A DNA stretch of 64,000 nucleotides, taken from Mycolicibacterium tokaiense. Its GTDB lineage: Bacteria > Actinomycetota > Actinomycetes > Mycobacteriales > Mycobacteriaceae. A model generated the notes under the pieces. That model saw nothing but the letters and a program-made list of their open reading frames with translations. It was not told where the DNA came from and did no database searches. The position numbers and the translations under genes are program-made. Below are positions 1 to 64,000 of this stretch, piece by piece (position 1 is the stretch's first letter; every line of letters starts with the position of its first letter). The stretch lies in NCBI RefSeq assembly GCF_010725885.1, contig NZ_AP022600.1, forward strand, positions 2,356,001-2,420,000, written 5' to 3'.

Positions 1-1
1 C

Positions 2-466
2 GGATTGCACGGTTACTACAGCAGCTGGTCGTTCAGCACCATCACCCGAACGCAGGTGGAGCAGTCCCGGATGGTGTTGTCGGACAATCGGAATGAGACC
101 GTGATCACCGTGTGGGCCTCATCGGCGGGCTGGCCGGCACGGCCGAGTTCGGACTATGTGAAATTCGCCCTCGCGGACTCTCTCTATGACGTGCCGCTCG
201 ACGAACTTCGCCACTCGATCCTGGCAGATGTGCCAGACAGTGACGACATGGCGGAACTGGAAGCGGGACCGAACTCGACCGGACACCCGATGTATGTGGT
301 GTTGCCGCGGCAGCTCTATGCGTACGACGCTTGGATCGGATTGTTCGTGCCGGGTGTACTCGATGGCCTGAAGCATCAGATCGAGACGCGTCCCGGATGG
401 ACCGAGGAGATCAACGACGCCGACACGGTCGTGTATCGGTACTCCCCTGAGGAAGAGGCACCATGA
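2..466 (+). CDS. C-terminal part of an unidentified protein (5' end outside the window)
   Basis: The reading frame is open from the first complete codon, so the gene very probably begins upstream of the window. About 154 residues are visible. They are soluble-looking, with no membrane segment, and contain several Trp/Tyr-rich stretches (ending near VVYRYSPEEE). I do not recognise a family. The stop overlaps the start of the GH16 gene as ATGA (463-466), so the two genes are translationally coupled and the protein probably belongs to the same polysaccharide-related operon. A TTG at 5 could be an internal start, but nothing supports it. Confidence 0.6.
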   Translation, partial: GLHGYYSSWSFSTITRTQVEQSRMVLSDNRNETVITVWASSAGWPARPSSDYVKFALADSLYDVPLDELRHSILADVPDSDDMAELEAGPNSTGHPMYVVLPRQLYAYDAWIGLFVPGVLDGLKHQIETRPGWTEEINDADTVVYRYSPEEEAP

Positions 467-1320
467 AATTCCCCAACCGCAACATCAGAGCTGTGGTGGT
501 CACCGGTCTCGCCGTGGCGCTGTTGGCGTTCGGTACGGGATCATCCAGCGGCGAGCCGGTCGACCTACACGCTGATGCTTCCCTGTCGGCACTCATCGAT
601 GTGCACGCCCTCTACGCGCACGACGACTTCGATGGCCCGGTGAACTCTCCTCTTGACCCTGCGATGTGGCACATCGAGACCGGTGGGGTCGGCTGGGGCG
701 GGTCCGAGGCGCAGGCGTACACAGCCGCTCCGGACAACGTGCGGCTCGATGGGTCGGGCAATCTGGTGATCGAAGCCCGGGAAGACAACGGCCACATCAC
801 ATCGGCGCGCGTCAACACCCAGGACTTGGTTGAGCTCACCACCGGTCTGGTGGCCGCGCGGATCCAGATGCCCGCCGGCCAAGGGCTACACCCGGCGTTC
901 TGGATGCTGGGGCGGTCGATTCGTGATGTCGGCTGGCCCGCTTCCGGCGAGATCGACATCGTCGAGTTGCTGAACGAGGGATCCACCGCCTACTTCACCG
1001 TACTGGGCCCGCCGGTTCCCGCAGGGCCAGGTCCGGGTACGCACTCGCAGGCCCAATTCACCTTGAGATCAACTGATCTGGTCAACAGTTTCCATACGTA
1101 CTGGCTCTACAAGCAGCCCGAAATGTTGGTCTTCGGTATCGACGAGACCCCGGTCGCCACCGTCACTCCCGCCGAGCTCGCCAGCGGCGCGCCGTGGATC
1201 TACGACACGCCCTTCTTCGCGGTTCTCAATCTTGCGGTGGGTGGAACGTGGCCCGGACCGGTGGGTGCCGGTGTGCTGCCTGCGCGCATGACCGTCGACT
1301 GGGTCAGATTTTACCGCTGA
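463..1320 (+). CDS. Secreted glycoside hydrolase family 16 (endo-beta-glucanase type)
   Basis: A 285-residue protein that would cleave beta-1,3/1,4-linked glycans outside the membrane. Residues 1-31 form an export signal (basic start, hydrophobic VVVTGLAVALLAFG, then small residues). The GH16 domain covers about residues 50-285. The family signature GEIDIVE lies at 162-168, with Glu163 as nucleophile, Asp165 as helper and Glu168 as acid/base. The protein ends on the typical beta-strand MTVDWVRFYR. ATG 463 overlaps the upstream stop (ATGA) and is preceded by a GAGGAAGAGG purine run. Followed at 36 nt by a methyltransferase and then two acyltransferases, it is probably an editing or turnover enzyme for a surface polysaccharide made by this cluster. 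The substrate is unknown. Confidence 0.9.
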   Translation: MKFPNRNIRAVVVTGLAVALLAFGTGSSSGEPVDLHADASLSALIDVHALYAHDDFDGPVNSPLDPAMWHIETGGVGWGGSEAQAYTAAPDNVRLDGSGNLVIEAREDNGHITSARVNTQDLVELTTGLVAARIQMPAGQGLHPAFWMLGRSIRDVGWPASGEIDIVELLNEGSTAYFTVLGPPVPAGPGPGTHSQAQFTLRSTDLVNSFHTYWLYKQPEMLVFGIDETPVATVTPAELASGAPWIYDTPFFAVLNLAVGGTWPGPVGAGVLPARMTVDWVRFYR

Positions 1321-1356
1321 GACGAAATTGATCAACCGACAAGGAGTGAAAGCCAG

Positions 1357-2124
1357 ATGAAACCATATGAAGCCGGTGTGTATTGGGATGATGTCGGTCG
1401 AGAGGTGTTGCAGCGCAGCGGTGCCGAGAGGTCCGGTATCGCCAGCGACCACACGCCGTTCTACGCCCTGCGTCAGACGCAGTTCTTCGACCAGTACCTG
1501 GACTCCGCACTGGCCGATGCTTCCAGTGTGCTGGAGGTGGGACCTGGCCCGGGTGACAACCTGAACAGACTGCGCGATCAGGGAAAGACCGTTTTCGGCG
1601 CAGACGTGTCACGCGTGATGATGAGCGTCGCTGCTCAGAACGGATTGCACTGCATCGCGGCGATGGACGGAATGCGGATTCCCTACCGAGACAACTTCTG
1701 CGACGCGGTCTTCACCTCGACCGTGCTCCAGCACAACAACCACCATCAAGCCGAACAACTGCTCATGGAGATGGCGCGGGTGGCTTCTCGCGACATTCAC
1801 CTGTTCGAGGACACGGCCGTCGTTGCTGTTCGGGACCGTAGATCACACTGGCTGCGGCGGTCATCCTGGTACATCGACAGACTGCAGGAGCGGGGATTCG
1901 AGCTGACCTATCACAGCACACTTCCACTGGCGGGCCAGGAGATCGCGGCGGTGCTCGCCAGGCTGGCGGTGGATCGCACGCGGGCACAGGGCGCGCCGCC
2001 ATCGGCTCGCAGGCTGAAGCTCGAGAAGGCATTGCTGCGCATGGCACGCCCGATAGACCGCCACGTTCCGCCCGTCCTGGGTCTGTCGCGGATGTCTTTC
2101 CGGCGCATGCGATGTGACGGGTAA
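1357..2124 (+). CDS. Class I SAM-dependent methyltransferase
   Basis: A 255-residue methyltransferase of the type-11 group. Motif I is VLEVGPGPG at residues 58-66, followed by an acidic end of strand 2 (FGADVS) and a motif II-like FCDAVFTSTVLQH. A basic C-terminal tail of about 60 residues (many Arg/Lys) is unusual and could contact a membrane or polysaccharide. ATG 1357 has a strong AAGGAG ribosome site about 10 nt upstream. It sits between the GH16 gene and a CelD-like acyltransferase, so methylation of a sugar or lipid in the same surface pathway is inferred. The acceptor cannot be read from the sequence. Confidence 0.85.
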   Translation: MKPYEAGVYWDDVGREVLQRSGAERSGIASDHTPFYALRQTQFFDQYLDSALADASSVLEVGPGPGDNLNRLRDQGKTVFGADVSRVMMSVAAQNGLHCIAAMDGMRIPYRDNFCDAVFTSTVLQHNNHHQAEQLLMEMARVASRDIHLFEDTAVVAVRDRRSHWLRRSSWYIDRLQERGFELTYHSTLPLAGQEIAAVLARLAVDRTRAQGAPPSARRLKLEKALLRMARPIDRHVPPVLGLSRMSFRRMRCDG

Positions 2125-3265
2125 ACAGATGCAGGTCGAGGTGATCACACCAGCGGAGCTGGACTCTGCCGGTCGATCTCACTGGAAGAACGTCCAAGCT
2201 GCCAACCCGCATATGGGTAGCCCGTTCCTGAGTCCGACGTTCGTCGAGACAGTGGGTAGGGCACGCAAGGACACGCGCGTCGCGGTGATCTCCGATGGGT
2301 CCGCCACGGCCTATCTTCCCTTCGAGAAGGGGCGACACGGACACGCACGCGCGGCGGGGATGGGGCTTTCCGATGTCCAGGGGATCGTTGCGCCCGAGGG
2401 CATGGTGCTCGATGTGTCTGCGGTGTTGAACGCCGCAAGTCTCAGATCCCTGACGTTCGACCACCTGGTGGCCGAGCAGGAAGGCTGGGTGGCGACAGGG
2501 CCGGCCGCCTTCGAGCGGGACATCTCCGCGATCATCGACCTGCGAGGCGGGTTCGATACATATATGGCTGTACTGCAGGAGAACTCGAAAAGTCTGGCTC
2601 GGTCGACAGCACGGAAGGAACGCAAGTTGGAACGTGAACACGGGCCGCTGCGTTTTGTCTTCCACGAGCGCGATCATCGTTCGCTCGACGTGCTGCTCCA
2701 TTGGAAATCGCAACAGTATCGCAGCACCGGACGTCGCGATCGGTTTGCGAACCCGAATACACGAAGGCTTGTTCACGAGCTCCTGGATGCACAAGAGGAC
2801 ACCTTCACAGCCCCCTTGTCGGTGTTGATGGCCGGCGATCGGGTGGTGGCAGCGCATTTCGGGTTGCAGTCGAACGGGGTGCTGGCATGGTGGTTTCCCG
2901 CCTATTATCCGGCCTTCGCCCCCTATTCGCCAGGTCTGATCCTGACCCTGCGCACCGCACAGGCTCTGTCCGACGAGGGTCTGTCCGTCCTCGACCTGGG
3001 CAAGGGCGACGAGTCCTACAAGCGCCGATTGTCCAACTCGCATCTGAATCTGATTGCGGGTTCGGTGGCTGTCAATCGGCGCACCCATGTGGTGATGAAA
3101 ATGCGGCGGTGGCCTTACGAACGGACGATGGCCGCCGTACTCGCGTCCCCTCGGTTGCGGTCTGCCAGTCGGTCGATGCTCGCCCGGGCAGGTGCCGCGC
3201 GCCAACGGGCGTTGCCGATGAGGGGCACAGAACCTGCGAGCACCCGGGTGCCCGTCAGTACGTAG
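2114..3265 (+). CDS. CelD/BcsL-family (FemAB-like GNAT) acyltransferase
   Basis: A 383-residue cytosolic protein with the Acetyltransf_6 (CelD/BcsL) layout: an N-terminal GNAT-like half (residues 1-150) and a C-terminal half (about 180-340) with the family hallmark of a K-Q-Y region (HWKSQQYRSTGR) and the late LDLGKGDESYK...L segment. Members are found with cellulose and exopolysaccharide clusters and are thought to acylate a polysaccharide or its precursor. GTG 2114 overlaps the methyltransferase gene by 11 nt; ATG 2129 (MQVEVITPAELD) is an equally good start. The gene is probably co-transcribed with its neighbours. Confidence 0.8.
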   Translation: MTGKQMQVEVITPAELDSAGRSHWKNVQAANPHMGSPFLSPTFVETVGRARKDTRVAVISDGSATAYLPFEKGRHGHARAAGMGLSDVQGIVAPEGMVLDVSAVLNAASLRSLTFDHLVAEQEGWVATGPAAFERDISAIIDLRGGFDTYMAVLQENSKSLARSTARKERKLEREHGPLRFVFHERDHRSLDVLLHWKSQQYRSTGRRDRFANPNTRRLVHELLDAQEDTFTAPLSVLMAGDRVVAAHFGLQSNGVLAWWFPAYYPAFAPYSPGLILTLRTAQALSDEGLSVLDLGKGDESYKRRLSNSHLNLIAGSVAVNRRTHVVMKMRRWPYERTMAAVLASPRLRSASRSMLARAGAARQRALPMRGTEPASTRVPVST

Positions 3266-3301
3266 GAGAAGCGTTACCAGCGGAGAACGGAGGAGTGCCC
3301 G

Positions 3302-3970
3302 ATGTTGTCAATCCAGGATGGACTCCGAATGCTGTGCTCTACCAGCGGACGTCGTTGGCTGCGGCAGGGTGTTCGGGTACGGTTCTCGTCCCGTCGTGAC
3401 GCGATCGGTCTGCGCCGCGACGTGGAGGTGCCGTTCGTGGCACCGGCGGCCAAGGTCCCCGTCACCGTCCGGCGGCTACAGCCGGACGATGATGTCTCAT
3501 TTCTCGATCGGGTACCGGCCCTCGATCTGGAGGTCGCCAACGAGCTCATCGGTCGCCGCAGGCTGGTGGACTCCAGGGTGGCCACGTGCTGGATCGCGGT
3601 GGATTCCGCCGGGGTGCCCTGCTACCTGCAGTGGCTCATCGGACCGAGTGACAATGCGTTCATCCGGCGGTGGTGGAAGGGTCTGTTCCCGCAGCTCGGG
3701 CCGAACGAGGCGCTGCTGGAGGGCGCCTACACCGCGGAGACCCATCGCGGGCAGGGCATCATGGCGCATGCCATGGCCAAGATCACCGAGCAGGCGAGCG
3801 ACATCGGGGCCCGCTATGTGATCACGTTCGTGGGCACAGACAACATCGCCTCACTGAAGGGCTGCGAGCGAGCCGGTTTTGTTCCCTACCTCGAACGCGA
3901 GGACATCTGGTCGGGATTTCGGCACCAGGTCCACTTCCGGCCCCTGGCGCCGGACCGGACCCCCGGCTAG
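3302..3970 (+). CDS. GNAT-family N-acetyltransferase
   Basis: A 222-residue GNAT protein. The acetyl-CoA loop is the ETHRGQGIMAHAM segment (about residues 145-157), matching the R/Q-x-x-G-x-G/A motif A. The usual GNAT C-terminal strand follows (FVGTDNIASLKGCERAGFVPY). ATG 3302 is preceded by GGAGG at good spacing. It is the last gene of the plus-strand polysaccharide-like module and ends in a 4-nt convergent overlap with hsd4B. Its substrate is unknown; modification of a sugar amine of the same surface glycan is inferred. Confidence 0.82.
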   Translation: MLSIQDGLRMLCSTSGRRWLRQGVRVRFSSRRDAIGLRRDVEVPFVAPAAKVPVTVRRLQPDDDVSFLDRVPALDLEVANELIGRRRLVDSRVATCWIAVDSAGVPCYLQWLIGPSDNAFIRRWWKGLFPQLGPNEALLEGAYTAETHRGQGIMAHAMAKITEQASDIGARYVITFVGTDNIASLKGCERAGFVPYLEREDIWSGFRHQVHFRPLAPDRTPG

Positions 3971-4827
3971 GCCGGCGTCAAGTGCACATCGGCGAGTGCA
4001 GTAGCGCCATCACGACCCGGCGCCACCACCGTGGCGACGAACCGTCCGTCTTCCTTCCACACCCGCGCGCTCAATGTCTCACCCGGGTAGACCACCCCGG
4101 CAAAACGCGCGCCGTAGGAGCCGACCGCCGCGGCGTCACCGTCGAGCAACGCGTCGGTGATGGCCTTGCAGGTCATGCCATAGGTGCACAGGCCGTGCAG
4201 GATCGGCTTGGGAAAGCCTGCCGCAGAGGCGAACGCGGGGTCCGAGTGCAGCGGGTTGCGGTCACCGCACAGGCGGTACAGCAGGGCCTGCTGGGGCAGC
4301 ACCGGGATCGGCAACTCGAGGTCAGGCGCGCGGTCGGGGACCATCGAGCCCCCCGACGGGCCGCGGTCACCTCCGAATCCACCTTCGCCCCGGGCGAAGA
4401 TGGACCGCTTCTGCGTCCACAGCAGGGTGCCGTCGGGTGCGGTGACCTCGGTCTCGGACCAGATGACCGCGGCCTTGCCCTTGTCCCAGATGTCGGTGAA
4501 GCGGGTGACCGCGATCCCCGTGCCCGCGGGCGGCAGCGGCGCAGCAGGCGTGATGCCCTCACTGGCATGCAGCACGCGGGAGAGTTCGATGTCGATGCCT
4601 GGAAAGCTGACCGTCGGTGGCTTGGTCATGTGAAAGCTCTGCGCCACGTTGCCGAAGGTGGGCAGCACCTGCGGGGTGTCGTCGGTCAGGTACCGCAACT
4701 CGCGGGGACTCACCGGGTCGGCACCCGCTCCCAGGCCCAGGTGGTAGAGCTGGACGTCACTGCTGGTCCAGGAGAACTCGGCGGGCGGCAGTTGCGCGCT
4801 CAGTGCGACATCGACATCGATCGGCAT
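3967..4827 (-). CDS. hsd4B: MaoC-type 2-enoyl-CoA hydratase of cholesterol side-chain degradation
   Basis: A 286-residue double hot-dog hydratase matching the M. tuberculosis Rv3538 product in length and position beside kstD. The N-terminal half is the degenerate hot dog (1-150). The C-terminal half carries the hydratase-2 motif CGDRNPLH followed by DPAFASAAGFPKPILHGLC, with Asp and His as the catalytic pair. It hydrates the steroid 24-enoyl-CoA formed during side-chain beta-oxidation (role known for the family in mycobacteria). It starts 1 nt after the kstD stop (TGACATG), so kstD-hsd4B is one transcription unit read from the KstR-box promoter at about 6513. Confidence 0.9.
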   Translation of the reverse strand: MPIDVDVALSAQLPPAEFSWTSSDVQLYHLGLGAGADPVSPRELRYLTDDTPQVLPTFGNVAQSFHMTKPPTVSFPGIDIELSRVLHASEGITPAAPLPPAGTGIAVTRFTDIWDKGKAAVIWSETEVTAPDGTLLWTQKRSIFARGEGGFGGDRGPSGGSMVPDRAPDLELPIPVLPQQALLYRLCGDRNPLHSDPAFASAAGFPKPILHGLCTYGMTCKAITDALLDGDAAAVGSYGARFAGVVYPGETLSARVWKEDGRFVATVVAPGRDGATALADVHLTPA

Positions 4828-4828
4828 G

Positions 4829-6511
4829 TCAGGCCTTTCCGGCGATATGCAGTGCGGCCAGGTACCCGAAGGTCATGGCGGGTCCGATGGTCCCGCCCGG
4901 GCCGGGGTAGGTGTGACCCATCACCGGTGCGCTGACGTTGCCCGCGGCGTAGAGGCCCTCGATGACCGACCCGTCGTCGCGCAGCGCGCGGCCGTGGACG
5001 TCGGTCACCACACCGCCCTTGGTGCCCAGGTCGCCCGGCACCATTTTCGCCGCGTAGAACGGGCCGTGGCTGATCTCACCGAGGTTCGGGTTCGGCTTGT
5101 TGGTGGGGTCGCCGTAGTAGCGGTCGTAGGCGCTCTCGCCGCGGTGGAAGTCCTGGTCCACCCCGGAGCGGGCGAAGCCGTTGAAGCGTTCGATGGTGGC
5201 CGCAAACGCATCGGCGGGCAGGCCCGCCTTGTCGGCCAACTCGGCCAGCGTGTCGGCCTTGACGATGACGCCGGACTCCAGCCACTTCTTCGGAATACGT
5301 TGTCCTGGTTGTAATCCCGCGAAGATGTAGCGGTCGCGGTACTGCTGGTCGAAGATCAGCCAGGACGGGACGTTCTCACCGGGGCCCTCGCCCTGGCCGT
5401 ACTGGCCGCCGTACATGTGATGGCATGCCTCGACGTACGGCATGGATTCGTTCATGAATCGCTTGCCGGCCATGTTGACGATGATCGAACCGGGGGAGTT
5501 GCGCTCGGAGAGCGCGAACCACGGTGCGTCCACCAGTGGAACGGTGGGCCCCCACCAGGCGTCTTCCATGACGTCCAGGGCGGCGCCCATTTTCTCGGCG
5601 GCCAGGATGCCGTCACCGGTGTTTGCCTTGGCACCCACGGTCCACTCGGTGGTGATCGGCGCCCGCTGGTACTTCACCCGCATCTGTTCGTTGTGCTCGA
5701 AGCCGCCGCTGCCGAGGATCACCCCGCGGCGGGCGCGGATCAGTTGTGGCTCAGCGGATTCCGGTGCGTCGGTGGACTTGACGTAGATGCCGCGGACCAC
5801 ACCGTCCTCGACGTAGAGGTCGGTGAAGGCGGTGTTCAGGCGTACCGGCACACCGGCCTGCTGCAGGCCGATGCGTAGCGGGGCGATGAGCGCACGGCCC
5901 ATGCCCACCAGGTTCTTCCCGGTGGACTTGGCCCACACGGTGCGGGCCCCGATCTTGAGGCTGCGGAGCACCCCGCGCGGGTGCCGCTTGAGCTGGTTGA
6001 GCCGCACGTAGTCCTGCTGCATCACCACCACGTTGAGGGGCACCTTGCCGTAGGGCGGTTCCAGCCCGGCCAGGTCCGCCCCGAGCTTCTTGGCATCGAA
6101 CGGTTTGGGCTCGACGGACCGCCCGCTGGGCTTTCCGCCTGGGGTCTCCGGGTAGTAGTCGGAGTATCCCGGCACCCAGCACAGCTTCAGCGGTGAATGC
6201 GCGGTGACGAACGAGAGCATCTCCGGCCCGCGCCGCAGATACGTGTCGATCTTCTCGGCGGGCACCACGTCGCCGATGATGGCGTGCAAGTACGTCCGGG
6301 CGGCCTCCGGGGTGTCGGTGACCCCGGCACGCTTGAGGACTTCGTTGTTCGGAATCCACACACCGCCGCCGGAGCGGGCGGTCGAACCGCCATAGTGTGC
6401 GGCCTTCTCAACAACTAGTGTTGATAGCCCCTGGTGAGCGGCGGTGAGGGCGGCGACCATGCCAGCGCCGCCACTGCCGACGACGATGACATCGAACTCC
6501 TGACCAGTCAT
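4829..6511 (-). CDS. kstD: 3-ketosteroid delta-1-dehydrogenase
   Basis: A 560-residue flavoprotein that introduces the 1,2 double bond into ring A of 3-ketosteroids, which together with KshA causes ring B opening. The FAD site is VVGSGGAGMVAA (residues 10-21). The catalytic tyrosine region GYSDYYP places Tyr at 119, as in characterised KstDs, and the C-terminal GHTYPGPGGTIG carries the Tyr/Gly active-site pair. The frame stays open for 593 codons upstream, but that part is antisense to hsaE and hsaG. The start at 6511 (MTGQEFDV) is the one that begins the domain. The KstR box ends only 1 nt upstream of this ATG, so the mRNA is probably leaderless or nearly so. Confidence 0.96.
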   Translation of the reverse strand: MTGQEFDVIVVGSGGAGMVAALTAAHQGLSTLVVEKAAHYGGSTARSGGGVWIPNNEVLKRAGVTDTPEAARTYLHAIIGDVVPAEKIDTYLRRGPEMLSFVTAHSPLKLCWVPGYSDYYPETPGGKPSGRSVEPKPFDAKKLGADLAGLEPPYGKVPLNVVVMQQDYVRLNQLKRHPRGVLRSLKIGARTVWAKSTGKNLVGMGRALIAPLRIGLQQAGVPVRLNTAFTDLYVEDGVVRGIYVKSTDAPESAEPQLIRARRGVILGSGGFEHNEQMRVKYQRAPITTEWTVGAKANTGDGILAAEKMGAALDVMEDAWWGPTVPLVDAPWFALSERNSPGSIIVNMAGKRFMNESMPYVEACHHMYGGQYGQGEGPGENVPSWLIFDQQYRDRYIFAGLQPGQRIPKKWLESGVIVKADTLAELADKAGLPADAFAATIERFNGFARSGVDQDFHRGESAYDRYYGDPTNKPNPNLGEISHGPFYAAKMVPGDLGTKGGVVTDVHGRALRDDGSVIEGLYAAGNVSAPVMGHTYPGPGGTIGPAMTFGYLAALHIAGKA

Positions 6512-6512
6512 G

Positions 6513-6526
6513 TAGAACACGTTATA
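6513..6526. promoter_or_regulatory. KstR operator between kstD and hsaE
   Basis: TAGAACACGTTATA fits the KstR consensus TnnAACnnGTTnnA exactly. It is shared by the divergent kstD-hsd4B and hsaE-hsaG-hsaF units. It touches the kstD start codon and lies 57 nt before hsaE. KstR is the TetR repressor released by 3-oxo-cholestenoyl-CoA in mycobacteria (known for the regulon). Confidence 0.92.
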
Positions 6527-6583
6527 GAATTGCCCGGGCCGCGAACAACTGCCCCGGTCAAACAAGTGAGGGGAATTCACGAC

Positions 6584-7369
6584 ATGCTGGGCGAACAGAC
6601 CCGAGCGAAGCTGGCCGCCGACCTGGCCGAGGCCGAGCGCAGCCGGGTGCCGATCGATCCCTTGACTGCTGCGTATCCGGATATCGATGTTGTGGACGCG
6701 TATCAGATCCAGTTGATCAACATTCGTTCGCGGGTGGCCGAGGGAGCTCGGGTGGTGGGCCACAAGGTGGGTCTGTCCAGCGAGGCGATGCAGAAGATGA
6801 TGGGCGTCGACGAGCCGGATTACGGGCATCTGTTGGCGGAGATGCAGGTCTTCGAAGACGTTCCCGTCGCGTCGTCGAGGTTTTTGTACCCGCGGGTGGA
6901 GGTCGAGGTGGGTTTCATCCTGGCTGATGATCTGCCCGGGGCGGGGTGCACCGAGGATGACGTGTTGGCGGCGACGGCTGCGTTTGCGCCGTCGATCGAG
7001 TTGATCGACACCCGGATCAAGGACTGGAAGATCGCGTTGTGTGACACCATCGCCGACAATGCCTCGTCGGCGGGCTGGGTGCTCGGTGAGGCGCGGGTCT
7101 CGCCGAAGGACATCGACATCCGCACCATCGACGCCGTGCTGACCAACAACGGTGAGGTGGTGGCGCAGGGGCGCAGTGATGCAGTGTTGGGTAATCCGGT
7201 GACCGCGGTGGCGTGGTTGGCGCGCAAGGTCGACCAGTTCGGGGTGCGCCTGCGGGCGGGCGACATCGTGTTGCCGGGGTCGTGCACGCGCGCGATCGAT
7301 GCACCGCCGGGCAGTCATTTTGTAGCTGATTTCACCGGGTTGGGTTCTGTAGAGCTGACTTTCGAATAG
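6584..7369 (+). CDS. hsaE: 2-hydroxyhexa-2,4-dienoate hydratase
   Basis: A 261-residue MhpD/fumarylacetoacetase-fold hydratase, the same length as M. tuberculosis HsaE (Rv3536c). It adds water to the dienoate released by HsaD during A/B ring degradation, giving 4-hydroxy-2-oxohexanoate. The metal-binding VEVEVGFIL segment supplies the acidic ligands, and GARVVGHKVGLSSEAMQ is the usual N-terminal motif. The open frame extends upstream to 6434 but that part overlaps kstD. ATG 6584 follows a GTGAGGGG ribosome site and reproduces the family N terminus. It is the first gene of hsaE-hsaG-hsaF. Confidence 0.95.
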   Translation: MLGEQTRAKLAADLAEAERSRVPIDPLTAAYPDIDVVDAYQIQLINIRSRVAEGARVVGHKVGLSSEAMQKMMGVDEPDYGHLLAEMQVFEDVPVASSRFLYPRVEVEVGFILADDLPGAGCTEDDVLAATAAFAPSIELIDTRIKDWKIALCDTIADNASSAGWVLGEARVSPKDIDIRTIDAVLTNNGEVVAQGRSDAVLGNPVTAVAWLARKVDQFGVRLRAGDIVLPGSCTRAIDAPPGSHFVADFTGLGSVELTFE

Positions 7370-7378
7370 GAGCGTCAC

Positions 7379-8296
7379 ATGGGTGACAAGGCGACGGTGG
7401 CGATTGTGGGGTCGGGCAACATCAGCACCGACCTGTTGTACAAGTTGTTGCGTTCGGAGTGGTTGGAGCCGCGTTGGATGATCGGTATCGACCCCGAGTC
7501 TGAGGGTTTGGCGCGGGCGCGCAAGTTGGGGTTGGAGACCAGCCATGAGGGGGTGGATTGGCTGCTGGCGCAGTCGGAGAAGCCGGATCTGGTGTTCGAG
7601 GCCACCAGTGCGTATGTGCACCGCGATGCGGCGCCGCGGTATGCCGAGGCCGGGATTCGGGCGGTGGATCTGACGCCGGCGGCGGTGGGTCCAGGGGTGA
7701 TCCCGCCGGCCAATCTGCGTGAGCATCTCGACGCCCCGAACGTCAACATGGTGACCTGCGGTGGGCAGGCGACCATCCCGATCGTGCACGCGGTCAGTCG
7801 TGTGGTGGAGGTTCCTTACGGCGAGATCGTGGCGTCGGTGTCCTCGGCGTCGGCTGGCCCGGGTACGCGGGCGAACATCGATGAGTTCACCAAGACCACC
7901 AGTGCGGGGGTGCAGAACATTGGCGGTGCCAAGCGGGGGAAGGCGATCATCATCCTCAACCCCGCTGATCCGCCGATGATCATGCGCGACACCATCTTCT
8001 GCGCCATCCCTGAGGACGCCGACCGCGACGCGATCGCGGCGTCCATCCGTGAAGTGGTGGCCGAGGTGCAGACCTATGTGCCGGGCTACCGCCTGCTGAA
8101 TGAGCCGCAGTTCGATGATCCGTCGATGAACTCCGGTGGGCAGGCGGTGGTGACGACGTTCATCGAGGTCGAAGGTGCCGGGGATTATCTGCCGCCGTAT
8201 GCCGGCAATTTGGACATCATGACCGCGGCGGCGACCAAGGTGGGCGAGGAGATCGCCCGCGAGGTGCTCGCCGCGACGACGGGAGGCCACGCATGA
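7379..8296 (+). CDS. hsaG: Acylating propanal/acetaldehyde dehydrogenase
   Basis: A 305-residue NAD/CoA-dependent aldehyde dehydrogenase that turns the aldehyde made by HsaF into propionyl-CoA. The NAD site is [12 protein letters not shown] near the N terminus. The catalytic cysteine is in [11 protein letters not shown] (about residue 125-128). ATG 7379 has an AGGAG site 8 nt upstream. Its stop overlaps the hsaF start by four bases (ATGA), as expected because HsaF and HsaG form a channelling complex. Confidence 0.95.
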
Positions 8297-9342
8297 GCAC
8301 CGAGGAGATCTACTTCGACCCGATGTGGGACATCCGGATGACGGATACCTCGCTGCGCGACGGGTCGCATCACAAGCGGCATCAGTTCACCGCCGCCGAG
8401 GTGCAGGCGATTGTCGGGGCGTTGGACACCGCGGGGGTTCCGGTCATCGAGGTCACCCACGGTGACGGCCTGGGTGGGTCGAGCTTCAACTACGGGTTCT
8501 CCAAGACCCCCGAGCAGGAGCTGATCAAGCTGGCCGCGCAGACGGCCAAGACCTCCAAGATCGCCTTTTTGATGCTGCCGGGTGTGGGGACCAAGGAGGA
8601 CATCAAGGAGGCGCAGAACAACGGTGGGTCGATCTGCCGGATCGCCACCCACTGCACTGAAGCTGATGTGTCGATTCAGCACTTCGGGCTGGCCCGCGAA
8701 CTCGGTCTGGAGACCGTCGGGTTTCTGATGATGAGCCACACCATTTCCCCGGAGAAGCTGGCCGCTCAGGCGCGGATCATGGCCGATGCCGGGTGCCAGT
8801 GTGTGTATGTGGTGGATTCCGCGGGTGCGTTGGTGCTCGAGGGGGTCGCCGATCGGGTGGCGGCGTTGGTCGCCGAGCTCGGTGATGACGCGCAGGTGGG
8901 TTTTCATGGGCATGAGAATCTCGGTTTGGGCGTGGCGAATTCGATCGAGGCGGTGCGGGCGGGGGCCAAGCAGATCGACGGGTCGTGTCGGCGGTTTGGT
9001 GCCGGGGCCGGTAATGCTCCGGTGGAGGCGTTGATCGGGGTGTTCGACAAGATCGGCGTCAAGACCGGGATCGATTTCTTCGACATCGCCGACGCCGCCG
9101 AAGAGGTGGTGGCGCCCGCGATGCCGGCCGAATGTCTGCTGGATCGCAACGCGCTGATCATGGGCTACTCCGGGGTGTACTCCAGTTTCCTCAAGCACGC
9201 CATCCGCCAGTCCGAACGCTACGGCGTGCCTGCCCACCAGCTGCTGCACCGGGCCGGACAACGCAAGCTCATCGGCGGCCAAGAAGACCAACTCATCGAC
9301 ATCGCCCTGGAAATCAAACGCGAGATGGAGGCCGCCACCTAA
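8293..9342 (+). CDS. hsaF: 4-hydroxy-2-oxohexanoate aldolase
   Basis: A 349-residue DRE-TIM aldolase that splits 4-hydroxy-2-oxoacids into pyruvate and an aldehyde passed to HsaG. The family motif [16 protein letters not shown] (residues 17-32) gives the catalytic Arg and metal-binding Asp. [15 protein letters not shown] provides the metal-binding His pair, and the C-terminal helices match the partner-binding domain. The stop overlaps by 4 nt the stop of the broken 13E12-type gene on the other strand, so there is no room for a separate terminator. Confidence 0.95.
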
Positions 9343-9804
9343 AACGGTGGTTCTTCGCTGTCGTCTGCCGGTGGTGGTGGGGGTGGTGGTCGCCAGTCGG
9401 CGGTGATGGATTCGTCTTCCCAGGGGTCGTTGATCCAGGGGCACCAGGAGGCGGTGCGGCGCCGGCCACTGAGGACCAGTCGTTTGAAGCGGACGTCGTT
9501 GCGGCGCCCCCGTTGTCTGATTTCGTGGGCGCGTTGCTGGTTGACCCACCGGGTCTGCTGGTTGGCGGCGTGTTTGGCCGCCAACCCGGCCCGGGCAGCC
9601 GCGATCCTGGCGGTCTTCTCGGCCTTCGGGTCCCGAGGTCGGGTCCACGATTTCGGGCGGCACGCTGCGGCGAGGTCATCGAACAACTCCGCCCCATCCG
9701 GAGTCGACCGGTACGTCCGGCCGGTGGGGGAGGTCCATTCGATGGTGCCGCCGGTGAGTTGTCTGGTCGTCCAGCCGCCCTCGCCGGACAGGAACGTCTT
9801 GATC
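9339..9804 (-). pseudogene. C-terminal half of a REP13E12-type DUF222/HNH gene, cut off by element insertion
   Basis: Reading leftward from attL the frame gives HHRIKTFLSG, then EWTSPTGRTY and the Pro/Asp/Glu-rich tail typical of DUF222-HNH proteins of the M. tuberculosis 13E12 repeat family. The zinc/HNH core and DUF222 domain are missing here and lie 9.3 kb away at 19116-20302. Joining the halves at the shared CGGTG restores the frame exactly (1653 nt, 550 aa) and regenerates the family motif CRTHHRIKT. An open frame runs into the element to 10073, but those residues are shadow sequence. Confidence 0.88.
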
Positions 9805-9809
9805 CGGTG
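9805..9809. repeat. attL core
   Basis: CGGTG is shared with 19116-19120. Host 13E12 sequence lies to the left and element sequence to the right. Serine integrases need only a very short identical core, so five bases is not unusual. The exact crossover dinucleotide cannot be fixed from one genome. Confidence 0.75.
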
Positions 9810-9864
9810 ATGACACCGATAAGCCAAAGAACCTTCAAGCCTGAGGCGGCTAACGTGTGAGGCT

Positions 9865-10854
9865 GTGCTCCATCTGCTGATCGACACCTCGACGTGGCTC
9901 GACCTTGCCAAGCGGCGCGACGGCCAGCGGCTAATCGTGCCCATCCGCGTCCTGGTCTTCCAGGGGAGGCTTGACGTTCTGGTGCCCCAGCTCGTGATCG
10001 ATGAGTTCGAGCGCAATCGGCCCAGGGTCGAAGCGTCGATGACTTCGGAGGTCACCCAGCGGTTCAAGCTCATCCGCCGCGACCTGGTGCAATACGGGAA
10101 CGACCAGCAGGGCGAGGCTCTGGAGATGATCGACCAGCTTGCTCACCAGGTGCCGCTGATAGGAGCGATGACGACGCGGAACTTCGAGGAGATCCGCGAG
10201 CAGCTGGAGCGCAGCACCAGGATCGATCCGACCGCCGCCGAGCAAGCGCGCGTCGTTGAACGCGGCCTGGCGAAGTCCGCACCGTTCCACCGCTCCCGCA
10301 ATAGCGTCGCGGATGCGCTGCTGATCGAGATGTACTCGACCGCTCTGGCGAGTGCGGGCGAACATGATCGATACGCCTTCATCACATCGAACTCCGAGGA
10401 CTTCTCCGCGGTGGGCGGCGACAACCGCGAGCCGCATGCCGACCTAGCTGGCCTCTTCGCCGGGGTGAAGTCCACCTATGGCCTGGGCGTCGAGGGCCTG
10501 GAGCGTGTCCTGGCTGACGAGTTCGGCGAGGAGTGGCCGGAGATCTTGGAAGACAACTACTTCGAGGAGGAGCCCCGACGCCTCGACGAGATCCTGGCGG
10601 CTGAGCAGGAGATGTTCGATCGAGTCTGGTACGACCGCTCGATGCTCCACGAGCAGAAGGCCATCGACGCTGGTGACGATGCTGATCTGGAGCACCTGCG
10701 CAAGGTGGCCGGACCAGCTCGCGCCCGCGTCGAGGAGACCTACGGCGTCGAGAATCTCGGCCCCTACGACAAGTTCGAGTGGGGAATGATCAACGGCAAG
10801 CTCTCCGCGCTGCGCTGGGTGCTCGGCAGCGAGTGGGATTTCCTCGACACCTAG
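9865..10854 (+). CDS. PIN-domain (DUF4935-like) putative nuclease, element cargo
   Basis: A 329-residue protein beginning 55 nt inside attL. The first 180 residues form a PIN fold with the expected acidic residues: Asp7 in LLIDTSTWLDL, Glu47 in VIDEFERN, Asp150 in NSVADALLIEMY and Asp179 in ITSNSEDF. PIN proteins of this kind are metal-dependent RNases. The C-terminal 150 residues are Glu/Asp-rich helices of unknown role. It is on the strand opposite the phage genes, alone at the element edge, with no antitoxin gene beside it. That placement fits a cargo gene, perhaps anti-phage or superinfection immunity (inferred). GTG 9865 has no clear ribosome site and may be leaderless. Confidence 0.8.
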   Translation: MLHLLIDTSTWLDLAKRRDGQRLIVPIRVLVFQGRLDVLVPQLVIDEFERNRPRVEASMTSEVTQRFKLIRRDLVQYGNDQQGEALEMIDQLAHQVPLIGAMTTRNFEEIREQLERSTRIDPTAAEQARVVERGLAKSAPFHRSRNSVADALLIEMYSTALASAGEHDRYAFITSNSEDFSAVGGDNREPHADLAGLFAGVKSTYGLGVEGLERVLADEFGEEWPEILEDNYFEEEPRRLDEILAAEQEMFDRVWYDRSMLHEQKAIDAGDDADLEHLRKVAGPARARVEETYGVENLGPYDKFEWGMINGKLSALRWVLGSEWDFLDT

Positions 10855-11831
10855 TTATCACCGAGGTCGAGCTGTCCCGCGCGGTCTACCCCCGCGGATC
10901 CGGATCGTTTGCGCAGCTCAGAGTTTCGCGGCGGCGAAGGTCGAGCCGGGGTGGTAGCAAACGGGTGCGGCCAACCGCGGTTGGAGTCCTGGTCTGCTGT
11001 TGGGAGGGAAGCCTCGGAAACTCCCCCCGGAGAGCCGAACCAGCCTGCGCTGGAAAGTCTGGGGTGTTGTACCTGGTCAGGTGGGGTGATTGCGGGGTTG
11101 TACCTGACCGTTTCGGGCCATATTCGGGGTGAGAACTTTCCACGGGGAGATGCTGGGTCGAAGGGCTCAGCTACCGCTATTCGTATCCGTTCGGCGCTGC
11201 TCCGCCCGCAAGCGATGGAGGCCGCGGCAGCGGTGCTGATCCATCAGCCCTGTTCAGGGCGGTATGTTGCTGGGGATCGGCCCCTGTAGCTAGGGAGTGA
11301 GCACGTGCGGCGGGACTGGCCAGCAACAGATCCGCGCCCGGTACCCCAGCAACATCCGCTGCCGCTGGAAACCCTTTGGAAACTCTCGCCGCAGCGCCCC
11401 GACCCGGCCTAAAAGCCCAGTTCAGAGAGGTTCGGTACCTGGAAACCCGGCCTGGGGGGAGGGAGGTTGCTGGCTCTAGCTACCCGGAAACTTTGCCGGG
11501 GGGAGAGCAGACCGCCTGCGTCGGGCCGGTGGTGTTGCTGGCGTGAACTTTTGACCCCCCTATCCCCCGTGGGTGGGTGGTACCTGGGCCTGTATGCCCT
11601 GTTCAGGGGCGTTTCTGGGTGGGCCACGGTGATCGGGTGATCGGCGGCGGGCTGTCGGGTGATGTACCCAGGACCGCGTGGTCGGGCTTGGTCGGCGGTG
11701 TTGCGGCGTTCGCTGGCGATGTTGCTGGGCTGTTGGAGGTGTTGCGGGCGTCTCGGGTCGGTACCTGGCGGGGGTGTTCGGCGGGTGGCGATGTACCTGG
11801 ACGCCATGCTGTGCGCGGCGTTGGTACCTGG
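10855..11831. repeat. Non-coding, repeat-rich stretch of the element (TACCTGG and GTTGCTGG motifs)
   Basis: No convincing gene lies in these 977 bases. TACCTGG occurs at 11070, 11436, 11581, 11762, 11794 and 11825 (one more at 12057 inside the next gene), often as GGTACCTGG or TGTACCTGG, with a variant at 11101. A second motif, ATGTTGCTGGGG, at 11264-11275 is repeated inverted at 11344-11355. GTTGCTGG recurs near 11466, 11533 and 11720. A seven-base word is expected about once per 16 kb per strand, so the clustering is not chance. It may be a protein-binding array for replication, packaging or recombination directionality. The first 200 bases show nothing. Confidence 0.6.
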
Positions 11832-12128
11832 ATGTCGGGGCCAGAGCCGATCATGTTGCAGATGGCACGGACACTCGATGACCTGCGGCAGCTGCGTTAC
11901 CTGCGGCGTGTGGCTGCTCGACAAGGCTTGAGGCTCGTCAAGTTCGGGCCGCATTCGCAGCGCACCCTGCATCAGCAGCATGGCCCGATCGCTCTCGTCC
12001 GCGCCGCGGATGGCGAGCTGATCAAGTCGAGGCTGGACCTGTGCTCGGCGTGGAACTACCTGGTCACCGACATGGACGATGACGAGCCGAACTGGACGAG
12101 TTCACCGCCGCGTCGTCGGCACGCCTGA
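11832..12128 (+). CDS. Small hypothetical element protein
   Basis: A 98-residue protein beginning MSGPEPIMLQMARTLDDL, with a basic helical centre (LRYLRRVAARQGLRLVKF) and an acidic end (TDMDDDEPN). The open frame extends upstream to 11577, but that part is the repeat region and has phage-noncoding composition, so I chose ATG 11832. I recognise no family. It lies in the position where phiRv1 carries small plus-strand genes (Rv1573-Rv1575), opposite to the capsid block. Confidence 0.55.
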   Translation: MSGPEPIMLQMARTLDDLRQLRYLRRVAARQGLRLVKFGPHSQRTLHQQHGPIALVRAADGELIKSRLDLCSAWNYLVTDMDDDEPNWTSSPPRRRHA

Positions 12129-12398
12129 GCTGAGCTGTCGCCGATCACCGCGTGGGTGGCTGATCCACCTTCGCTTTGCGCAGGCCCCTCTGCGCTGGTT
12201 TCTATGAGCTTCAGCGCCTCGGCAACCGACGCGCTTGCGGCGGCGAACTGGTGGGTGCGGGCTCCGGCGTGGTCCTCGAATTCCACGCCGGAGCCGCGCG
12301 AGAGCCCCCCGGCCCGCGACCTGGTGAGAGTCATGGGGGATCCCGTCCAAGCCGCCCGTGCAGGCGGGTGTGGTGGGCCGAGGGGCTCGATCTGGGGA

Positions 12399-12488
12399 GG
12401 CGCGGCCAGCGCACCCGAGCGGATCGCCGCTGCTTGACGATCTCGGAGTGGAGGTGGGTTCCACTGCCCAGGGTGCGCTGGCCGCGCC
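12399..12488. repeat. Perfect 18-bp inverted repeat between convergent element genes
   Basis: The left arm is 12399-12416 and the right arm 12471-12488, exact reverse complements beginning GGCGCGGCCAGC. The 54-nt interval contains a second hairpin (AGTGGA at 12447-12452, TCCACT at 12460-12465). The structure sits in the 500-nt gap (12129-12630) between the plus-strand 98-aa gene and the minus-strand capsid block, and I see no gene in the rest of that gap. A two-way terminator is the simple reading, but the long spacer and nested stem also suit a packaging or replication site. Confidence 0.8.
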
Positions 12489-12630
12489 CGACTGCTGAGC
12501 GGTGCGGTCGCTGTCTCGTGCGCCCCGAAGCTGCGCACGATGCATCGACACTCGCTCAGCTGGTTGCCTGCCACGCGATCCACGGTCGAGGCTTCCGTGG
12601 TGCCGCGCCCGAGAGCGCGCAGCAGGACAC

Positions 12631-12810
12631 TCATTTGGTCGTCACTCCGGCGACGATGGCCGGTTCGACCATCAGCTCCCCGTACACCCGCTGGGCGCGC
12701 AGGATGCCGCCCAGGGCCAGCGCGCGGACCTCGCGCTGGGTCAGTTTCATTCGCCGCGCGCATTCGGCGACGGTGAGCCAGTCCCGGTCTTCGTCGTCGT
12801 AGGCGGTCAC
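12631..12810 (-). CDS. Small helix-turn-helix (excisionase/MerR-like) protein
   Basis: A 59-residue protein. After an acidic start (TAYDDEDRD) it reads WLTVAECARRMKLTQREVRALALGGIL, the excisionase-type winged-helix pattern with conserved A...L.....V..L...G. GTG 12808-12810 overlaps the stop of the upstream 57-aa gene as GTGA. It is the last gene of the capsid unit. It could be a regulator or a second recombination-directionality candidate; the sequence alone does not decide. Confidence 0.65.
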   Translation of the reverse strand: MTAYDDEDRDWLTVAECARRMKLTQREVRALALGGILRAQRVYGELMVEPAIVAGVTTK

Positions 12811-12980
12811 CGGAGCGCTCGCTGCTGCGCCCAGGCGTCGCCCTCACGAAGCGCGGAGTCCTCGTCGGGATGGATCCGCGCTCCGTGGTGCTGCGCGCCG
12901 CTGGGGCCGCGCCAGCGCCAACGCCAGCCACCGGCCACCGCTTCGGTGGACAGCTGGCCAGCGTCGGGCGTCAGCGGCAT
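12807..12980 (-). CDS. Small hypothetical protein downstream of the capsid gene
   Basis: A 57-residue, Trp-rich protein (GGWRWRWRGPSG) with an acidic C-terminal half (HPDEDSALREGDAW). The start follows the capsid stop as TGACATG, and its own stop overlaps the next start (GTGA), so it is tightly coupled on both sides. That arrangement is the main evidence that it is real. I do not recognise the family. Position suggests a capsid accessory or decoration role (inference). Confidence 0.5.
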   Translation of the reverse strand: MPLTPDAGQLSTEAVAGGWRWRWRGPSGAQHHGARIHPDEDSALREGDAWAQQRALR

Positions 12981-12981
12981 G

Positions 12982-14151
12982 TCAGCCGATCACCGTGTCG
13001 ATCACCGCGAACGCGGACGGGCGCAGGTGGGCCACGCCGAACCGGCCCTCAGCGCGGGCGCGGAACTGGTTCTTGTTGAACAGCTCACCGCCAGCGTCGA
13101 TCTGGATGTTCACGTCCTCGCGGACGTGCAGCTGGACCCGGCTGAAGTCACCGAGCACGGCCAGGCCCGCAGGCATCGACGGCGACACCACGCGGGTGAT
13201 CGTCGGACCGCCGAGGACGTTGCCGCCGGGGGTCGTGGACAGGGCACCGCCCATCAGCCAGCCGCCCTCGGTGCTCTCCCGGAGCAGGTCCAGCGCCTCG
13301 GCGTCATCGGGTGCCAGCACGAGCGCGTTGGGCTGCTCCCCGGCGTTCTGCATCACCGTGAGCGCTTTGCGCAGCGTGCGTGGCAGCGAGGTCTCCGAGG
13401 CCACCTGGCGCGTTCCCGCGATCTGGGTGATGCCGTCGAAGTTCTCGCCCTCGCCGTCGCCGGAGATGATCTGGCGCTCCAGGGCATCGAGCACACCCTC
13501 GGCCATCTCGGTGGACAGCCAGTCCTCGAAGCCGTTCACGTCATCGAGCAGGCGCAGCGGCACCGGCTCGGACAGATGCGCGACCACACGGGCGCGGTCG
13601 ACGATCGGTGCCAGGGTCAGCACCGAGGTCGGCTTGAGCGCGTTGTCGGCGACCGGGGCCGCGTTGTTGGTGCGGACCGTCTGCCGGTGGTACTCGAACG
13701 CATTGCCCGCGAGGGGAAGTCGATTCACCAGCAGATCGATCAGCCGCTGCGGACGAGCCATTGGCGTGATGCTGGGGTTGATCAGCACCGGGACATCGAG
13801 TGAGCCCGAGCTGATAGCGCGCGATTCACCGCCCTTGACCTGGAGCGCCCGAGCTGCGCGACGACCCCAATCGCGGGCCTCGGTCAGACCAGCACCTACG
13901 CCGCCGTTGAGCTGCGCCTGGCGCACCCGCTGCACGCGGGTGTCGTAGCGACCGGCGCGCGCGATCTCAGCTTGCGTGTCGGCGATCCGAGTGTCGAGCG
14001 CAGCGATGCTGCCGCTGAGTTCATCGAAACGGTGCTGCTCGTCTTCGGTGAGCTGCCCTGCCCCTGAGCGCTTCGCAGCGTCCAGGATGGCCACCCGTTC
14101 GGCGGTCACCTCGGCCCGCTTCTCCATCAGCTGCGAGAGAAAGATCTCCAT
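12982..14151 (-). CDS. HK97-fold phage major capsid protein
   Basis: A 389-residue capsid protein. Residues 1-70 are an Ala/Glu/Arg helical coiled coil like the delta (scaffold) region of HK97-type capsids. From about residue 110 the HK97 core follows, with VPVLINPSITPMARP, the DWLSTEMAEGVLDALERQIISGDG helix region, QPNALVLAPDDAEALDLLRES and the C-terminal FGVAHLRPSAFAVID. The delta region is normally removed by a prohead protease, yet no protease gene was recognised in the element, so processing may rely on a helper phage. phiRv1 has its capsid gene (Rv1576c) at the same relative place. Confidence 0.9.
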   Translation of the reverse strand: MEIFLSQLMEKRAEVTAERVAILDAAKRSGAGQLTEDEQHRFDELSGSIAALDTRIADTQAEIARAGRYDTRVQRVRQAQLNGGVGAGLTEARDWGRRAARALQVKGGESRAISSGSLDVPVLINPSITPMARPQRLIDLLVNRLPLAGNAFEYHRQTVRTNNAAPVADNALKPTSVLTLAPIVDRARVVAHLSEPVPLRLLDDVNGFEDWLSTEMAEGVLDALERQIISGDGEGENFDGITQIAGTRQVASETSLPRTLRKALTVMQNAGEQPNALVLAPDDAEALDLLRESTEGGWLMGGALSTTPGGNVLGGPTITRVVSPSMPAGLAVLGDFSRVQLHVREDVNIQIDAGGELFNKNQFRARAEGRFGVAHLRPSAFAVIDTVIG

Positions 14152-14469
14152 GTTGTGTTGGCTCCTAGCCGTCGTTGGTCGGGCGGAACCGGGCGCGTCG
14201 CGCCGCTGGAAGAGGGACGGGCGACGCGACCGGTTCCTTCGACAGATCTGGGGAGCGCGCGGAGTGCCACCGTCGACCCGGCCAGCTGGGCACGTGAGGT
14301 TCGTGACCGCCGAGAGATGCCGAAGCCGATTTGTCTTGCCTGCCTCACCCTGACGGATCGGCCTGCTCAGCTATTCCCACCTGCGAGACCGGACGCTACG
14401 CCCGCGCTGGGGCAACCTCGCCGCGGCACGCCCTATCCAAGTTCGCTTATACGAGAACAGGTCTCAGCG
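14152..14469. promoter_or_regulatory. Gap before the capsid gene with a 17-bp hairpin
   Basis: These 318 bases hold no credible gene. Arms 14185-14201 and 14221-14237 (GGAACCGG start, GACCGGTTCC end) pair at 16 of 17 positions around a 19-nt loop, giving a very stable hairpin 34 nt before the capsid start as transcribed leftward. A TATAAG hexamer on the minus strand near 14440 could be a capsid promoter -10, but no good -35 is visible. The hairpin may end the upstream early transcript or shape the capsid leader. Confidence 0.6.
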
Positions 14470-14991
14470 TTACCCGCCGGAGGCTTCGCGCCAGGACGGC
14501 AGCCTCGACAGGTCTGATTCCGGACGGCTGGCCTGGCGCTCGCGCTCGATCTCGGCGTCCATTGCGGCGGCCTGAGCGCGATGCAGAGCGGCGTTCGGAT
14601 CGTCCGGGGCGAATGCGTCCTGCGCGGCCTCCCGGCGGTCCAGCTCTCGCTCGGCCAGCGCCAGCAGTTTGGTCAGCCAGCGACCCCCGGATCCCGGTTC
14701 GCTGGCCGGTCCCCGGAGGACGCCGTGGAGGACCTCCAACTCGACGACGTGGAGCGATCTGAAGTCGACGTGCTGCTGGGGTGTTTCGGTGGCGGCATCT
14801 GGTGAGCCCAGGAGGCGATCGGCGGAGCGTAGGCGGGCTGCGTGTTCGGTTTCGATGGCGTTGGCGATCTGGTCGAGCCAGCGCCGCACTTCATCGTGCT
14901 TCTGGACGCGATCGGCGAGTAGCGCGAACAGCTGGGCGGTGCGCTCCAGGTCGCGAAGGCGGACCGGGCTCAGATCGGGTAGGGGGGTCAT
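14470..14991 (-). CDS. Hypothetical element protein, helical
   Basis: A 173-residue, charged, alpha-helical protein (LRDLERTAQLFALLADRVQKHDEVRRWLDQ, in part) without a signal peptide or recognisable enzyme motif. It precedes the capsid gene, where many phages carry a scaffold, small terminase or protease. I looked for the S78-type protease His/Ser motifs and did not see them. Its start overlaps the stop of the upstream 67-aa gene (ATGA, 14988-14991). Confidence 0.65.
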   Translation of the reverse strand: MTPLPDLSPVRLRDLERTAQLFALLADRVQKHDEVRRWLDQIANAIETEHAARLRSADRLLGSPDAATETPQQHVDFRSLHVVELEVLHGVLRGPASEPGSGGRWLTKLLALAERELDRREAAQDAFAPDDPNAALHRAQAAAMDAEIERERQASRPESDLSRLPSWREASGG

Positions 14992-15191
14992 CGGGAACTT
15001 CCTTTCAGGCCGGTCTCAGCTGCGAATTTGAACCAGGCGCGTTCGGCGCGGATCCGCCCTGCGGCTACCTCGCTCAGCAGCTCGGCGGCGCGCGGGTGGG
15101 TCGCGGTGTAGGTCACCAGACGCGCCCGGAACGTATTGTCGCGCTTGCGTGTCAGATCGTTATTGCGGTGCCGCGCCTTGTGTCCGTGCAT
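14988..15191 (-). CDS. Small basic element protein
   Basis: A 67-residue, strongly basic protein beginning MHGHKARHRNNDLTRKRDN and ending AWFKFAAETGLKGSSR. The composition suggests nucleic-acid binding, but no family is recognised. It is coupled to the following gene by an ATGA overlap and lies 9 nt after the zinc-ribbon gene upstream. Confidence 0.55.
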   Translation of the reverse strand: MHGHKARHRNNDLTRKRDNTFRARLVTYTATHPRAAELLSEVAAGRIRAERAWFKFAAETGLKGSSR

Positions 15192-15200
15192 CGGTTTCTC

Positions 15201-15533
15201 CTACTGATCTGTTGCGTTTTCACGCAATGGGGTGCTGCGGACTCTCCAGCGGCCCAAGCGGTCTCGGAACACCACCTGATGGGATCCCTGGCAACCCTCT
15301 CCGCACGGGACGATCGCTGCGGCCTCGAAGGTCTCGGCGGGGCTGTCCCAGAACGTCAGCTGCGCGAACGCCGTCCGGGTGTGGGGGCTCAGCGCGCTGC
15401 ACACCAGCGCCGCCGCCGAACCCGGGCGGACCGGCTCGCTCCGGCACAACCCGCATAGCCCCTCCATGAACGAGTTCAGCCCGCGCAGCGCCACTCCGCA
15501 GGACGCACACAACCGGGGCGCGCGAGGACTCAT
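15201..15533 (-). CDS. Zinc-ribbon protein (CxxC-x18-CxxC)
   Basis: A 110-residue protein. Cys pairs CASC (residues 9-12) and CGLC (27-30) form a treble-clef or ribbon knuckle. Further Cys residues occur in IVPCGEGCQGSH. The N-terminal 40 residues resemble the 67-aa protein at 15898-16101 (both C-x2-C, about 14-18 residues, G-L-C-x2-C), so the two are probably related by duplication. ATG 15533 overlaps the stop of the upstream gene (ATGA). The role in the element is unknown; such ribbons are common in actinophage early regions. Confidence 0.65.
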   Translation of the reverse strand: MSPRAPRLCASCGVALRGLNSFMEGLCGLCRSEPVRPGSAAALVCSALSPHTRTAFAQLTFWDSPAETFEAAAIVPCGEGCQGSHQVVFRDRLGRWRVRSTPLRENATDQ

Positions 15534-15808
15534 GGCTGGTCGGGCTCTCGTGCGGATCGGTCGAGCACCGCGAGCAGCGCCCCTTCGATCCGGACCTCGG
15601 CAGCTTCGCCGCCCTCGAAGTGTCGGAGCGCTCCCGCAAGGTTCAGGGCCAGCCGCTCGGCGATCTGCCAGAGGCAGCCGGGGCAGTCCTCGGCGGTGTC
15701 CAGCGCATCCGCCAGCGCACCGTGGTCACCACGGGTCGCGGCCAGCGCGGCGCGCAGCCCGATCGCTGCCAGGTCGAGCCGATCATCATTGGCGGGGTCG
15801 TGAAGCAT
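15530..15808 (-). CDS. Hypothetical element protein
   Basis: A 92-residue protein from ATG 15808 (MLHDPANDDRLDLAAIGL), mostly helical, with one CPGC pair in DTAEDCPGCLWQIAERLALN that may bind metal. The frame is open to 15913, which would add 35 Pro/Arg-rich residues and overlap the upstream gene by 16 nt. I prefer 15808 because AGAGAGGA lies upstream and the extension looks noncoding. No family recognised. Confidence 0.55.
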   Translation of the reverse strand: MLHDPANDDRLDLAAIGLRAALAATRGDHGALADALDTAEDCPGCLWQIAERLALNLAGALRHFEGGEAAEVRIEGALLAVLDRSAREPDQP

Positions 15809-15897
15809 CGGGCGTGTGATCCTCTCTGGACTGACACTCGGCGGTGTCGGCTGATTGCCTCTCTGCGGCGTCGAAACGAGCTGTGCGGGTTCATCCC

Positions 15898-16101
15898 TCA
15901 CCGGACGGGCCAATCGCGCGCAGGACGGCCAGCTGGGCGCTGATTCGGGCGTGCCCGCGTCGATGGCTGGGTCGCCGCTCGGCGCAAGCGCTGATCACGA
16001 GCCACCCAGCGGCATTCCGCACAGAGGCCAGCCCGGAGGGAATCCGGACGCCAGAGCACCTCGGGGCAGTTGGCGCAGACGCGCTCGGTCTCAGGCGTCA
16101 T
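15898..16101 (-). CDS. Small zinc-ribbon protein
   Basis: A 67-residue protein with CANC and CAEC knuckles spaced like those of the 110-aa protein at 15201-15533, followed by a basic, Pro-rich tail. It starts 11 nt before the end of the initiator gene, so it is translated from the same message. No enzymatic function can be inferred. Confidence 0.6.
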   Translation of the reverse strand: MTPETERVCANCPEVLWRPDSLRAGLCAECRWVARDQRLRRAATQPSTRARPNQRPAGRPARDWPVR

Positions 16102-16939
16102 CGACCGCTCCGAACGGATCCCGGGCAGACCCAGCCAGCCGGTACATGCGGGTTGTCGAGCTGGCGCTCACGTCGGCCTGGAGGTCACCCCGTGCCAGCA
16201 TCAGCTCTCTGACGACGGGCCAGAGCTTCCGCTGAGCGCTCGGTAGAGCCTCGCGCAGCGTGCGGTTGTCGGCGCTGCCGACTTTCCGGAGCTTGAGCAC
16301 GATGCGCTCCTGGACGGATCCGAGCTTGGACCGGTCGCTCTCGGAGAGACCCGATTCGGCGGCGTCGAGAGGGTGAGAAGCACTTCCCCCAGACCCCCTA
16401 CACAACGAGAGATTCCCCCCGTCAAGGAAACCGTCAAGGTAACCGTCATGTAGATCACCCTGGGTGAGCTGAGCACCCTCTCGATTTGAGCTGAGCACCC
16501 CCTCGTTTTGAGCTGAGCACCCTCTCGAATTGCTCTGCGCTGGGTTCGCTTTGGGTGATCCGTGCACATCCCTCTCGTCGCTCTGCGCTGGGAGCGTTCT
16601 GGGTGAGCTGAGCACTTCGGCTTCTGCTGGGATCATTCTGGGTGAGCCGAGCATCCCGACCTCGTAGACGGTAGCGAAGCCGATCCCATGAGATTTGTAT
16701 CCGCGCTTGACTTCTCGGATGAGACCGAGATCTCGGAGTCTCCGGGTGGCACGCTTCGCGGTCGCATCGGACTTGCCCATGGCGGACCCGATCCGCGCGA
16801 CTCGCACCGATCCTTGCCGGTCGGTGGTGTGGCACTTTTCGGCGATGGCCAGCAGCGCGAGCATCTCGCCTGGCGAGAGTCTGTCGAGCAAGCCAGCTTC
16901 GCGGGCGTCGAGGACTTCGCCGATCAGTTGTCCACTCAC
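16091..16939 (-). CDS. Replication-initiator-like winged-helix protein with iterons inside the gene
   Basis: A 282-residue protein. Residues 20-95 form a winged helix (SPGEMLALLAIAEKCHTTDRQG, in part, then GKSDATAKRATRRLRDLGLI). Residues 96-170 are a low-complexity linker of short peptide repeats (GSPR..PAQ three times) encoded by the DNA repeats listed separately. Residues 200-282 form a second helical/winged domain (ERIVLKLRKVGSADNRTLREAL). An N-terminal DNA-binding domain followed by a linker whose own DNA is the iteron array is the plan of lambda O. I infer an origin-binding initiator; a plain regulator is the alternative. Confidence 0.65.
   Translation of the reverse strand: MSGQLIGEVLDAREAGLLDRLSPGEMLALLAIAEKCHTTDRQGSVRVARIGSAMGKSDATAKRATRRLRDLGLIREVKRGYKSHGIGFATVYEVGMLGSPRMIPAEAEVLSSPRTLPAQSDERDVHGSPKANPAQSNSRGCSAQNEGVLSSNREGAQLTQGDLHDGYLDGFLDGGNLSLCRGSGGSASHPLDAAESGLSESDRSKLGSVQERIVLKLRKVGSADNRTLREALPSAQRKLWPVVRELMLARGDLQADVSASSTTRMYRLAGSARDPFGAVDDA
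16419..16655. repeat. Iteron array inside the initiator gene, candidate origin
   Basis: Three 19-base copies of TGAGCTGAGCACCCTCTCG (second copy one base different) start at 16465, 16487 and 16509, an exact 22-nt period. Further copies of the core lie at 16604-16615 (exact), 16643-16655 (TGAGCCGAGCATC) and 16555-16566 (degenerate). Next to them are three tandem 12-mers beginning CCGTCA at 16419, 16431 and 16443, a lower-GC patch that could melt. Because 22 is not a multiple of three, the same DNA word is read in three different frames (RGCSAQ, EGVLSS, EGAQLT), so selection acts on the DNA rather than on the peptide. Confidence 0.75.
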
Positions 16940-16994
16940 CCGCCAGCCTCTCCGGCGATCGACGCGGGCAGCTGTGCGCTATCGGAGTCCACGG

Positions 16995-17159
16995 TCACGC
17001 GGCATCACCAGACGCCTGACGCTCGGGACGAATCCGCACGGGGCGCAACAGCTCGGCGAGCTTGGCGCGGCGGTCCTCGGACAGGGGCGGCGCACCGGCC
17101 AGGATCTCGGCCACATACGCGTCGATCGCGGCCTCGCGGTCCGCTGCGGCGGCGCTCAC
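16995..17159 (-). CDS. Small actinophage-type hypothetical protein
   Basis: A 54-residue protein, SAAAADREAAIDAYVAEILA followed by PPLSEDRRAKLAELLRPVR. This A..P.L....R..L..LLR pattern is common in short proteins beside excisionases of mycobacteriophages. Its GTG start overlaps the stop of the excisionase-like gene (GTGA, 17156-17159). Function unknown. Confidence 0.7.
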   Translation of the reverse strand: MSAAAADREAAIDAYVAEILAGAPPLSEDRRAKLAELLRPVRIRPERQASGDAA

Positions 17160-17353
17160 GATGCCGCCTCTCCAAAGATCAGGGCGAGGACATCCTCCCG
17201 CCGGATTCGCACCAGACCGCCGATCTTGCGGCTGGCCAGCGAGCCGTCTCGGAGGCGCTTATCTAGCGTGGCCGTGGAGATGCGCAGCAGCGCTGCGGCT
17301 TCCACGCGGGTGAGGAGTGGCGGCAGCGCATCACGATCGTGTTCGTCGGACAC
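17156..17353 (-). CDS. Excisionase-like helix-turn-helix protein (candidate recombination directionality factor)
   Basis: A 65-residue protein of the excisionase/MerR winged-helix family: LLTRVEAAALLRISTATLDKR, a loop, then SRKIGGLVRIRREDVLALI. In phiRv1 a small protein of this class (Rv1584c), two genes from the integrase, turns the integrase toward excision. The position here is the same. GTG 17353 has GGAAGG about 11 nt upstream. It opens the long minus-strand operon that runs through the initiator to the capsid region. Confidence 0.8.
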   Translation of the reverse strand: MSDEHDRDALPPLLTRVEAAALLRISTATLDKRLRDGSLASRKIGGLVRIRREDVLALIFGEAAS

Positions 17354-17631
17354 AGGGGGCGGACCTTCCGAGGTGACGGAACCCGAGGCAGGCGGAATCG
17401 GTCATCGGGACCGGTTCCGCTGCTGATCGGCCTTCACCCCGACACCGCGCCCGGTCGGATGAATCCGCAGATCACCGGGCGATGGAGTCAGGCTGGCGTG
17501 TGTCGGTGGGCTGTGTGGATCGCCCGAGAATGACGCGCAGCTGGTTTCCTAGTTCGTGCGGAAGAATCTAAGCCGCTCTCACTCCATGCGCAACTATCGA
17601 AATCTGTTGTGCGCGTTCAAGTCCACTTGAA
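17354..17631. promoter_or_regulatory. Gap between integrase and excisionase-like gene
   Basis: These 278 bases should hold the promoter of the leftward operon. Directly after the integrase stop is the perfect hairpin TTCAAG-TCCA-CTTGAA at 17616-17631, either a short terminator or an operator. The stretch 17540-17631 is the lowest-GC part of the element. No sigma-A promoter with both boxes is clear to me. Confidence 0.45.
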
Positions 17632-19092
17632 TCAGGCGAGCATCGCGACCTGGATCCGCTCCGGTTTGAATGAGTGTCCACCCTTACCAACTGGGGCGAT
17701 GACGATCGTCATCAGCAGATCGATCACCGCGCGCAGGCGATCCGGGGAGAGCTTGCCGACCGCCTCGTGGGCTGCTTTGGTGCCCAGCTCCAGGCCGTCG
17801 AGCACCCGTTTGCGCTCCTCGCTCTGCTCGCGGGAATCGAGGACAGCGAGTTTGGCGGTGATCCGTTCGGTGGCGCGCTGGGCCTGCTGGCCGGTGAGCA
17901 TCCCGTCTGCGCGCTCGTCGGCGATCTCATCGAGCCGGGTGTTCAGCGTCAAGCGCTCGGCGCGCATCTGGGCAGCCTCGGCTGGATCGTGCAGCTCCGA
18001 GCGCAGAAGATTGATCGCGTCCGCTTTGGCGAGGCGACCACCGACCAGCTTGATCACAATTGGCTCGACGAACTCAGCGCGGATGGAGCAGCCGCGGCAG
18101 GTTTTACAGCTGTAGGCCAGCGTGTAATCGCGCTGCCCGCTCTCGGCGGCGGTCTTCGTCGCGAACTGCCAGTTCCCAGACAGGGTATTGCCGCATTTGC
18201 CGCACTTGAGAATCCCGGTGAGCAGGTGCGCGCGGACCGATTTGCGGCCCGGAGCGCGCCCAGGAGCGTTCAGCACGGCTTGCACCGAGCGCCATGTCGC
18301 CTCGGGCACCAACGCTGGCCAGTTGGCTTTCCCGACGATCTCCTGCTCCCCGTCGAGCGGGCAAGGTCGGTGCCCCAGAGTGGCGCAGTTGTGCTTGTGG
18401 GAGCGCAGGCCCGCATTTCGAGCCTTCCGCAGGAATAGCGAGACGGTCGTGGCGGTCCACGGACGCCCGGTGAGCCCGAATGCTCCAGCCCCGTTAAAGG
18501 TTCGCGCCACCTCTCCGAGGCTGGCACCGGCCAGGATCGCTGTGTAGGCCTGCTCCACCAGGGGCGCGGTAACCGGATCCGGCTCGCGGGTGTCACCCGC
18601 ATATCCGAACGCCCGACGCCACTGGGGCTCCCCGCGCTCGGCTTTCTGCCGCGCCGCGCGCAGCTGCCGCGCCCGCTTCCGCTCGATCTCCTTGCGAGCC
18701 ACAGCGCCCATGATGCGAGCTGTGAACCGCCCGTCATCGGTCGAGAGGTCCACATCACCGGTCACCGTCGCTAACGCCACGCGATGCACGTTGGCCAGAT
18801 CAACGAAGGTCTCCAACTCGATCGGCTGGCGATGCAACCGGTCCAGGTGCCAGCACACCACCGCCCCGATCCGGCCCTGTCGGATGTCGTTCAGCATCCG
18901 CTCGTAGGCGGGCCGCTTGCGCCCGGAGGATGCGCTCACGTCGTTGTCGACGTACTCCACGGGCAGCCACCCGCGATCCTCACAGAGGCGAATGCAGTCC
19001 TCCCGCTGGCGGGTAACGCCGAGCTGCTGGCCGGACGGATCGCTGGACATGCGCAGGTAGACCGCTGCGCGGGTCGTGCTGGGGGTGTTCAT
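17632..19092 (-). CDS. Large serine integrase, phiRv1 type
   Basis: A 486-residue serine recombinase. The N-terminal catalytic domain (1-150) has VYLRMSSDPSGQQLGVTRQR with the nucleophile Ser at about 16 and the DRLHRQPIELE helix with the catalytic arginines. The recombinase domain (about 155-260) contains FGYAGD and TGRPWTATTVSLFLRKARNAGL. A zinc ribbon follows (CGKCGN...CKTCRGC), then a coiled coil (350-430) and the ending KPERIQVAML. From memory, the match to the phiRv1 integrase Rv1586c is close over the whole length. The gene starts 23 nt from attR, as in phiRv1, and phiRv1 also uses a 13E12 repeat as attB. Confidence 0.95.
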   Translation of the reverse strand: MNTPSTTRAAVYLRMSSDPSGQQLGVTRQREDCIRLCEDRGWLPVEYVDNDVSASSGRKRPAYERMLNDIRQGRIGAVVCWHLDRLHRQPIELETFVDLANVHRVALATVTGDVDLSTDDGRFTARIMGAVARKEIERKRARQLRAARQKAERGEPQWRRAFGYAGDTREPDPVTAPLVEQAYTAILAGASLGEVARTFNGAGAFGLTGRPWTATTVSLFLRKARNAGLRSHKHNCATLGHRPCPLDGEQEIVGKANWPALVPEATWRSVQAVLNAPGRAPGRKSVRAHLLTGILKCGKCGNTLSGNWQFATKTAAESGQRDYTLAYSCKTCRGCSIRAEFVEPIVIKLVGGRLAKADAINLLRSELHDPAEAAQMRAERLTLNTRLDEIADERADGMLTGQQAQRATERITAKLAVLDSREQSEERKRVLDGLELGTKAAHEAVGKLSPDRLRAVIDLLMTIVIAPVGKGGHSFKPERIQVAMLA

Positions 19093-19115
19093 TCCTTAAA
19101 TGTATTCGAGCAAGT

Positions 19116-19120
19116 CGGTG
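19116..19120. repeat. attR core
   Basis: CGGTG is shared with 9805-9809. Element sequence lies to the left and the N-terminal half of the 13E12-type gene to the right. Replacing everything between the two cores by one copy restores an intact frame. Confidence 0.75.
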
Positions 19121-20302
19121 GTGGGTGCGGCATTTGGGGTCCAGGTTGAACCCGGCGGTCCAGCCACCGCGCAGCGGATGCTGGTGATCGAACGGGATGC
19201 TGTGATCGATATCCGCGGCCCAGGCGGGCTGGTTGCAGAACGGGAACGAACACGTCAACCCCCGCACGCGGACCCAGCGGTCCATCGCCGCCGACCAGCT
19301 GTGGCGCAGCAGCACCGAGGTGCCGTCGCGGGTTTCGGTCGCCGCGGTGGGGTCGGTGTCGGGGTTGCGCACATCCCGGCATACGGTGCCCGGCTGGTCG
19401 ACGAGTTCTCGGACTTGGTCGGCGTCGATGACGCCGTAGCCCTGCAGGAAGCCAGGTTCGTCGCTGTCGCCGGTGACGGTGGCCGCCGGGGCGATCACAT
19501 TGATGACGTACTGCGCCGCCGCGCCCGCAGTCGCGTCCGTGGTGGGTTTCGGTGCCGGGCAGTCCTCCAGCCCGCACGCACACGCCAACACAAAGCTGCC
19601 GTCGGCGATGGCCTCCGCCGCATCCACCCGCCGCTGCACCAACGTTCGCGGATCCTGGGCGCACACCGCCTTGGCCATCTGATCCAGCCGGGCATCCACT
19701 TTCGCGATCACCGGAGCGCCGGCATACAGGCGGATCTCACCCATCCCGTTGGGTAGTGCCTTGGCCGACACCCGCCGCTCGGTGTCGGCGGCGACGCGGC
19801 GTTCTTTGGCACCGTCGGGATCGACGTGCAGGATCGCCCGATCGATCGCGCCCTGCAGGCGGGTGCGCGACCAGCAGTCCCAGGTCGCGATCCTCGCCGC
19901 CAAATTCCGGTCCACGTCCCGGATCGCGGTGTCGCTGACATGGGCCGTGCGATTGATGATGACTTTCGTCGACTCCCAGTCCAACCGTCCCGACGCCAGC
20001 AGGCCGTAGATCTGCGGCAGCCGCTCCTCCAACGCATCGGCGTAGCCGACGATTGTCATCGCCACCGCCGGCGGTACCCCCAATGCCGGCCCGATTTCGG
20101 CGGCGGTGCGCACGAACCCGGAGATCAACCCGAAACCCGGATCGCCGTCAGGTAGCAGGGCTTGTTGGTCGTAGCCTTCGTTCATCCGCTGGGCCAGCAG
20201 CGCGGCGATGGCGGCCATCCGATGCGCCCACACCGCGGACTCATCGAGGCGGGAAGATTCCACCTCGGTGAGCAGCGCTCCGGGATCACATCCTTCGAAC
20301 AT
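19116..20302 (-). pseudogene. N-terminal half of a REP13E12-type DUF222/HNH gene, cut off by element insertion
   Basis: From ATG 20302 the protein shows the DUF222 domain (about residues 10-300, including MNEGYDQQALLPDGDPGF in part) and the HNH zinc core CSFPFCNQPAWAADIDHSIPF followed by NLDPKCRTHHR, where homology stops at attR. The frame continues into the element for about 45 foreign residues (stop near 18980). The missing C terminus is at 9339-9804. A truncated product keeping most of the HNH motif could still be made. Members of this family are repeated in mycobacterial genomes and their function is unsettled. Confidence 0.88.
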
Positions 20303-20398
20303 ACGTGCGATTCTACCGGCTCTGCGACGCCTCTGCCAGCGAAAATGTCCAAATTACGCGGGTTGTGGATGAAGTCAGGACTGTGCACAACCAGGAGC

Positions 20399-21229
20399 TC
20401 AGTCGGCTACAGTTCGTCGCGCCACCCACCCGGCGAGCAGCTCGTTGAAGAGGTCGGGTTCCTCCCACATCGGGCAGTGACCGCTGTGGTCGAAGACATG
20501 CAGTTCGGCGTCGGCCAGGGCCTCGCTCAGCCAATCCGCCGAGGCGACCTTCACCACCTTCTCGTCGACGCCCCAGATCAACAGATGGGGCACATCGAGG
20601 CCCGTCAAGAAGCCGCGGTAGTCCCGCAGGGTCTGATCGGCCAAGATCACGGTCCCTGGGTTGGGCTCGATCTTGGTGATCTCGGCGAGCAGCAGTGCCG
20701 CATCCGCATCGGCGAGCGGGTCTTTGAACATCTCGGCCAGGAACTCTGAGAAGAAACCGGAGAAGTCGGACTGCATGGCGTCGACGAAGCTGCCGAGTTG
20801 ATCGGGGTCGGCGATGCCGTGTGGCCAGTCGGGCCGGGTCAGGTCCGCGGGACCCTGTGATACCACCGCCAGCCGGGCGAGTCGGTCGGTGCCGAACTGG
20901 CTCAGGTGGTCCCACCAGACGAAGGAGCCCATGGACCACCCGACACCCGTGACATCGTGGAGGTCGAGGGCAACCATGAGCTCGTGGAGGTCGCGGGCGT
21001 ACCGGGCGACGGTGTTCCCGGAGGAGGACGTCGGCGAATCCCCGTGCGAGCGTAGGTCGACGGCGATGACCCGATGATCGACGGCCAGGGCGTCGATGTT
21101 GCGCGCGAAGAACGCGCTCGTCATGCACACGCCGTGCACCAGGAGCACCACAGGCCCACTGCCCCGGTCCAGGTAGGTCAGCACCGCACCGTCGGACAAC
21201 CGGAGTTCACGCTTGTCTGCCTCGATCAC
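20399..21229 (-). CDS. Alpha/beta-hydrolase
   Basis: A 276-residue alpha/beta-hydrolase with the oxyanion segment [13 protein letters not shown], the nucleophile elbow GWSMGS, the acid in WGVDEKV and the catalytic His in [10 protein letters not shown] chose GTG 21229 (AGGTGAGG just upstream) over the longer frame to 21286, which would overlap the divergent helicase gene. The substrate is unknown; the fold is shared by haloperoxidase-like and ester hydrolases. It was probably the upstream neighbour of the intact 13E12-type gene. Confidence 0.85.
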
Positions 21230-21279
21230 ACCCTCACCTAACACCCTCGTTGTCACCCCCGCAGGGCATGCTGGGAACC

Positions 21280-23358
21280 ATGGCAACCCGAGCTGACGCG
21301 CAGTCCCTGCTGGAACAACTGGCAGGCCCGGGCGCCACCCTGCGCGACGACCAGTGGACGGCCATCGAAGCGCTGGTGGTGCACCACAAACAGGCCTTGG
21401 TGGTCCAGCGCACCGGATGGGGAAAGTCGGCCGTGTACTTCATCGCAGCCAAGCTGCTGCGCGCCGCGGGTCGCGGCGCCACGGTCATCGTCTCGCCGCT
21501 GTTGGCGCTGATGCGCAACCAGGTCGCGGCGGCAGAGCGCGCGGGTGTACGGGCAGCCACCATCAACTCCAGCAATGTCGCAGACTGGGATGACGTGCAC
21601 CAGCAGGTCAAGGGGGGCGACCTGGATGTGCTGCTGGTCAGCCCAGAGCGGTTGAACAATCCCGATTTCCGGGACACGGTGCTGCCTGCCCTGGCCGCCG
21701 ACGCGGGTCTGGTGGTCATCGACGAGGCGCACTGTGTGTCGGATTGGGGGCATGACTTCAGACCCGACTACCGCCGGATCAGGACGCTGATCGCCGAGCT
21801 GGGGTCCGACATCCCGGTGCTGGCCACCACGGCCACCGCCAACAACCGCGTGGTCACCGACATCGCCGATCAGCTGGGCGTGGGCGGCCGGGAGACGCTG
21901 GTGTTGCGCGGAGGGCTGGATCGGCAATCGCTGCGGTTGTCGGTCGTCAACGCCGGCGGTGGAGCGCAACGGGCGGCATGGATTGCCGCGCAACTGCATT
22001 CACTGCCGGGCTCTGGCATCATCTACACCCTCACCGTCGCCCAGGCGCACGATGTCGCGACCCTGCTGCGCGAAGGCGGACACCAGGTGGCGTCCTACAC
22101 CGGTGCCACCGAGGCTGCCGAGCGCGAGCAACTCGAGGCCGACCTGCTGGCCAACCGCGTCAAGGCGCTGGTCGCCACGTCGGCGCTGGGCATGGGGTTC
22201 GACAAGCCGGACCTGGGGTTCGTGGTGCATCTCGGGGCGCCGTCCTCGCCGATTGCCTACTACCAGCAGGTCGGCCGTGCGGGCCGTTCCACCGACAGCG
22301 CCGAGGTGATCCTGTTGCCGGGTCGCGAAGACCAGGACGTGTGGCGCTACTTCGCGTCGGTGGCGTTTCCGTCTGAGGCCATGGTGCGCAACGTCATCGA
22401 TGCGCTGGATCCCGAGCGTCCGCAGTCGACGCCGGCGCTGGAGCCGCTGGTGGACCTCGGGCGCACCCGACTGGAGATGGTACTCAAGGTGCTCGACGTC
22501 GACGGGGCCGTGCGGCGGGTCAAGGGCGGCTGGATCAGCACCGGTGAACCGTGGAGTTACGACGAGCAGCGCTATCGCAACCTCGACGAGGCCCGGCGTC
22601 GGGAGCAGCAGGCGATGCTCGACTACCAGAGCACCGCGGACTGCCGAATGTCCTTTCTGCGTGGACAACTCGACGACCCTGAGCTCACTCCCGGCGAACG
22701 GTGCGGCCGCTGTGACAACTGCGCCGGAGCCACCTACACCACCCAGGTGGACGACGCCGCGGTCGAGGACACCCGGGCGCGCCTGCTGCGGCCCGGGGTG
22801 GAAGTCGCGCCGCGCAAGCAATGGCCCACCGGGTTGGCCAAGATCGGCGTGTCCTTGTCGGGGAAGATCAGCGACGGTCCTGAACCCGGCCGCACCATCG
22901 GTCGCCTGACCGACCTCGGCTGGGGTGAGCGGTTGCGCCGCTGCCTCGAGGGCGCGGATGCGCCGGCGCCCGAGGCGATCGTGCGCGCGGCGGTGGATGT
23001 GCTGGCCGCCTGGCAGTGGGACCGCAGGCCGGTCGCCGTGATGGGCCTGGACTCCGACCGCCACCCACTGCTGATTTCGTCGGTGGTGGACCGGCTGGCG
23101 GAACTCGGCAGGCTCGCCAATCTGGGCATCCTGCGTTACGCCCCGACCCGACGACCGGTGACCGCTGCGAACTCGGCGTACCGTGTTGCTGCGCTGCGGG
23201 ATTCGTGGGAGATACCGGATCTGGGGCAGCTCGACGGTCCGGTGCTGTTGGTGGACGACCTCATCGACAGTGGCTGGACCATGACCATGGGCGCAGTGGC
23301 CCTCAGGCAGGCGGGCGCTCCGGCGGTGCTGCCGTTTGCGCTCGCCGGCGTCAGCTGA
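21280..23358 (+). CDS. RecQ-type DNA helicase fused to a phosphoribosyltransferase-like domain
   Basis: A 692-residue protein. The helicase core has Walker [12 protein letters not shown], the DEAH box [16 protein letters not shown] and motif [12 protein letters not shown] RecQ zinc-binding region follows ([10 protein letters not shown]...CGRCDNC). The last 200 residues end in a type I phosphoribosyltransferase signature, [19 protein letters not shown]. The fusion suggests a nucleotide or ribose-phosphate signal that controls or follows the helicase, but this is inference. ATG 21280 (MATRADAQ) is favoured over TTG 21250. The 3' end overlaps the IclR gene by 8 nt. Confidence 0.9.
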
Positions 23359-24253
23359 CCGGAGCCCGCCCGCCCAGTTGTGCGCTCAAGGCTGCTGCGG
23401 TGGTCATCAGCCCCTTGGCGTGACGGGTGATATCGGTGTCGGTGAGCGACCGGCCGATCTGCAGCGAGACCACCATCGCCTGTCTGCCGTGATGGTCGAA
23501 CACGGGGGCCGAGATCACGCCGACGTCGTGTCGCCGCCCGCGGGTGCTGTCCTCCTCCGGCAGGTACACCCGCTCGCCGATGTCGGAGATCATCTCGCCC
23601 AGCAGGGCCCGAAGCTCATCGGGCAGGGTCGACGACATCCCGGCCATCAGGGCGTAGAGCCGCCGACCCGCGGGGGTGAGCAACTCGACCAGATGGCCCG
23701 ACGCGCGACACTGTGCGACCACCTTGTCCAGGCGCGCACCGTCGGTGCGCAGCGGAATGGTGGGCGGGCGCGCCAGCCAGGCCTGTAGCGCTGCGGGGTC
23801 CCACAGCACGAACATCAATCCCACCGGCGGCGCGAAGGGATAACTTTGACCCACCTGCACGCCGGGGCGGACTCCCGGTGGCGCCACCATCTCCAGCAGT
23901 GTGATCCGGTCATCCACCACGGCAGACAGTGCCGCCGTGGTGTCATACTGATGCGACAGAGCCCGAAGTGCCTCACGCGCAGCCGGGTTGACGCGAAGCG
24001 ACTCCTGGGCGCTGTGTCCCAGGGAGATGAGCATCGGACCCAGGCGGTAGGTCTTGTCCTGCGCGTCGCGCACGAGGTAACCCGCGTTGGTGAGGGTGGC
24101 CACGATGCCCAGGCAGGTGGGCTTGCTCAGGCCCGTGTGGCGGCTGAGTTCGGACAGGCCGTAGCGGCGTTGGGGATGGGCGGCCAGTAAGTCGAGCACC
24201 GTGACCACCCGTTGGGTGGGCGGAGACGACCGGCCGGACTCGGAAGCCGTCAC
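23351..24253 (-). CDS. IclR-family transcriptional regulator
   Basis: A 300-residue IclR protein. The N-terminal winged helix ([22 protein letters not shown] and [16 protein letters not shown], residues 15-60) is followed by the effector-binding domain with [10 protein letters not shown] and [15 protein letters not shown] 24253 follows a perfect AGGAGG eight bases upstream; the longer frame to 24484 overlaps the divergent gene. A KstR box lies 28 nt upstream, so KstR probably controls both this regulator and the Rv3531c-like gene. It may sense a steroid or acyl-CoA intermediate (inference). Confidence 0.9.
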
Positions 24254-24280
24254 GGCGCACCTCCTGACGTTGACTCGAAT

Positions 24281-24294
24281 TGGAACACGTTCTA
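24281..24294. promoter_or_regulatory. KstR operator between iclR and the Rv3531c-like gene
   Basis: TGGAACACGTTCTA is an exact fit to TnnAACnnGTTnnA. It lies 28 nt from the iclR start and 60 nt from the start at 24354, in the divergent intergenic region. Confidence 0.9.
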
Positions 24295-24353
24295 GTGTGC
24301 AGTCGGAAACTCTACCAGCGCGGTCCAATATTGGACCGGGAGGATGTGGCCGA

Positions 24354-25481
24354 ATGTATGCCCAGCCGTTGACCGATGCCATAGCCGAGGCCGAGAAACT
24401 CGTCACCGCAGCACCGTTCATCGAGTCGGAGGCGGATCTGCTGGAAGGTCTGCAGTACCTGGCCGGGTGTATCGCCGCATGCACGCATGTGGCCTTCGAC
24501 TACGACCGCGACCACCCGTTCCTGCACAGCGGGACCGGCCCGTTCACCAAGATGGGCCTGGACAACCCCGACACCATGTATTTCGGCACCCGGGTGCAGC
24601 CCGGATACGAGTACGTCGTCACCGGCACCCGGGGTACCACCACTGATGTCAGCTTTCAGCTGCTGGGCGGGGACTACACCGACGAGGTGGTGCCCGACAG
24701 CGAAACCGCCTTCGATGATCGCAAACTCGACATCGCAGCCGACGGCAGCTTCGAATGGCGTTTCACCCCAGATACCCCCGCGCAGTTGGTGATCCGCGAG
24801 GTCTACAACGACTGGTCGGCGCAACGGGGCTCGTTTGCGATCGCGCGGTCCGACACCGCGGGCACGGCTCCGCCGCCGCTGAGCAAGGAACTGATCGAGA
24901 AGCGCTTTGCCGTGGCAGGCAAGCAACTGGTTCAGCGGGTCAAGACCTGGTTGCAGTTCCCCAAGTGGTTCTACGACAACCTGCCGGTCAACACCTTGAC
25001 TGCGCCGCGGCTGACCCCGGGCGGCCTGGCCACCCAGTACTCCTCGGTGGGTCACTACGACCTCGCCCCTGGCCAGGCGATCGTCATCACCCTCCCGGTC
25101 ACCGATGCCCCGTATCTGGGCTTCCAGCTCGGCAGCCTGTGGTACATCTCGCTGGACTACATCAATCACCAGACCTCGCTGAACGGCACTCAGGCGCAGG
25201 CGGATCCGGACGGCAAGATCCGCATCGTGGTCTCCGACACCAATCCTGGAGTGACCAACTGGGTTGAGACCCTGGGCCACACCAAGGGATACCTGCAGTT
25301 CCGCTGGCAGCGGGTGTCCCGGGCGCTCACCGAGGCCGACGGGCCCACCGCCGAGATCGTCGACCTGGACGCGGTGGCATCGATGTTGCCCTATTACGAG
25401 TCGAACAAGATCTCCGAAGAGGATTGGCGGGCGCGGATTGCGCTGCGACAGAAGCAGATCGGCGAGAGAATGGTGGGCTGA
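24354..25481 (+). CDS. DUF1214-like protein of the KstR regulon (Rv3531c ortholog)
   Basis: A 375-residue protein, the same length as M. tuberculosis Rv3531c and followed by the same two genes. It has no signal peptide. It contains the DUF1214-like C-terminal beta region (YSSVGHYDLAPGQAIVITLP and GFQLGSLWYISLDY) and an N-terminal helical part. Biochemical function is not established. ATG 24354 has GGGAGG upstream; the open frame from 24201 overlaps the KstR box and iclR and is not used. Confidence 0.85.
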   Translation: MYAQPLTDAIAEAEKLVTAAPFIESEADLLEGLQYLAGCIAACTHVAFDYDRDHPFLHSGTGPFTKMGLDNPDTMYFGTRVQPGYEYVVTGTRGTTTDVSFQLLGGDYTDEVVPDSETAFDDRKLDIAADGSFEWRFTPDTPAQLVIREVYNDWSAQRGSFAIARSDTAGTAPPPLSKELIEKRFAVAGKQLVQRVKTWLQFPKWFYDNLPVNTLTAPRLTPGGLATQYSSVGHYDLAPGQAIVITLPVTDAPYLGFQLGSLWYISLDYINHQTSLNGTQAQADPDGKIRIVVSDTNPGVTNWVETLGHTKGYLQFRWQRVSRALTEADGPTAEIVDLDAVASMLPYYESNKISEEDWRARIALRQKQIGERMVG

Positions 25482-25482
25482 C

Positions 25483-26262
25483 ATGGGGTTGCTCGATGGC
25501 AAGGTCGTGGTGATCAGTGGGGTGGGTCCCGCGTTGGGAACCACACTGGCGCGCCGGTGCGCCGAGAGCGGGGCCGACCTGGTGCTCGCGGCGCGGACGG
25601 TCGAACGGTTGCAGGACGTGGCAAAGACCGTCACGGATCTGGGGCGGCGGGCGGTCACCGTGGGGACCGACATCACCGACGACGCGCAGGTCGACAACCT
25701 GGTGTCCGCCACGCTGGAGGCCTACGGCAAGGTGGATGTGCTGATCAACAACGCGTTCCGGGTGCCGTCGATGAAGCCCCTGGCCAACACCACTTTCGAG
25801 CACATGCGTGATGCAATCGAACTCACCGTGTTCGGGGCCCTGCGCCTGATCCAGGGCTTCACCCCGGCCCTCGCCGAGGCCAAGGGTTCCGTGGTGAACG
25901 TCAACTCCATGGTGGTGCGGCATTCGCAGGCCAAGTACGGGGCGTACAAGATGGCCAAATCGGCGCTGCTGGCGATGTCGCAGTCCCTGGCCACCGAGCT
26001 CGGCGATCAGGGAATTCGCGTAAATTCGGTTCTGCCCGGCTATATCTGGGGTGGGACGCTGGAGAGCTACTTCACCCACCAGGCAGGCAAGTACGGCACC
26101 ACCGTCGAAGAGATCTACAAAGCCACCGCAGCGGCGTCCGATCTCAAGCGGTTGCCCACCGAGGACGAGGTGGCGTCGGCGATCCTGTTCATGGCCAGCG
26201 ACCTGTCCAGTGGGATCACCGGGCAGACGCTGGACGTCAACTGCGGGGAGTACAAGGCGTGA
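25483..26262 (+). CDS. Short-chain dehydrogenase/reductase (Rv3530c ortholog)
   Basis: A 259-residue SDR. The cofactor segment VVVISGVGPALGTTLARR (near residue 8) is a variant of TGxxxGxG, followed by AARTVERL, which favours NAD(P) choice through Arg. NNAF replaces the usual NNAG, and the catalytic set is Ser in NVNSMVVRHSQ with YGAYKMAK. It probably oxidises or reduces a steroid or acyl hydroxyl in cholesterol breakdown, but the substrate is unproven. It begins 1 nt after the preceding stop. Confidence 0.88.
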   Translation: MGLLDGKVVVISGVGPALGTTLARRCAESGADLVLAARTVERLQDVAKTVTDLGRRAVTVGTDITDDAQVDNLVSATLEAYGKVDVLINNAFRVPSMKPLANTTFEHMRDAIELTVFGALRLIQGFTPALAEAKGSVVNVNSMVVRHSQAKYGAYKMAKSALLAMSQSLATELGDQGIRVNSVLPGYIWGGTLESYFTHQAGKYGTTVEEIYKATAAASDLKRLPTEDEVASAILFMASDLSSGITGQTLDVNCGEYKA

Positions 26263-26275
26263 GTGAGGGCAAGGC

Positions 26276-27421
26276 GTGAGTGCGAGAACCGATGTCGGCA
26301 CCGTCGAGGACCTGCATGCCTCGGCGGTCAAGGCGTGCGGGCTCGATGATTTCGGCTCCGACGACGACAACTACCGCGAGGCGCTGGCGGTCCTGCTGGA
26401 GTCCTATCAACGCGACGCCGACCTGACCGAACTCGGCAGCAAGATGCAGCGCTTCTTCGCGCGCAACGCGCTGGTGGCCCGGTTGGTGTCCGAGGCGGCG
26501 TTCAAGCAGTACCCCGAGCACGCGCAGGTGCCGATCGAACGGCCCATCTTCGTCACCGGGCTGCCCCGGACCGGAACCACTGCGGTGCACCGGCTACTGG
26601 CGGCCGACCCGCGTCACCAGGGGCTGGAACTGTGGCTGGCGGAGTTTCCGCAGCCGCGGCCGCCTCGCGAAACCTGGTCGCAGAACCCGGTTTTCCAGCA
26701 GCTCGATGCGCAGTTCACCAAGGCGCACGAGGAGAATCCCGACTACACCGGCCTGCACTACATGACCGCCGACGAGGTGGAGGAATGCTGGCAGCTGCTG
26801 CGGCAGTCACTGCACTCGGTGTCGTATGAGACCCTGGCGCATGTGCCCACCTACTCGCAGTGGCTGGCGCGCCAGGACTGGACCAAGTCCTATCAACGGC
26901 ATCGCAAGAACTTGCAGCTGATCGGTCTCAATGACCCCGAGAAGCGGTGGGTGCTAAAGAATCCCAGCCACCTGTTCGCCCTCGACGCGCTGTTCGCGAC
27001 GTATCCCGACGCCCTGGTGGTGCAGTGCCACCGGCCGGCGGAGACCATCATGGCGTCCATGTGCTCACTGGCCGAGCACACCACCGCGGGCTGGTCCACC
27101 AGGTTTGTCGGCGACGTGATCGGCGCCGATTCCATGGAGACCTGGAGTCGCGGACTGGAGCTGTTCAATGCCGAGCGGGCGCGCCGCAACCCGGCCCAGT
27201 TCTACGACCTCGACTATTTCGCCTTGATCAAGGACCCGATCAGTGTGGTCGAGGACATCTACTCCACGTTCGGCATCGACTTCCCCGAGGACGCCAGGGC
27301 GGCGATGGTGCGCACCCACGAAGAGAGCAAGAAGGGGCCCCGCGCGCCCAAACACACGTACTCGCTGGCCGATTACGGGCTCACCGACGAGCAGGTCAAG
27401 GAACGCTTCGCAGGTCTGTGA
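26276..27421 (+). CDS. Sulfotransferase-fold protein (Rv3529c ortholog)
   Basis: A 381-residue cytosolic sulfotransferase-family protein. The PAPS 5'-phosphosulfate loop is FVTGLPRTGTTAVHRLL (about residues 91-107), and the 3'-phosphate region is in WVLKNPSHLFALDALF with VVQCHRP. It is the third gene of the KstR-controlled Rv3531c-Rv3529c-like unit. Possible acceptors are steroid hydroxyls or a lipid. GTG 26276 lies 13 nt after the SDR stop. Confidence 0.88.
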   Translation: MSARTDVGTVEDLHASAVKACGLDDFGSDDDNYREALAVLLESYQRDADLTELGSKMQRFFARNALVARLVSEAAFKQYPEHAQVPIERPIFVTGLPRTGTTAVHRLLAADPRHQGLELWLAEFPQPRPPRETWSQNPVFQQLDAQFTKAHEENPDYTGLHYMTADEVEECWQLLRQSLHSVSYETLAHVPTYSQWLARQDWTKSYQRHRKNLQLIGLNDPEKRWVLKNPSHLFALDALFATYPDALVVQCHRPAETIMASMCSLAEHTTAGWSTRFVGDVIGADSMETWSRGLELFNAERARRNPAQFYDLDYFALIKDPISVVEDIYSTFGIDFPEDARAAMVRTHEESKKGPRAPKHTYSLADYGLTDEQVKERFAGL

Positions 27422-27430
27422 CGGCGTGCC

Positions 27431-28075
27431 CTAGAGAGTGTTGTCCGCCAGGGCTTCGATCCGCTGCAGGGCCCGCTCGGCCTGGTCCAGCACGTCGAAC
27501 CCGTTGGTTTCAGCACATGTGGTGATCTCGACGGCCGCGTTGTGGGCGGCGACGAAGGCGTTGTCGCACGCCCAGTCCGGGCTGGTGAACGACCACAGCA
27601 CGATCTGGTCCGAACCCGACTCGGGTGTCGAGGTCAGGGTGAAGTCATAGGACCTGTCGACCATGCTGGTGACCGTGAACGGCACGTCCCGGCAGTCGTT
27701 GATGACGTCGCGGGCGGCGGCCAGGGCGGCCGGCGCGTCGTAGTTGGCGCGGTACACGCCGACGATCTCCTCGATGTAGACGTCCGGGCGCCCCGGTGCG
27801 ATCCAGTGCCCGCCGGCGTGCGCGGCGGGGTTGCGATCGAACACGAACGGAGCGTCGACCTCCTGCGCGAGACCACTGCAGCGCTGCGGTTCCACCGTCA
27901 CGAAGAGATTGCCGTCCTGCTGCGCCACCTCGTCGCTCATCAGGTCGGCCACCTGCCCGGCGGCGATCGGTGCCACCGGGATGCCGGGCAGCGCCTGTGG
28001 GGGGTCCACGGTTCGTGTGCAGCCCACGAGCGATGCCCCCAGCACCAGGACCGGAACCAGGCGGCCGATTTGCAT
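27431..28075 (-). CDS. Lipoprotein with a PknH-type extracellular sensor domain
   Basis: A 214-residue lipoprotein: MQIGRLVPVLVLGASLVGC is a signal peptide with lipobox LVGC. The mature part matches the PknH_C sensor family by its pattern of Cys residues (in PQRCSGL, VINDCRD, DWACDN, EITTCAE, a likely two-disulfide set) and GHWIAPGRPDVYIEEIV. Free-standing copies without a kinase are common in mycobacteria; the ligand is unknown. ATG 28075 was chosen for the signal peptide; the longer frame crosses the divergent promoter. Confidence 0.82.
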   Translation of the reverse strand: MQIGRLVPVLVLGASLVGCTRTVDPPQALPGIPVAPIAAGQVADLMSDEVAQQDGNLFVTVEPQRCSGLAQEVDAPFVFDRNPAAHAGGHWIAPGRPDVYIEEIVGVYRANYDAPAALAAARDVINDCRDVPFTVTSMVDRSYDFTLTSTPESGSDQIVLWSFTSPDWACDNAFVAAHNAAVEITTCAETNGFDVLDQAERALQRIEALADNTL

Positions 28076-28155
28076 ACCCGTCAGCGTAGGGAGAAAAACG
28101 GCGCAGGTGGGCTCCTGGGCCAGACTGTGTGGGCGCCGTCTGTTTGAATCGACGT

Positions 28156-28986
28156 ATGGGGAACACCACACAGCGCCGCCACGCCGATTGGCTGATGAGC
28201 TTCGTCGGCATGACGCACCGCCGTTTCGGCAAGCTGATTTCGAGCTACGGCTACCGGATCATGACGAAACGGCTCGGCGACGACGAGGCGCACTTCCTGA
28301 ACTGGGGATACGAAGAAGACCCGCCGATGGGGATTCCGCTGGAACCGGCCGACGAGATCGATCGCCACTCGATCCAGCTGTATCACCGCACCGCCGCTCA
28401 GACCGACCTCGCCGGCAAGGACGTCCTCGAGGTCAGCTGCGGGCACGGCGGCGCGGCGTCGTACATCTCCCGGTACATGAAGACCAACAGCTACACCGGT
28501 CTGGACCTGAACCCGGCGGGTATCGAGTACTGCCGGTCGCGGCACCCGCTGCCCGGCCTGAAATTCGTGCACGGTGACGCCGAGAAGCTGCCGTTTCCGG
28601 ACGCGTCGTTCGACGCGGTCATCAATGTCGAGGCGGCGCACCTCTACCCGCACTTCCCGGTGTTCCTGGCCGAGGTGGCCAGGGTGCTGCGCCCCGGGGG
28701 GCACTTCCTCTACGCCGACCTGCGCGGCCACGATCAGATTGCGCAATGGGAAGAGGACATGAAGGCCTCACCCCTGCGTGAGGTGTCGCGGGCGGACATC
28801 ATCGCCAATGTGCAGCGCGGGCTGGAGAAGAACTCGGCCCGGCACACCGAGCTGATCGCCAAGCACGCGCCCAAGCCGCTGCGCAAGATCATGCGCGACA
28901 TCAGCGGTGTCCAGGGTCAGAAGCTGCACCAGTCGGTGGAGAAGGGCGAGCTGGTCTACCTGGTGTTCGACTTCGTCAAGGACTGA
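28156..28986 (+). CDS. SAM-dependent methyltransferase (phthiotriol/glycolipid methyltransferase type)
   Basis: A 276-residue methyltransferase. Motif I is VLEVSCGHGGAASYISRY, then FVHGDAEKLPFPDASFDAVINVEAAHLYPHF and VLRPGGHFLYADLR. The N-terminal FLNWGYEEDPP and overall length resemble the Rv2952/Rv2951-neighbour group that O-methylates phthiotriol dimycocerosates and the glycopeptidolipid methyltransferases. The acceptor is probably a surface lipid, not a steroid. It is divergent from the lipoprotein, with no KstR box nearby. ATG 28156 chosen over 28129. Confidence 0.8.
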   Translation: MGNTTQRRHADWLMSFVGMTHRRFGKLISSYGYRIMTKRLGDDEAHFLNWGYEEDPPMGIPLEPADEIDRHSIQLYHRTAAQTDLAGKDVLEVSCGHGGAASYISRYMKTNSYTGLDLNPAGIEYCRSRHPLPGLKFVHGDAEKLPFPDASFDAVINVEAAHLYPHFPVFLAEVARVLRPGGHFLYADLRGHDQIAQWEEDMKASPLREVSRADIIANVQRGLEKNSARHTELIAKHAPKPLRKIMRDISGVQGQKLHQSVEKGELVYLVFDFVKD

Positions 28987-29463
28987 TCAACCGTCGCCGG
29001 GGGAGGGGGCGCTGGAGATCTCCTCCAGGCACCCCTCCGCCACGGCGTGTTTGATGCTGTCGGACAGCCGCGGGCAGTTGCGGCTGCGGCTGCTGGAGCC
29101 GCCTTCGGCGCGCACCTGCTCGAAGACCGCGCACCGCCGGGTGGCCTCGGAGTTCCACTGCACGGCGGTGTGACCGGGGCCGAGTTTCTTGACCGCCACG
29201 GTGGCGTGGCAGAAGCGGCAGTCCACCGGCGCCAGACCGGCGGTGAGATAGCGTTCGCGGTCTTGCGCGCTGGCGGCCTTCACGGCAGCTGCCCGGTCCG
29301 GATCGGACGCGAAATCCGGTGCCTTGCGCCACGATCCGCCGGCGTGGCCGTCCGCCTCGGCGGGGGTGTGGTGGTCCTCGTGATCCTCGCCGAGCAGCTG
29401 CAGCATCGAGCGCGCCAGCCGGTCCACATCCGGCGGGGTGGTCCGCTCGTCGCCCAGCGTCAT
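28987..29463 (-). CDS. Hypothetical protein, Rv3527-like
   Basis: A 158-residue protein directly after kshA (ATGA overlap, 29460-29463), as in M. tuberculosis where Rv3527 follows kshA. A CRFCHATV pair with later TRRCAVF, NCPRL and EGCLEE gives about five Cys, so a metal or Fe-S site is possible. The N terminus is acidic and His-rich. Function unknown; the KstR-controlled position suggests an accessory role in KshA maturation or electron supply (inference). Confidence 0.75.
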   Translation of the reverse strand: MTLGDERTTPPDVDRLARSMLQLLGEDHEDHHTPAEADGHAGGSWRKAPDFASDPDRAAAVKAASAQDRERYLTAGLAPVDCRFCHATVAVKKLGPGHTAVQWNSEATRRCAVFEQVRAEGGSSSRSRNCPRLSDSIKHAVAEGCLEEISSAPSPGDG

Positions 29464-30629
29464 CGCGCCGGCTGCTCCTCGGGAGACTTCTCTGCTTCCT
29501 GCCGCTTGAGGTTCTCCTGAACTTCAACGGCCCACTTCTCGTTGGCCGCAGTCGTGTCGACCTCGATCTCGAACCGGTCGGTCATGTCGGGCGTGACATC
29601 GGCGACGTCGACGTAGAACTGCTGGTACCACCGGCGCATCTGGTAGACGGCGCCGTCTTCCTCGACCAGCAGCGGGTTGTCGATGCGCGTCTTGTGCTTC
29701 CAGATCTCGACGTCCTGCAAAAAGCCCTTGCTCACTCCTTCGGTGAACACCCGGGCCAGCTTGTCGGTGGTCTTCTCATCCAGGCCCTTGGGCTTTTCGA
29801 CGATGACACCCCACTGCAGCACGAACGCGTCCTGGCTCACCGGGTAGTGGCAGTTGATCAGGATGGACTCGGCCTTGTAACCGCCGTAGTTGTTGTGGAG
29901 CCAGTTGATCATGAACGACGGACCGAAGTACGACGCTTCGGAATCCAGGTGCGCCTCACCGTAGGTGGTGCCGAGGTCGTTGACGTCGGGACGGCCCACG
30001 TTGTGCAGATACTGACTGGCGACATGACCTTCGAAGACGTTCTTGAAGTACGTCGGCAGCCCGTAGTGGATGTAGAAGAAGTGGGCCATGTCGGTGACGT
30101 TGTCGATGATCTCGCGGCAGTTGGACCCCTCGATGAGCATCGTGTTCCAGCGCCACTCGGTCCACTCGTCGCTGGCAGCCTCGGGGATCTCGGGGATCCG
30201 CACCTCGTCCGGGGGTGGGTTGCCCTCGTGGTCGTGCCACACGAACAGCAGACCGCCGCGGACGTCGGTGGTCCAGGCCCGGGTGCGGGCCAGTCGCGGG
30301 GTGCGCTTGGCGTACGGCACCAGCTTGCACTTGCCGTCGCCGCCCCAGCGCCAGTCATGGAACGGGCAGGCCACCTCGTCACCCTTGATCTGGCCCTGGG
30401 CCAGGTTGCCGCCCATGTGGCGGCAATACCCGTCGAGAATTTTCACCTCACCGTGGGAGTCGGCGAACACCACCAGCATGGTCCCGAAGATCTCGACGCC
30501 GTGCGGCTTGCCGTCCAGGTAGTCCTTCACCGGTCCCAGGCAGTGCCAACCGCGGGCGAAGCGATCCGGCAGAGCACCGGTGTCGATCTCGCGAATGCCC
30601 GCCGGGCCCGAAGCGGTGTCGGTAGCCAT
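29460..30629 (-). CDS. kshA: 3-ketosteroid 9-alpha-hydroxylase, oxygenase subunit
   Basis: A 389-residue Rieske oxygenase that hydroxylates C9 of 3-ketosteroids; with KstD this opens ring B. The Rieske site is C69-R-H71 and C88-P-F-H91. The mononuclear iron site is in IIDNVTDMAHFFYIHYG. The reductase partner KshB is not in the window. The KstR box is 47 nt upstream of ATG 30629. Confidence 0.96.
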   Translation of the reverse strand: MATDTASGPAGIREIDTGALPDRFARGWHCLGPVKDYLDGKPHGVEIFGTMLVVFADSHGEVKILDGYCRHMGGNLAQGQIKGDEVACPFHDWRWGGDGKCKLVPYAKRTPRLARTRAWTTDVRGGLLFVWHDHEGNPPPDEVRIPEIPEAASDEWTEWRWNTMLIEGSNCREIIDNVTDMAHFFYIHYGLPTYFKNVFEGHVASQYLHNVGRPDVNDLGTTYGEAHLDSEASYFGPSFMINWLHNNYGGYKAESILINCHYPVSQDAFVLQWGVIVEKPKGLDEKTTDKLARVFTEGVSKGFLQDVEIWKHKTRIDNPLLVEEDGAVYQMRRWYQQFYVDVADVTPDMTDRFEIEVDTTAANEKWAVEVQENLKRQEAEKSPEEQPAR

Positions 30630-30675
30630 GACGCCTCCAGTCGTTGCCGTGCCCGAAATCGTCGACCGGGCTGAC

Positions 30676-30689
30676 TAGAACACGTTACA
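30676..30689. promoter_or_regulatory. KstR operator upstream of kshA
   Basis: TAGAACACGTTACA matches TnnAACnnGTTnnA exactly and lies in the 102-nt gap between kshA and the lipoprotein gene. The lipoprotein gene is transcribed toward it, so kshA is the target. Confidence 0.9.
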
Positions 30690-30731
30690 GTTTTTCCCGA
30701 GGGCCGCGCAATCCACACGGCTGCGACCTGC

Positions 30732-31367
30732 TCATTCGGGGTTGGTGAGGCCCGTCCGCAGCGCGATCTGCTGCATCTTGCCGACAGTGGCGACAAACGG
30801 GTCGGTGGTGGCGTCCCCGGTGGCGCTCTCGAAGCGCAACCGGACCAGCGCCCGGCCCTCGGTGAAGACCAGCAGGGTGACGTCCTTGCTGCCGTCGGGG
30901 GCGGTGCCGCGCAGCAAGGTGCCGCCGGTGCCGACCGGGAACGGCTGCGGGGTGCCGCCGATGATCACCGCGGACGGGTCCGCCACCACCTGCTGCAGGG
31001 CCGCTGTAGCAGCCTGGGGATCCGGGTAGGCGATGATCGTGTCGGTGATGGCGCGGGTGTCTTCGGCATTGACGAAAAATGCGCTGGCACCGGGAGTGCC
31101 GTCGGCGTCGGGAGTGGACGACCGCTGGGTGAAGGTGTCCTCGTGATCGCTGAGGTCGGCCGCGGTCAACAGCAGCCGGCTGTAGTCGGCCGGCTGGGCA
31201 GCGGCACTGGTGGTTGTCGTACTGGTCGTGAACGCGGGCAACGTGGGGGCTGCCGGCGTCGACGACGTGGCGGAGCCGCCGGTGGAGGACTGTTCGGTGG
31301 GGCTGCAGGCGCCGACGATCAGCGTGAGCGTGGCGGCGGCGACAGCCACTGTTCGAGGTGAGCGCAT
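30732..31367 (-). CDS. Putative lipoprotein, Thr/Ser-rich linker
   Basis: A 211-residue lipoprotein: MRSPRTVAVAAATLTLIVGAC is a signal peptide with lipobox IVGAC. A Ser/Thr/Pro linker runs to about residue 60, followed by a globular domain (ADYSRLLLTAADLSDHEDTF, then YPDPQAATAALQQVV and ALVRLRFES) like those of short mycobacterial Lpq-type lipoproteins. Function unknown. ATG 31367 was chosen for the signal; the frame to 31559 overlaps the NTF2-like gene. Confidence 0.8.
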   Translation of the reverse strand: MRSPRTVAVAAATLTLIVGACSPTEQSSTGGSATSSTPAAPTLPAFTTSTTTTSAAAQPADYSRLLLTAADLSDHEDTFTQRSSTPDADGTPGASAFFVNAEDTRAITDTIIAYPDPQAATAALQQVVADPSAVIIGGTPQPFPVGTGGTLLRGTAPDGSKDVTLLVFTEGRALVRLRFESATGDATTDPFVATVGKMQQIALRTGLTNPE

Positions 31368-31390
31368 AACGCAACCCGACGGTACACGGA

Positions 31391-31789
31391 TCAGACTTTG
31401 GTGGCAGTGGCCGCCGCTTTGTCCAGCTCCCAATACGCGCGCAGGGCAACGATCTTGCCGTCGTCGTTCACGCGGTAGGTGAAAACGCCCTCGGCGATCA
31501 CGCGGTAGCCGGCCGCGGTGATGACGATGTGGCCGACGTTGGCCTCCTCGTTGCCGCACACGTAGGACCGCTCGAAGACGAACTCCAGCTCACTGGGCGC
31601 GATCGCCATGTCGAAGAACGCCGCGATGGCCTGCTTGCCGCGGTGGCCCTTGCCCTCGGGATCGAAGTGCGACGGCCCGATCGGGTCCTCGACAACAGCA
31701 TCGTCGGCGAACAGCGCCAGCCAGGCATCTTTGTCCCGGGCCATCGCGGCGGCCCGGGACTTCGCGCCGGCGTCGTGGACCAGGCTCAC
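31391..31789 (-). CDS. SnoaL/NTF2-fold (ketosteroid-isomerase-like) protein
   Basis: A 132-residue cone-fold protein: WLALFADDAVVEDPIGPSHF, then GKQAIAAFFDMAIAP and YRVIAEGVFTYRVNDDGKIV. True 3-ketosteroid isomerase shares this fold, but I cannot confirm the Tyr/Asp dyad, so KSI activity is only a possibility. GTG 31789 overlaps the ltp3 stop (GTGA), placing it at the end of the DUF35-ltp4-ltp3 operon. Confidence 0.8.
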   Translation of the reverse strand: MSLVHDAGAKSRAAAMARDKDAWLALFADDAVVEDPIGPSHFDPEGKGHRGKQAIAAFFDMAIAPSELEFVFERSYVCGNEEANVGHIVITAAGYRVIAEGVFTYRVNDDGKIVALRAYWELDKAAATATKV

Positions 31790-32958
31790 GCCGGCTTGTC
31801 CGCGCCCACCACCCACATGGAGTAGTACTGTGAACCGCCGCCGTAGGCGTGGCCCAGGGCCTTTCGGGCGCCCGGCACCTGGTGATCACCGGCCTTGCCC
31901 ATCACCTGAATGGCGGATTCGGCGAACCGGATCATGCCCGAGGCGCCGATCGGATTGGACGACAGCACGCCACCGGACGGATTGAACGGGATCCGACCGC
32001 CGATCGCCGTCTCGCCCGCTTCGGTGAGCTTCCAGCCTTCGCCCTCGGCGGCAAAGCCGAGGTTCTCCAACCACATCGGCTCGAACCAGGAGAACGGCAC
32101 ATAGACCTCGCCGACATCGATCTCGTCGATGGGGCTGGTGATGCCCGCGGCTTTCCACAGGGCCGCGGCGGCGTCCCGGCCGGCCTGCGGGTTCACCTGG
32201 TCGCGACCCGAGTAGGCCAGCGGTTCGGTACGCAGTGCGGTGGCATGGACCCAGGCCACCGGGTGACCGTCGGCCACCCGGGCGTCGGCGGTGGCCTCGT
32301 CGCCGATGACGATGGCCGCCGCACCGTCACTGGACGGGCAGGTCTCGTCGAAGCGGATGGGGTCCCACAGCATCTGCGAGGCCATCACCTTCTCCAGGGT
32401 GATGTCCGGCTGGTGCAGATGGGCCAGCGGATTCTTGGCGCCGTTGAGCCGGTCCTTCACCGCCACCATCGCGCCGATGTGGTCGGGCGCCCCGGAGCGG
32501 CGGATGTAAGCGCGCACGTGCGGAGCGAAGTAGCCGCCCGCGCCGGCGCCCACCGGCTTGGTGAACGGCACCGGGATGCTCAGCGCCCACATCGCATTGG
32601 ACTCCGACTGCTTCTCCCACGCCATCGACAGCACCCGGCGGTACTTGCCGGACTGCACCAGCGAGGCAGCCACCACAGCCGTGGAACCGCCCACCGAGCC
32701 GGCGGTGTGCACGCGGATCAGCGGTTTGTTGGTCGCCCCCACCGCGTCGGTGAGGAACAGCTCGGGCATCATCACGCCCTCGAAGAAATCGGGCGCCTTG
32801 CCGACCACCACGGCGTCGATGTCGGCCATCGTCTGGCCGGAATCGGCCAGGGCCTTGTCGATGGCCTCGCGAACCAGGCCCGCCATCGACACGTCGAGGC
32901 GTTTGGCGACGTACTTGGTCTGGCCCGTCCCCAGGACGGCTGCGCGCTGGCCTGCCAT
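31786..32958 (-). CDS. ltp3: Thiolase-fold lipid-transfer protein / aldol lyase
   Basis: A 390-residue thiolase-superfamily protein of the SCP-x/Ltp group, matching M. tuberculosis Rv3523. Features are VHTAGSVGGSTAVVAASLVQSGKY (substrate loop in the active-site Cys region), CPSSDGAAAIVIGDE and IPFNPSGGVLSSNPIGASG. Ltp2-type homologues perform retro-aldol cleavage of steroid side chains together with a DUF35 partner, and that partner type is encoded two genes upstream. It overlaps ltp4 (TGATG, 32956-32960). Confidence 0.9.
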   Translation of the reverse strand: MAGQRAAVLGTGQTKYVAKRLDVSMAGLVREAIDKALADSGQTMADIDAVVVGKAPDFFEGVMMPELFLTDAVGATNKPLIRVHTAGSVGGSTAVVAASLVQSGKYRRVLSMAWEKQSESNAMWALSIPVPFTKPVGAGAGGYFAPHVRAYIRRSGAPDHIGAMVAVKDRLNGAKNPLAHLHQPDITLEKVMASQMLWDPIRFDETCPSSDGAAAIVIGDEATADARVADGHPVAWVHATALRTEPLAYSGRDQVNPQAGRDAAAALWKAAGITSPIDEIDVGEVYVPFSWFEPMWLENLGFAAEGEGWKLTEAGETAIGGRIPFNPSGGVLSSNPIGASGMIRFAESAIQVMGKAGDHQVPGARKALGHAYGGGSQYYSMWVVGADKPA

Positions 32959-34016
32959 CAGTTGTTTCCTTCCAGGACGGCGACCAGGTTCTGCTGCAGC
33001 GCCGGTCCGCTGGTCGCGTGGGCGAGGACGCGCTGGGCGCTGCCGTTCCAGATGTGCTCGGCGGCGAAGCCGATGCGCTCGAGACCGGCGACGAACATGG
33101 GGTTGGCGGCCAGGGCACCGCCGGAGGGGTTGATCTTCGTGGACCCGGTCAGCCCGATCGCCTCGGTGAGGATCAGGTGCTGATGGGTGAACGGAGCGTA
33201 GATCTCGGCGACGTCGATGGAGCCGAGGTCACCCCCGGTCGCCGCCTGGGCCGATGCGGCCGTCGACGGCGAGGTGGTGAGATCGCGTGCGCCCAGGACC
33301 GGGGTCTCGATGCGGTGCTCGATGCCGGTGATCCAGGCCGGGTTCTCGCGCAGCTCACGCGCTTTGTCGCCGGACGCCAGCACGATGGCCGCGGCGCCGT
33401 CGGTGATGGGCGCGATGTCGTGGCGGCGCAGCGGGTCGGCGAAGTAGGGCTGGGCCAGCAGGTCCTCGATCGACCCCTCGACCTTCTCGCGGTCGGTGCG
33501 CCCGCCTGAGGCGTACGCATCGAGGGCCACCTGCGCCATCTGCTCGGCGGTCCAGGTGCCCGCGTCCAGTCCGAAGCGCGCCTGCAGCCCGGCCATCGAC
33601 ACCGAATCGGGCCACAGCGGTGCGACGGTGTACGGGTCGGTCTGCAGTGAGAGCACGCGGCGCAGCGTCCCCGCGCTGGACTTGCCGAAGCCGTAGACCA
33701 GGGCGGTCTCGACCTCGCCGGTCAGCAGCTTGATGTAGGCCTCGTACAGCGCCCACGCGGCGTCCATCTCCACGTGCGACTCGTTGATCGGCGGCACCGC
33801 GCCGATGGAATCGATGGCGGAGATGAACGAAAATGCGCGTCCGGCAAGGTAATCCGACGATCCCGAGCACCAGAAGCCGATGTCGGTCTGCTGCAGCCCC
33901 AGGTCGTCGTAGAGCTTGGCGAAGCACGGCATCAGCATCTCGACACCGTTGGTGGTACCCATGGTTTTGCGCACATGGGGTGCGTGGGCGAAGCCGACCA
34001 CAGCAATCTCAGTCAC
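32958..34016 (-). CDS. ltp4: Thiolase-fold lipid-transfer protein / aldol lyase
   Basis: A 352-residue protein matching M. tuberculosis Rv3522. IGFWCSGSSDYLAGRAF, INESHVEMDAAWALYEAYIKL and STKINPSGGALAANPMFVAG follow the Ltp layout. Adjacent ltp3 and ltp4 encode different sequences of the same fold and may form a hetero-oligomer with the DUF35 protein (inference from operon order). The start is 9 nt from the DUF35 gene's stop. Confidence 0.9.
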   Translation of the reverse strand: MTEIAVVGFAHAPHVRKTMGTTNGVEMLMPCFAKLYDDLGLQQTDIGFWCSGSSDYLAGRAFSFISAIDSIGAVPPINESHVEMDAAWALYEAYIKLLTGEVETALVYGFGKSSAGTLRRVLSLQTDPYTVAPLWPDSVSMAGLQARFGLDAGTWTAEQMAQVALDAYASGGRTDREKVEGSIEDLLAQPYFADPLRRHDIAPITDGAAAIVLASGDKARELRENPAWITGIEHRIETPVLGARDLTTSPSTAASAQAATGGDLGSIDVAEIYAPFTHQHLILTEAIGLTGSTKINPSGGALAANPMFVAGLERIGFAAEHIWNGSAQRVLAHATSGPALQQNLVAVLEGNN

Positions 34017-34025
34017 GGCAATCCT

Positions 34026-35003
34026 CTACAGGTGGTGGCGGTAGGAGTCGTAGTCGGCGTCGGGCTCACCCGTCGGCCGGAAGTGGTCGATGTTGTCGAT
34101 GCCCAGCCCCCATTCCTCCTGGGGCTTCCACACGGCTTCGACCCGCATGCCCATCCGGACCTCCGCTGCCTCGATCTCGGTGACCAGGTGCAGGAACGGG
34201 ATGTCCGCGCCGTCGAGCAGCACGTAGGCGGCGACGTACGGCGGTTTGATGCGCTGGCCGGCGAACGGGATGTTGATGATGGCGAATGTGGTGACGGTGC
34301 CCTTGTCGGGCAGTTCGACGAACTCGTCGAGTGCCCTGCCGGTGGCCGGGTCGGCCTCCTTGGGCGGGAAGTACACCTTGCCGTCGGCGCCGGAGCGGGC
34401 CCCCAGCAGCTTGCCCTCCTCCAGCGCCTTCAGAAAGCGCGTCTCGGGCAGTGATGCGGTGTGCTCGATCTCCATCGAGGTCGGCGTGACCAGCATGGTC
34501 ACCGGGTCTTTGTCCGACGGGGCACCCTCGGGTTCGGTGTCCTCGCCCGGCAGGAAGTACGCGATGTCGGTGATCGCGCCGACGGTCTCGTCGGCCCAGT
34601 GCACGTGCACCCGGTCGCCGGTGGTCACTTTCGCGTCCACGGCGTGCAGCATCGGGGTGTCGGCGCCGTCGAGTTTGATCAGCGCCCAGGAGAACGGATG
34701 GTCCAGCGGCTGACCCTCCAGCGGTGTGGATTGCCATGTCCACGACAGCACCGTTCCGACACTGGCCACCGGTACCATCTCCGTCAGCTGTTCATAGGTG
34801 ACGGGGTCGTATTCGGCCGGTGGCACATGCACCCGGCCGTCGGATCCACGGTTGCCCAGGATGCGCCGATCACGCAGTGCTGTGAAGAACTGTCCGAGGA
34901 TCGGACCTACTGAACGGGTGTAGTCAAATGACAGTTTCAACGGTGCGGACAGCGGCGGCTCATGCTGATCGATCAGCGCCGGGCTGCTCTGGCTGGCGGT
35001 CAC
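34026..35003 (-). CDS. Tandem DUF35 OB-fold protein, partner of Ltp proteins (Rv3521 ortholog)
   Basis: A 325-residue protein with two DUF35 units, about residues 60-175 and 200-315. Both repeat the pattern G-T-V...P-F/P-Y-A-L/Y-V-LDGAD-I/T-P-x-LH. DUF35 proteins normally have a four-Cys zinc ribbon before the OB fold. Here both ribbons keep the shape (LGNRGSDGRVHVPP, LGARSGADGKVYFPP) but lack every Cys. It probably binds the CoA part of the substrate for Ltp3/Ltp4. GTG 35003 lies 9 nt from the KstR box; the longer frame to 35183 is rejected. Confidence 0.85.
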   Translation of the reverse strand: MTASQSSPALIDQHEPPLSAPLKLSFDYTRSVGPILGQFFTALRDRRILGNRGSDGRVHVPPAEYDPVTYEQLTEMVPVASVGTVLSWTWQSTPLEGQPLDHPFSWALIKLDGADTPMLHAVDAKVTTGDRVHVHWADETVGAITDIAYFLPGEDTEPEGAPSDKDPVTMLVTPTSMEIEHTASLPETRFLKALEEGKLLGARSGADGKVYFPPKEADPATGRALDEFVELPDKGTVTTFAIINIPFAGQRIKPPYVAAYVLLDGADIPFLHLVTEIEAAEVRMGMRVEAVWKPQEEWGLGIDNIDHFRPTGEPDADYDSYRHHL

Positions 35004-35012
35004 AGCATCGAG

Positions 35013-35026
35013 TAGAACAGGTTCTA
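35013..35026. promoter_or_regulatory. KstR operator, perfect palindrome
   Basis: TAGAACAGGTTCTA fits TnnAACnnGTTnnA with fully palindromic flanks. It is shared by the divergent DUF35-ltp4-ltp3 operon and the LLM oxidoreductase gene. Confidence 0.9.
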
Positions 35027-35079
35027 ACAATCGTGGCAAGAAAGGATGCGGACATGAACCGTCGGGTTGGTGGGTGGGA

Positions 35080-36111
35080 ATGAAACTCGGTTTGCAGCTG
35101 GGGTACTGGGGCGCGCAGCCGCCGACCAACCACTCTGAACTCGTGGCCGCTGCCGAGGAGGCCGGGTTCGACACCGTGTTCACCGCCGAGGCGTGGGGGT
35201 CGGACGCCTACACGCCGCTGTCGTGGTGGGGGTCGCAGACCTCGCGGATGCGGCTGGGCACGTCGGTGGTGCAGCTGTCGGCCCGCACTCCGACCGCGTG
35301 CGCCATGGCGGCCCTGACGCTGGATCATCTGTCCGGCGGGCGGCACATCCTCGGTCTCGGGGTGTCCGGGCCGCAGGTGGTCGAGGGTTGGTACGGCGCC
35401 AAGTTCCCGAAGCCGCTGGCCCGCACCCGGGAGTACGTCGACATCCTGCGCCAGGTCTGGGCGCGCGAGGCCCCGGTGACCAGCGCCGGCCCGCACTATC
35501 CGCTGCCGCTGACCGGGGAGGGCACCTCCGGCCTGGGCAAGCCGCTCAAGCCGATCACCCATCCGTTGCGTGCCGACATCCCGGTGATGCTGGGCGCGGA
35601 GGGGCCCAAGAACGTGGCGCTGGCCGCCGAAATTTGCGACGGCTGGCTGCCGATCTTCTACACCCCGCGGATGGCCGACACCTACAACGCCTGGCTGGAC
35701 GAGGGTTTCGCGCGGCCGGGCGCGCGGCGCACCCGCGAGACGTTCGAGATCTGCGCGACCGCGCAGGTGGTGGTCACCGACGACCGGCCCGCGGTGTTCG
35801 AGATGATCAAGCCGTTCCTGGCGCTCTACATGGGCGGGATGGGGGCCGAGGACACCAATTTCCACGCCGACGTCTACCGACGGATGGGTTACTCCGAGGT
35901 GGTCGACGAGGTCACCGAGCTGTTCCGCAGTGATCGTAAGGACGAGGCTGCCAAGGTGATTCCCGACGAGCTTGTCGACGACGCCGCCATCGTCGGCGAC
36001 GAGGAGTACGTCAAGCAGCAGATCAAGCTGTGGGAGGCGGCCGGCGTCACCATGATGGTGATCGGCGCTCGGTCGGTGGAGCAAATCCAGGACCTCGCCA
36101 AACTCGTATAA
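35080..36111 (+). CDS. LLM-class (F420-dependent) oxidoreductase, Rv3520c ortholog
   Basis: A 343-residue luciferase-like TIM-barrel protein (MKLGLQLGYWGAQPP; TVFTAEAWGSDAYTPLSWW; LGLGVSGPQVVEGWYG; the final MMVIGARSVEQIQDL). It would reduce or oxidise a steroid intermediate with F420 or FMN; the reaction is not established. ATG 35080 matches the ortholog start; GTG 35074 is possible. A strong hairpin follows the stop. Confidence 0.88.
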   Translation: MKLGLQLGYWGAQPPTNHSELVAAAEEAGFDTVFTAEAWGSDAYTPLSWWGSQTSRMRLGTSVVQLSARTPTACAMAALTLDHLSGGRHILGLGVSGPQVVEGWYGAKFPKPLARTREYVDILRQVWAREAPVTSAGPHYPLPLTGEGTSGLGKPLKPITHPLRADIPVMLGAEGPKNVALAAEICDGWLPIFYTPRMADTYNAWLDEGFARPGARRTRETFEICATAQVVVTDDRPAVFEMIKPFLALYMGGMGAEDTNFHADVYRRMGYSEVVDEVTELFRSDRKDEAAKVIPDELVDDAAIVGDEEYVKQQIKLWEAAGVTMMVIGARSVEQIQDLAKLV

Positions 36112-36118
36112 GCCCCTC

Positions 36119-36179
36119 GTTGACACGGCGTCCACCGCGACTCCCACTCGTACTTCTTCGCGGTGGCCGCAGTGTCAAC
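36119..36179 (+). terminator. Large hairpin after the LLM oxidoreductase gene
   Basis: GTTGACAC (36119-36126) pairs with 36172-36179, and CCACCGCGA (36132-36140) pairs with 36158-36166; three of the five bases between also pair. The stem is about 20 bp around a 17-nt loop. There is no U tract, as is common for mycobacterial terminators. Confidence 0.7.
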
Positions 36180-36213
36180 GCAGCCGTCGTGTAGACACAT
36201 CTTGCGATCTGTC

Positions 36214-36227
36214 TAGAACGCGTTCTA
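36214..36227. promoter_or_regulatory. KstR operator, perfect palindrome, before the Rv3519-like gene and cyp142
   Basis: TAGAACGCGTTCTA matches the consensus and is a perfect palindrome. It ends 10 nt before GTG 36238, which implies a leaderless or very short-leader message. Confidence 0.9.
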
Positions 36228-36237
36228 GATTGTCGGT

Positions 36238-36951
36238 GTGACCCAAGCCACGCAGCACACCATCGCCGGAACCGTGTTGACGATGCCGGTGCGCGTGCGC
36301 ACCGCGCATCAGCACACCGCGATGTTCGCGGTGGACGCTGACGCCGCACAGCGGATGATCGACTACAGCGGGCTGCAGGTGTGCCGCTTCGGGCGCAACA
36401 GGGCCATGGTGGTGCTGATGCTGATGCGCTACGAGGACACCGATCTGGGGCAGTACTACGAGTACGGCACCAACGTGATGGTGAACCCGCCGGGCTCGCA
36501 GGCCAGTGGATTCGCCGCCCTCAAGGACGCCGGCGCCTTCGTGCACCATCTGCCGGTGGATCAGCCGTTCACCCTCGAGGCGGGCCGGACCATCTGGGGT
36601 TACCCGAAGGTGATGGCGGACTTCACCATTCGTGACGGTCGCCGCTACGGCTTCGATGTGACCATCGACGGACGCCACGTCGTGAGCATGGAGTTCGCGC
36701 CGGGGCTGCCCGTGCCCTCCGGGCGTCCGCAGACCCACGCCACCTACTCACACCTGGACGGCGTCACTCGCGAAACCGCCGGGCAGATGGTGCTTTCCGG
36801 GGTGCGCTACCGGCCGGGCGGGGTGCGCCTGCGCCTCGGTGACCATCCCTATGCCCGGGAGCTTGCGTCCCTTGGGCTGCCCAAGCGTGCGTTGGTGTCG
36901 AGTTCGGCGGCCAACGTGGACATGACTTTCGCCGACGCCACACTGGTTTAG
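36238..36951 (+). CDS. Acetoacetate-decarboxylase-fold protein (Rv3519 ortholog)
   Basis: A 237-residue protein of the ADC superfamily. The motif WGYPKVMADF places Lys124 at the position of the Schiff-base lysine of acetoacetate decarboxylase (GYPK). Members with this Lys can act as aldolases or dehydratases as well as decarboxylases, so the steroid reaction is open. GTG 36238 is used; no ribosome site is present because the KstR box is so close. It is followed by cyp142 at 18 nt. Confidence 0.85.
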   Translation: MTQATQHTIAGTVLTMPVRVRTAHQHTAMFAVDADAAQRMIDYSGLQVCRFGRNRAMVVLMLMRYEDTDLGQYYEYGTNVMVNPPGSQASGFAALKDAGAFVHHLPVDQPFTLEAGRTIWGYPKVMADFTIRDGRRYGFDVTIDGRHVVSMEFAPGLPVPSGRPQTHATYSHLDGVTRETAGQMVLSGVRYRPGGVRLRLGDHPYARELASLGLPKRALVSSSAANVDMTFADATLV

Positions 36952-36969
36952 AACAAGAGGGAGATCCTG

Positions 36970-38175
36970 ATGACGAGCACGCTGCCCGGCCTCGATGTCG
37001 ACCTCGCCGACGGCAACTTCTACGCCGACGGCAACGCCCGCGAGGCCTACCGGTGGATGCGGGCCAACCAGCCAGTGTTCCGCGACCGCAACGGCCTGGC
37101 CGCGGCCGCCACCTACCAGGCGGTGCTCGACGCCGAACGTAATCCGGAGCTGTTCTCCAACACCGGCGGTATCCGGCCCGATCAGCCCGGCATGCCCTAC
37201 ATGATCGACATGGACGATCCCGCTCACGTGCTGCGGCGCAAACTGGTCAATTCCGGCTTCACCCGCAAGCGGGTGATGGACAAGGTGCCGTCCATCGAGC
37301 GGCTGTGCGACACCCTGATCGACGGGGTGTGCGAGAAAGGCGAGGCCGACTTCGTCCGCGACATCGCGGCGCCGCTGCCGATGGCCGTCATCGGGGACAT
37401 GCTGGGTGTCCTGCCCGAAGAACGCGACATGCTGCTGCGGTGGTCCGACGACCTGGTCTGCGGGCTGTCGTCCACCGTCGACGATCTGGCGATCCAGAAG
37501 CTGATGGAGACCTTCGCCGCGTACACCGCCTTCACCATGGAAGTCATCGCCGACCGGCGGGCCGCGCCGCGGGATGACCTGTTCTCCATCCTGGTGAACG
37601 CCGAGGTCGAGGGACAGCGGATGTCGGACGACGAGATCGTCTTCGAGACACTGCTCATTCTCATCGGGGGCGACGAGACCACCCGGCACACCCTGTCCGG
37701 CGGCACCGAACAGCTGCTGCGACACCAGGACCAGTGGGCACAGCTGGTGGCGAACCCGGAACTGCTGCCCGGCGCCATCGAGGAGATGCTGCGCTGGACC
37801 TCGCCGGTGAAGAACATGTGCCGCACGGTCACCGCCGACACCGAGTTCCACGGCACCGAGCTCAAGGCCGGCGAGAAGATGATGCTGATGTTCGAGTCGG
37901 CCAACTTCGACGAAGCGGTGTTCGGCGATCCGGAGAATTTCCGGATGGACCGAAACCCGAACAGCCATTTGGCTTTCGGCTTCGGTACCCACTTCTGCCT
38001 CGGCAATCAGCTGGCCCGGCTGGAACTGAAGCTGATGCTCACCAAAGTGCTCGCGCGGCTACCCGATCTGCGGCTGGCCGATCCCGGTGCGCTGCCGCTG
38101 CGCCCCGCCAACTTCGTCAGCGGCTTGGAGTCGATGCCGGTGGTGTTCACCCCGAGTTCCAAGTCCGCCGGTTAG
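36970..38175 (+). CDS. cyp142: Cytochrome P450 CYP142 (steroid C26/C27 oxidase)
   Basis: A 401-residue soluble P450. The heme ligand region is FGFGTHFCLGNQLARLE, the oxygen-binding I helix is LIGGDETTRHTLSG and the ExxR region is in AIEEMLRWTSPV. CYP142 oxidises the cholesterol side-chain terminus to the carboxylic acid (known), after which FadD19 and FadD17 act. It is last in the KstR-controlled pair with the Rv3519-like gene. Confidence 0.94.
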   Translation: MTSTLPGLDVDLADGNFYADGNAREAYRWMRANQPVFRDRNGLAAAATYQAVLDAERNPELFSNTGGIRPDQPGMPYMIDMDDPAHVLRRKLVNSGFTRKRVMDKVPSIERLCDTLIDGVCEKGEADFVRDIAAPLPMAVIGDMLGVLPEERDMLLRWSDDLVCGLSSTVDDLAIQKLMETFAAYTAFTMEVIADRRAAPRDDLFSILVNAEVEGQRMSDDEIVFETLLILIGGDETTRHTLSGGTEQLLRHQDQWAQLVANPELLPGAIEEMLRWTSPVKNMCRTVTADTEFHGTELKAGEKMMLMFESANFDEAVFGDPENFRMDRNPNSHLAFGFGTHFCLGNQLARLELKLMLTKVLARLPDLRLADPGALPLRPANFVSGLESMPVVFTPSSKSAG

Positions 38176-38748
38176 GCCGTTGCTGAGTCTGACTGTTTTA
38201 CGTGCCAGTGAATAGTTTGTGAGAGTCGTCTTCGGGCGCGGAGAACGCCTCATCGGTTCTCTTGGCGGTGCGCCAGTGTTTGCCTGGGTTGCCGCTGAAT
38301 CCGACGCGGACGGGTCGGCGTCTGCGGGAGGCTCAAAGCTGGTCACGGGGTGATCCTCGGCGTCAACGGTGGCCCACTCTGGCAGGCTTGACAGCCTGGA
38401 TATGCCAGCGATGGCTTCCGCAGTTCCAACCATGCAATCGTTGTGCCCGCTGTCGATCCTGCGCGCGGTCTGTGTACATCAACGACAGCGGATACAAGGA
38501 CAACCGTGTCCGGCAATGCGCACCATCTATTGCGCAGCAGTCGTGTGGTCGTGGCAATGCAGTGGATATGAGGTACTCGTCCCCAGGCACCCGGCAGTCG
38601 CGGAACCCGCGATGGCAACTCGAGAGTGGGCTGGGGCTCGTCGGCGAATTCATCGAGGAACCACCGTGAATTCATAGCTAATTGACGCTTACGTAGGTAC
38701 AGTGCTCCCAGCAACGTCAATCGACTGGCAGCGGATTGGGGATTTCGG
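38176..38748. other. Intergenic stretch before the C39-like gene
   Basis: These 573 bases contain no gene I can support. Short frames on both strands lack ribosome sites and family signals. The last 80 bases are lower in GC (around 38650-38700) and probably carry the promoter for 38749. No KstR box was found. M. tuberculosis has Rv3517 between cyp142 and echA19; it is not present here. Confidence 0.5.
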
Positions 38749-40245
38749 GTGGCTTCAGATCGGGTTCTGGCTCGGGCGAGCGCGGGTGTCGTTGCGTTCG
38801 GTGTTGGCCTGTTGGTTGCCACCGGTGGGGCAGCAGTCGCGTCGGCAGAGTCGGGCGACGGCGGGAGTTCGTCTTCACGGTCTTCTGATCGCGACAGCTC
38901 ATCCAGTGGAAGTAGCTCGTCGAGTCGTCCCCGAGGTGATTCTCCGTCGCGTTCGTCGGACTCGGGTAGCGACTCATCGAGCCGTCGCGCCGCGAGTTCT
39001 GACCGCTCAGCAACGGCGGATCGGCAACGTTCGGCTGCCCCGGATTCGGCTCGCGAAAACTCCGGCGAGCCCAGGACCTCGCCAGCCGCATCGTCTGGGG
39101 AGTCGGACCCCACCGACACCGAGGGCTCGGCGCTGCCCAGTCGTTCGTTCGGTTCCCACGAGCAGCGGGACCGAGTGGACGTCACCGAGTCCGACTCGAC
39201 GCCCGACGCTTCACCCGTCGGCTCGATCGGTGCAGAATCGCACGACGCCGCACATTCCGCGGCCGCGAAGCCGCGGCCAGAGGCGGTGGCACAGCCGGAG
39301 TCGGCCCCGGCTGACGTTGTGCCCTCCGTGCGGACTGTCGCCGCGCCCGTGGTGCGGATCTCGGCGCCGAGGGTTGCCGAAGACTCGCGCACTCGTGTGA
39401 TGGCGCTGCGCGAGTCAGCGACTTCACTTGCGGCGGTGACTGTTTCACCGAATGACCCGGGCGACCCGGCGGTGCCGGCATCGGCGGCTCTGGTCAGTGC
39501 ACTGACCGTGGCTCGTCGGGACCTCGAATTGCAGCAGATGTACGGCGATCCCAGCCGCAACGCCCGCTTCTACGTCACGCAGAGCTCGGGCAACTGCGTC
39601 TTGATGGCCACCGCGATGATGATCGGTCAGCTCACGGGGAAGACACCCACCGAACGTCAGATCGTCTTCGAGGCCATGCGCACTCCCAGTGGAGCTCTGC
39701 CCGGCAAGATGATGTACTGGGGCCTGAAGAACGACTCACGCTGGGCCTACTACTCGGATGCGCAGAAGCTGCTGCAGCACCATGGAATCGAATCCGACCG
39801 CACCACGTACGCAGGTCGGCCCGACGATGCGCTCGAGGCGCTCAAGACCTCGCTGAATGATCCGGACAACGCCGTCTTGGTCTCAGTTCACAGTCCGACC
39901 ATCTACCAGGCGTTGTGGGGACGTGGGTATGTTCCCCCCGGCCCTGAGGTCCGGCAGAACCACGCCATTGTCGTCCTCGGTGTCGATACCGTCACCAACA
40001 CCGTGTACGTCAACGACAGCGCGGCCATCTACCACTACCTGGGAAAGGCGGTCCAAGACGGGCAGAACATGGCGGTTCCTCTCGATGTCTTCATGGGAGC
40101 CTGGGGTACCGGTGACTACATGTCGGTGGTCGGCAAACTGACGAGTGACCCGGTGGCTCCCACGACGTGGCTGAACAACAGCCCTCGTCGGAACTCGCTG
40201 GATCCTGGCAGGCAGGATCACCTGGACCACTTCCGTAACAGTTGA
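38749..40245 (+). CDS. Secreted protein with Ser/Arg/Asp-rich stalk and C39-like cysteine peptidase domain
   Basis: A 498-residue exported protein. Residues 1-35 form a signal peptide (ASAGVVAFGVGLLVATGGAAVASA). Residues 36-260 are a disordered Ser/Arg/Asp/Glu-rich stalk (SSSSRSSDRDSSSSG and similar). The C-terminal domain from about 265 has a papain-like C39 triad: Cys283 in SSGNCVLMATAM, His405 in QNHAIVVLGVD and Asp423 in YVNDSA. This would be an outer-surface peptidase or a domain using the same fold for binding; the target is unknown. GTG 38749 starts the signal peptide. The stop runs into a degenerate copy of its own domain. Confidence 0.75.
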   Translation: MASDRVLARASAGVVAFGVGLLVATGGAAVASAESGDGGSSSSRSSDRDSSSSGSSSSSRPRGDSPSRSSDSGSDSSSRRAASSDRSATADRQRSAAPDSARENSGEPRTSPAASSGESDPTDTEGSALPSRSFGSHEQRDRVDVTESDSTPDASPVGSIGAESHDAAHSAAAKPRPEAVAQPESAPADVVPSVRTVAAPVVRISAPRVAEDSRTRVMALRESATSLAAVTVSPNDPGDPAVPASAALVSALTVARRDLELQQMYGDPSRNARFYVTQSSGNCVLMATAMMIGQLTGKTPTERQIVFEAMRTPSGALPGKMMYWGLKNDSRWAYYSDAQKLLQHHGIESDRTTYAGRPDDALEALKTSLNDPDNAVLVSVHSPTIYQALWGRGYVPPGPEVRQNHAIVVLGVDTVTNTVYVNDSAAIYHYLGKAVQDGQNMAVPLDVFMGAWGTGDYMSVVGKLTSDPVAPTTWLNNSPRRNSLDPGRQDHLDHFRNS

Positions 40246-40261
40246 GGGCGCGGTCTCGACG

Positions 40262-40813
40262 GTGGACGGCGTGTTGGCGGCGGTGGCGACGACAATCGGT
40301 CGGTTGACCGGTCGTGTGCCCACCGAGCCGCAGATGGTCTTCGATGCGATGCACACGCCCAGCGTCGTGAAACCGGGGGCGATGATGTACCGCGGCAGCA
40401 AGACTCAAGACCGTGTTGACCTCGCCGACGGATTGCGACTGCTACAGGGGCATGGCATCAGAACCACTCGAATGGTCTGTGAAAAGGTTTGTTCCGCAGC
40501 AGATTTCCTGGACCTACAGCAGATGTTGTCAGCCCGTGGTGTAGAGGTGCTGGTGGGGGTCGATGAAACCTTCGCGGTGGTGTGCGGGTCTGATCGTGCC
40601 GGCGGCACGTTGACGTTGTGCAGTCCCCGCGATGGCGTGTCGGAGGTGCCGTTGGACGAGTTCCTGTCGAGGTGGGACCTGCAGATCATCACTGCCCAAC
40701 TGTGCTCGGAACCCGAGGCGCGAACCGTGACCTGGCGCAAGCTCCGTCCGCGGCGCGAGTCTGCGGGTTCGGTGCCGGTGGACCGTTCACATCATCTCCG
40801 GGGCAGGCGGTAG
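40262..40813 (+). CDS. Degenerate, catalytically dead copy of the C39-like domain
   Basis: A 183-residue frame aligning with residues 280-470 of the preceding protein (IGRLTGRVPTEPQMVFDAMHTPS versus IGQLTGKTPTERQIVFEAMRTPS; shown only to mark the match). The catalytic Cys becomes Gly (DGVLAA), His405 becomes Phe (TFAVVC) and the Asp segment reads CSPRD. It lacks a signal peptide, though the frame is open back across the upstream stop with recognisable homology. It is therefore either a decaying tandem duplication or a non-catalytic domain made by readthrough or reinitiation. The start is uncertain (GTG 40262). Confidence 0.6.
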   Translation: MDGVLAAVATTIGRLTGRVPTEPQMVFDAMHTPSVVKPGAMMYRGSKTQDRVDLADGLRLLQGHGIRTTRMVCEKVCSAADFLDLQQMLSARGVEVLVGVDETFAVVCGSDRAGGTLTLCSPRDGVSEVPLDEFLSRWDLQIITAQLCSEPEARTVTWRKLRPRRESAGSVPVDRSHHLRGRR

Positions 40814-41017
40814 CCTGCCGGCTCCTGAGTTGGTTTGCTGCAGTCGCTCCGATATGGCCCTGCGGATAGTGCCTGGTGCTGGCCAAATTAGTCGCAGATC
40901 TCGACTGCTGACTGCGAAATAAGCTGTAGTAGCGCTAGTTAGGCTGTGTTCTGCGCTCGCAGGTGGCCGAGGGCGAGATGCGTGATCGACATGGATGAGA
41001 TGCCTTCACCATTGTGC

Positions 41018-41046
41018 TTGACACTTTGCTGTGAAGATCTTAGATT
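41018..41046 (+). promoter_or_regulatory. Sigma-A-type promoter of the PGRS-like gene
   Basis: TTGACA (41018-41023), a 17-base spacer, then TAGATT (41041-41046). The -35 is a perfect consensus, which is rare in mycobacteria and implies strong housekeeping transcription. It lies about 80 nt before the start at 41125, in a 310-nt gap (40814-41124) that otherwise shows nothing. Confidence 0.75.
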
Positions 41047-41124
41047 TATGGTGCCCAGCCATGCTCGGGCGTTACCAGGCCTGCCGGAACCGCGATGGGC
41101 CACTACACTCTAGGGGGCCTCCGC

Positions 41125-42609
41125 GTGTCCAAAGACTCTGTGACACAAACACAGTCGACATCGGTATCGGTACGCTCCTACCTCGCAGCAGGAGTCATGG
41201 GCACTGCGATGGTGGGATTGGGTGTCGCGCTGGCGACCGCGCCGGCGGAGCCTGCGTTCTCGGGCATCGAGATTCGGCTTGTGTCGAATGAAGCGGAGCT
41301 CGCAACGGAATGCGCGCCATCCGGGGCAGCGGCCGGCGAGAACTGTGGTGTGTCCTCTCGCGTCGGGAGCTCCGTGGCGCCGGCGGCGTTCGTCGCGACG
41401 CTGCCGACGGTGATCGGCTCCGGGGGTTGGCTGATCGGTGACGGACTCGATGCCGTCGAGGGTTGCGTGGGGACAGCGTGCAACGGTGGCAACGGTGGAC
41501 TGCTCTGGGGTAATGGTGGCGACGCACTCAATGGTGGTCGCGGTGGCAACGCCGGGTTCCTGTTCGGCGACGGTGGAGCCGGTGGTGCGGGTTACGCCGC
41601 CTACTACGATCCCGAAACCGGTGAACGCCTGGCCCCTACGGCCGGTGGCCGTGGCGGTAACGGTGCGTTCCTGTTCGGCAACGGCGGCATCGGCGGCGAC
41701 GGTGGTAGTGACGTCAACGCGCTCAACTCCTCAGTGGCCGCGGAGAACGACGCTGTGGGTGCGCGTGGCGGCAACGGCGGTAACGGCGGGATGTTCGGCG
41801 GCAGCGCCGGTGACGCCGGGTGGGGCGGAGATGCGTTTTCTGCCAACGGAAATGCTACCGGGGGGGCCGGCGGCACTGGAGGCTCGGCGACCAGGGGCAA
41901 CGGCGGCTGGGGAGGTGATGGCGGCAACGCCGAGGCCTATGTCGGTGACGCGACAGCGGGCTCGGGCGGAACCGGCGGCAACACCGTCAACGGGAACGGC
42001 GGCGCAGGCGGTTGGGGTGGCGACGCGGTGGCCTATTCGAAGGGTGCCGTCGCGACGGGCGGCAACGGCGGACGCGGCGGCGATGCGGTGCTCGGTTCAG
42101 GAGGTGCCGGCGGACGCGGCGGCATCGGGACACCGGAGGACGAAGCCGACGGGTTCGGTGGTAACGGCGGAAGCGGTGGCTCCGTCGTCGTCGGCAACGG
42201 TGGCAACGGCGGCAACGGCGGTGGGGGCGACGCCCTGAACGGTGGCGGTACCGGTGGCAAGGGTGGCAACGGCGGCGATTCCGCGCTGGCCGGTACCGGT
42301 GGTAACGGCGGTGCCGGTGGTTACGGCCAGGTATGGGGCGATGATGAGGGCGTTTCGAGCGACAATGCCACCGGCGGCGCGGGCGGTTCAGGCGGGCGCG
42401 GTGGTCTCGTTGCCGGAGAGGGCGGCGACGGTGGTGACGGAGGCGACGCGACCATCCCGGCGGAGCCAGGCGGAACCGGTACCCCGACGGCGGGTGCGGG
42501 CGGAAGCGGTGGATCGGGTGGGCTCGGCGGTAGCCGCGGTGAAAGCGGCGAAGACGGCACCGCAGGTCGCAGCGATCCGGTGAGCGACAACTCGGGCGAC
42601 GACGACTGA
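41125..42609 (+). CDS. Exported PGRS-like glycine-rich repeat protein without a PE domain
   Basis: A 494-residue protein. It begins with a signal or membrane segment (SYLAAGVMGTAMVGLGVALA, from about residue 18). A 60-residue region with three Cys follows, then about 370 residues of GGxGGx/GGNGG repeats interrupted by short unique inserts (AAYYDPETGERLAP, GTPEDEADGFG) and an acidic tail (DPVSDNSGDDD). The repeats match the PGRS domain of mycobacterial PE_PGRS proteins and would form a calcium-independent glycine-helix or beta-roll-like stalk (inference). The PE helical pair is absent. GTG 41125 has AGGGGG at good spacing; ATG 41095 is possible. Confidence 0.82.
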   Translation: MSKDSVTQTQSTSVSVRSYLAAGVMGTAMVGLGVALATAPAEPAFSGIEIRLVSNEAELATECAPSGAAAGENCGVSSRVGSSVAPAAFVATLPTVIGSGGWLIGDGLDAVEGCVGTACNGGNGGLLWGNGGDALNGGRGGNAGFLFGDGGAGGAGYAAYYDPETGERLAPTAGGRGGNGAFLFGNGGIGGDGGSDVNALNSSVAAENDAVGARGGNGGNGGMFGGSAGDAGWGGDAFSANGNATGGAGGTGGSATRGNGGWGGDGGNAEAYVGDATAGSGGTGGNTVNGNGGAGGWGGDAVAYSKGAVATGGNGGRGGDAVLGSGGAGGRGGIGTPEDEADGFGGNGGSGGSVVVGNGGNGGNGGGGDALNGGGTGGKGGNGGDSALAGTGGNGGAGGYGQVWGDDEGVSSDNATGGAGGSGGRGGLVAGEGGDGGDGGDATIPAEPGGTGTPTAGAGGSGGSGGLGGSRGESGEDGTAGRSDPVSDNSGDDD

Positions 42610-42629
42610 GGTCGCCGGTCCGGACACCG

Positions 42630-42687
42630 CGAGCAGACGCAAACTCGGATTGAGCGGGCTCGGATCACCCGAGTTCGCGTCTGCTCG
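42630..42687. terminator. Bidirectional hairpin between convergent genes
   Basis: Arms 42630-42648 and 42669-42687 pair at 18 of 19 positions (CGAGCAGACGC with GCGTCTGCTCG at the base) around a 20-nt loop. It sits in the 88-nt gap between the stops of the PGRS-like gene and echA19, so it can end both messages. Confidence 0.8.
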
Positions 42688-42697
42688 GCAATGGTCC

Positions 42698-43504
42698 CTA
42701 CTTCATCTGGAAGTTGGGCGCCCGCTTCTCTTTGAAGGCGCGCGGGCCTTCCTTGGCGTCATCGGAGAGGAACACCTCGATACCGATCTTGGTGTCGATC
42801 TTGAACGCGTCGTTCTCGTGCATGCCCTCGGTCTCGTGGATGGACCGCAGGATCGCCTGTACGGCCAGCGGCCCGTTGTTGTTGATCACCTCGGCGATCT
42901 CCAGCGCCTTGTCCAGGGCGGACCCGTCGGGCACGACATAGCCGATCAGCCCGTAGTCCAGTGCCTCGGCGGCGGTGATGTGGCGCCCGGTCAGCAGCAG
43001 ATCGCAGGCGATGGTGTACGGGATCTGACGCACCAGGCGCACCGCGGAGCCACCCATGGGATAGAGGCTCCATTTCGCCTCGGAAATTCCGAATTTGGCG
43101 CTCTCCCCGGCGATGCGGATGTCGGTGCCCTGCAGGATCTCGGTACCGCCGGCGATCGCCGGACCTTCCACCGCCGCGATCAGCGGCTTGGTCAGCCGGC
43201 GGCCCTTGAGCAGCCCGTCGATCCGCGAGGGGTCATAGCTGCCATCTTTGAACGAATCGCCCGGCGGCTTGGCGGTGGCGGCCTTGAGGTCCATGCCCGC
43301 GCAGAAGTAGCCGCCGGCGCCGGTGAGGATGCAGGTGCGGATCTCCGGGTCGTTGTCCACCCGGTCCCACGCCTCGACCATGATCGAGAGCATCTCAGTA
43401 GAAAGCGCGTTGCGGGCCGCCGGCCGGTTCAGCGTCACGATCAGAGTGTGTCCGCGCTGCTCAACGAGGGCGTCGGGCTCTTTCTGGGGCTCGCTCACGG
43501 GCAT
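42698..43504 (-). CDS. echA19: Enoyl-CoA hydratase of cholesterol side-chain degradation
   Basis: A 268-residue crotonase-fold enzyme matching Rv3516. The oxyanion-hole regions are [14 protein letters not shown] and [15 protein letters not shown]. The second catalytic Glu region is in [14 protein letters not shown]. EchA19 hydrates steroid enoyl-CoA esters (known for M. tuberculosis). It is divergent from fadD19 with a KstR box between them, 39 nt from its start. Confidence 0.92.
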
Positions 43505-43542
43505 CCGCCTTCCTGCATCATCGCCAGAGACTTGTCTAGAAA

Positions 43543-43556
43543 TGTAACACGTTCTA
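43543..43556. promoter_or_regulatory. KstR operator between echA19 and fadD19
   Basis: TGTAACACGTTCTA fits TnnAACnnGTTnnA. It is 12 nt before the fadD19 start, which again suggests a leaderless fadD19 message, and it serves both divergent genes. Confidence 0.9.
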
Positions 43557-43567
43557 GTTTAGGTTCT

Positions 43568-45211
43568 GTGGCCCTGAACATTGCCGATCTCGCCGAGCAC
43601 GCCATCGACGCTGTGCCAGACCGTGTCGCCCTGATCTCGGGTGACGAGCAACTGACCTACGCCGAACTGGAGGACAAGGCCAACCGCCTCGCCCACTATC
43701 TCATCGACCATGGTGTCAAGAAGGACGACAAGGTCGGGTTGTACTGCCGCAACCGCATCGAGATCGTCATCGGCATGCTCGGCATCGTCAAGGCCGGCGC
43801 CATCCTGGTCAATATCAACTTCCGCTACGTCGAGGGCGAGCTGAAATACCTGTTCGAGAACTCCGACATGGTGGCGCTGATCCACGAGCGCCGCTACGCC
43901 GACCGGGTGGCCAATGTGCTGCCGGAGACGCCGAACGTCACGACGGTGCTCGTGGTCGAAGACGGATCCGAGGACGACTACTCGTCCTACGGCGGTGTGG
44001 AGTTCGAGGCGGCGCTGGCCGAGGGTGCACCGGAGCGTGACTTTGGCCCGCGCAGTGAAGACGACATCTACCTGCTCTACACCGGCGGCACCACGGGGTT
44101 CCCCAAGGGCGTGATGTGGCGGCACGAAGACATCTACCGGGTGTTGTTCGGCGGCACGGACTTTGCGACGGGCGAGCCGATCAAGGACGAGTACGACCTG
44201 TCCAAGCAGGCCGCCGAGAACGCGCCGATGATCCGGTACCCGATTCCGCCGATGATCCACGGCGCCACGCAATCGGCCACCTGGATGGCGCTGTTCTCCG
44301 GCCAAACCGTGGTGCTGGCACCGGAATTCGACGCCGACGAGGTGTGGAAGGCGATCCACGAGCACAAGGTGAACCTGCTGTTCTTCACCGGTGACGCGAT
44401 GGCACGCCCGCTGCTCGATGCCCTCGAGGCCAACCAGGACAGCTATGACCTGAGCTCGCTGTTCCTGCTGGCCAGCACGGCGGCGCTGTTCTCCACCAGC
44501 CTGAAGGAAAAGTTCCTGGAGCTGCTGCCCAACCGGATCATCACCGACTCCATCGGATCCTCCGAAACCGGGTTCGGTGGCACCAGCGTGGTCGCCAAGG
44601 GGCAATCGCACACCGGCGGGCCGCGGGTCACCATCGACAAGAACACCAAGGTGCTCGACGAAGACGGCAACGAGGTGAAGCCTGGCTCGGGCGTGCGCGG
44701 CATCATCGCCAAGTGCGGTCATATCCCGGTCGGCTACTTCAAAGACGAGAAGAAGACCGCCGAGACCTTCAAGACGTTCAACGGCGTCCGCTACGCCATC
44801 CCCGGCGATTTCGCCGAAGTCGAGGCCGACGGCACCGTGACCATGCTGGGTCGTGGCTCGGTCTCCATCAACTCCGGCGGCGAGAAGATCTACCCCGAAG
44901 AGGTGGAGGCCGCACTCAAGGGCCACCCGGATGTCTTCGACGCTCTGGTGGTCGGGGTGCCGGACGAACGTTTCGGTCAGCATGTGGCCGCCGTGGTGCA
45001 CCCGCGGGAAGGCGCCCGACCGACGCTGGCGGAACTGGATGCGTTTGTGCGCACCGAGATCGCCGGGTACAAGGTGCCGCGCAGCCTCTGGCTGGTGGAC
45101 GGGATCAAACGCTCACCGGCCGGGAAACCCGACTACCGCTGGGCCAAGGACACCACCGAGGAACGTCCCGCCGATGACGTCCACGCCAAGCATGCAGGAG
45201 TGAAGGCATGA
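43568..45211 (+). CDS. fadD19: Steroid side-chain acyl-CoA ligase
   Basis: A 547-residue adenylate-forming ligase that makes the CoA ester of C26/C24 steroid acids. The P loop is LLYTGGTTGFPKGVMW; later motifs are GSSETGFGG, the GDFAEVEADG hinge region and the final Lys in SPAGKPDYRW. GTG 43568 (ALNIADLAEHAID) is right for the family. The frame is open upstream to 42650 but that part is antisense to echA19. It overlaps the next gene by four bases (ATGA). Confidence 0.95.
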   Translation: MALNIADLAEHAIDAVPDRVALISGDEQLTYAELEDKANRLAHYLIDHGVKKDDKVGLYCRNRIEIVIGMLGIVKAGAILVNINFRYVEGELKYLFENSDMVALIHERRYADRVANVLPETPNVTTVLVVEDGSEDDYSSYGGVEFEAALAEGAPERDFGPRSEDDIYLLYTGGTTGFPKGVMWRHEDIYRVLFGGTDFATGEPIKDEYDLSKQAAENAPMIRYPIPPMIHGATQSATWMALFSGQTVVLAPEFDADEVWKAIHEHKVNLLFFTGDAMARPLLDALEANQDSYDLSSLFLLASTAALFSTSLKEKFLELLPNRIITDSIGSSETGFGGTSVVAKGQSHTGGPRVTIDKNTKVLDEDGNEVKPGSGVRGIIAKCGHIPVGYFKDEKKTAETFKTFNGVRYAIPGDFAEVEADGTVTMLGRGSVSINSGGEKIYPEEVEAALKGHPDVFDALVVGVPDERFGQHVAAVVHPREGARPTLAELDAFVRTEIAGYKVPRSLWLVDGIKRSPAGKPDYRWAKDTTEERPADDVHAKHAGVKA

Positions 45212-46329
45212 AAACAGAGCTTTGTGAGCGCTTCGGAATCGAATACCCGATTTTCGTCTTCACGCCGTCGGAGAAGGTGGCAGCCGCGGTCACCAAGGCC
45301 GGCGGGCTGGGGGTGCTCGGGTGTGTGCGGTTCAACGACGCCGACGACCTGGAGGACGTCCTGCAGTGGATGGACGCCAACACCGACGGCAAGCCGTACG
45401 GCGTCGACATCGTGATGCCCGCCAAGGTCCCCACCGAGGGCACCAGCGTCGACATCAACAAGCTGATCCCGCAGACCCACCGCGACTTCGTCGCCAAGAC
45501 CCTGGCCGACCTCGGGGTGCCGCCGCTACCCGAGGACGAAGCCAAATCCGAAGGCGTACTGGGGTGGCTGCACTCGGTGGCCCGCAGCCACGTCGAGGTG
45601 GCGCTCAAGCACCCCATCAAGCTCATCGCCAACGCGCTGGGTTCCCCTCCCAAGGACGTCATCGACCAGGCGCACGCGGCCGGGGTCCCGGTGGCCGCGC
45701 TGGCCGGGTCGGCCAAACATGCCCGACGACATGTCGACAACGGCGTCGACATCGTCGTCGCCCAAGGCCATGAGGCCGGCGGGCACACCGGTGAAATCGG
45801 TTCGATGGTGCTCTGGCCCGAGATCGTCGACGCAGTCGGCGACAGCGCTGCGGTGCTGGCGGCCGGCGGGATCGGGACGGGCCGTCAGGTGGCCGCCGCG
45901 ATGGCACTGGGCGCCCACGGCGTCTGGATGGGCTCGGCCTTCCTGACCTCGGCCGAGTACGACCTCGGGGTGCGCACCGAGGGCGGCACCTCGGTGATCC
46001 AGCAGGCGTTGCTGGCCGCCGATTCCAGCGGGACCGTGCGCCGCAAGATCTACACCGGCAAGCCGGCGCGGTTGCTCAAGAGTCGCTGGACGGACGCCTG
46101 GGACGCCGAGGGTGCCCCCGATCCGCTGCCCATGCCGCTGCAGAACATCCTGGTCAGCGAGGCCCACCAGCGGATGAGTGAGTCCAGCGACCCGACCACG
46201 GTCGCGATGCCCGTCGGGCAGATCGTGGGCCGGATGAACGAGATACGGCCGGTTGCCGACATCATCGCCGAACTGGTGAGCGGTTTCGATCAGGCCAGCA
46301 AGCGGCTCGACGACATCCGGGAAGGCTGA
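45208..46329 (+). CDS. Nitronate-monooxygenase-family flavoenzyme
   Basis: A 373-residue FMN TIM-barrel protein of the NMO/2-nitropropane dioxygenase group: IVVAQGHEAGGHTGEIGS, AVLAAGGIGTGRQVAAAMALGAHGVWMGSAF and the N-terminal PIFVFTPSEKVAAAVTKAGGLGVLG. It is fused by ATGA overlap to fadD19, so it acts in the same KstR-controlled unit. Related proteins in this regulon are annotated only as oxidoreductases; a steroid or enoyl substrate is likely but unproven. Confidence 0.85.
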   Translation: MKTELCERFGIEYPIFVFTPSEKVAAAVTKAGGLGVLGCVRFNDADDLEDVLQWMDANTDGKPYGVDIVMPAKVPTEGTSVDINKLIPQTHRDFVAKTLADLGVPPLPEDEAKSEGVLGWLHSVARSHVEVALKHPIKLIANALGSPPKDVIDQAHAAGVPVAALAGSAKHARRHVDNGVDIVVAQGHEAGGHTGEIGSMVLWPEIVDAVGDSAAVLAAGGIGTGRQVAAAMALGAHGVWMGSAFLTSAEYDLGVRTEGGTSVIQQALLAADSSGTVRRKIYTGKPARLLKSRWTDAWDAEGAPDPLPMPLQNILVSEAHQRMSESSDPTTVAMPVGQIVGRMNEIRPVADIIAELVSGFDQASKRLDDIREG

Positions 46330-46336
46330 GCGCCCG

Positions 46337-47419
46337 TCATCCGGGCAGCAGCTCGAATTCCGCTCGCGTCGAGGGTTTTCCGTTGACCCGCAACTCGATG
46401 GCGTGGCCACCCGGGTAGTACGTGCGGGTGGTGATCGCGCGGAATGAGTGCACCTTGCGCACCGTGTGCTCCTCACCCGGGCCCAGGGTGGTGGTGGTCA
46501 GCTTGAACACCTTGTGCGACTGTCCGCCGTTGGCTCGGCGGTGGTGCACCGCGTAGTCGATGGCCAGCCGGGCCGGTTCCGCACCGTCGTTGCGGACGGT
46601 GGCGGAGAACTCGACCTCGCCGCCGAAGGGTACTGCTGAGCGGGTGAGCACCGGCCCGTCGACGGTGACGGTGGCCGCGGCGAACCCCAGCAGTTCCAGC
46701 GCCCCCGGATCGCCGCGTTTGACCAGGGTGCGTAAGGCGTGGCGCACCAGGGCCGGGGTGTTGTCGTCCGGCGCGGCGAGCCAGCGTCCCGCCGCGTCGA
46801 CCACCAGGGCGGGGTGGTCGCGGCTGAGGTCGTTGAGGTGGTTGGCCACCGACCGGCGGACCACCGGATCGGGATCGCGGTACAGCGCATCGAGGACCGG
46901 AACCATGATGCCGGGCGCGTTGAGGATCTGCGGGACCCGGATGGCCCAGGGCAGATACGGGCGGGTGCCCTCCGAGGCGAGGCGGCGCACGGCGGGGTCC
47001 GGCGAGCCGGTCCACTTCACGATGATGGGCAGGGCCCGGTCGATGTCGTGACGCAGCAGGGTGCGGATGGCGAACTCGGCGCTGAGCTTTCCGGTGATCT
47101 CGGCCAACAGTGCCATCGCATCGTCGAAAGCCACTCGGGTGCCGTCGGATACCGCGCGCTGGGCGACGGCGGTGCTGACCGGCCAGACCATCCAGCCGTC
47201 GAGCTCCGCGGCCCGGACCACCTCGGCCAGGACTGCGGGATCACCCGGGACGTCGGCCAGCAGCGCATCGCGCAACAGGTCAGCCCTGGCCCGCAGGGGC
47301 AGCGGTGCCAGTGCCGCGCCCGCAGCGCGCAGCTGCGGCGCACTGCCGGTCACCGCCTCGACGGCATCGGCCAGCGCGTCGGCGGTCGCGCGGTTGATCA
47401 GTTCCTCGGCCAGCGGCAT
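46337..47419 (-). CDS. HEAT-repeat protein, DNA-alkylation-repair (AlkD-like) type
   Basis: A 360-residue helical-repeat protein. Residues 90-260 carry HEAT units (DPAVRRLASEGTRPYLPWA; DPVVRRSVANHLNDLSRDHPALV), as in AlkD-like glycosylases. The last 100 residues form a beta domain (VEFSATVRNDGAEPARLAIDYAVHH). I cannot confirm the AlkD base-excision residues. ATG 47419 was chosen; the frame to 47542 overlaps the divergent ilvX promoter. No link to steroids is seen. Confidence 0.75.
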   Translation of the reverse strand: MPLAEELINRATADALADAVEAVTGSAPQLRAAGAALAPLPLRARADLLRDALLADVPGDPAVLAEVVRAAELDGWMVWPVSTAVAQRAVSDGTRVAFDDAMALLAEITGKLSAEFAIRTLLRHDIDRALPIIVKWTGSPDPAVRRLASEGTRPYLPWAIRVPQILNAPGIMVPVLDALYRDPDPVVRRSVANHLNDLSRDHPALVVDAAGRWLAAPDDNTPALVRHALRTLVKRGDPGALELLGFAAATVTVDGPVLTRSAVPFGGEVEFSATVRNDGAEPARLAIDYAVHHRRANGGQSHKVFKLTTTTLGPGEEHTVRKVHSFRAITTRTYYPGGHAIELRVNGKPSTRAEFELLPG

Positions 47420-47468
47420 GGCGCGATGGTAGCGGCGACCTCGGACAGTGCGGGCGTATGTTGGCAGC

Positions 47469-49019
47469 GTGAACGGAGCCCGGGCACTGCTGAACACGCT
47501 CGTCGACGGCGGTGTGCAGGTGTGCTTCGCCAATCCCGGCACCTCGGAGATGCACTTCGTGGCCGCGCTGGACGCGGTGCCGCAGATGCGCGGGGTGCTG
47601 GGCCTTTTCGAGGGTGTGGCGGCGGGCGCCGCGGACGGCTACGCGCGGATCACCGGGAGACCGGCTGCGGTCCTGCTGCACCTCGGTCCGGGGTTGGGCA
47701 ATGCGATCGCCAACCTGCACAACGCGCGCCGTGCCCGGGTTCCCGTCGTCGTGGTGGTCGGCGACCACGCCCTCGATCACAAGAAGTACGACGCGCCCCT
47801 GGAGTCGGATATCGATGCGCTGGCAGCCACCGTGTCGGGCTGGGTGCGGCGCAGCATGCGGGTCGAGGATGTCGCCGCCGACGCGGCCGAGGCCATCGCG
47901 GCCGCGCGCAGCGGTCAGGTGGCGACGCTGATCCTGCCCGCGGACGTGTCGTGGTCCGAGGGAGCCGCGCCGGCCCCGCACACGGCACTCGGTGCTGATG
48001 CCCCGGTTGACACCGCTGCGGTGGACGACGCCGCGGAGACCCTCACCTCCGGTGCCCCGGTGGTGGTGCTCACCGGGGGAGACGCCAACCGGCGCCCCGG
48101 CTTGGACGCGGCGGCGCGGGTCGCCACCGTCGGCGAGACCCGGTGGCTGTGCGAGACGTTCCCCACTCGGCTGGAGCGCGGCGCCGGACTGCCCGCCGTG
48201 GACCGGCTGGCGTACTTCGCCGAGGCGGCCGAAGAGCAGCTCGCCGGGGCGTCGCACCTCATCCTGGCCGGAGCCGCCTCGCCGGTGTCGTTCTTCGCCT
48301 ACCCGGGCCGGGCCAGTGACCTGGTGCCCGCCGGCTGCCAGGTGCACCGCCTGGCCGGGCCCGAGGGTGCGGCCGCCGCGCTGTCCGCGTTGGCCGAGAC
48401 GGTGGCTCCCGGCGCGTCCGCGCCGCTGGCCGCCGCGGTCCGGCCGGAACGGCCGACCGGCCCGCTCACCTGCTTTGCCATCGCCCGGGCCGTGGGCGCG
48501 CTGCTGCCCGAACGCGCGATCATCGTCGACGAGGCCAACACCGGTGGCGTCGGACTGCCTGCGGCCACCGCCGGTGCGCCGGCCCACGACGTCCTGACCC
48601 TCACCGGCGGCGCCATCGGCTTCGGGATGCCGGCCGCCATCGGCGCTGCCGTGGCCGCGCCTGACCGTCCGGTGCTCTCGCTGCAGGCCGACGGCTCGGC
48701 CATGTACACGGTGTCCGCACTGTGGACGCAGGCCCGCGAGAAACTCGACATCACCACAGTGGTGTTCAACAACGCGGTCTACGACATCCTGCGGGTGGAG
48801 CTGGCACGCGTGGGCGTCGACGGTGGCGCCGGCGCCAAGGCGAGCGATCTACTCGACATCGGCCGTCCGACACTCGATTTCGTGTCGATTGCCCAGGGGA
48901 TGGGTGTTCCCGCCCGCCGGGTCAGCACCGGCGAGGAGCTGGTGGCCGCACTCGAGGAGGCATTCGGCGAGCCCGGACCGCACCTCATCGACGCGGTGGT
49001 GCCGTCACTGCTGGGCTGA
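47469..49019 (+). CDS. ilvX: Acetohydroxyacid-synthase-like TPP enzyme
   Basis: A 516-residue TPP enzyme close in length to M. tuberculosis IlvX (Rv3509c, same neighbourhood). The catalytic Glu is in GLFEGVAAGAADGYARI. The TPP/Mg site is ADGSAMYTVSALWTQ ending in VVFNNAVYD. IlvX-type proteins lack clear acetohydroxyacid synthase function and may decarboxylate another 2-oxoacid. GTG 47469 (NGARALLNTLVDGG) is the natural family start. Confidence 0.85.
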   Translation: MNGARALLNTLVDGGVQVCFANPGTSEMHFVAALDAVPQMRGVLGLFEGVAAGAADGYARITGRPAAVLLHLGPGLGNAIANLHNARRARVPVVVVVGDHALDHKKYDAPLESDIDALAATVSGWVRRSMRVEDVAADAAEAIAAARSGQVATLILPADVSWSEGAAPAPHTALGADAPVDTAAVDDAAETLTSGAPVVVLTGGDANRRPGLDAAARVATVGETRWLCETFPTRLERGAGLPAVDRLAYFAEAAEEQLAGASHLILAGAASPVSFFAYPGRASDLVPAGCQVHRLAGPEGAAAALSALAETVAPGASAPLAAAVRPERPTGPLTCFAIARAVGALLPERAIIVDEANTGGVGLPAATAGAPAHDVLTLTGGAIGFGMPAAIGAAVAAPDRPVLSLQADGSAMYTVSALWTQAREKLDITTVVFNNAVYDILRVELARVGVDGGAGAKASDLLDIGRPTLDFVSIAQGMGVPARRVSTGEELVAALEEAFGEPGPHLIDAVVPSLLG

Positions 49020-49075
49020 CGACGTTGTCCGATTCGTCCACGACCCGCCCGACCGCTGCTGCCTACCGTTGCTCC

Positions 49076-49471
49076 ATGAGCATCACCTTGACCGCCGCCT
49101 GCATCGAGATCGTCGCGTCCGATCTGGACCGTTCGCTGGCCTTCTACCGGCTACTGGGACTCGACATCCCCGCAACCGAGGGACCGCACGTCGACGTGGA
49201 ACTACCGGGCGGCAACACCCTCGCCTTCGACACCGAGGACACCATCGCAGCGATGCACCCGGGCTGGAGCCCGCCGGCCGCCGCGGGCCGGGTCACCATC
49301 GGCTTCCAACTGCAATCCCCGGCCGACGTCGACGCGCTGTACGAGACGGTGACGTCCGCCGGACACCACGGTGTGTTGACACCGTTCGACGCCCCGTGGG
49401 GACAGCGCTACGCGACGGTCGCCGACCCGGACGGGACGTCGGTGGATCTCTACGCGCTGTCGCCGAGCTGA
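49076..49471 (+). CDS. VOC-family (glyoxalase/dioxygenase-like) protein
   Basis: A 131-residue single vicinal-oxygen-chelate protein: CIEIVASDLDRSLAFYRLLGLD at the start and YATVADPDGTSVDLYAL at the end. The metal-binding His/Glu pattern is incomplete (no His in the first strand), so it may bind ligands rather than catalyse. It overlaps the convergent AraC gene by 22 nt. Confidence 0.82.
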   Translation: MSITLTAACIEIVASDLDRSLAFYRLLGLDIPATEGPHVDVELPGGNTLAFDTEDTIAAMHPGWSPPAAAGRVTIGFQLQSPADVDALYETVTSAGHHGVLTPFDAPWGQRYATVADPDGTSVDLYALSPS

Positions 49472-50118
49472 CGCAGCGGAACACCCGCCAGGGCGCGGCA
49501 CTCGCGGTGCAGGTGCGGGTGATCGGCGTAGCCGGCCCGGGCCGCGGCGTCGCCCAGGCTGACTCCGGCATCCATCAGCGCCAGTGCCCGACGCAGCCGC
49601 AGGATTCGGCGCAGCATCGCCGGGGGGTAGCCGTACACCGTGACGCACTGGCGTTGTAATGTGCGGGCGCTGTAACCGGCGTGGGCGGCCACTGTGCTCA
49701 CCGCGGCACCGGTGGCCAGCCCGTGGGTGATCGACCGCAGCACCGGCAGCGACCACGGGGCTGTGCTCGAACACGCCTGCGTCGCAGCCAGTTCCATCAC
49801 CGCAGCAGGCAGCTCGGCGCCCGCCAGGTCGGGACGCACCTCGCTCAGCGGCACCCGCAGATCACGCAGCTCCGCGGCGGACACACCGAGCAGCCGCGGC
49901 AATACGCCGGGACGGAAGCGCACACCTCGGGCGTGGGACCGCTGACGACTCAGGTGCGCACCCGTGTCCGGCCCGGCGACGACGAGCCGACCGTCGAGGT
50001 CGATCAGATCCATGCACCCGTCCGGCAGCACCCGAACCTGCCGGGACCCGCGCGATGACCACACACACTCGGCGAGCTCGCGCAGCGGTGCCGGTGGCCG
50101 GGCCTCGCGATAGCTCAC
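49450..50118 (-). CDS. AraC-family transcriptional regulator at the end of the second ksh/kst operon
   Basis: A 222-residue regulator. The C-terminal AraC domain has two helix-turn-helices (VSTVAAHAGYSARTLQRQCV and GVSLGDAAARAGYADHPHLHREC), and the N-terminal half is a DUF6597-like sensor (RVLPDGCMDLIDLDGRLVVAGPD). GTG 50118 overlaps the kshA-like stop (GTGA), so it is translated with the operon it may control. Its ligand is probably a metabolite of that operon (inference). Confidence 0.85.
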   Translation of the reverse strand: MSYREARPPAPLRELAECVWSSRGSRQVRVLPDGCMDLIDLDGRLVVAGPDTGAHLSRQRSHARGVRFRPGVLPRLLGVSAAELRDLRVPLSEVRPDLAGAELPAAVMELAATQACSSTAPWSLPVLRSITHGLATGAAVSTVAAHAGYSARTLQRQCVTVYGYPPAMLRRILRLRRALALMDAGVSLGDAAARAGYADHPHLHRECRALAGVPLRQLGDSA

Positions 50119-51245
50119 GTCTCGACGGTAACCCGTCTGGCCAGGTTCTGCCGCACCTCGTCCTGCCAGATGTCGTAGGCGTGCGTGGTGTCGACCTCCT
50201 GCTCGAAGCGGTCGGTCATCTCCGGTGCGACATCGGCAGCGTCGACGTAGAACTGCTCGTACCAGCGGCGGTGCTGGTACACCGCACCGTCCTCCTCGGT
50301 GAGCAGCGGATTGTCGATCCGGGTCTTGTTCTTCCAGATCTCCACGTCCTCGAGGAAGCCGTCGCCGAACGACTTGCTCATGGCGGCAGCCAGCTTGACC
50401 GCTTTGTCGGCGGGCAGGCCCTCCATCGCCTGCACGGCCACCCCCCACTGCAGGCGGAACGAGTTGTGCGTGACGGGATAGTGGCAGTTGATCAGGGCCA
50501 CCTCGACGGTGAAGCCGGGCGCGAGGTCGTTGTGCAGCCAGTTGATCATGTAGGCGGGCCCGAAGTACGTGGCTTCCGATCGCAGATACGTTCCCTCCCA
50601 CACCTTGTCCGGATCGGCCATGTAGTCGGCGCGGGGTTTGGATTCCATGAACTGGCTGGCCGTGTGACCTTCGATGACGTTCTTGAAGTAGGTCGGGTAA
50701 GCGTGGTGGATGTAGAAGAAGTGCGCCATGTCGACGTTGTTGTCGACGATCTCACGGCAGTGCGCGCCCTCGATGAGGACCGAGCTCCATTGCCACGGTG
50801 ACCATCGGCCGTCGTCGTAACCCTCGATGGTGGGCGGGGTCAGTTCCGGTGCCGGCGTGGACCCTTCGGGGTCGTGCCAGACCAGCAGCTGTCCGTTGAC
50901 CTCGGTGGTGAGCCAGCTGCGGGTGCGCGCCAGCCGCGGGGTGCGTTTGGCGTAGGGCACCAGCGTGCACCGACCGTCGCCACCCCAGCGCCAGTCATGG
51001 AAGGGACACGCCACCTGGTCACCTTTGACGCTGCCCTGGGCCAGATCACCGCCCATGTGCCTGCAGTAGCCGTCGAGTACGTGCAGGGCACCGCCGGAAT
51101 CGGCGAACACCACGAGTCTGCTGCCGAAAGCGTTGATGCCGTGCGGTTTGCCGTCCCGGAACTCCTCGGCCAGTCCCAGGCAGTGCCAGCCTCGGGCGAA
51201 GCGGGTCATGGCGGCGCCGGTGTCGATCTCGCGGATCTCGCTCAC
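50115..51245 (-). CDS. Second KshA-type Rieske oxygenase
   Basis: A 376-residue paralogue of the KshA at 29460-30629, with very similar sequence throughout. The Rieske site is C61-R-H63 and C80-P-F-H83, and the mononuclear iron site is in VDNNVDMAHFFYIHHA. Differences cluster in the middle (SKPRADYMADPDKVWEG against the first copy), where substrate specificity lies in KshA proteins. It probably hydroxylates C9 of another steroid or a CoA-ester intermediate. It overlaps its neighbours on both sides (51242-51245, 50115-50118). Confidence 0.9.
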   Translation of the reverse strand: MSEIREIDTGAAMTRFARGWHCLGLAEEFRDGKPHGINAFGSRLVVFADSGGALHVLDGYCRHMGGDLAQGSVKGDQVACPFHDWRWGGDGRCTLVPYAKRTPRLARTRSWLTTEVNGQLLVWHDPEGSTPAPELTPPTIEGYDDGRWSPWQWSSVLIEGAHCREIVDNNVDMAHFFYIHHAYPTYFKNVIEGHTASQFMESKPRADYMADPDKVWEGTYLRSEATYFGPAYMINWLHNDLAPGFTVEVALINCHYPVTHNSFRLQWGVAVQAMEGLPADKAVKLAAAMSKSFGDGFLEDVEIWKNKTRIDNPLLTEEDGAVYQHRRWYEQFYVDAADVAPEMTDRFEQEVDTTHAYDIWQDEVRQNLARRVTVET

Positions 51246-52792
51246 GCTGGTTGTCCTTTCACCATGTCCAGCACAGCCAGGTGGCTGAAGACCATGCTGG
51301 TGCCGATCGGGTTCCCGCCACCGGGATAGGTGGTTCCGCTGGGGGCGGCCATCGTGTTGCCCGCGGCGTAGAGCCCGGGGATGACGTCGCCGCCGGTGTC
51401 GAGCACCCGCGCGGTGGCATCGGTGCGCAGCCCACCCTTGGTGCCCAGATCCGAGACCCCGAACGCGGCGGCGTGGAAGGGTGGTGTCACGATCGGCGCC
51501 AGCGGCGACGCACCGCCGGAGAAGGCGCGGTCATACGGCTCGTCACCGCGGCCGAAGTCCTCGTCGATCCCGCGTGCGGTGAACTCGTTGAACCGTGCCA
51601 CCGTCTGCACCAGATTGTCTGCGGGAACACCGATCCGGGCGGCCAGCTCGTCCAGGGTGTCCGCGGTGTGCCACAGGCCGGCGTCGACGTAGCGCTGCGG
51701 TTCCATCATCGAGACATTGGTGGCCTTGACCGGCGGCACGAGGCCTTCGGCGTCGTCGTAGACCATCCAGTACGGCAGCGTCACCGCGCCGTCGGCCATC
51801 GCCGCCAGCACGCTGCGGCCCAGCCGGTCATAGGCCTGGGACTCGTTGGTGAACCGACGGCCCGCGTCATCGACGAAGATGCCGCCGGTGAACCACAGTG
51901 AGAACGCAGACCGTCCATCGGGGTGCGTCAACCCGGGTGACCACCACGCCTGGTCCATCAGATCGGTGTCGGCGCCGGCGGCGATGGCCGCCAGATGCGC
52001 CAGACCCTGATTGCCCCACGGTCCCATGGTGTCGCGAGAGGATCCGGGCACGTGGTACTCGGCGCGCATCTGCTGGTTCTGTTCGAACCCGCCCGCCGCA
52101 AGCAGCACGCCGCAGCGGGCACGGATGGAGCGGGTGGTGTCGCCCTCGGTGATGACGGCACCGGTGACCCGGCCGTCCTCAAACACCAGCTCGGTCAGGG
52201 CGCTGTTCAGCGAGACGGCGCTGTGCGGATACTGCCGGGCCGCCAGCAGCAGCCGGGCCACCAGGGCCCGACCGCCGACGAAGTAGTCATCGGGGATGGC
52301 GGCACCGCGCCATTCGGTGTCCAGCGGACCGCGCACCAGCTCGCGCAGATCCGCTGCCGCCGAGACCCGAAGCGCCTTGGCGGCGATGTGGCGCATCCCG
52401 TCGCCGCGGGCCTTGGGCGCCGTGCCGAAGTAGTCGGGCCACGGCAGCACCTGGAACCGCAGCAACTCGTCGGACTCCAGGTAGTCGATCAACGGTGCCC
52501 CGGCGCGGACGTAGGCCTCCTGCAGCGCGCGCGGTGTGCGGTCGCCCACCACCGCGGTGTAGTACTCCAGAGCATCGGCGATGGTGTCGTCACCGCCGGC
52601 GCGGGCCAGAACGGCGTTGGCGGGAAACCACATTCCGCCTCCGCCGGAGTATGCGGTGGTTCCGCCGAACTTCTCGGTGGCTTCGACGAGCTGGACCTGC
52701 AGGCCTTCCCGGGCGGCGGTGTACGCCCCGGTGAGCCCGCCCGCCCCGGACCCGGCCACCAGGACGTCGCATTCACTGTGCCAGTCGACCAT
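51242..52792 (-). CDS. KstD-like FAD dehydrogenase
   Basis: A 516-residue flavoprotein of the 3-ketosteroid delta-1-dehydrogenase family. The FAD site is VLVAGSGAGGLTGAY, then ATEKFGGTTAYSGGGGMWFP. The C-terminal GLYAAGNTMAAPSGTTYPGGGNPIG has the active-site Tyr/Gly pair. The first tyrosine region reads WPDYFG, where KstD has a YY pair, so the substrate is likely different. It is about 44 residues shorter than KstD. Adjacent to a KshA-like gene, it completes a second ring-opening pair. Confidence 0.88.
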   Translation of the reverse strand: MVDWHSECDVLVAGSGAGGLTGAYTAAREGLQVQLVEATEKFGGTTAYSGGGGMWFPANAVLARAGGDDTIADALEYYTAVVGDRTPRALQEAYVRAGAPLIDYLESDELLRFQVLPWPDYFGTAPKARGDGMRHIAAKALRVSAAADLRELVRGPLDTEWRGAAIPDDYFVGGRALVARLLLAARQYPHSAVSLNSALTELVFEDGRVTGAVITEGDTTRSIRARCGVLLAAGGFEQNQQMRAEYHVPGSSRDTMGPWGNQGLAHLAAIAAGADTDLMDQAWWSPGLTHPDGRSAFSLWFTGGIFVDDAGRRFTNESQAYDRLGRSVLAAMADGAVTLPYWMVYDDAEGLVPPVKATNVSMMEPQRYVDAGLWHTADTLDELAARIGVPADNLVQTVARFNEFTARGIDEDFGRGDEPYDRAFSGGASPLAPIVTPPFHAAAFGVSDLGTKGGLRTDATARVLDTGGDVIPGLYAAGNTMAAPSGTTYPGGGNPIGTSMVFSHLAVLDMVKGQPA

Positions 52793-54435
52793 CAGCGAGC
52801 CCTGCGGTGGTGTGCGAACACCGCGTCCATGGTGTCGCGGTCGGCGGCCGTCATCAGCCGGTAGTTCGGGGCGCCACGGCCGACCCGGAGATGGACAGGA
52901 TCACCGCAGTCGTCCCAACGCTGCTCCTGCAGTTCGCGTTTGAGGATCTTGCCCGATCCCGTCACGGGAAGACCGGTGGACAGTCGCACCATCTGCGGCA
53001 CGCCTTTGCGGCCCAGATCGGCCGCGGAGGCCAGGAATCCGGCGAACGCGGCCATGTCGAAGGCAGCCGGATCGCCCACCTCGACTGCGGCCATCACCTG
53101 GTCTCCGGAGCGTGGGTCGGGGACGGCGTAGACCGCCGCGGCGATCACCTCGGGGTGACGTCGCAGCACCCGCTCGATGGTGAGCGCGGAGGTGTTCTCC
53201 CCGTCGACCCGGATCCAGTCGCCGCGCCGGCCGGCGAAGTAGAGGAAACCGTCACCGTCGACGTAACCGAGGTCGCCGGTCCAGTACCAGCCGTTGCGGA
53301 GTCGCTCGGCGTCGGCGGCGTCATTGCGGTAGTAGCCTTCGAAGTCGCGTGCACCGAACTTGTCGACGATCTCGCCCACCGCGGCCTCGGCGTTGCGCAC
53401 CCGGCCGTGCGCGTCCAGAATCGCTGTGGCGCAGGTCTTCAGATTCTCTGGATCCACGATGGTGATGCCGGCGTGTGCGGGCCGCCCCAGAGCCCCGGCC
53501 GGGGCGGATCCGTCGGGCACCGCCGCGTTGCCGCCCTCGCTGGAGCCGTAACCTTCGAACAGCTCCGCCCCGAATCGCCGCCGGAATTCGGCCTGGTCTT
53601 CCGGCGAGGCCTCGGTGCCGAAGCCCCGGGTCAGGGTGTTCTCGCCGTCGTCCGGAGCCTCGGGGGTGGACAGCAGGTACGCCAGGGCCTTGCCGACGTA
53701 GGTGAAGAACGTGGCGCCGTAGTACCGCACGTCGGGCAGGAACGCCGAGGCCGAGAACGTCGGGGTGAGGCAGACGGTGGCACCCACGGCCAGCGCCGGT
53801 GCCCACAGGGCCATCAGGGCGTTGCCGTGGAACAGCGGCATGCAGCAATAGTCGACATCGCCGCGGTGGTGCCCGAACTTGTCCACCGCGGTGGCGGCGA
53901 TGCGGGCCAGCCTGCCCTGGCTGCACCGGACAGCCTTGGAGGTGCCGGTGGTACCCGAGGTGAACAACAGCAGCAGCAGTGACTCCGCACTCACCCCGTC
54001 GGCCATCGATGGGGTGCTGCGATGCCGGTCCACCAGCGCGCGGTAGGACGGGTCGTCGATCACCAGGGTGTCGAGGGCAATGCCGGACAGGCGGCTGCGG
54101 CCGGCGGTGTCGGTGACGATGAAGGCGCAGTCGGCGTGGTCGATGTCGGCGGCGAGGTCACCGTCACTACGGGTCGGGTTGAGGCCGACCACCGTGGCGC
54201 CGGACAGGGCTGCTGCGCCCAGCCAGAAGACGAAGTCCGCGACGTTGGGCAGCAGGATGCCGATGTGCAGCGGTGCGTCCGGAAAACGACTGCGGTGCAA
54301 CTCCGTTGCCAGGGCTGCCCGGCGTGCGGATTCGATGACCACCTCGTCCCACGTCCAGTCTCGATCCCGGGTACGTAGTCCTGGGTGCTGGTCACCCACC
54401 CGGGACATCAGCATCGCCGCGATGCTGTCGGCCAT
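52792..54435 (-). CDS. Acyl-CoA ligase (FadD family), operon paralogue of fadD17
   Basis: A 547-residue adenylate-forming ligase. The P loop is LLLFTSGTTGTSKAVRCSQ, with further GYGSSEGGNAAVPDG, GDLGYVDGDGFLYFAGRRGDWIRVDGEN (in part) and the final Lys in TGSGKILKREL. It resembles FadD17, directly upstream, along its length, so the pair arose by duplication. ATG 54435 was selected because the longer frame overlaps fadD17. It overlaps the kstD-like gene (TGATG). Confidence 0.9.
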   Translation of the reverse strand: MADSIAAMLMSRVGDQHPGLRTRDRDWTWDEVVIESARRAALATELHRSRFPDAPLHIGILLPNVADFVFWLGAAALSGATVVGLNPTRSDGDLAADIDHADCAFIVTDTAGRSRLSGIALDTLVIDDPSYRALVDRHRSTPSMADGVSAESLLLLLFTSGTTGTSKAVRCSQGRLARIAATAVDKFGHHRGDVDYCCMPLFHGNALMALWAPALAVGATVCLTPTFSASAFLPDVRYYGATFFTYVGKALAYLLSTPEAPDDGENTLTRGFGTEASPEDQAEFRRRFGAELFEGYGSSEGGNAAVPDGSAPAGALGRPAHAGITIVDPENLKTCATAILDAHGRVRNAEAAVGEIVDKFGARDFEGYYRNDAADAERLRNGWYWTGDLGYVDGDGFLYFAGRRGDWIRVDGENTSALTIERVLRRHPEVIAAAVYAVPDPRSGDQVMAAVEVGDPAAFDMAAFAGFLASAADLGRKGVPQMVRLSTGLPVTGSGKILKRELQEQRWDDCGDPVHLRVGRGAPNYRLMTAADRDTMDAVFAHHRRAR

Positions 54436-54436
54436 C

Positions 54437-55951
54437 TCAGACCGCTGCCCGGCGCCGGGTGATGGCATGCACCTCATCAGAGCACTGCGTGCCTTCGGCC
54501 GACAGGTGGCGCTTGAGGATCTTGAAGGTCTCGGTGCGCGGAAGCGTGTGTGCCAAACGGACATACGACGGCCACTGCTTGGGGCCGAGGTCCTCCTGCC
54601 GGGACAGGAAGTCGCCGAAGGCCTCGACGTCGAAGGCGGCGCCGTCGGCCAGCACCAGGGCGGCCATCACCTGGTCTCCCACGGCCGGGTCGGGGATGGG
54701 ATACACGGCTGCTTCGAGGACGTCGGGGTGGCGCAACAGGATTCGCTCGATCGGCGCGGTGCCCAGGTTCTCGCCGTCGACCCGCATCCAGTCGCCAAGG
54801 CGGCCCGCGAAGTAGGCGAACCCATCCGCGTCGCGGTACGCCAGATCACCGCTGTGGTAGACGCCGCCGGCCATCCGTTGCGCGTCGGCCGCGGGGTCGT
54901 TGTAGTACCCCATGAACTGTCCGGGGCCCGTGCGGTTCACCAGCTCACCCACCACACCCGGCGGGCAGGGTTCGCCGGTCTCGACGTCGGCGATGTCGAC
55001 TCCGTTTGTCAGGGGTCCCAGGGCGCCGTCGGGAGTGTCGGGGGTACGCGCAATCGCCACGCCGCCCTCGCTGGAGCCGAAGCCGTCCACCACCTGCACA
55101 TCGAACCGCCGGGCGAACCGGTCGAGATCACCGGGTGCGCCTTCGTTTCCGTAGGCGACCCGCAGCGGGTTGTCGGCGTCATCGGGCCGGGGCTCGGCGG
55201 CCAGGATGTACGACAGCGGCTTGCCGACATAGTTGGCATAGGTGGCACCGAACCGGCGCACGTCGGGGAAGAACTGCGATGCCGAGAAGCGGCGGCGCAG
55301 CGCGATCGAGGCACCCGCCGCCACGGCAGGACCCCAGCCCGCCATGATGGCGTTGGAGTGGAACAGCGGCATCGACAGATAGCAGGTGTCCGAGGGGCCC
55401 AGGCCGAACCGCTGCGCCAGCATCACACCCGGGAAGGCCACCTTGGCGTGGGTACACCGCACGGCTTTGGGGTCACCGCTGGTGCCGGAGGTGAAGATCA
55501 GCATGAACAGCTCGTCGGGATCCACCGTCGGGAACTGCACGGGCGCGCCGCGAAAAGAGTCCAGTTCGTCAATCCACGAGTCGGATTCGACGTCCAGCGC
55601 AGCGATACCCGCCTGCGCTCCGGTGCGGTCGGACAGGACGAACTGGCAGTCCGCGTGATCGATGTCGCGCCGCAGCGCCGCCCCACGCCGGGTCGGGTTG
55701 AGCCCCACCGGGACCAGCCCGCCGAGGGCGGCGGCCACCAGCACGGAGCTGAAGAAGGGGGTGTTGCCCAGTAGCACCCCGACGTGCGGCGGCTTGTCCG
55801 GATCCAGGCGGGCGCGCAGCGCCGCGGCCAGGTCGGCCCCATCCTGAATATGCCTGCGCCAGCTGCGCAGCGGCGTCTCGGTGCTGCAGACACCCTGGGC
55901 GTCGACGTCCGCCAGCGGAGCCAGGAGCCCGGTGACGGTGGGCTGATCCAT
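54437..55951 (-). CDS. fadD17: Steroid side-chain acyl-CoA ligase
   Basis: A 504-residue ligase, within two residues of M. tuberculosis FadD17 (Rv3506) and in the same order after fadE26-fadE27. Motifs are LIFTSGTSGDPKAVRCTH, GFGSSEGGVAIA, GDLAYRDADGFAYF and TFKILKRHL. It is thought to activate C24/C22 steroid acids. The start is 2 nt after the fadE27 stop. Confidence 0.92.
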   Translation of the reverse strand: MDQPTVTGLLAPLADVDAQGVCSTETPLRSWRRHIQDGADLAAALRARLDPDKPPHVGVLLGNTPFFSSVLVAAALGGLVPVGLNPTRRGAALRRDIDHADCQFVLSDRTGAQAGIAALDVESDSWIDELDSFRGAPVQFPTVDPDELFMLIFTSGTSGDPKAVRCTHAKVAFPGVMLAQRFGLGPSDTCYLSMPLFHSNAIMAGWGPAVAAGASIALRRRFSASQFFPDVRRFGATYANYVGKPLSYILAAEPRPDDADNPLRVAYGNEGAPGDLDRFARRFDVQVVDGFGSSEGGVAIARTPDTPDGALGPLTNGVDIADVETGEPCPPGVVGELVNRTGPGQFMGYYNDPAADAQRMAGGVYHSGDLAYRDADGFAYFAGRLGDWMRVDGENLGTAPIERILLRHPDVLEAAVYPIPDPAVGDQVMAALVLADGAAFDVEAFGDFLSRQEDLGPKQWPSYVRLAHTLPRTETFKILKRHLSAEGTQCSDEVHAITRRRAAV

Positions 55952-55953
55952 GA

Positions 55954-57051
55954 TCAGACGGGAGTGTCGGCCAGCTCGCGGCCGATGGACAACAGCGCAC
56001 CCGTGGCGCTGCCGAGGGCGAACTCGGTCTGTTTGGCTGCCAGGAAGTACCGGTGCACCGGGTGATCGACATCGATGCCGACACCGCCGTGGACGTGCAC
56101 CGTGGTGTGTGCCACCCGGTGCCCGGCTTCGGCCGCCCAGAACGCCGCGGAACGCACGTCGATGTCGGCGGGCAAATCCTCGGACAGCCGCCAGGCCGCC
56201 TGGGTGAGCGTCAGCCGCAGCCCCTTGATGTCGATGTAGCCGTCGGCCAACCGTGACGACACCGCCTGGAAGCTGCCGATGGGCCGGTCGAACTGTTCGC
56301 GCTCGCGCGCGTAGGCGGCCGTCAGCTCCAGCGCGCGCTCCAGTACACCGAGCTGGAAGGCGCTGCGGCCCAACAGCATGGTGGTGTGTAGCCAGTCCAG
56401 CACGTCCTGGCCGCCGACCAGCCGGTCGGCACCGAGCTCGACGCCGGCCAGTTCGAGGTGGCCCACACTGCCCAGGCCGGTGGTCTCCAGCGGAACCAGA
56501 GTCGCGCCGGCATCGTCCTTGGCGACCAGGAAAACAGCGGTGCCCGAGCTGGTTTCCGCCGGAACCAGATAGGCATCGGCCACCGGGCCGTAGGCCACCT
56601 GGGTGCGGGTGCCGGTCAGGCGATACCCGCCGTCGGCCTCGGTGGCTTGCACGGGGCCGTCGCCCATGTCCCCGTCGAGGGCGATGGTCAGGATCTTCTC
56701 ACCCCGGACCGCCGGTGCGGCCCACTGGTCCTGCAGCTCGTTGCCGCCGAACCGGGCCAGCGCGCCGGCACCGGCCACCGCGGATTCCAGGTACGGCACG
56801 GCGGCGATCTGGCGCCCGAGTGCCACCAGGACGGCAACCTGTTCCAGGATGCCGAAGCCGCCCCCGCCCAGGGATTCCGGAGCGGCGGTGGAGACGATGT
56901 CGGCGTCGTTCAACTTTCGCCACAGCTCGGTGTCGAAGCGGTCGGGCAGCCCGTCGAGTGCGCGCTGATGCTCGGGCGTGCACACCGATTCGGTGATGGT
57001 ACGGGTGAGCCCGCCCAGATCGTCGGCGGCTTCTGTACTGGAGAAGTCCAT
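55954..57051 (-). CDS. fadE27: Steroid acyl-CoA dehydrogenase, subunit FadE27 (ChsE5)
   Basis: A 365-residue acyl-CoA dehydrogenase subunit. FadE26-FadE27 (ChsE4-ChsE5) form an alpha2beta2 enzyme that dehydrogenates the full-length steroid side chain (known). HVHGGVGIDVDHPVHRYF is the C-terminal family signature, and the FAD-arginine region is REREQFDRPIGSFQAV. The N-terminal half is more divergent, as expected for the subunit that completes the FAD site. Confidence 0.92.
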   Translation of the reverse strand: MDFSSTEAADDLGGLTRTITESVCTPEHQRALDGLPDRFDTELWRKLNDADIVSTAAPESLGGGGFGILEQVAVLVALGRQIAAVPYLESAVAGAGALARFGGNELQDQWAAPAVRGEKILTIALDGDMGDGPVQATEADGGYRLTGTRTQVAYGPVADAYLVPAETSSGTAVFLVAKDDAGATLVPLETTGLGSVGHLELAGVELGADRLVGGQDVLDWLHTTMLLGRSAFQLGVLERALELTAAYAREREQFDRPIGSFQAVSSRLADGYIDIKGLRLTLTQAAWRLSEDLPADIDVRSAAFWAAEAGHRVAHTTVHVHGGVGIDVDHPVHRYFLAAKQTEFALGSATGALLSIGRELADTPV

Positions 57052-57064
57052 GAAAAGTCCTGTC

Positions 57065-58246
57065 CTACCGGTTCACTCGGGGCAGGCCGAGAGCAACCAT
57101 GCCGATGATGTCGCGCTGGATCTCGTTGGTGCCGCCGCCGAAGGTGAGGATGAGCGCCGAGCGGTGCATCCGTTCGATGCGGCCACGCAGCAGCGCACCG
57201 GGTGACCCGGCCCGCAGCGTCGCGGACGTGCCGAGGACCTCCATCAGCAACCGGTAGGCCTCGGTGGCCAGCTCGGTGCCGTAGACCTTGGCAGCCGAGG
57301 CGTCGGCGGGGGAGGGCGCAGCGTCGGCGGCGGACGCCAGCTCCCAGTTGATCAGCTTGAGCACCTCGGCCTTGGCGTGCACCCTGGCCAGGTTCAATTG
57401 CACCCATTCGGAATCGATGAGCCGTTTGCCGTGGATGTCCTTGGTGTTCTGCGCCCACTCCCGGACTCCGCCCAGAGCGACATAGATGGGTTGTGCGGAG
57501 ACCAGGGCCACCCGTTCGTGGTTGAGCTGGTTGGTCACCAGCTTCCAGCCGGCGTTCTCCTCGCCCACCAGGCTCGAGACCGGGACGCGCACGTCCTGGT
57601 AATACGTGGCGCTGGTGTCCACGCCGGACATGGTGTGTACCGGGGTCCAGGAGAAGCCCTCGGCCGTCGTGGGCACGATCAGCATCGAGATGCCGCGGTG
57701 CTTCTTGGCCTCGGGGTTGGTGCGCACGGCCAGCCACACGTAATCCGCATAGGCGATCAGCGAGGTCCACATCTTCTGACCGTTGATGACGTAGTCGTCG
57801 CCGTCGCGAACAGCGGTGGTGCGCAGCGACGCCAGATCGGTGCCTGCGCCGGGTTCGGAGTACCCGATCGAGAAGTGCAGTTCGCCGGCGGCGATCTTGG
57901 GCAGGAAGAACTGCTTCTGTTCGTCGGTGCCGAAATGCATGATCGTGGGCGCGACGCTGTTGATGGTGAGGAACGGCACCGGGACGTTGGCGATGGCTGC
58001 CTCGTCGTTGAAGATCAGGCTCTCCATCGGCGTGCGTTCCTGGCCGCCGTACTCCTTGGGCCAGTTGAGGGTGAGCCAGCCGTCCTTGCCCATCTGGGCG
58101 ACGGTCTCGCGGTAGACGTTGCCGCGACCCATCTCGCCGTCGCCGGACGCCAGCGCCTCGGCGCGCTCGGGGGTCATCAACGCGGAGAAGTACGACCGCA
58201 ATTCGCGGCGCAGATCCTCCTGCTCGGGGGTGTAGCCGATGCGCAT
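57065..58246 (-). CDS. fadE26: Steroid acyl-CoA dehydrogenase, subunit FadE26 (ChsE4)
   Basis: A 393-residue acyl-CoA dehydrogenase with IGYSEPGAGTDLASL, QKMWTSLIAYADYVWLAVRT and LTFGGGTNEIQRDIIGM. The catalytic Glu lies in the LNHERVALVS helix. MRIGYTPEQ (ATG 58246) was chosen over the longer start at 58261 as the usual N terminus. It is the first gene of the seven-gene operon controlled by the KstR box at 58306. Confidence 0.93.
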   Translation of the reverse strand: MRIGYTPEQEDLRRELRSYFSALMTPERAEALASGDGEMGRGNVYRETVAQMGKDGWLTLNWPKEYGGQERTPMESLIFNDEAAIANVPVPFLTINSVAPTIMHFGTDEQKQFFLPKIAAGELHFSIGYSEPGAGTDLASLRTTAVRDGDDYVINGQKMWTSLIAYADYVWLAVRTNPEAKKHRGISMLIVPTTAEGFSWTPVHTMSGVDTSATYYQDVRVPVSSLVGEENAGWKLVTNQLNHERVALVSAQPIYVALGGVREWAQNTKDIHGKRLIDSEWVQLNLARVHAKAEVLKLINWELASAADAAPSPADASAAKVYGTELATEAYRLLMEVLGTSATLRAGSPGALLRGRIERMHRSALILTFGGGTNEIQRDIIGMVALGLPRVNR

Positions 58247-58305
58247 TGCCCTCTTCCTCACTGCTCGGGTACGTCCGCAACCGGGCTCGGGTTTATCATC
58301 CTCGT

Positions 58306-58319
58306 TGTAACACGTTCTA
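58306..58319. promoter_or_regulatory. KstR operator between fadE26 and fdxD
   Basis: TGTAACACGTTCTA matches TnnAACnnGTTnnA. It is 59 nt before fadE26 and 61 nt before fdxD, so it controls both divergent operons, including the second kshA/kstD module. Confidence 0.9.
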
Positions 58320-58380
58320 GTCTTGGGGTCCAGGATGGGCCGAGCGGCCTGCGAGGCCGCCGGGTCGCGAGGAGGGTGTC

Positions 58381-58572
58381 ATGCGCGTTGAGGTTGACCG
58401 GGATCGGTGTGAGGGCAACGCCGTCTGTGTGGGAATTGCGCCGGATCTGTTTGATCTGGACGACGAGGACTACGCCGTCGTGAAGGTGGACGAGATTCCC
58501 GAAGATCAAGAGGATCTGGCCGAACAATCGGTGGCCGAATGCCCGCGCGCCGCCCTGATCCGCAAAGACTAG
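58381..58572 (+). CDS. fdxD: 3Fe-4S-type ferredoxin
   Basis: A 63-residue ferredoxin like Rv3503c. Cluster ligands are Cys10 (RDRCEGNAVC), Cys16 and the later AECPRA; the fourth position is not Cys, which points to a 3Fe-4S cluster. It probably passes electrons to a P450 or acyl-CoA dehydrogenase partner of the regulon. The start is well defined by GGAGG (58372-58376) just upstream. Confidence 0.92.
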   Translation: MRVEVDRDRCEGNAVCVGIAPDLFDLDDEDYAVVKVDEIPEDQEDLAEQSVAECPRAALIRKD

Positions 58573-58586
58573 AGGTAATCGTAAAA

Positions 58587-59501
58587 GTGACTTCCGCAGC
58601 AGCCGGTATCGATCTGTCCGGCAAGGTCGCCGTGGTGACCGGGGCCGCAGCCGGGCTGGGCCGCGCCGAGGCCATCGGCCTGGCGCAGTCCGGCGCCGTC
58701 GTCGTCGTCAACGACATGGCCGCGGCGATCGACAAATCTGACGTGATGGACGAGATCGCCGCCGCCGGTTCCAAGGCCGTCACGGTGGCCGGGGACATCA
58801 GTGCCCGCGCCACCGCCGACGAGCTGGTGGCCACGGCCGACGGCCTCGGCGGTCTGGACATCGTGGTCAACAACGCCGGCATCACCCGCGACCGCATGCT
58901 GTTCAACATGTCCGACGAGGACTGGGATGCGGTGATCGCGGTCCACCTGCGGGGACACTTCCTGCTGACCCGCAACGCGGCCACCTACTGGCGGGACAAG
59001 TCCAAGGAGGCCGGTGGCCCGGTGTACGGCCGGCTGGTCAACACGTCGTCGGAGGCGGGGCTGGCCGGCCCGCCGGGGCAGGCCAACTACGGGGCCGCCA
59101 AGGCGGGCATCACCGCGCTGACCATGTCGGCCGCGCGTGGGCTGGAGCGGTACGGGGTGTGCGCCAACGCCATCTGCCCCCGCGCCCGGACGGCGATGAC
59201 GGCCGACGTGTTCGGCGCTGCACCCGAACTCGGCGACGGAGAGGTGGACGACCTGTCGCCGGAGCACGTGGTGACCCTCGTCCGATTCCTGGCCTCGCCG
59301 GCCGCGGCCCGGGTCACCGGTCAGGTGTTCATCGTCTACGGTCCGTCGGTGACGCTGGTCGCCGCACCCGTGGCCGAGCACCGGTTCACCGCCCCCGGAT
59401 CGTCGTGGGCACCGGCAGACCTCAGCGACGCGCTGGCCGGGTACTTTGCTGAACGCGATCCGCAGGATGGCTTCTCGGCAGTCGGCTTGATGGGCAACTG
59501 A
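58587..59501 (+). CDS. hsd4A: Hydroxyacyl-CoA/steroid short-chain dehydrogenase
   Basis: A 304-residue SDR matching Rv3502c. The cofactor motif is VTGAAAGLGRAEA, then NNAG and the catalytic Ser in VNTSSEAGLAG with NYGAAKAG (Tyr-x-x-x-Lys). It oxidises the side-chain 3-hydroxyacyl-CoA intermediate, with reported 17-beta-hydroxysteroid activity in homologues. GTG 58587 lies 14 nt after fdxD. It ends before the KstR boxes of mce4. Confidence 0.92.
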   Translation: MTSAAAGIDLSGKVAVVTGAAAGLGRAEAIGLAQSGAVVVVNDMAAAIDKSDVMDEIAAAGSKAVTVAGDISARATADELVATADGLGGLDIVVNNAGITRDRMLFNMSDEDWDAVIAVHLRGHFLLTRNAATYWRDKSKEAGGPVYGRLVNTSSEAGLAGPPGQANYGAAKAGITALTMSAARGLERYGVCANAICPRARTAMTADVFGAAPELGDGEVDDLSPEHVVTLVRFLASPAAARVTGQVFIVYGPSVTLVAAPVAEHRFTAPGSSWAPADLSDALAGYFAERDPQDGFSAVGLMGN

Positions 59502-59788
59502 GGTAGTCATATCGTCCCGCGCGTCAGAACCGTTAACTAGAACACGTTTCAGGATGAGATTTGCCTCAGGGTGGCTGACCTGGACAAACCTGACAAATAT
59601 GTCTCATCTGGCCGTTCTTTGACACTGTGAACGTGTTCTAGTTACTATGATCCGGCTCACAGGGATCGGCGTGCAAAAACCCGGTGTGACCGGCACAAGT
59701 CCGGGTTGGTCGATTAGCCCCATGAGCCTTCGCCAAGCCTGTTAGAGTCCGGAATCCGAACCCAGTGCCGACGAGAAGGGGACCGACG
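59502..59788. promoter_or_regulatory. mce4 promoter region with two KstR-type boxes
   Basis: The box TAGAACACGTTTCA at 59538-59551 is a full match to TnnAACnnGTTnnA. GTGAACGTGTTCTA at 59627-59640 has one mismatch (first T is G). The spacing is 89 nt between starts, about eight helical turns, which would allow cooperative binding or looping. The rest of the 287-nt leader shows no gene. A GAGAAGGGG ribosome site precedes TTG 59789. Confidence 0.8.
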
Positions 59789-60553
59789 TTGATCTCTCGT
59801 CTGGCGGTTCCCGCGCGGGCGGTCGGTGGGTTCGTCGAGATGACCTTCGACACCTTCCGGGCGTGCTTCCAGCGGCCGTTCCAGTTCCGCGAGTTCCTCG
59901 ACCAGACCTGGATGATCGCGCGGGTGTCCCTGGTGCCCACGTTGCTGGTCGCCATCCCCTTCACCGTGCTGGTGGCGTTCACCCTCAACATCCTGCTGCG
60001 CGAGATCGGCGCGGCCGACCTGTCCGGCGCCGGAACGGCTTTCGGCACCATCACCCAGCTGGGCCCGGTGGTCACGGTGTTGGTGATCGCCGGGGCGGGG
60101 GCCACCGCGATCTGCGCAGACCTGGGGGCGCGCACCATCCGTGAAGAGATCGACGCCATGCGGGTGCTGGGTATCAACCCGATCCACCGCCTGGTCGTTC
60201 CCCGGGTGCTGGCTTCCACTTTCGTCGCCCTGCTGCTCAACGGCCTGGTGTGCGCCATCGGCCTGTCGGGCGGTTATGTCTTCTCGGTGTTCCTGCAGGG
60301 GGTCAACCCCGGTGCCTTCATCAACGGGTTGACCGTGTTGACCGGGTTGCCGGAACTGCTGCTGGCGGAGGTGAAGGCGCTGTTGTTCGGCGTCGTCGCC
60401 GGGCTGGTGGGCTGCTACCGCGGCCTCACCGTCGCAGGCGGTCCCAAGGGCGTCGGCATCGCCGTCAACGAGACCGTGGTCTACGCGTTCATCTGTCTGT
60501 TCGTCATCAACGTGATCATGACGGCCATCGGCGTCCGGGTGCTGGACTCATGA
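59789..60553 (+). CDS. yrbE4A: Mce4 transporter permease subunit YrbE4A
   Basis: A 254-residue MlaE-type integral membrane permease, the same length as Rv3501c, with about five to six transmembrane helices. It has VTVLVIAGAGATAICADLGARTIREEIDAMRVLGI, the conserved EExDAxRVLGI loop that docks the MceG ATPase (encoded elsewhere). With Mce4A-F it imports cholesterol. TTG 59789 (ISRLAVPARAVGG) gives the expected length and has the ribosome site; GTG 59765 is a poorer choice. Confidence 0.93.
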   Translation: MISRLAVPARAVGGFVEMTFDTFRACFQRPFQFREFLDQTWMIARVSLVPTLLVAIPFTVLVAFTLNILLREIGAADLSGAGTAFGTITQLGPVVTVLVIAGAGATAICADLGARTIREEIDAMRVLGINPIHRLVVPRVLASTFVALLLNGLVCAIGLSGGYVFSVFLQGVNPGAFINGLTVLTGLPELLLAEVKALLFGVVAGLVGCYRGLTVAGGPKGVGIAVNETVVYAFICLFVINVIMTAIGVRVLDS

Positions 60554-60566
60554 CGGGATCGGACTC

Positions 60567-61409
60567 ATGAGCTACGACGCCACGCTGCGGCTCAAACGGT
60601 TCCTGTCCGGTGCCCCGCGGGCGGTGGACAGCTTCGGTGAGCAGGCGCTGTTCTACGGCGAGTCCATCCGCTACATCCCCAACGCCCTGACCCGCTACCG
60701 CCGCGAGACGGTCCGGCTGATCGCCGAGATGACCATGGGTGTCGGGGCGCTGGCGATCATCGGCGGCACCGTCGGTGTGGCTGCGTTCATGACATTGGCC
60801 TCCGGCGGTGTCATTGCGGTGCAGGGATATTCATCGCTGGGCAACATCGGCATCGAGGCACTGACCGGCTTCCTGTCGGCCTTTCTCAACGTGCGCATCG
60901 TGGCCCCGGTGATCGCGGGCATCGCACTGGCCGCCACCATCGGGGCCGGCACCACCGCGCAGCTGGGCGCCATGCGCGTGGCCGAGGAGATCGACGCCGT
61001 GGAATCGATGGCGGTGCACTCGATGTCGTATCTGGTGTCCACCCGCCTGATCGCCGGGCTGATCGCCATCGTGCCGCTGTACGCACTGTCGGTCCTGGCG
61101 GCGTTCTTCGCGGCCCGCTTCACCACGGTCTTCATCAACGGACAGTCCGCCGGCCTGTACGACCACTACTTCAACACCTTCCTGGTGCCCACCGATCTGC
61201 TGTGGTCGTTCCTGCAGGCCATCGTGATGTCCGTGGCGGTGATGCTGGTGCACACCTACTACGGCTACAACGCCTCCGGCGGCCCGGTGGGCGTCGGCAT
61301 CGCGGTGGGCAAAGCGGTACGCACGTCCCTGATCGTGGTGGTCACGATCGTCCTGTTGATCTCACTCGCCGTCTACGGCGGGTCCGGCAACTTCAACCTG
61401 TCGGGGTAG
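60567..61409 (+). CDS. yrbE4B: Mce4 transporter permease subunit YrbE4B
   Basis: A 280-residue MlaE-type permease, the same length as Rv3500c. The coupling loop is TTAQLGAMRVAEEIDAVESMAVHSMSYLVSTR. It begins 13 nt after yrbE4A and pairs with it in the membrane. Confidence 0.94.
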   Translation: MSYDATLRLKRFLSGAPRAVDSFGEQALFYGESIRYIPNALTRYRRETVRLIAEMTMGVGALAIIGGTVGVAAFMTLASGGVIAVQGYSSLGNIGIEALTGFLSAFLNVRIVAPVIAGIALAATIGAGTTAQLGAMRVAEEIDAVESMAVHSMSYLVSTRLIAGLIAIVPLYALSVLAAFFAARFTTVFINGQSAGLYDHYFNTFLVPTDLLWSFLQAIVMSVAVMLVHTYYGYNASGGPVGVGIAVGKAVRTSLIVVVTIVLLISLAVYGGSGNFNLSG

Positions 61410-61415
61410 CGGGTC

Positions 61416-62618
61416 ATGGCTGACGGACAATCCCGGCGCACCCGCGTGCGGATCGCGGCGCTGGTCCTCGCCGCGGTGATCGCGGCGGCCGCCGTGGTGA
61501 CCTATCTGGGGTACACAGCCGCGTTCACCTCCACCGATACCGTCACCGTGCTCTCACCGCGGGCGGGCCTGGTGATGGAGCAGGACGCCAAGGTCAAGTA
61601 CCGCGGCATCCAGATCGGCAAGGTCAGCGACATCGAGTACGCCGGCGAGCAGGCCAAGCTGACACTGGAGATCGACTCCAGCGAGCTGTCCTACGTTCCG
61701 GCCAACGCCGAGGTGAAGATCGCAGGCAACACCGTCTTCGGTGCCAAATCGGTGGAGTTCGTACCCCCGGAGTCGCCGCTGGGCAGCGCGCTGCGCCCGG
61801 GAGCCACGGTCGAAGCATCCTCGGTGCAACTGGAAGTCAACACGCTGTTCCAGACGCTCACCGACGTCCTGCAGAAAATCGACCCGGTGAACCTGAACGC
61901 CACCATGACCGCACTCGGTGAGGGCCTGCGGGGCAACGGCGACAACCTGGGTGCCACCATGACCGGGCTGAACAGCTATCTGGCGCAGCTCAATCCGAAA
62001 CTACCGGCCGTGCAGCGCGATCTGCAGCAGACGGCGCAGGTGGCCGACATCTACGCCGATGCGGCACCGGACCTGGTGACGGTGCTCAACAACGTGCCCA
62101 CCCTGAGCCAGACCATCGTGGACCAGCAGGACAACCTCAACGCCACCCTGCTGGCCGCAACCGGGCTGGCCAACAACGGTTTCGACACCCTGGCGCCGGC
62201 GGCCGAGGACTACATCGCCGCCATCAACCGCGCCCGCGCCCCGCTGAAGGTCGTCGGCGAGTACTCACCGATCATCGGGTGCGTACTCAAAGGCACCGGC
62301 GAGGCCGTCGACAAGTTCGCCCCGGTGCTCGGCGGCACCCGGCCGGGGCTGTTCGTCTCGTCGAACTTCCTGCCCGGCGCTCCGGCCTACACCTACCCCG
62401 AGAGCCTGCCGGTCGTGAACGCCTCCGGCGGACCCAACTGCCGCGGCCTGCCGAACATGCCGAACAAGCAGGTCGGTGGCACCTGGTACCGCTCGCCGTT
62501 CCTGGTGACCGACAACGCCTACGTGCCCTACCAGCCCAACACCGAGCTGCAGTTCGACGCTCCGTCCACCCTGCAGTTCCTGTTCAACGGCGCCTTTGCG
62601 GAAGGCGACGACTACTGA
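61416..62618 (+). CDS. mce4A: Mce4 substrate-binding shaft subunit Mce4A
   Basis: A 400-residue Mce protein, the same length as Rv3499c. An N-terminal membrane anchor (ALVLAAVIAAAAVVTYLGY) is followed by an MlaD domain (about residues 40-120, with GLVMEQDAKVKYRGIQIGKV) and a long helical MCE region with coiled-coil character. It forms part of the hydrophobic tube that carries sterol across the periplasm. Its stop overlaps the mce4B start (TGATG). Confidence 0.94.
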   Translation: MADGQSRRTRVRIAALVLAAVIAAAAVVTYLGYTAAFTSTDTVTVLSPRAGLVMEQDAKVKYRGIQIGKVSDIEYAGEQAKLTLEIDSSELSYVPANAEVKIAGNTVFGAKSVEFVPPESPLGSALRPGATVEASSVQLEVNTLFQTLTDVLQKIDPVNLNATMTALGEGLRGNGDNLGATMTGLNSYLAQLNPKLPAVQRDLQQTAQVADIYADAAPDLVTVLNNVPTLSQTIVDQQDNLNATLLAATGLANNGFDTLAPAAEDYIAAINRARAPLKVVGEYSPIIGCVLKGTGEAVDKFAPVLGGTRPGLFVSSNFLPGAPAYTYPESLPVVNASGGPNCRGLPNMPNKQVGGTWYRSPFLVTDNAYVPYQPNTELQFDAPSTLQFLFNGAFAEGDDY

Positions 62619-63655
62619 TGGAATCGCGCGGTACGACAGTCAAAGTCGGTGTGTTCACCGTGGTGATGCTGCTGGTGGCAGCGGGCCTGGTGGTGGTCTT
62701 CGGGGAGTTCCGCTTCTCCTCCGGCAACACCTTCCACGCCAACTTCAGCAATGCCGCCCGGCTCAAGGCCGGCCAGGACGTCCGCATCGCCGGGGTGCCC
62801 GTGGGCTCTGTGCAGGCGGTGTCGCTGAACCCCGACAACACCGTCGACGTCGCCTTCGACGTCAACGACCGCTACCAGCTCTACACTTCGACCCGCGCGG
62901 CGATCCGCTACGAGAACCTGGTGGGCGACCGGTACCTGGAGATCACCTCAGGCCCCGGTGAACTGCGCAAGCTGCCCGCCGGCGCCACCATCCCGCAGGA
63001 GAACACCGACCCCGCACTCGATCTCGACGCCCTGCTGGGTGGTCTGCGCCCCGTGCTCAAAGGGCTCGACGGCAGCAAGATCAACGAGATCAGCAATGCA
63101 GTGATCGAACTGTTGCAGGGCCAGGGCGGCGCGCTGCAGCAGTTGCTGTCGAACACCAGCACCTTCACCACCGACCTGGCGGCCCGCGATCAGCTCATCG
63201 GCGACGTGGTGAACAACCTCAACACCGTGCTGGGCACCGTCGACGCCAAGAGTGCCGAATTCGATGCCAGCGTCGACCAACTGCAGCAGCTGATCACCGG
63301 GCTGGCGCAAGGTCGCGACCCCATCGCCGGGGCCATCGGTCCGCTGTCGTCGGCCTCGACCGACCTGACGCAGATGCTGGAGAGTGGGCGCCGTCCGCTG
63401 CAGGGCGTGCTGGAGAACCTGCGTCCGCTGGCCGGCGAGATGGACCGGCGCAAGGCGGAGATCAACGAGGTCATCGAACCGCTGGCCGAGAACTACCTGC
63501 GGCTCAACGCTCTCGGCGCCTACGGCTCGTTCTTCAACATCTACTACTGCTCCATCCGGATGAAGATCAACGGTCCGGCCGGCAGCGACATCCTGATCCC
63601 GTTCGGCGGACCGCCGGACCCGTCCAAGGGGAGGTGCGCTCCTGTCCCAGAGTGA
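62618..63655 (+). CDS. mce4B: Mce4 shaft subunit Mce4B
   Basis: A 345-residue Mce protein: anchor helix VGVFTVVMLLVAAGLVVVFG, MlaD domain (ANFSNAARLKAGQDVRIAGVPVGSVQAV region) and helical tail with the ANYLRLNALGAYGSFFNIYYC ending typical of MceB proteins. ATG 62618 is fixed by the TGATG overlap; the longer frame from 62279 is antisense-like shadow within mce4A. Confidence 0.94.
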   Translation: MESRGTTVKVGVFTVVMLLVAAGLVVVFGEFRFSSGNTFHANFSNAARLKAGQDVRIAGVPVGSVQAVSLNPDNTVDVAFDVNDRYQLYTSTRAAIRYENLVGDRYLEITSGPGELRKLPAGATIPQENTDPALDLDALLGGLRPVLKGLDGSKINEISNAVIELLQGQGGALQQLLSNTSTFTTDLAARDQLIGDVVNNLNTVLGTVDAKSAEFDASVDQLQQLITGLAQGRDPIAGAIGPLSSASTDLTQMLESGRRPLQGVLENLRPLAGEMDRRKAEINEVIEPLAENYLRLNALGAYGSFFNIYYCSIRMKINGPAGSDILIPFGGPPDPSKGRCAPVPE

Positions 63656-64000
63656 CGACGGACGCAACCCCGTCCGCACAGGAATCTTCGGCATCGTCCT
63701 GGTGGCATGCCTGGTGCTGGTGTCCTTCGGGTATACCGGGCTGCCCTTCTGGCCGCAGGGCAAGAAGTACGACGCCTTCTTCACCGACGCCGGGGGCATC
63801 ACCCCCGGCAACGACGTCAACGTCTCCGGCATCAAGGTCGGTCAGGTGCAGTCCGTCGGGCTGGCCGGCACCGCCGCGCGGGTGACGTTCACCGTGGACC
63901 GCGACATCGCCGTCGGTGACCAGACATTGGTGGCCATCAAGACCGACACCGTGCTGGGCCAGAAGTCCCTGGACGTCACGCCGGCCGGTGGCGGTGCCTC
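63642..64000 (+). CDS. mce4C: Mce4 shaft subunit Mce4C, start only (truncated by window end)
   Basis: The first 119 codons are visible: SQSDDGRNPVRTGIFGIVLV, a membrane anchor, then the MlaD domain (FFTDAGGITPGNDVNVSGIKVGQV). There is no in-frame ATG, GTG or TTG at the right place. CTG 63642 lies seven bases after the strong GGGGAGG site at 63628-63634 and reproduces the family N terminus, so CTG initiation is the best reading. It overlaps mce4B by 14 nt. The first later GTG would delete most of the membrane anchor. Confidence 0.8.
   Translation, partial: MSQSDDGRNPVRTGIFGIVLVACLVLVSFGYTGLPFWPQGKKYDAFFTDAGGITPGNDVNVSGIKVGQVQSVGLAGTAARVTFTVDRDIAVGDQTLVAIKTDTVLGQKSLDVTPAGGGA

Follow-up and report, generated by a model that had tools for sequence, protein, structure and literature searches.

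Iterons preserved as DNA within a winged-helix gene suggest an intragenic replication origin in an integrated mycobacterial element

The stretch of Mycolicibacterium tokaiense DNA analysed here (64,000 nucleotides in full length; hereafter the window) harbours an element of ~9.3 kb. Its junctions at 9805-9812 and 19116-19123 were placed with four further DUF222/REP13E12-like genes (L056-L059) of the same genome (G000) that exhibit 93-95% protein identity, are intact across the junction and represent potential vacant integration sites; the overlap of 8 nt was read from L056 and L058. The features of the element are as follows.

9805-19123, no strand: whole element, ~9.3 kb, interrupting a REP13E12-like (DUF222) gene (blastn of the intact paralogs L056-L059 against the window)
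9865-10854, plus strand: PIN_12-domain protein (Pfam)
12982-14151, minus strand: major capsid protein (Pfam Phage_capsid, E 7e-26)
16091-16939, minus strand: initiator gene, 282 aa (ORF calling, AlphaFold2, phrog_270 match)
17156-17353, minus strand: small HTH_17 protein (Pfam HTH_17, E 5.8e-9)
17632-19092, minus strand: large serine integrase (Pfam Resolvase and Recombinase; 43.6% identity to the integrase of Mycobacterium phage Kumao)

The HTH_17 protein is probably an excisionase, and the PIN_12-domain protein, encoded just within one junction on the strand opposite to integrase, initiator and capsid, is possibly cargo. The capsid is of HK97 type, as is established for the Phage_capsid family, and by integration site, integrase type, capsid and size we take the element to be phiRv1-like, a comparison made by description. 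No terminase, portal or tail protein was detected among 11 element proteins scanned with Pfam (six of them also with PHROGs). Serine integrase and capsid within 9.3 kb correspond to the pairing of integration machinery and major capsid gene that serves as criterion in the part of PMC10654092 available to us. The original prediction held that this class of elements is usually described only as integrated; this was too strong, since candidate PICIs, thought to be mobilisable, are in print in that same part. Elsewhere in the element, ~1.8 kb (10855-12630) exhibit almost no codon-preference coding signal (best ORF score 2.3), and a 59-aa ORF at 12631-12810 (minus strand), near the end of the capsid gene, has a good codon score and appears HTH-like by eye. 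A tRNA-His gene is located at 21092-21186 (minus strand), ~2 kb beyond the element junction.

The initiator comprises a winged helix (residues 1-94), a predicted disordered linker (~100-188) and C-terminal helices (190-269). AlphaFold2 assigns pLDDT values, per 10-residue block, of 86-98 over residues 1-100 and 36-56 over residues 101-190, and the C-terminal helices are modelled with moderate confidence; the low-pLDDT segment coincides with the stretch encoded by the iterons described below and is presumably disordered. The protein matches phrog_270 ('replication initiation protein') with E 1.6e-5, and PHROG families for replication initiation cover up to 22 of 40 homologs. HTH_36 remains sub-threshold (E 0.0046-0.027), and Pfam, PDB-sequence and PDB-fold searches yielded, among the matches listed, only generic winged helices or sub-threshold matches, the listed PDB fold neighbours of the winged helix being mostly transcription regulators or factors. 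When viral structure models were searched, proteins with the annotations lambda GpO N-terminal and replication protein O came up at low TM. In a protein comparison, the nearest relative is P0002 from Mycolicibacterium iranicum, with 64% identity over 62% of the query. The C-terminal parts vary: homolog P0012 contains a DnaT DNA-binding domain at residues 165-230 (E 1.2e-5) and L019, in its place, a phage zinc finger, which is, judging from these domain matches, C-terminal domain swapping.

Within the initiator gene, the following features were located, listed in the direction of transcription.

16658-16939, minus strand: predicted winged-helix DNA-binding domain, recognition helix at residues 58-70 (alignment and AlphaFold2)
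16643-16654, minus strand: degenerate iteron, 2 mismatches (mismatch scan)
16604-16615, minus strand: iteron GTGCTCAGCTCA, exact copy within a longer imperfect unit (repeat and exact-match search)
16556-16567, minus strand: possible degenerate iteron, 3 mismatches, weak (mismatch scan of the gene)
16509-16520, minus strand: iteron GTGCTCAGCTCA, exact copy (repeat and exact-match search)
16487-16498, minus strand: iteron GTGCTCAGCTCA, exact copy (repeat and exact-match search)
16465-16476, minus strand: iteron GTGCTCAGCTCA, copy closest to the 12-mer tract (repeat and exact-match search)
16415-16450, minus strand: three 12-mers with core TGACGG, proposed unwinding element (repeat and GC scans)

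Three copies of GTGCTCAGCTCA are spaced at exactly 22 nt, belonging to a direct-repeat family at 16465, 16487 and 16509 (spacing 22 + 22) whose members are 94% and 88% identical to the reference over 32 nt. The 12-base copies begin at gene positions 419, 441 and 463, that is, in frames 2, 0 and 1, the 22-nt period placing these first three copies in three different reading frames, just as had been predicted. The 16556-16567 copy is weak because another 3-mismatch match exists at gene position 700, outside the array. Exact GTGCTCAGCTCA occurs six times in the 6.33-Mb genome, four times in this array, and TGCTCAGCTCA with at most one mismatch has seven matches in the window, five of them inside the initiator gene; 0.94 are expected per whole window, and none of 100 shuffles of the window reaches seven. 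The distance between the last iteron and the first TGACG is 16 nt. The 36-nt stretch with the lowest GC content in the gene (0.44 versus a gene mean of 0.64) overlaps the 12-mer tract; for the window taken singly, the GC content of the 12-mers is not significantly below synonymous expectation (0.101). The lower-GC tandem 12-mers that were predicted to adjoin the array are thus present. As for the array itself, predicted to span 16419-16655, the end at ~16654 was recovered; 16419 falls into the 12-mer tract and not into an iteron. The larger 39-48-nt units of the window are imperfect dyads at best, and a 7-mer inverted-repeat test of the window was not significant (469 of 1000 synonymous recodings were equally high).

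When genomes of the genus were searched with a winged-helix profile, 16 of 396 proved to contain the family, the own genome included; at order level it was located in two of 397 genomes, both of the same genus (one of 85 genera). An alignment query found 10 loci in genome_contigs and two in viral_contigs, collections in which single-sequence scans gave no match, and the initiator was not detected in 50,697 phage and 72,556 plasmid records. Sixteen distinct members including the window were analysed as DNA; L043, from a metagenomic viral contig, was missed by the start-motif filter, stands outside the 16-row counts and was added later as a check. Among the further loci, L044 repeats L025, L017 and L020 are near copies, and L013 (G236, E 6.7e-4, one internal TGA), a weak match absent from the profile matches, was left out of all counts.

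As null model for the repeats we used 1000 random synonymous recodings of the linker, with the peptide unchanged and the codons of the family, and counted repeated 10-mer pairs. The window linker contains 45 such pairs, against an average of 0.24 and at most 5 in the recodings. Fourteen of the 16 members exceed all 1000 recodings, L016 being equalled by one and L026 by five. Repeated pairs are scarce outside the linker, with 0-2 in the winged helix and 0-3 in the C-terminal part, which could be scored in all members but L018 and L023. Moreover, the codon-preference score of the window's true frame is negative over gene positions 300-600, i.e. the iteron stretch, and then recovers, as if a constraint on the DNA overrode codon choice there. 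Across members, the winged-helix domain is conserved and the linker peptides differ, with the same DNA word appearing in different frames. What the members retain in the array is the DNA and not the peptide. That the repeat is kept as DNA had been claimed from the window alone; comparison of the members, 17 of 17 of which have an iteron array while their linker peptides vary, bears this out, and is the opposite of freely varying repeats in a conserved peptide, one of the findings named beforehand that would speak against the claim.

The architecture is likewise shared. All 17 members (the 16 and L043) have their own iterons in the same place, after the winged-helix domain and in the predicted disordered linker, and the order is winged helix, dyad-like units, half-sites mostly 21 or 22 nt apart (the iteron period is 21 nt in L015, L016 and L045), and then TGACG repeats. 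The dyad-like units follow each other in steps of mostly 36-41 nt (39-48 nt in the window), with one 67-nt step in L017, L018 and L020; an excess of inverted 7-mers at the 5% level is seen in nine of 16 members, the window not among these. With at most one mismatch, 88 of the 90 half-sites found in the stretches scanned of the 16 members lie in the linkers, one of the other two lying in the upstream 1000 nt plus winged helix and one in the downstream 1000 nt (L023 has no downstream DNA). The gap from the last iteron to the first exact TGACG measures 15-17 nt in 14 of 16 members and 34 nt in L026 and L043. L016 contains degenerate copies and no exact TGACG; its 17-nt gap, to a degenerate AAACG, comes from a wider pattern that also admitted AAACG and TGACA. 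The 14 members other than L016 and L018, and L043 as well, have at least two TGACG repeats inside the gene, in steps of 12 nt in most members, 15 in L017 and L020, and 11 to 13 in L021 and L052. In L018 (7931-8461) a stop codon ends the protein at 176 aa directly after the first TGACG, and further TGACG repeats follow beyond it; this member is also without the CACCCAG-type iteron that its near relatives have in terminal position. The GC content of the 12-mer tract is under the synonymous mean in all 16 members, at or below the 0.05 level in 10 (window, as given above, 0.101), and the lowest-GC 36 nt of the gene are found at the 12-mers in 11 of 16, with one tie, and elsewhere in four. A conserved DnaA box was considered and rejected: in a scan of the 16 members (at most one mismatch, 600 nt before to 900 nt after the start), the window match covers start codons and is not kept, and five members have any match, in scattered places.

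The DNA word itself differs among members and changes with the protein. Four iteron word classes, assigned by eye like the half-site words and last-iteron positions, can be distinguished: GGGTCA (five members), CCG[AC]CA (six and L043), GCGCCA (four) and AGCTCA (the window). Residues 59 and 62 of the recognition helix are S/K or S/Q in the first class, R/E in the second, R/V or R/D in the third and A/K in the window, with no exception in 17 members. When the 95 positions are ranked by their correlation with half-site distance (16 rows), 59 (r 0.80) and 62 (r 0.66) come out on top. With the rest of the domain removed, the helix correlates with the iteron word at r 0.56, a value reached in none of 5000 permutations, which ignore relatedness. 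Descent explains part of the covariation, since outside the helix the domain still shows a correlation with the iteron word (r 0.43, 3 of 5000 permutations); related rows inflate these tests. In a tree calculated without the helix, which is short (85 columns) and leaves 7 of 14 inner branches without resolution, the R59/E62 CCG[AC]CA class is not one clade, and L043 shares a branch (98/98) with three GCGCCA members and the window; well-supported branches force at least two changes in this class, that is, gains or losses rather than two origins.

Taken together, we consider it very probable (roughly 0.87) from the sequence comparisons that the array is an intragenic replication origin of the element. 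The N-terminal winged helix of the initiator would bind the iterons located in that stretch of its own gene which encodes the disordered linker, and with sites 21-22 nt apart the proteins would sit on the same side of the double helix. The resulting complex may then strain the adjoining, AT-richer 12-mers open, and the variable C-terminal part may recruit the replisome, with helicase and primase being supplied by the host (or a helper phage), so that the excised element could be replicated.

Other roles for the array can be envisaged. The winged-helix protein might be a transcription regulator whose operators lie within its own coding sequence and which, once bound there, blocks or tunes the operon, as its common fold with the PDB neighbours named above and the dyads, which are typical of operators, might suggest. 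We regard this as unlikely: the upstream 1000 nt plus winged-helix part of all 16 members hold just the one half-site, and both the near-constant distance to the AT-richer 12-mers and the PHROG replication families are more in keeping with an origin. A role in partition, incompatibility or packaging appears more improbable still. Iteron arrays can have such roles, and the element would need a helper for packaging; however, the array is located inside the gene of a DNA-binding protein that sits near replication initiators, and no partition protein was found among the 11 element proteins scanned by Pfam.

That the repeats are a mere by-product of a repetitive, low-complexity linker peptide, with the DNA not selected, is hardly conceivable. 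It is the 21-nt period of L015, L016 and L045, which makes their peptides repeat as well, that lends this explanation some appeal, but synonymous recodings of the same peptides give almost no repeats, 22-nt periods set the same word in all three frames, and the TGACG repeats of L018 run on past the end of the coding sequence.

Returning to the array as an origin, it is tempting to speculate, and here we are tentative, that mycobacterial satellites possess a re-writable origin cassette, in which winged helix and iterons move as a block, residues 59 and 62 set the word, the linker tolerates any frame, and the C-terminal recruiter (zinc finger, DnaT-like or helical) is swapped separately. Pfam analysis of 20 chosen proteins from 12 of the 15 other members (L018, L020 and L023 were left out) identified tyrosine integrases in seven members, a serine integrase in one and capsids in 10, so that the cassette occurs in satellites with different integrases. 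If this speculation is correct, the tolerance of the linker for any frame would allow new, mutually compatible replication specificities to arise without loss of the protein. In any case, the family is a natural collection of initiator-iteron pairs whose recognition and DNA target shift together under coding constraint, so that both the recognition code and replicon compatibility become directly testable. For the phiRv1-like, PICI-like elements of Mycobacterium, whose origins are undescribed in the literature covered, some of it in part, it provides a candidate.

This candidate origin can be set beside several known systems. A literature search that covered few subscription papers returned no description of such an origin among the matches listed, and candidate Mycobacterium PICIs are in print with no origin described in the part of PMC10654092 available. 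With the pri-rep-ori module of PICIs the element shares the satellite-type organization, i.e. an initiator of its own beside integration and excision genes. In PICIs, however, the origin lies 3' of rep, and in the examples from E. coli two iteron sets flank an AT-rich region (PMC6092414, in the part covered), while the iterons of the window are inside the gene and on one side only. For RepA of the extrachromosomal mycobacterial prophages Miko and Jeeves, the authors favour an origin just upstream of or within repA, in the fashion of lambda, and the portion of PMC7157519 covered reports no repeated motifs in the region examined; the window differs in having repeats, and its protein is without match in the phage collection.

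Likenesses are also found in plasmids. pSK41 Rep, of the RepA_N family, is a three-part protein: its gene carries the Rep boxes at mid-length, where the N-terminal winged helix binds them, the origin encodes the central linker, and the C-terminal part is genus-specific; the hybrid Rep of the staphylococcal plasmid pPR9 combines a phage-like HTH_36 (pfam13730) N-terminus with an exchangeable C-terminus (both from the part of PMC5703833 available). The window protein shares with the former the three-part layout, its central linker being encoded by the candidate origin, with no match to the RepA_N Pfam domain; with the latter, by description, it shares an HTH N-terminus (the sub-threshold HTH_36 match) and a variable C-terminus.

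The ori-lambda origin likewise lies in the middle of the O gene, with initiator-bound iterons and an AT-rich tract beside them (PMC7466680, in the part covered). The window, known from its sequence, resembles it in the mid-gene position, the iterons and the adjoining AT-richer tract. It differs in that no Pfam match to lambda O (Phage_rep_O) was obtained for the window protein up to E 0.1, or for its first 105 residues up to E 1, in the weakness of the O-like PHROG matches (E 0.05-0.09 for the window; two O-like PHROGs match 4 of 40 and 2 of 40 homologs), and in that Pfam revealed no helicase loader of the lambda-P type among the 11 element proteins examined. The designation 'lambda-O-like' given in the original prediction is therefore apt for the way of working and not for family membership, neither lambda O nor RepA_N being matched in Pfam. 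The candidate origin of the window is best read as working like those of phage lambda O and pSK41 Rep while, by the sequence tests run, belonging to neither family; the design recurs in the relatives of the element, with several different DNA words among them.
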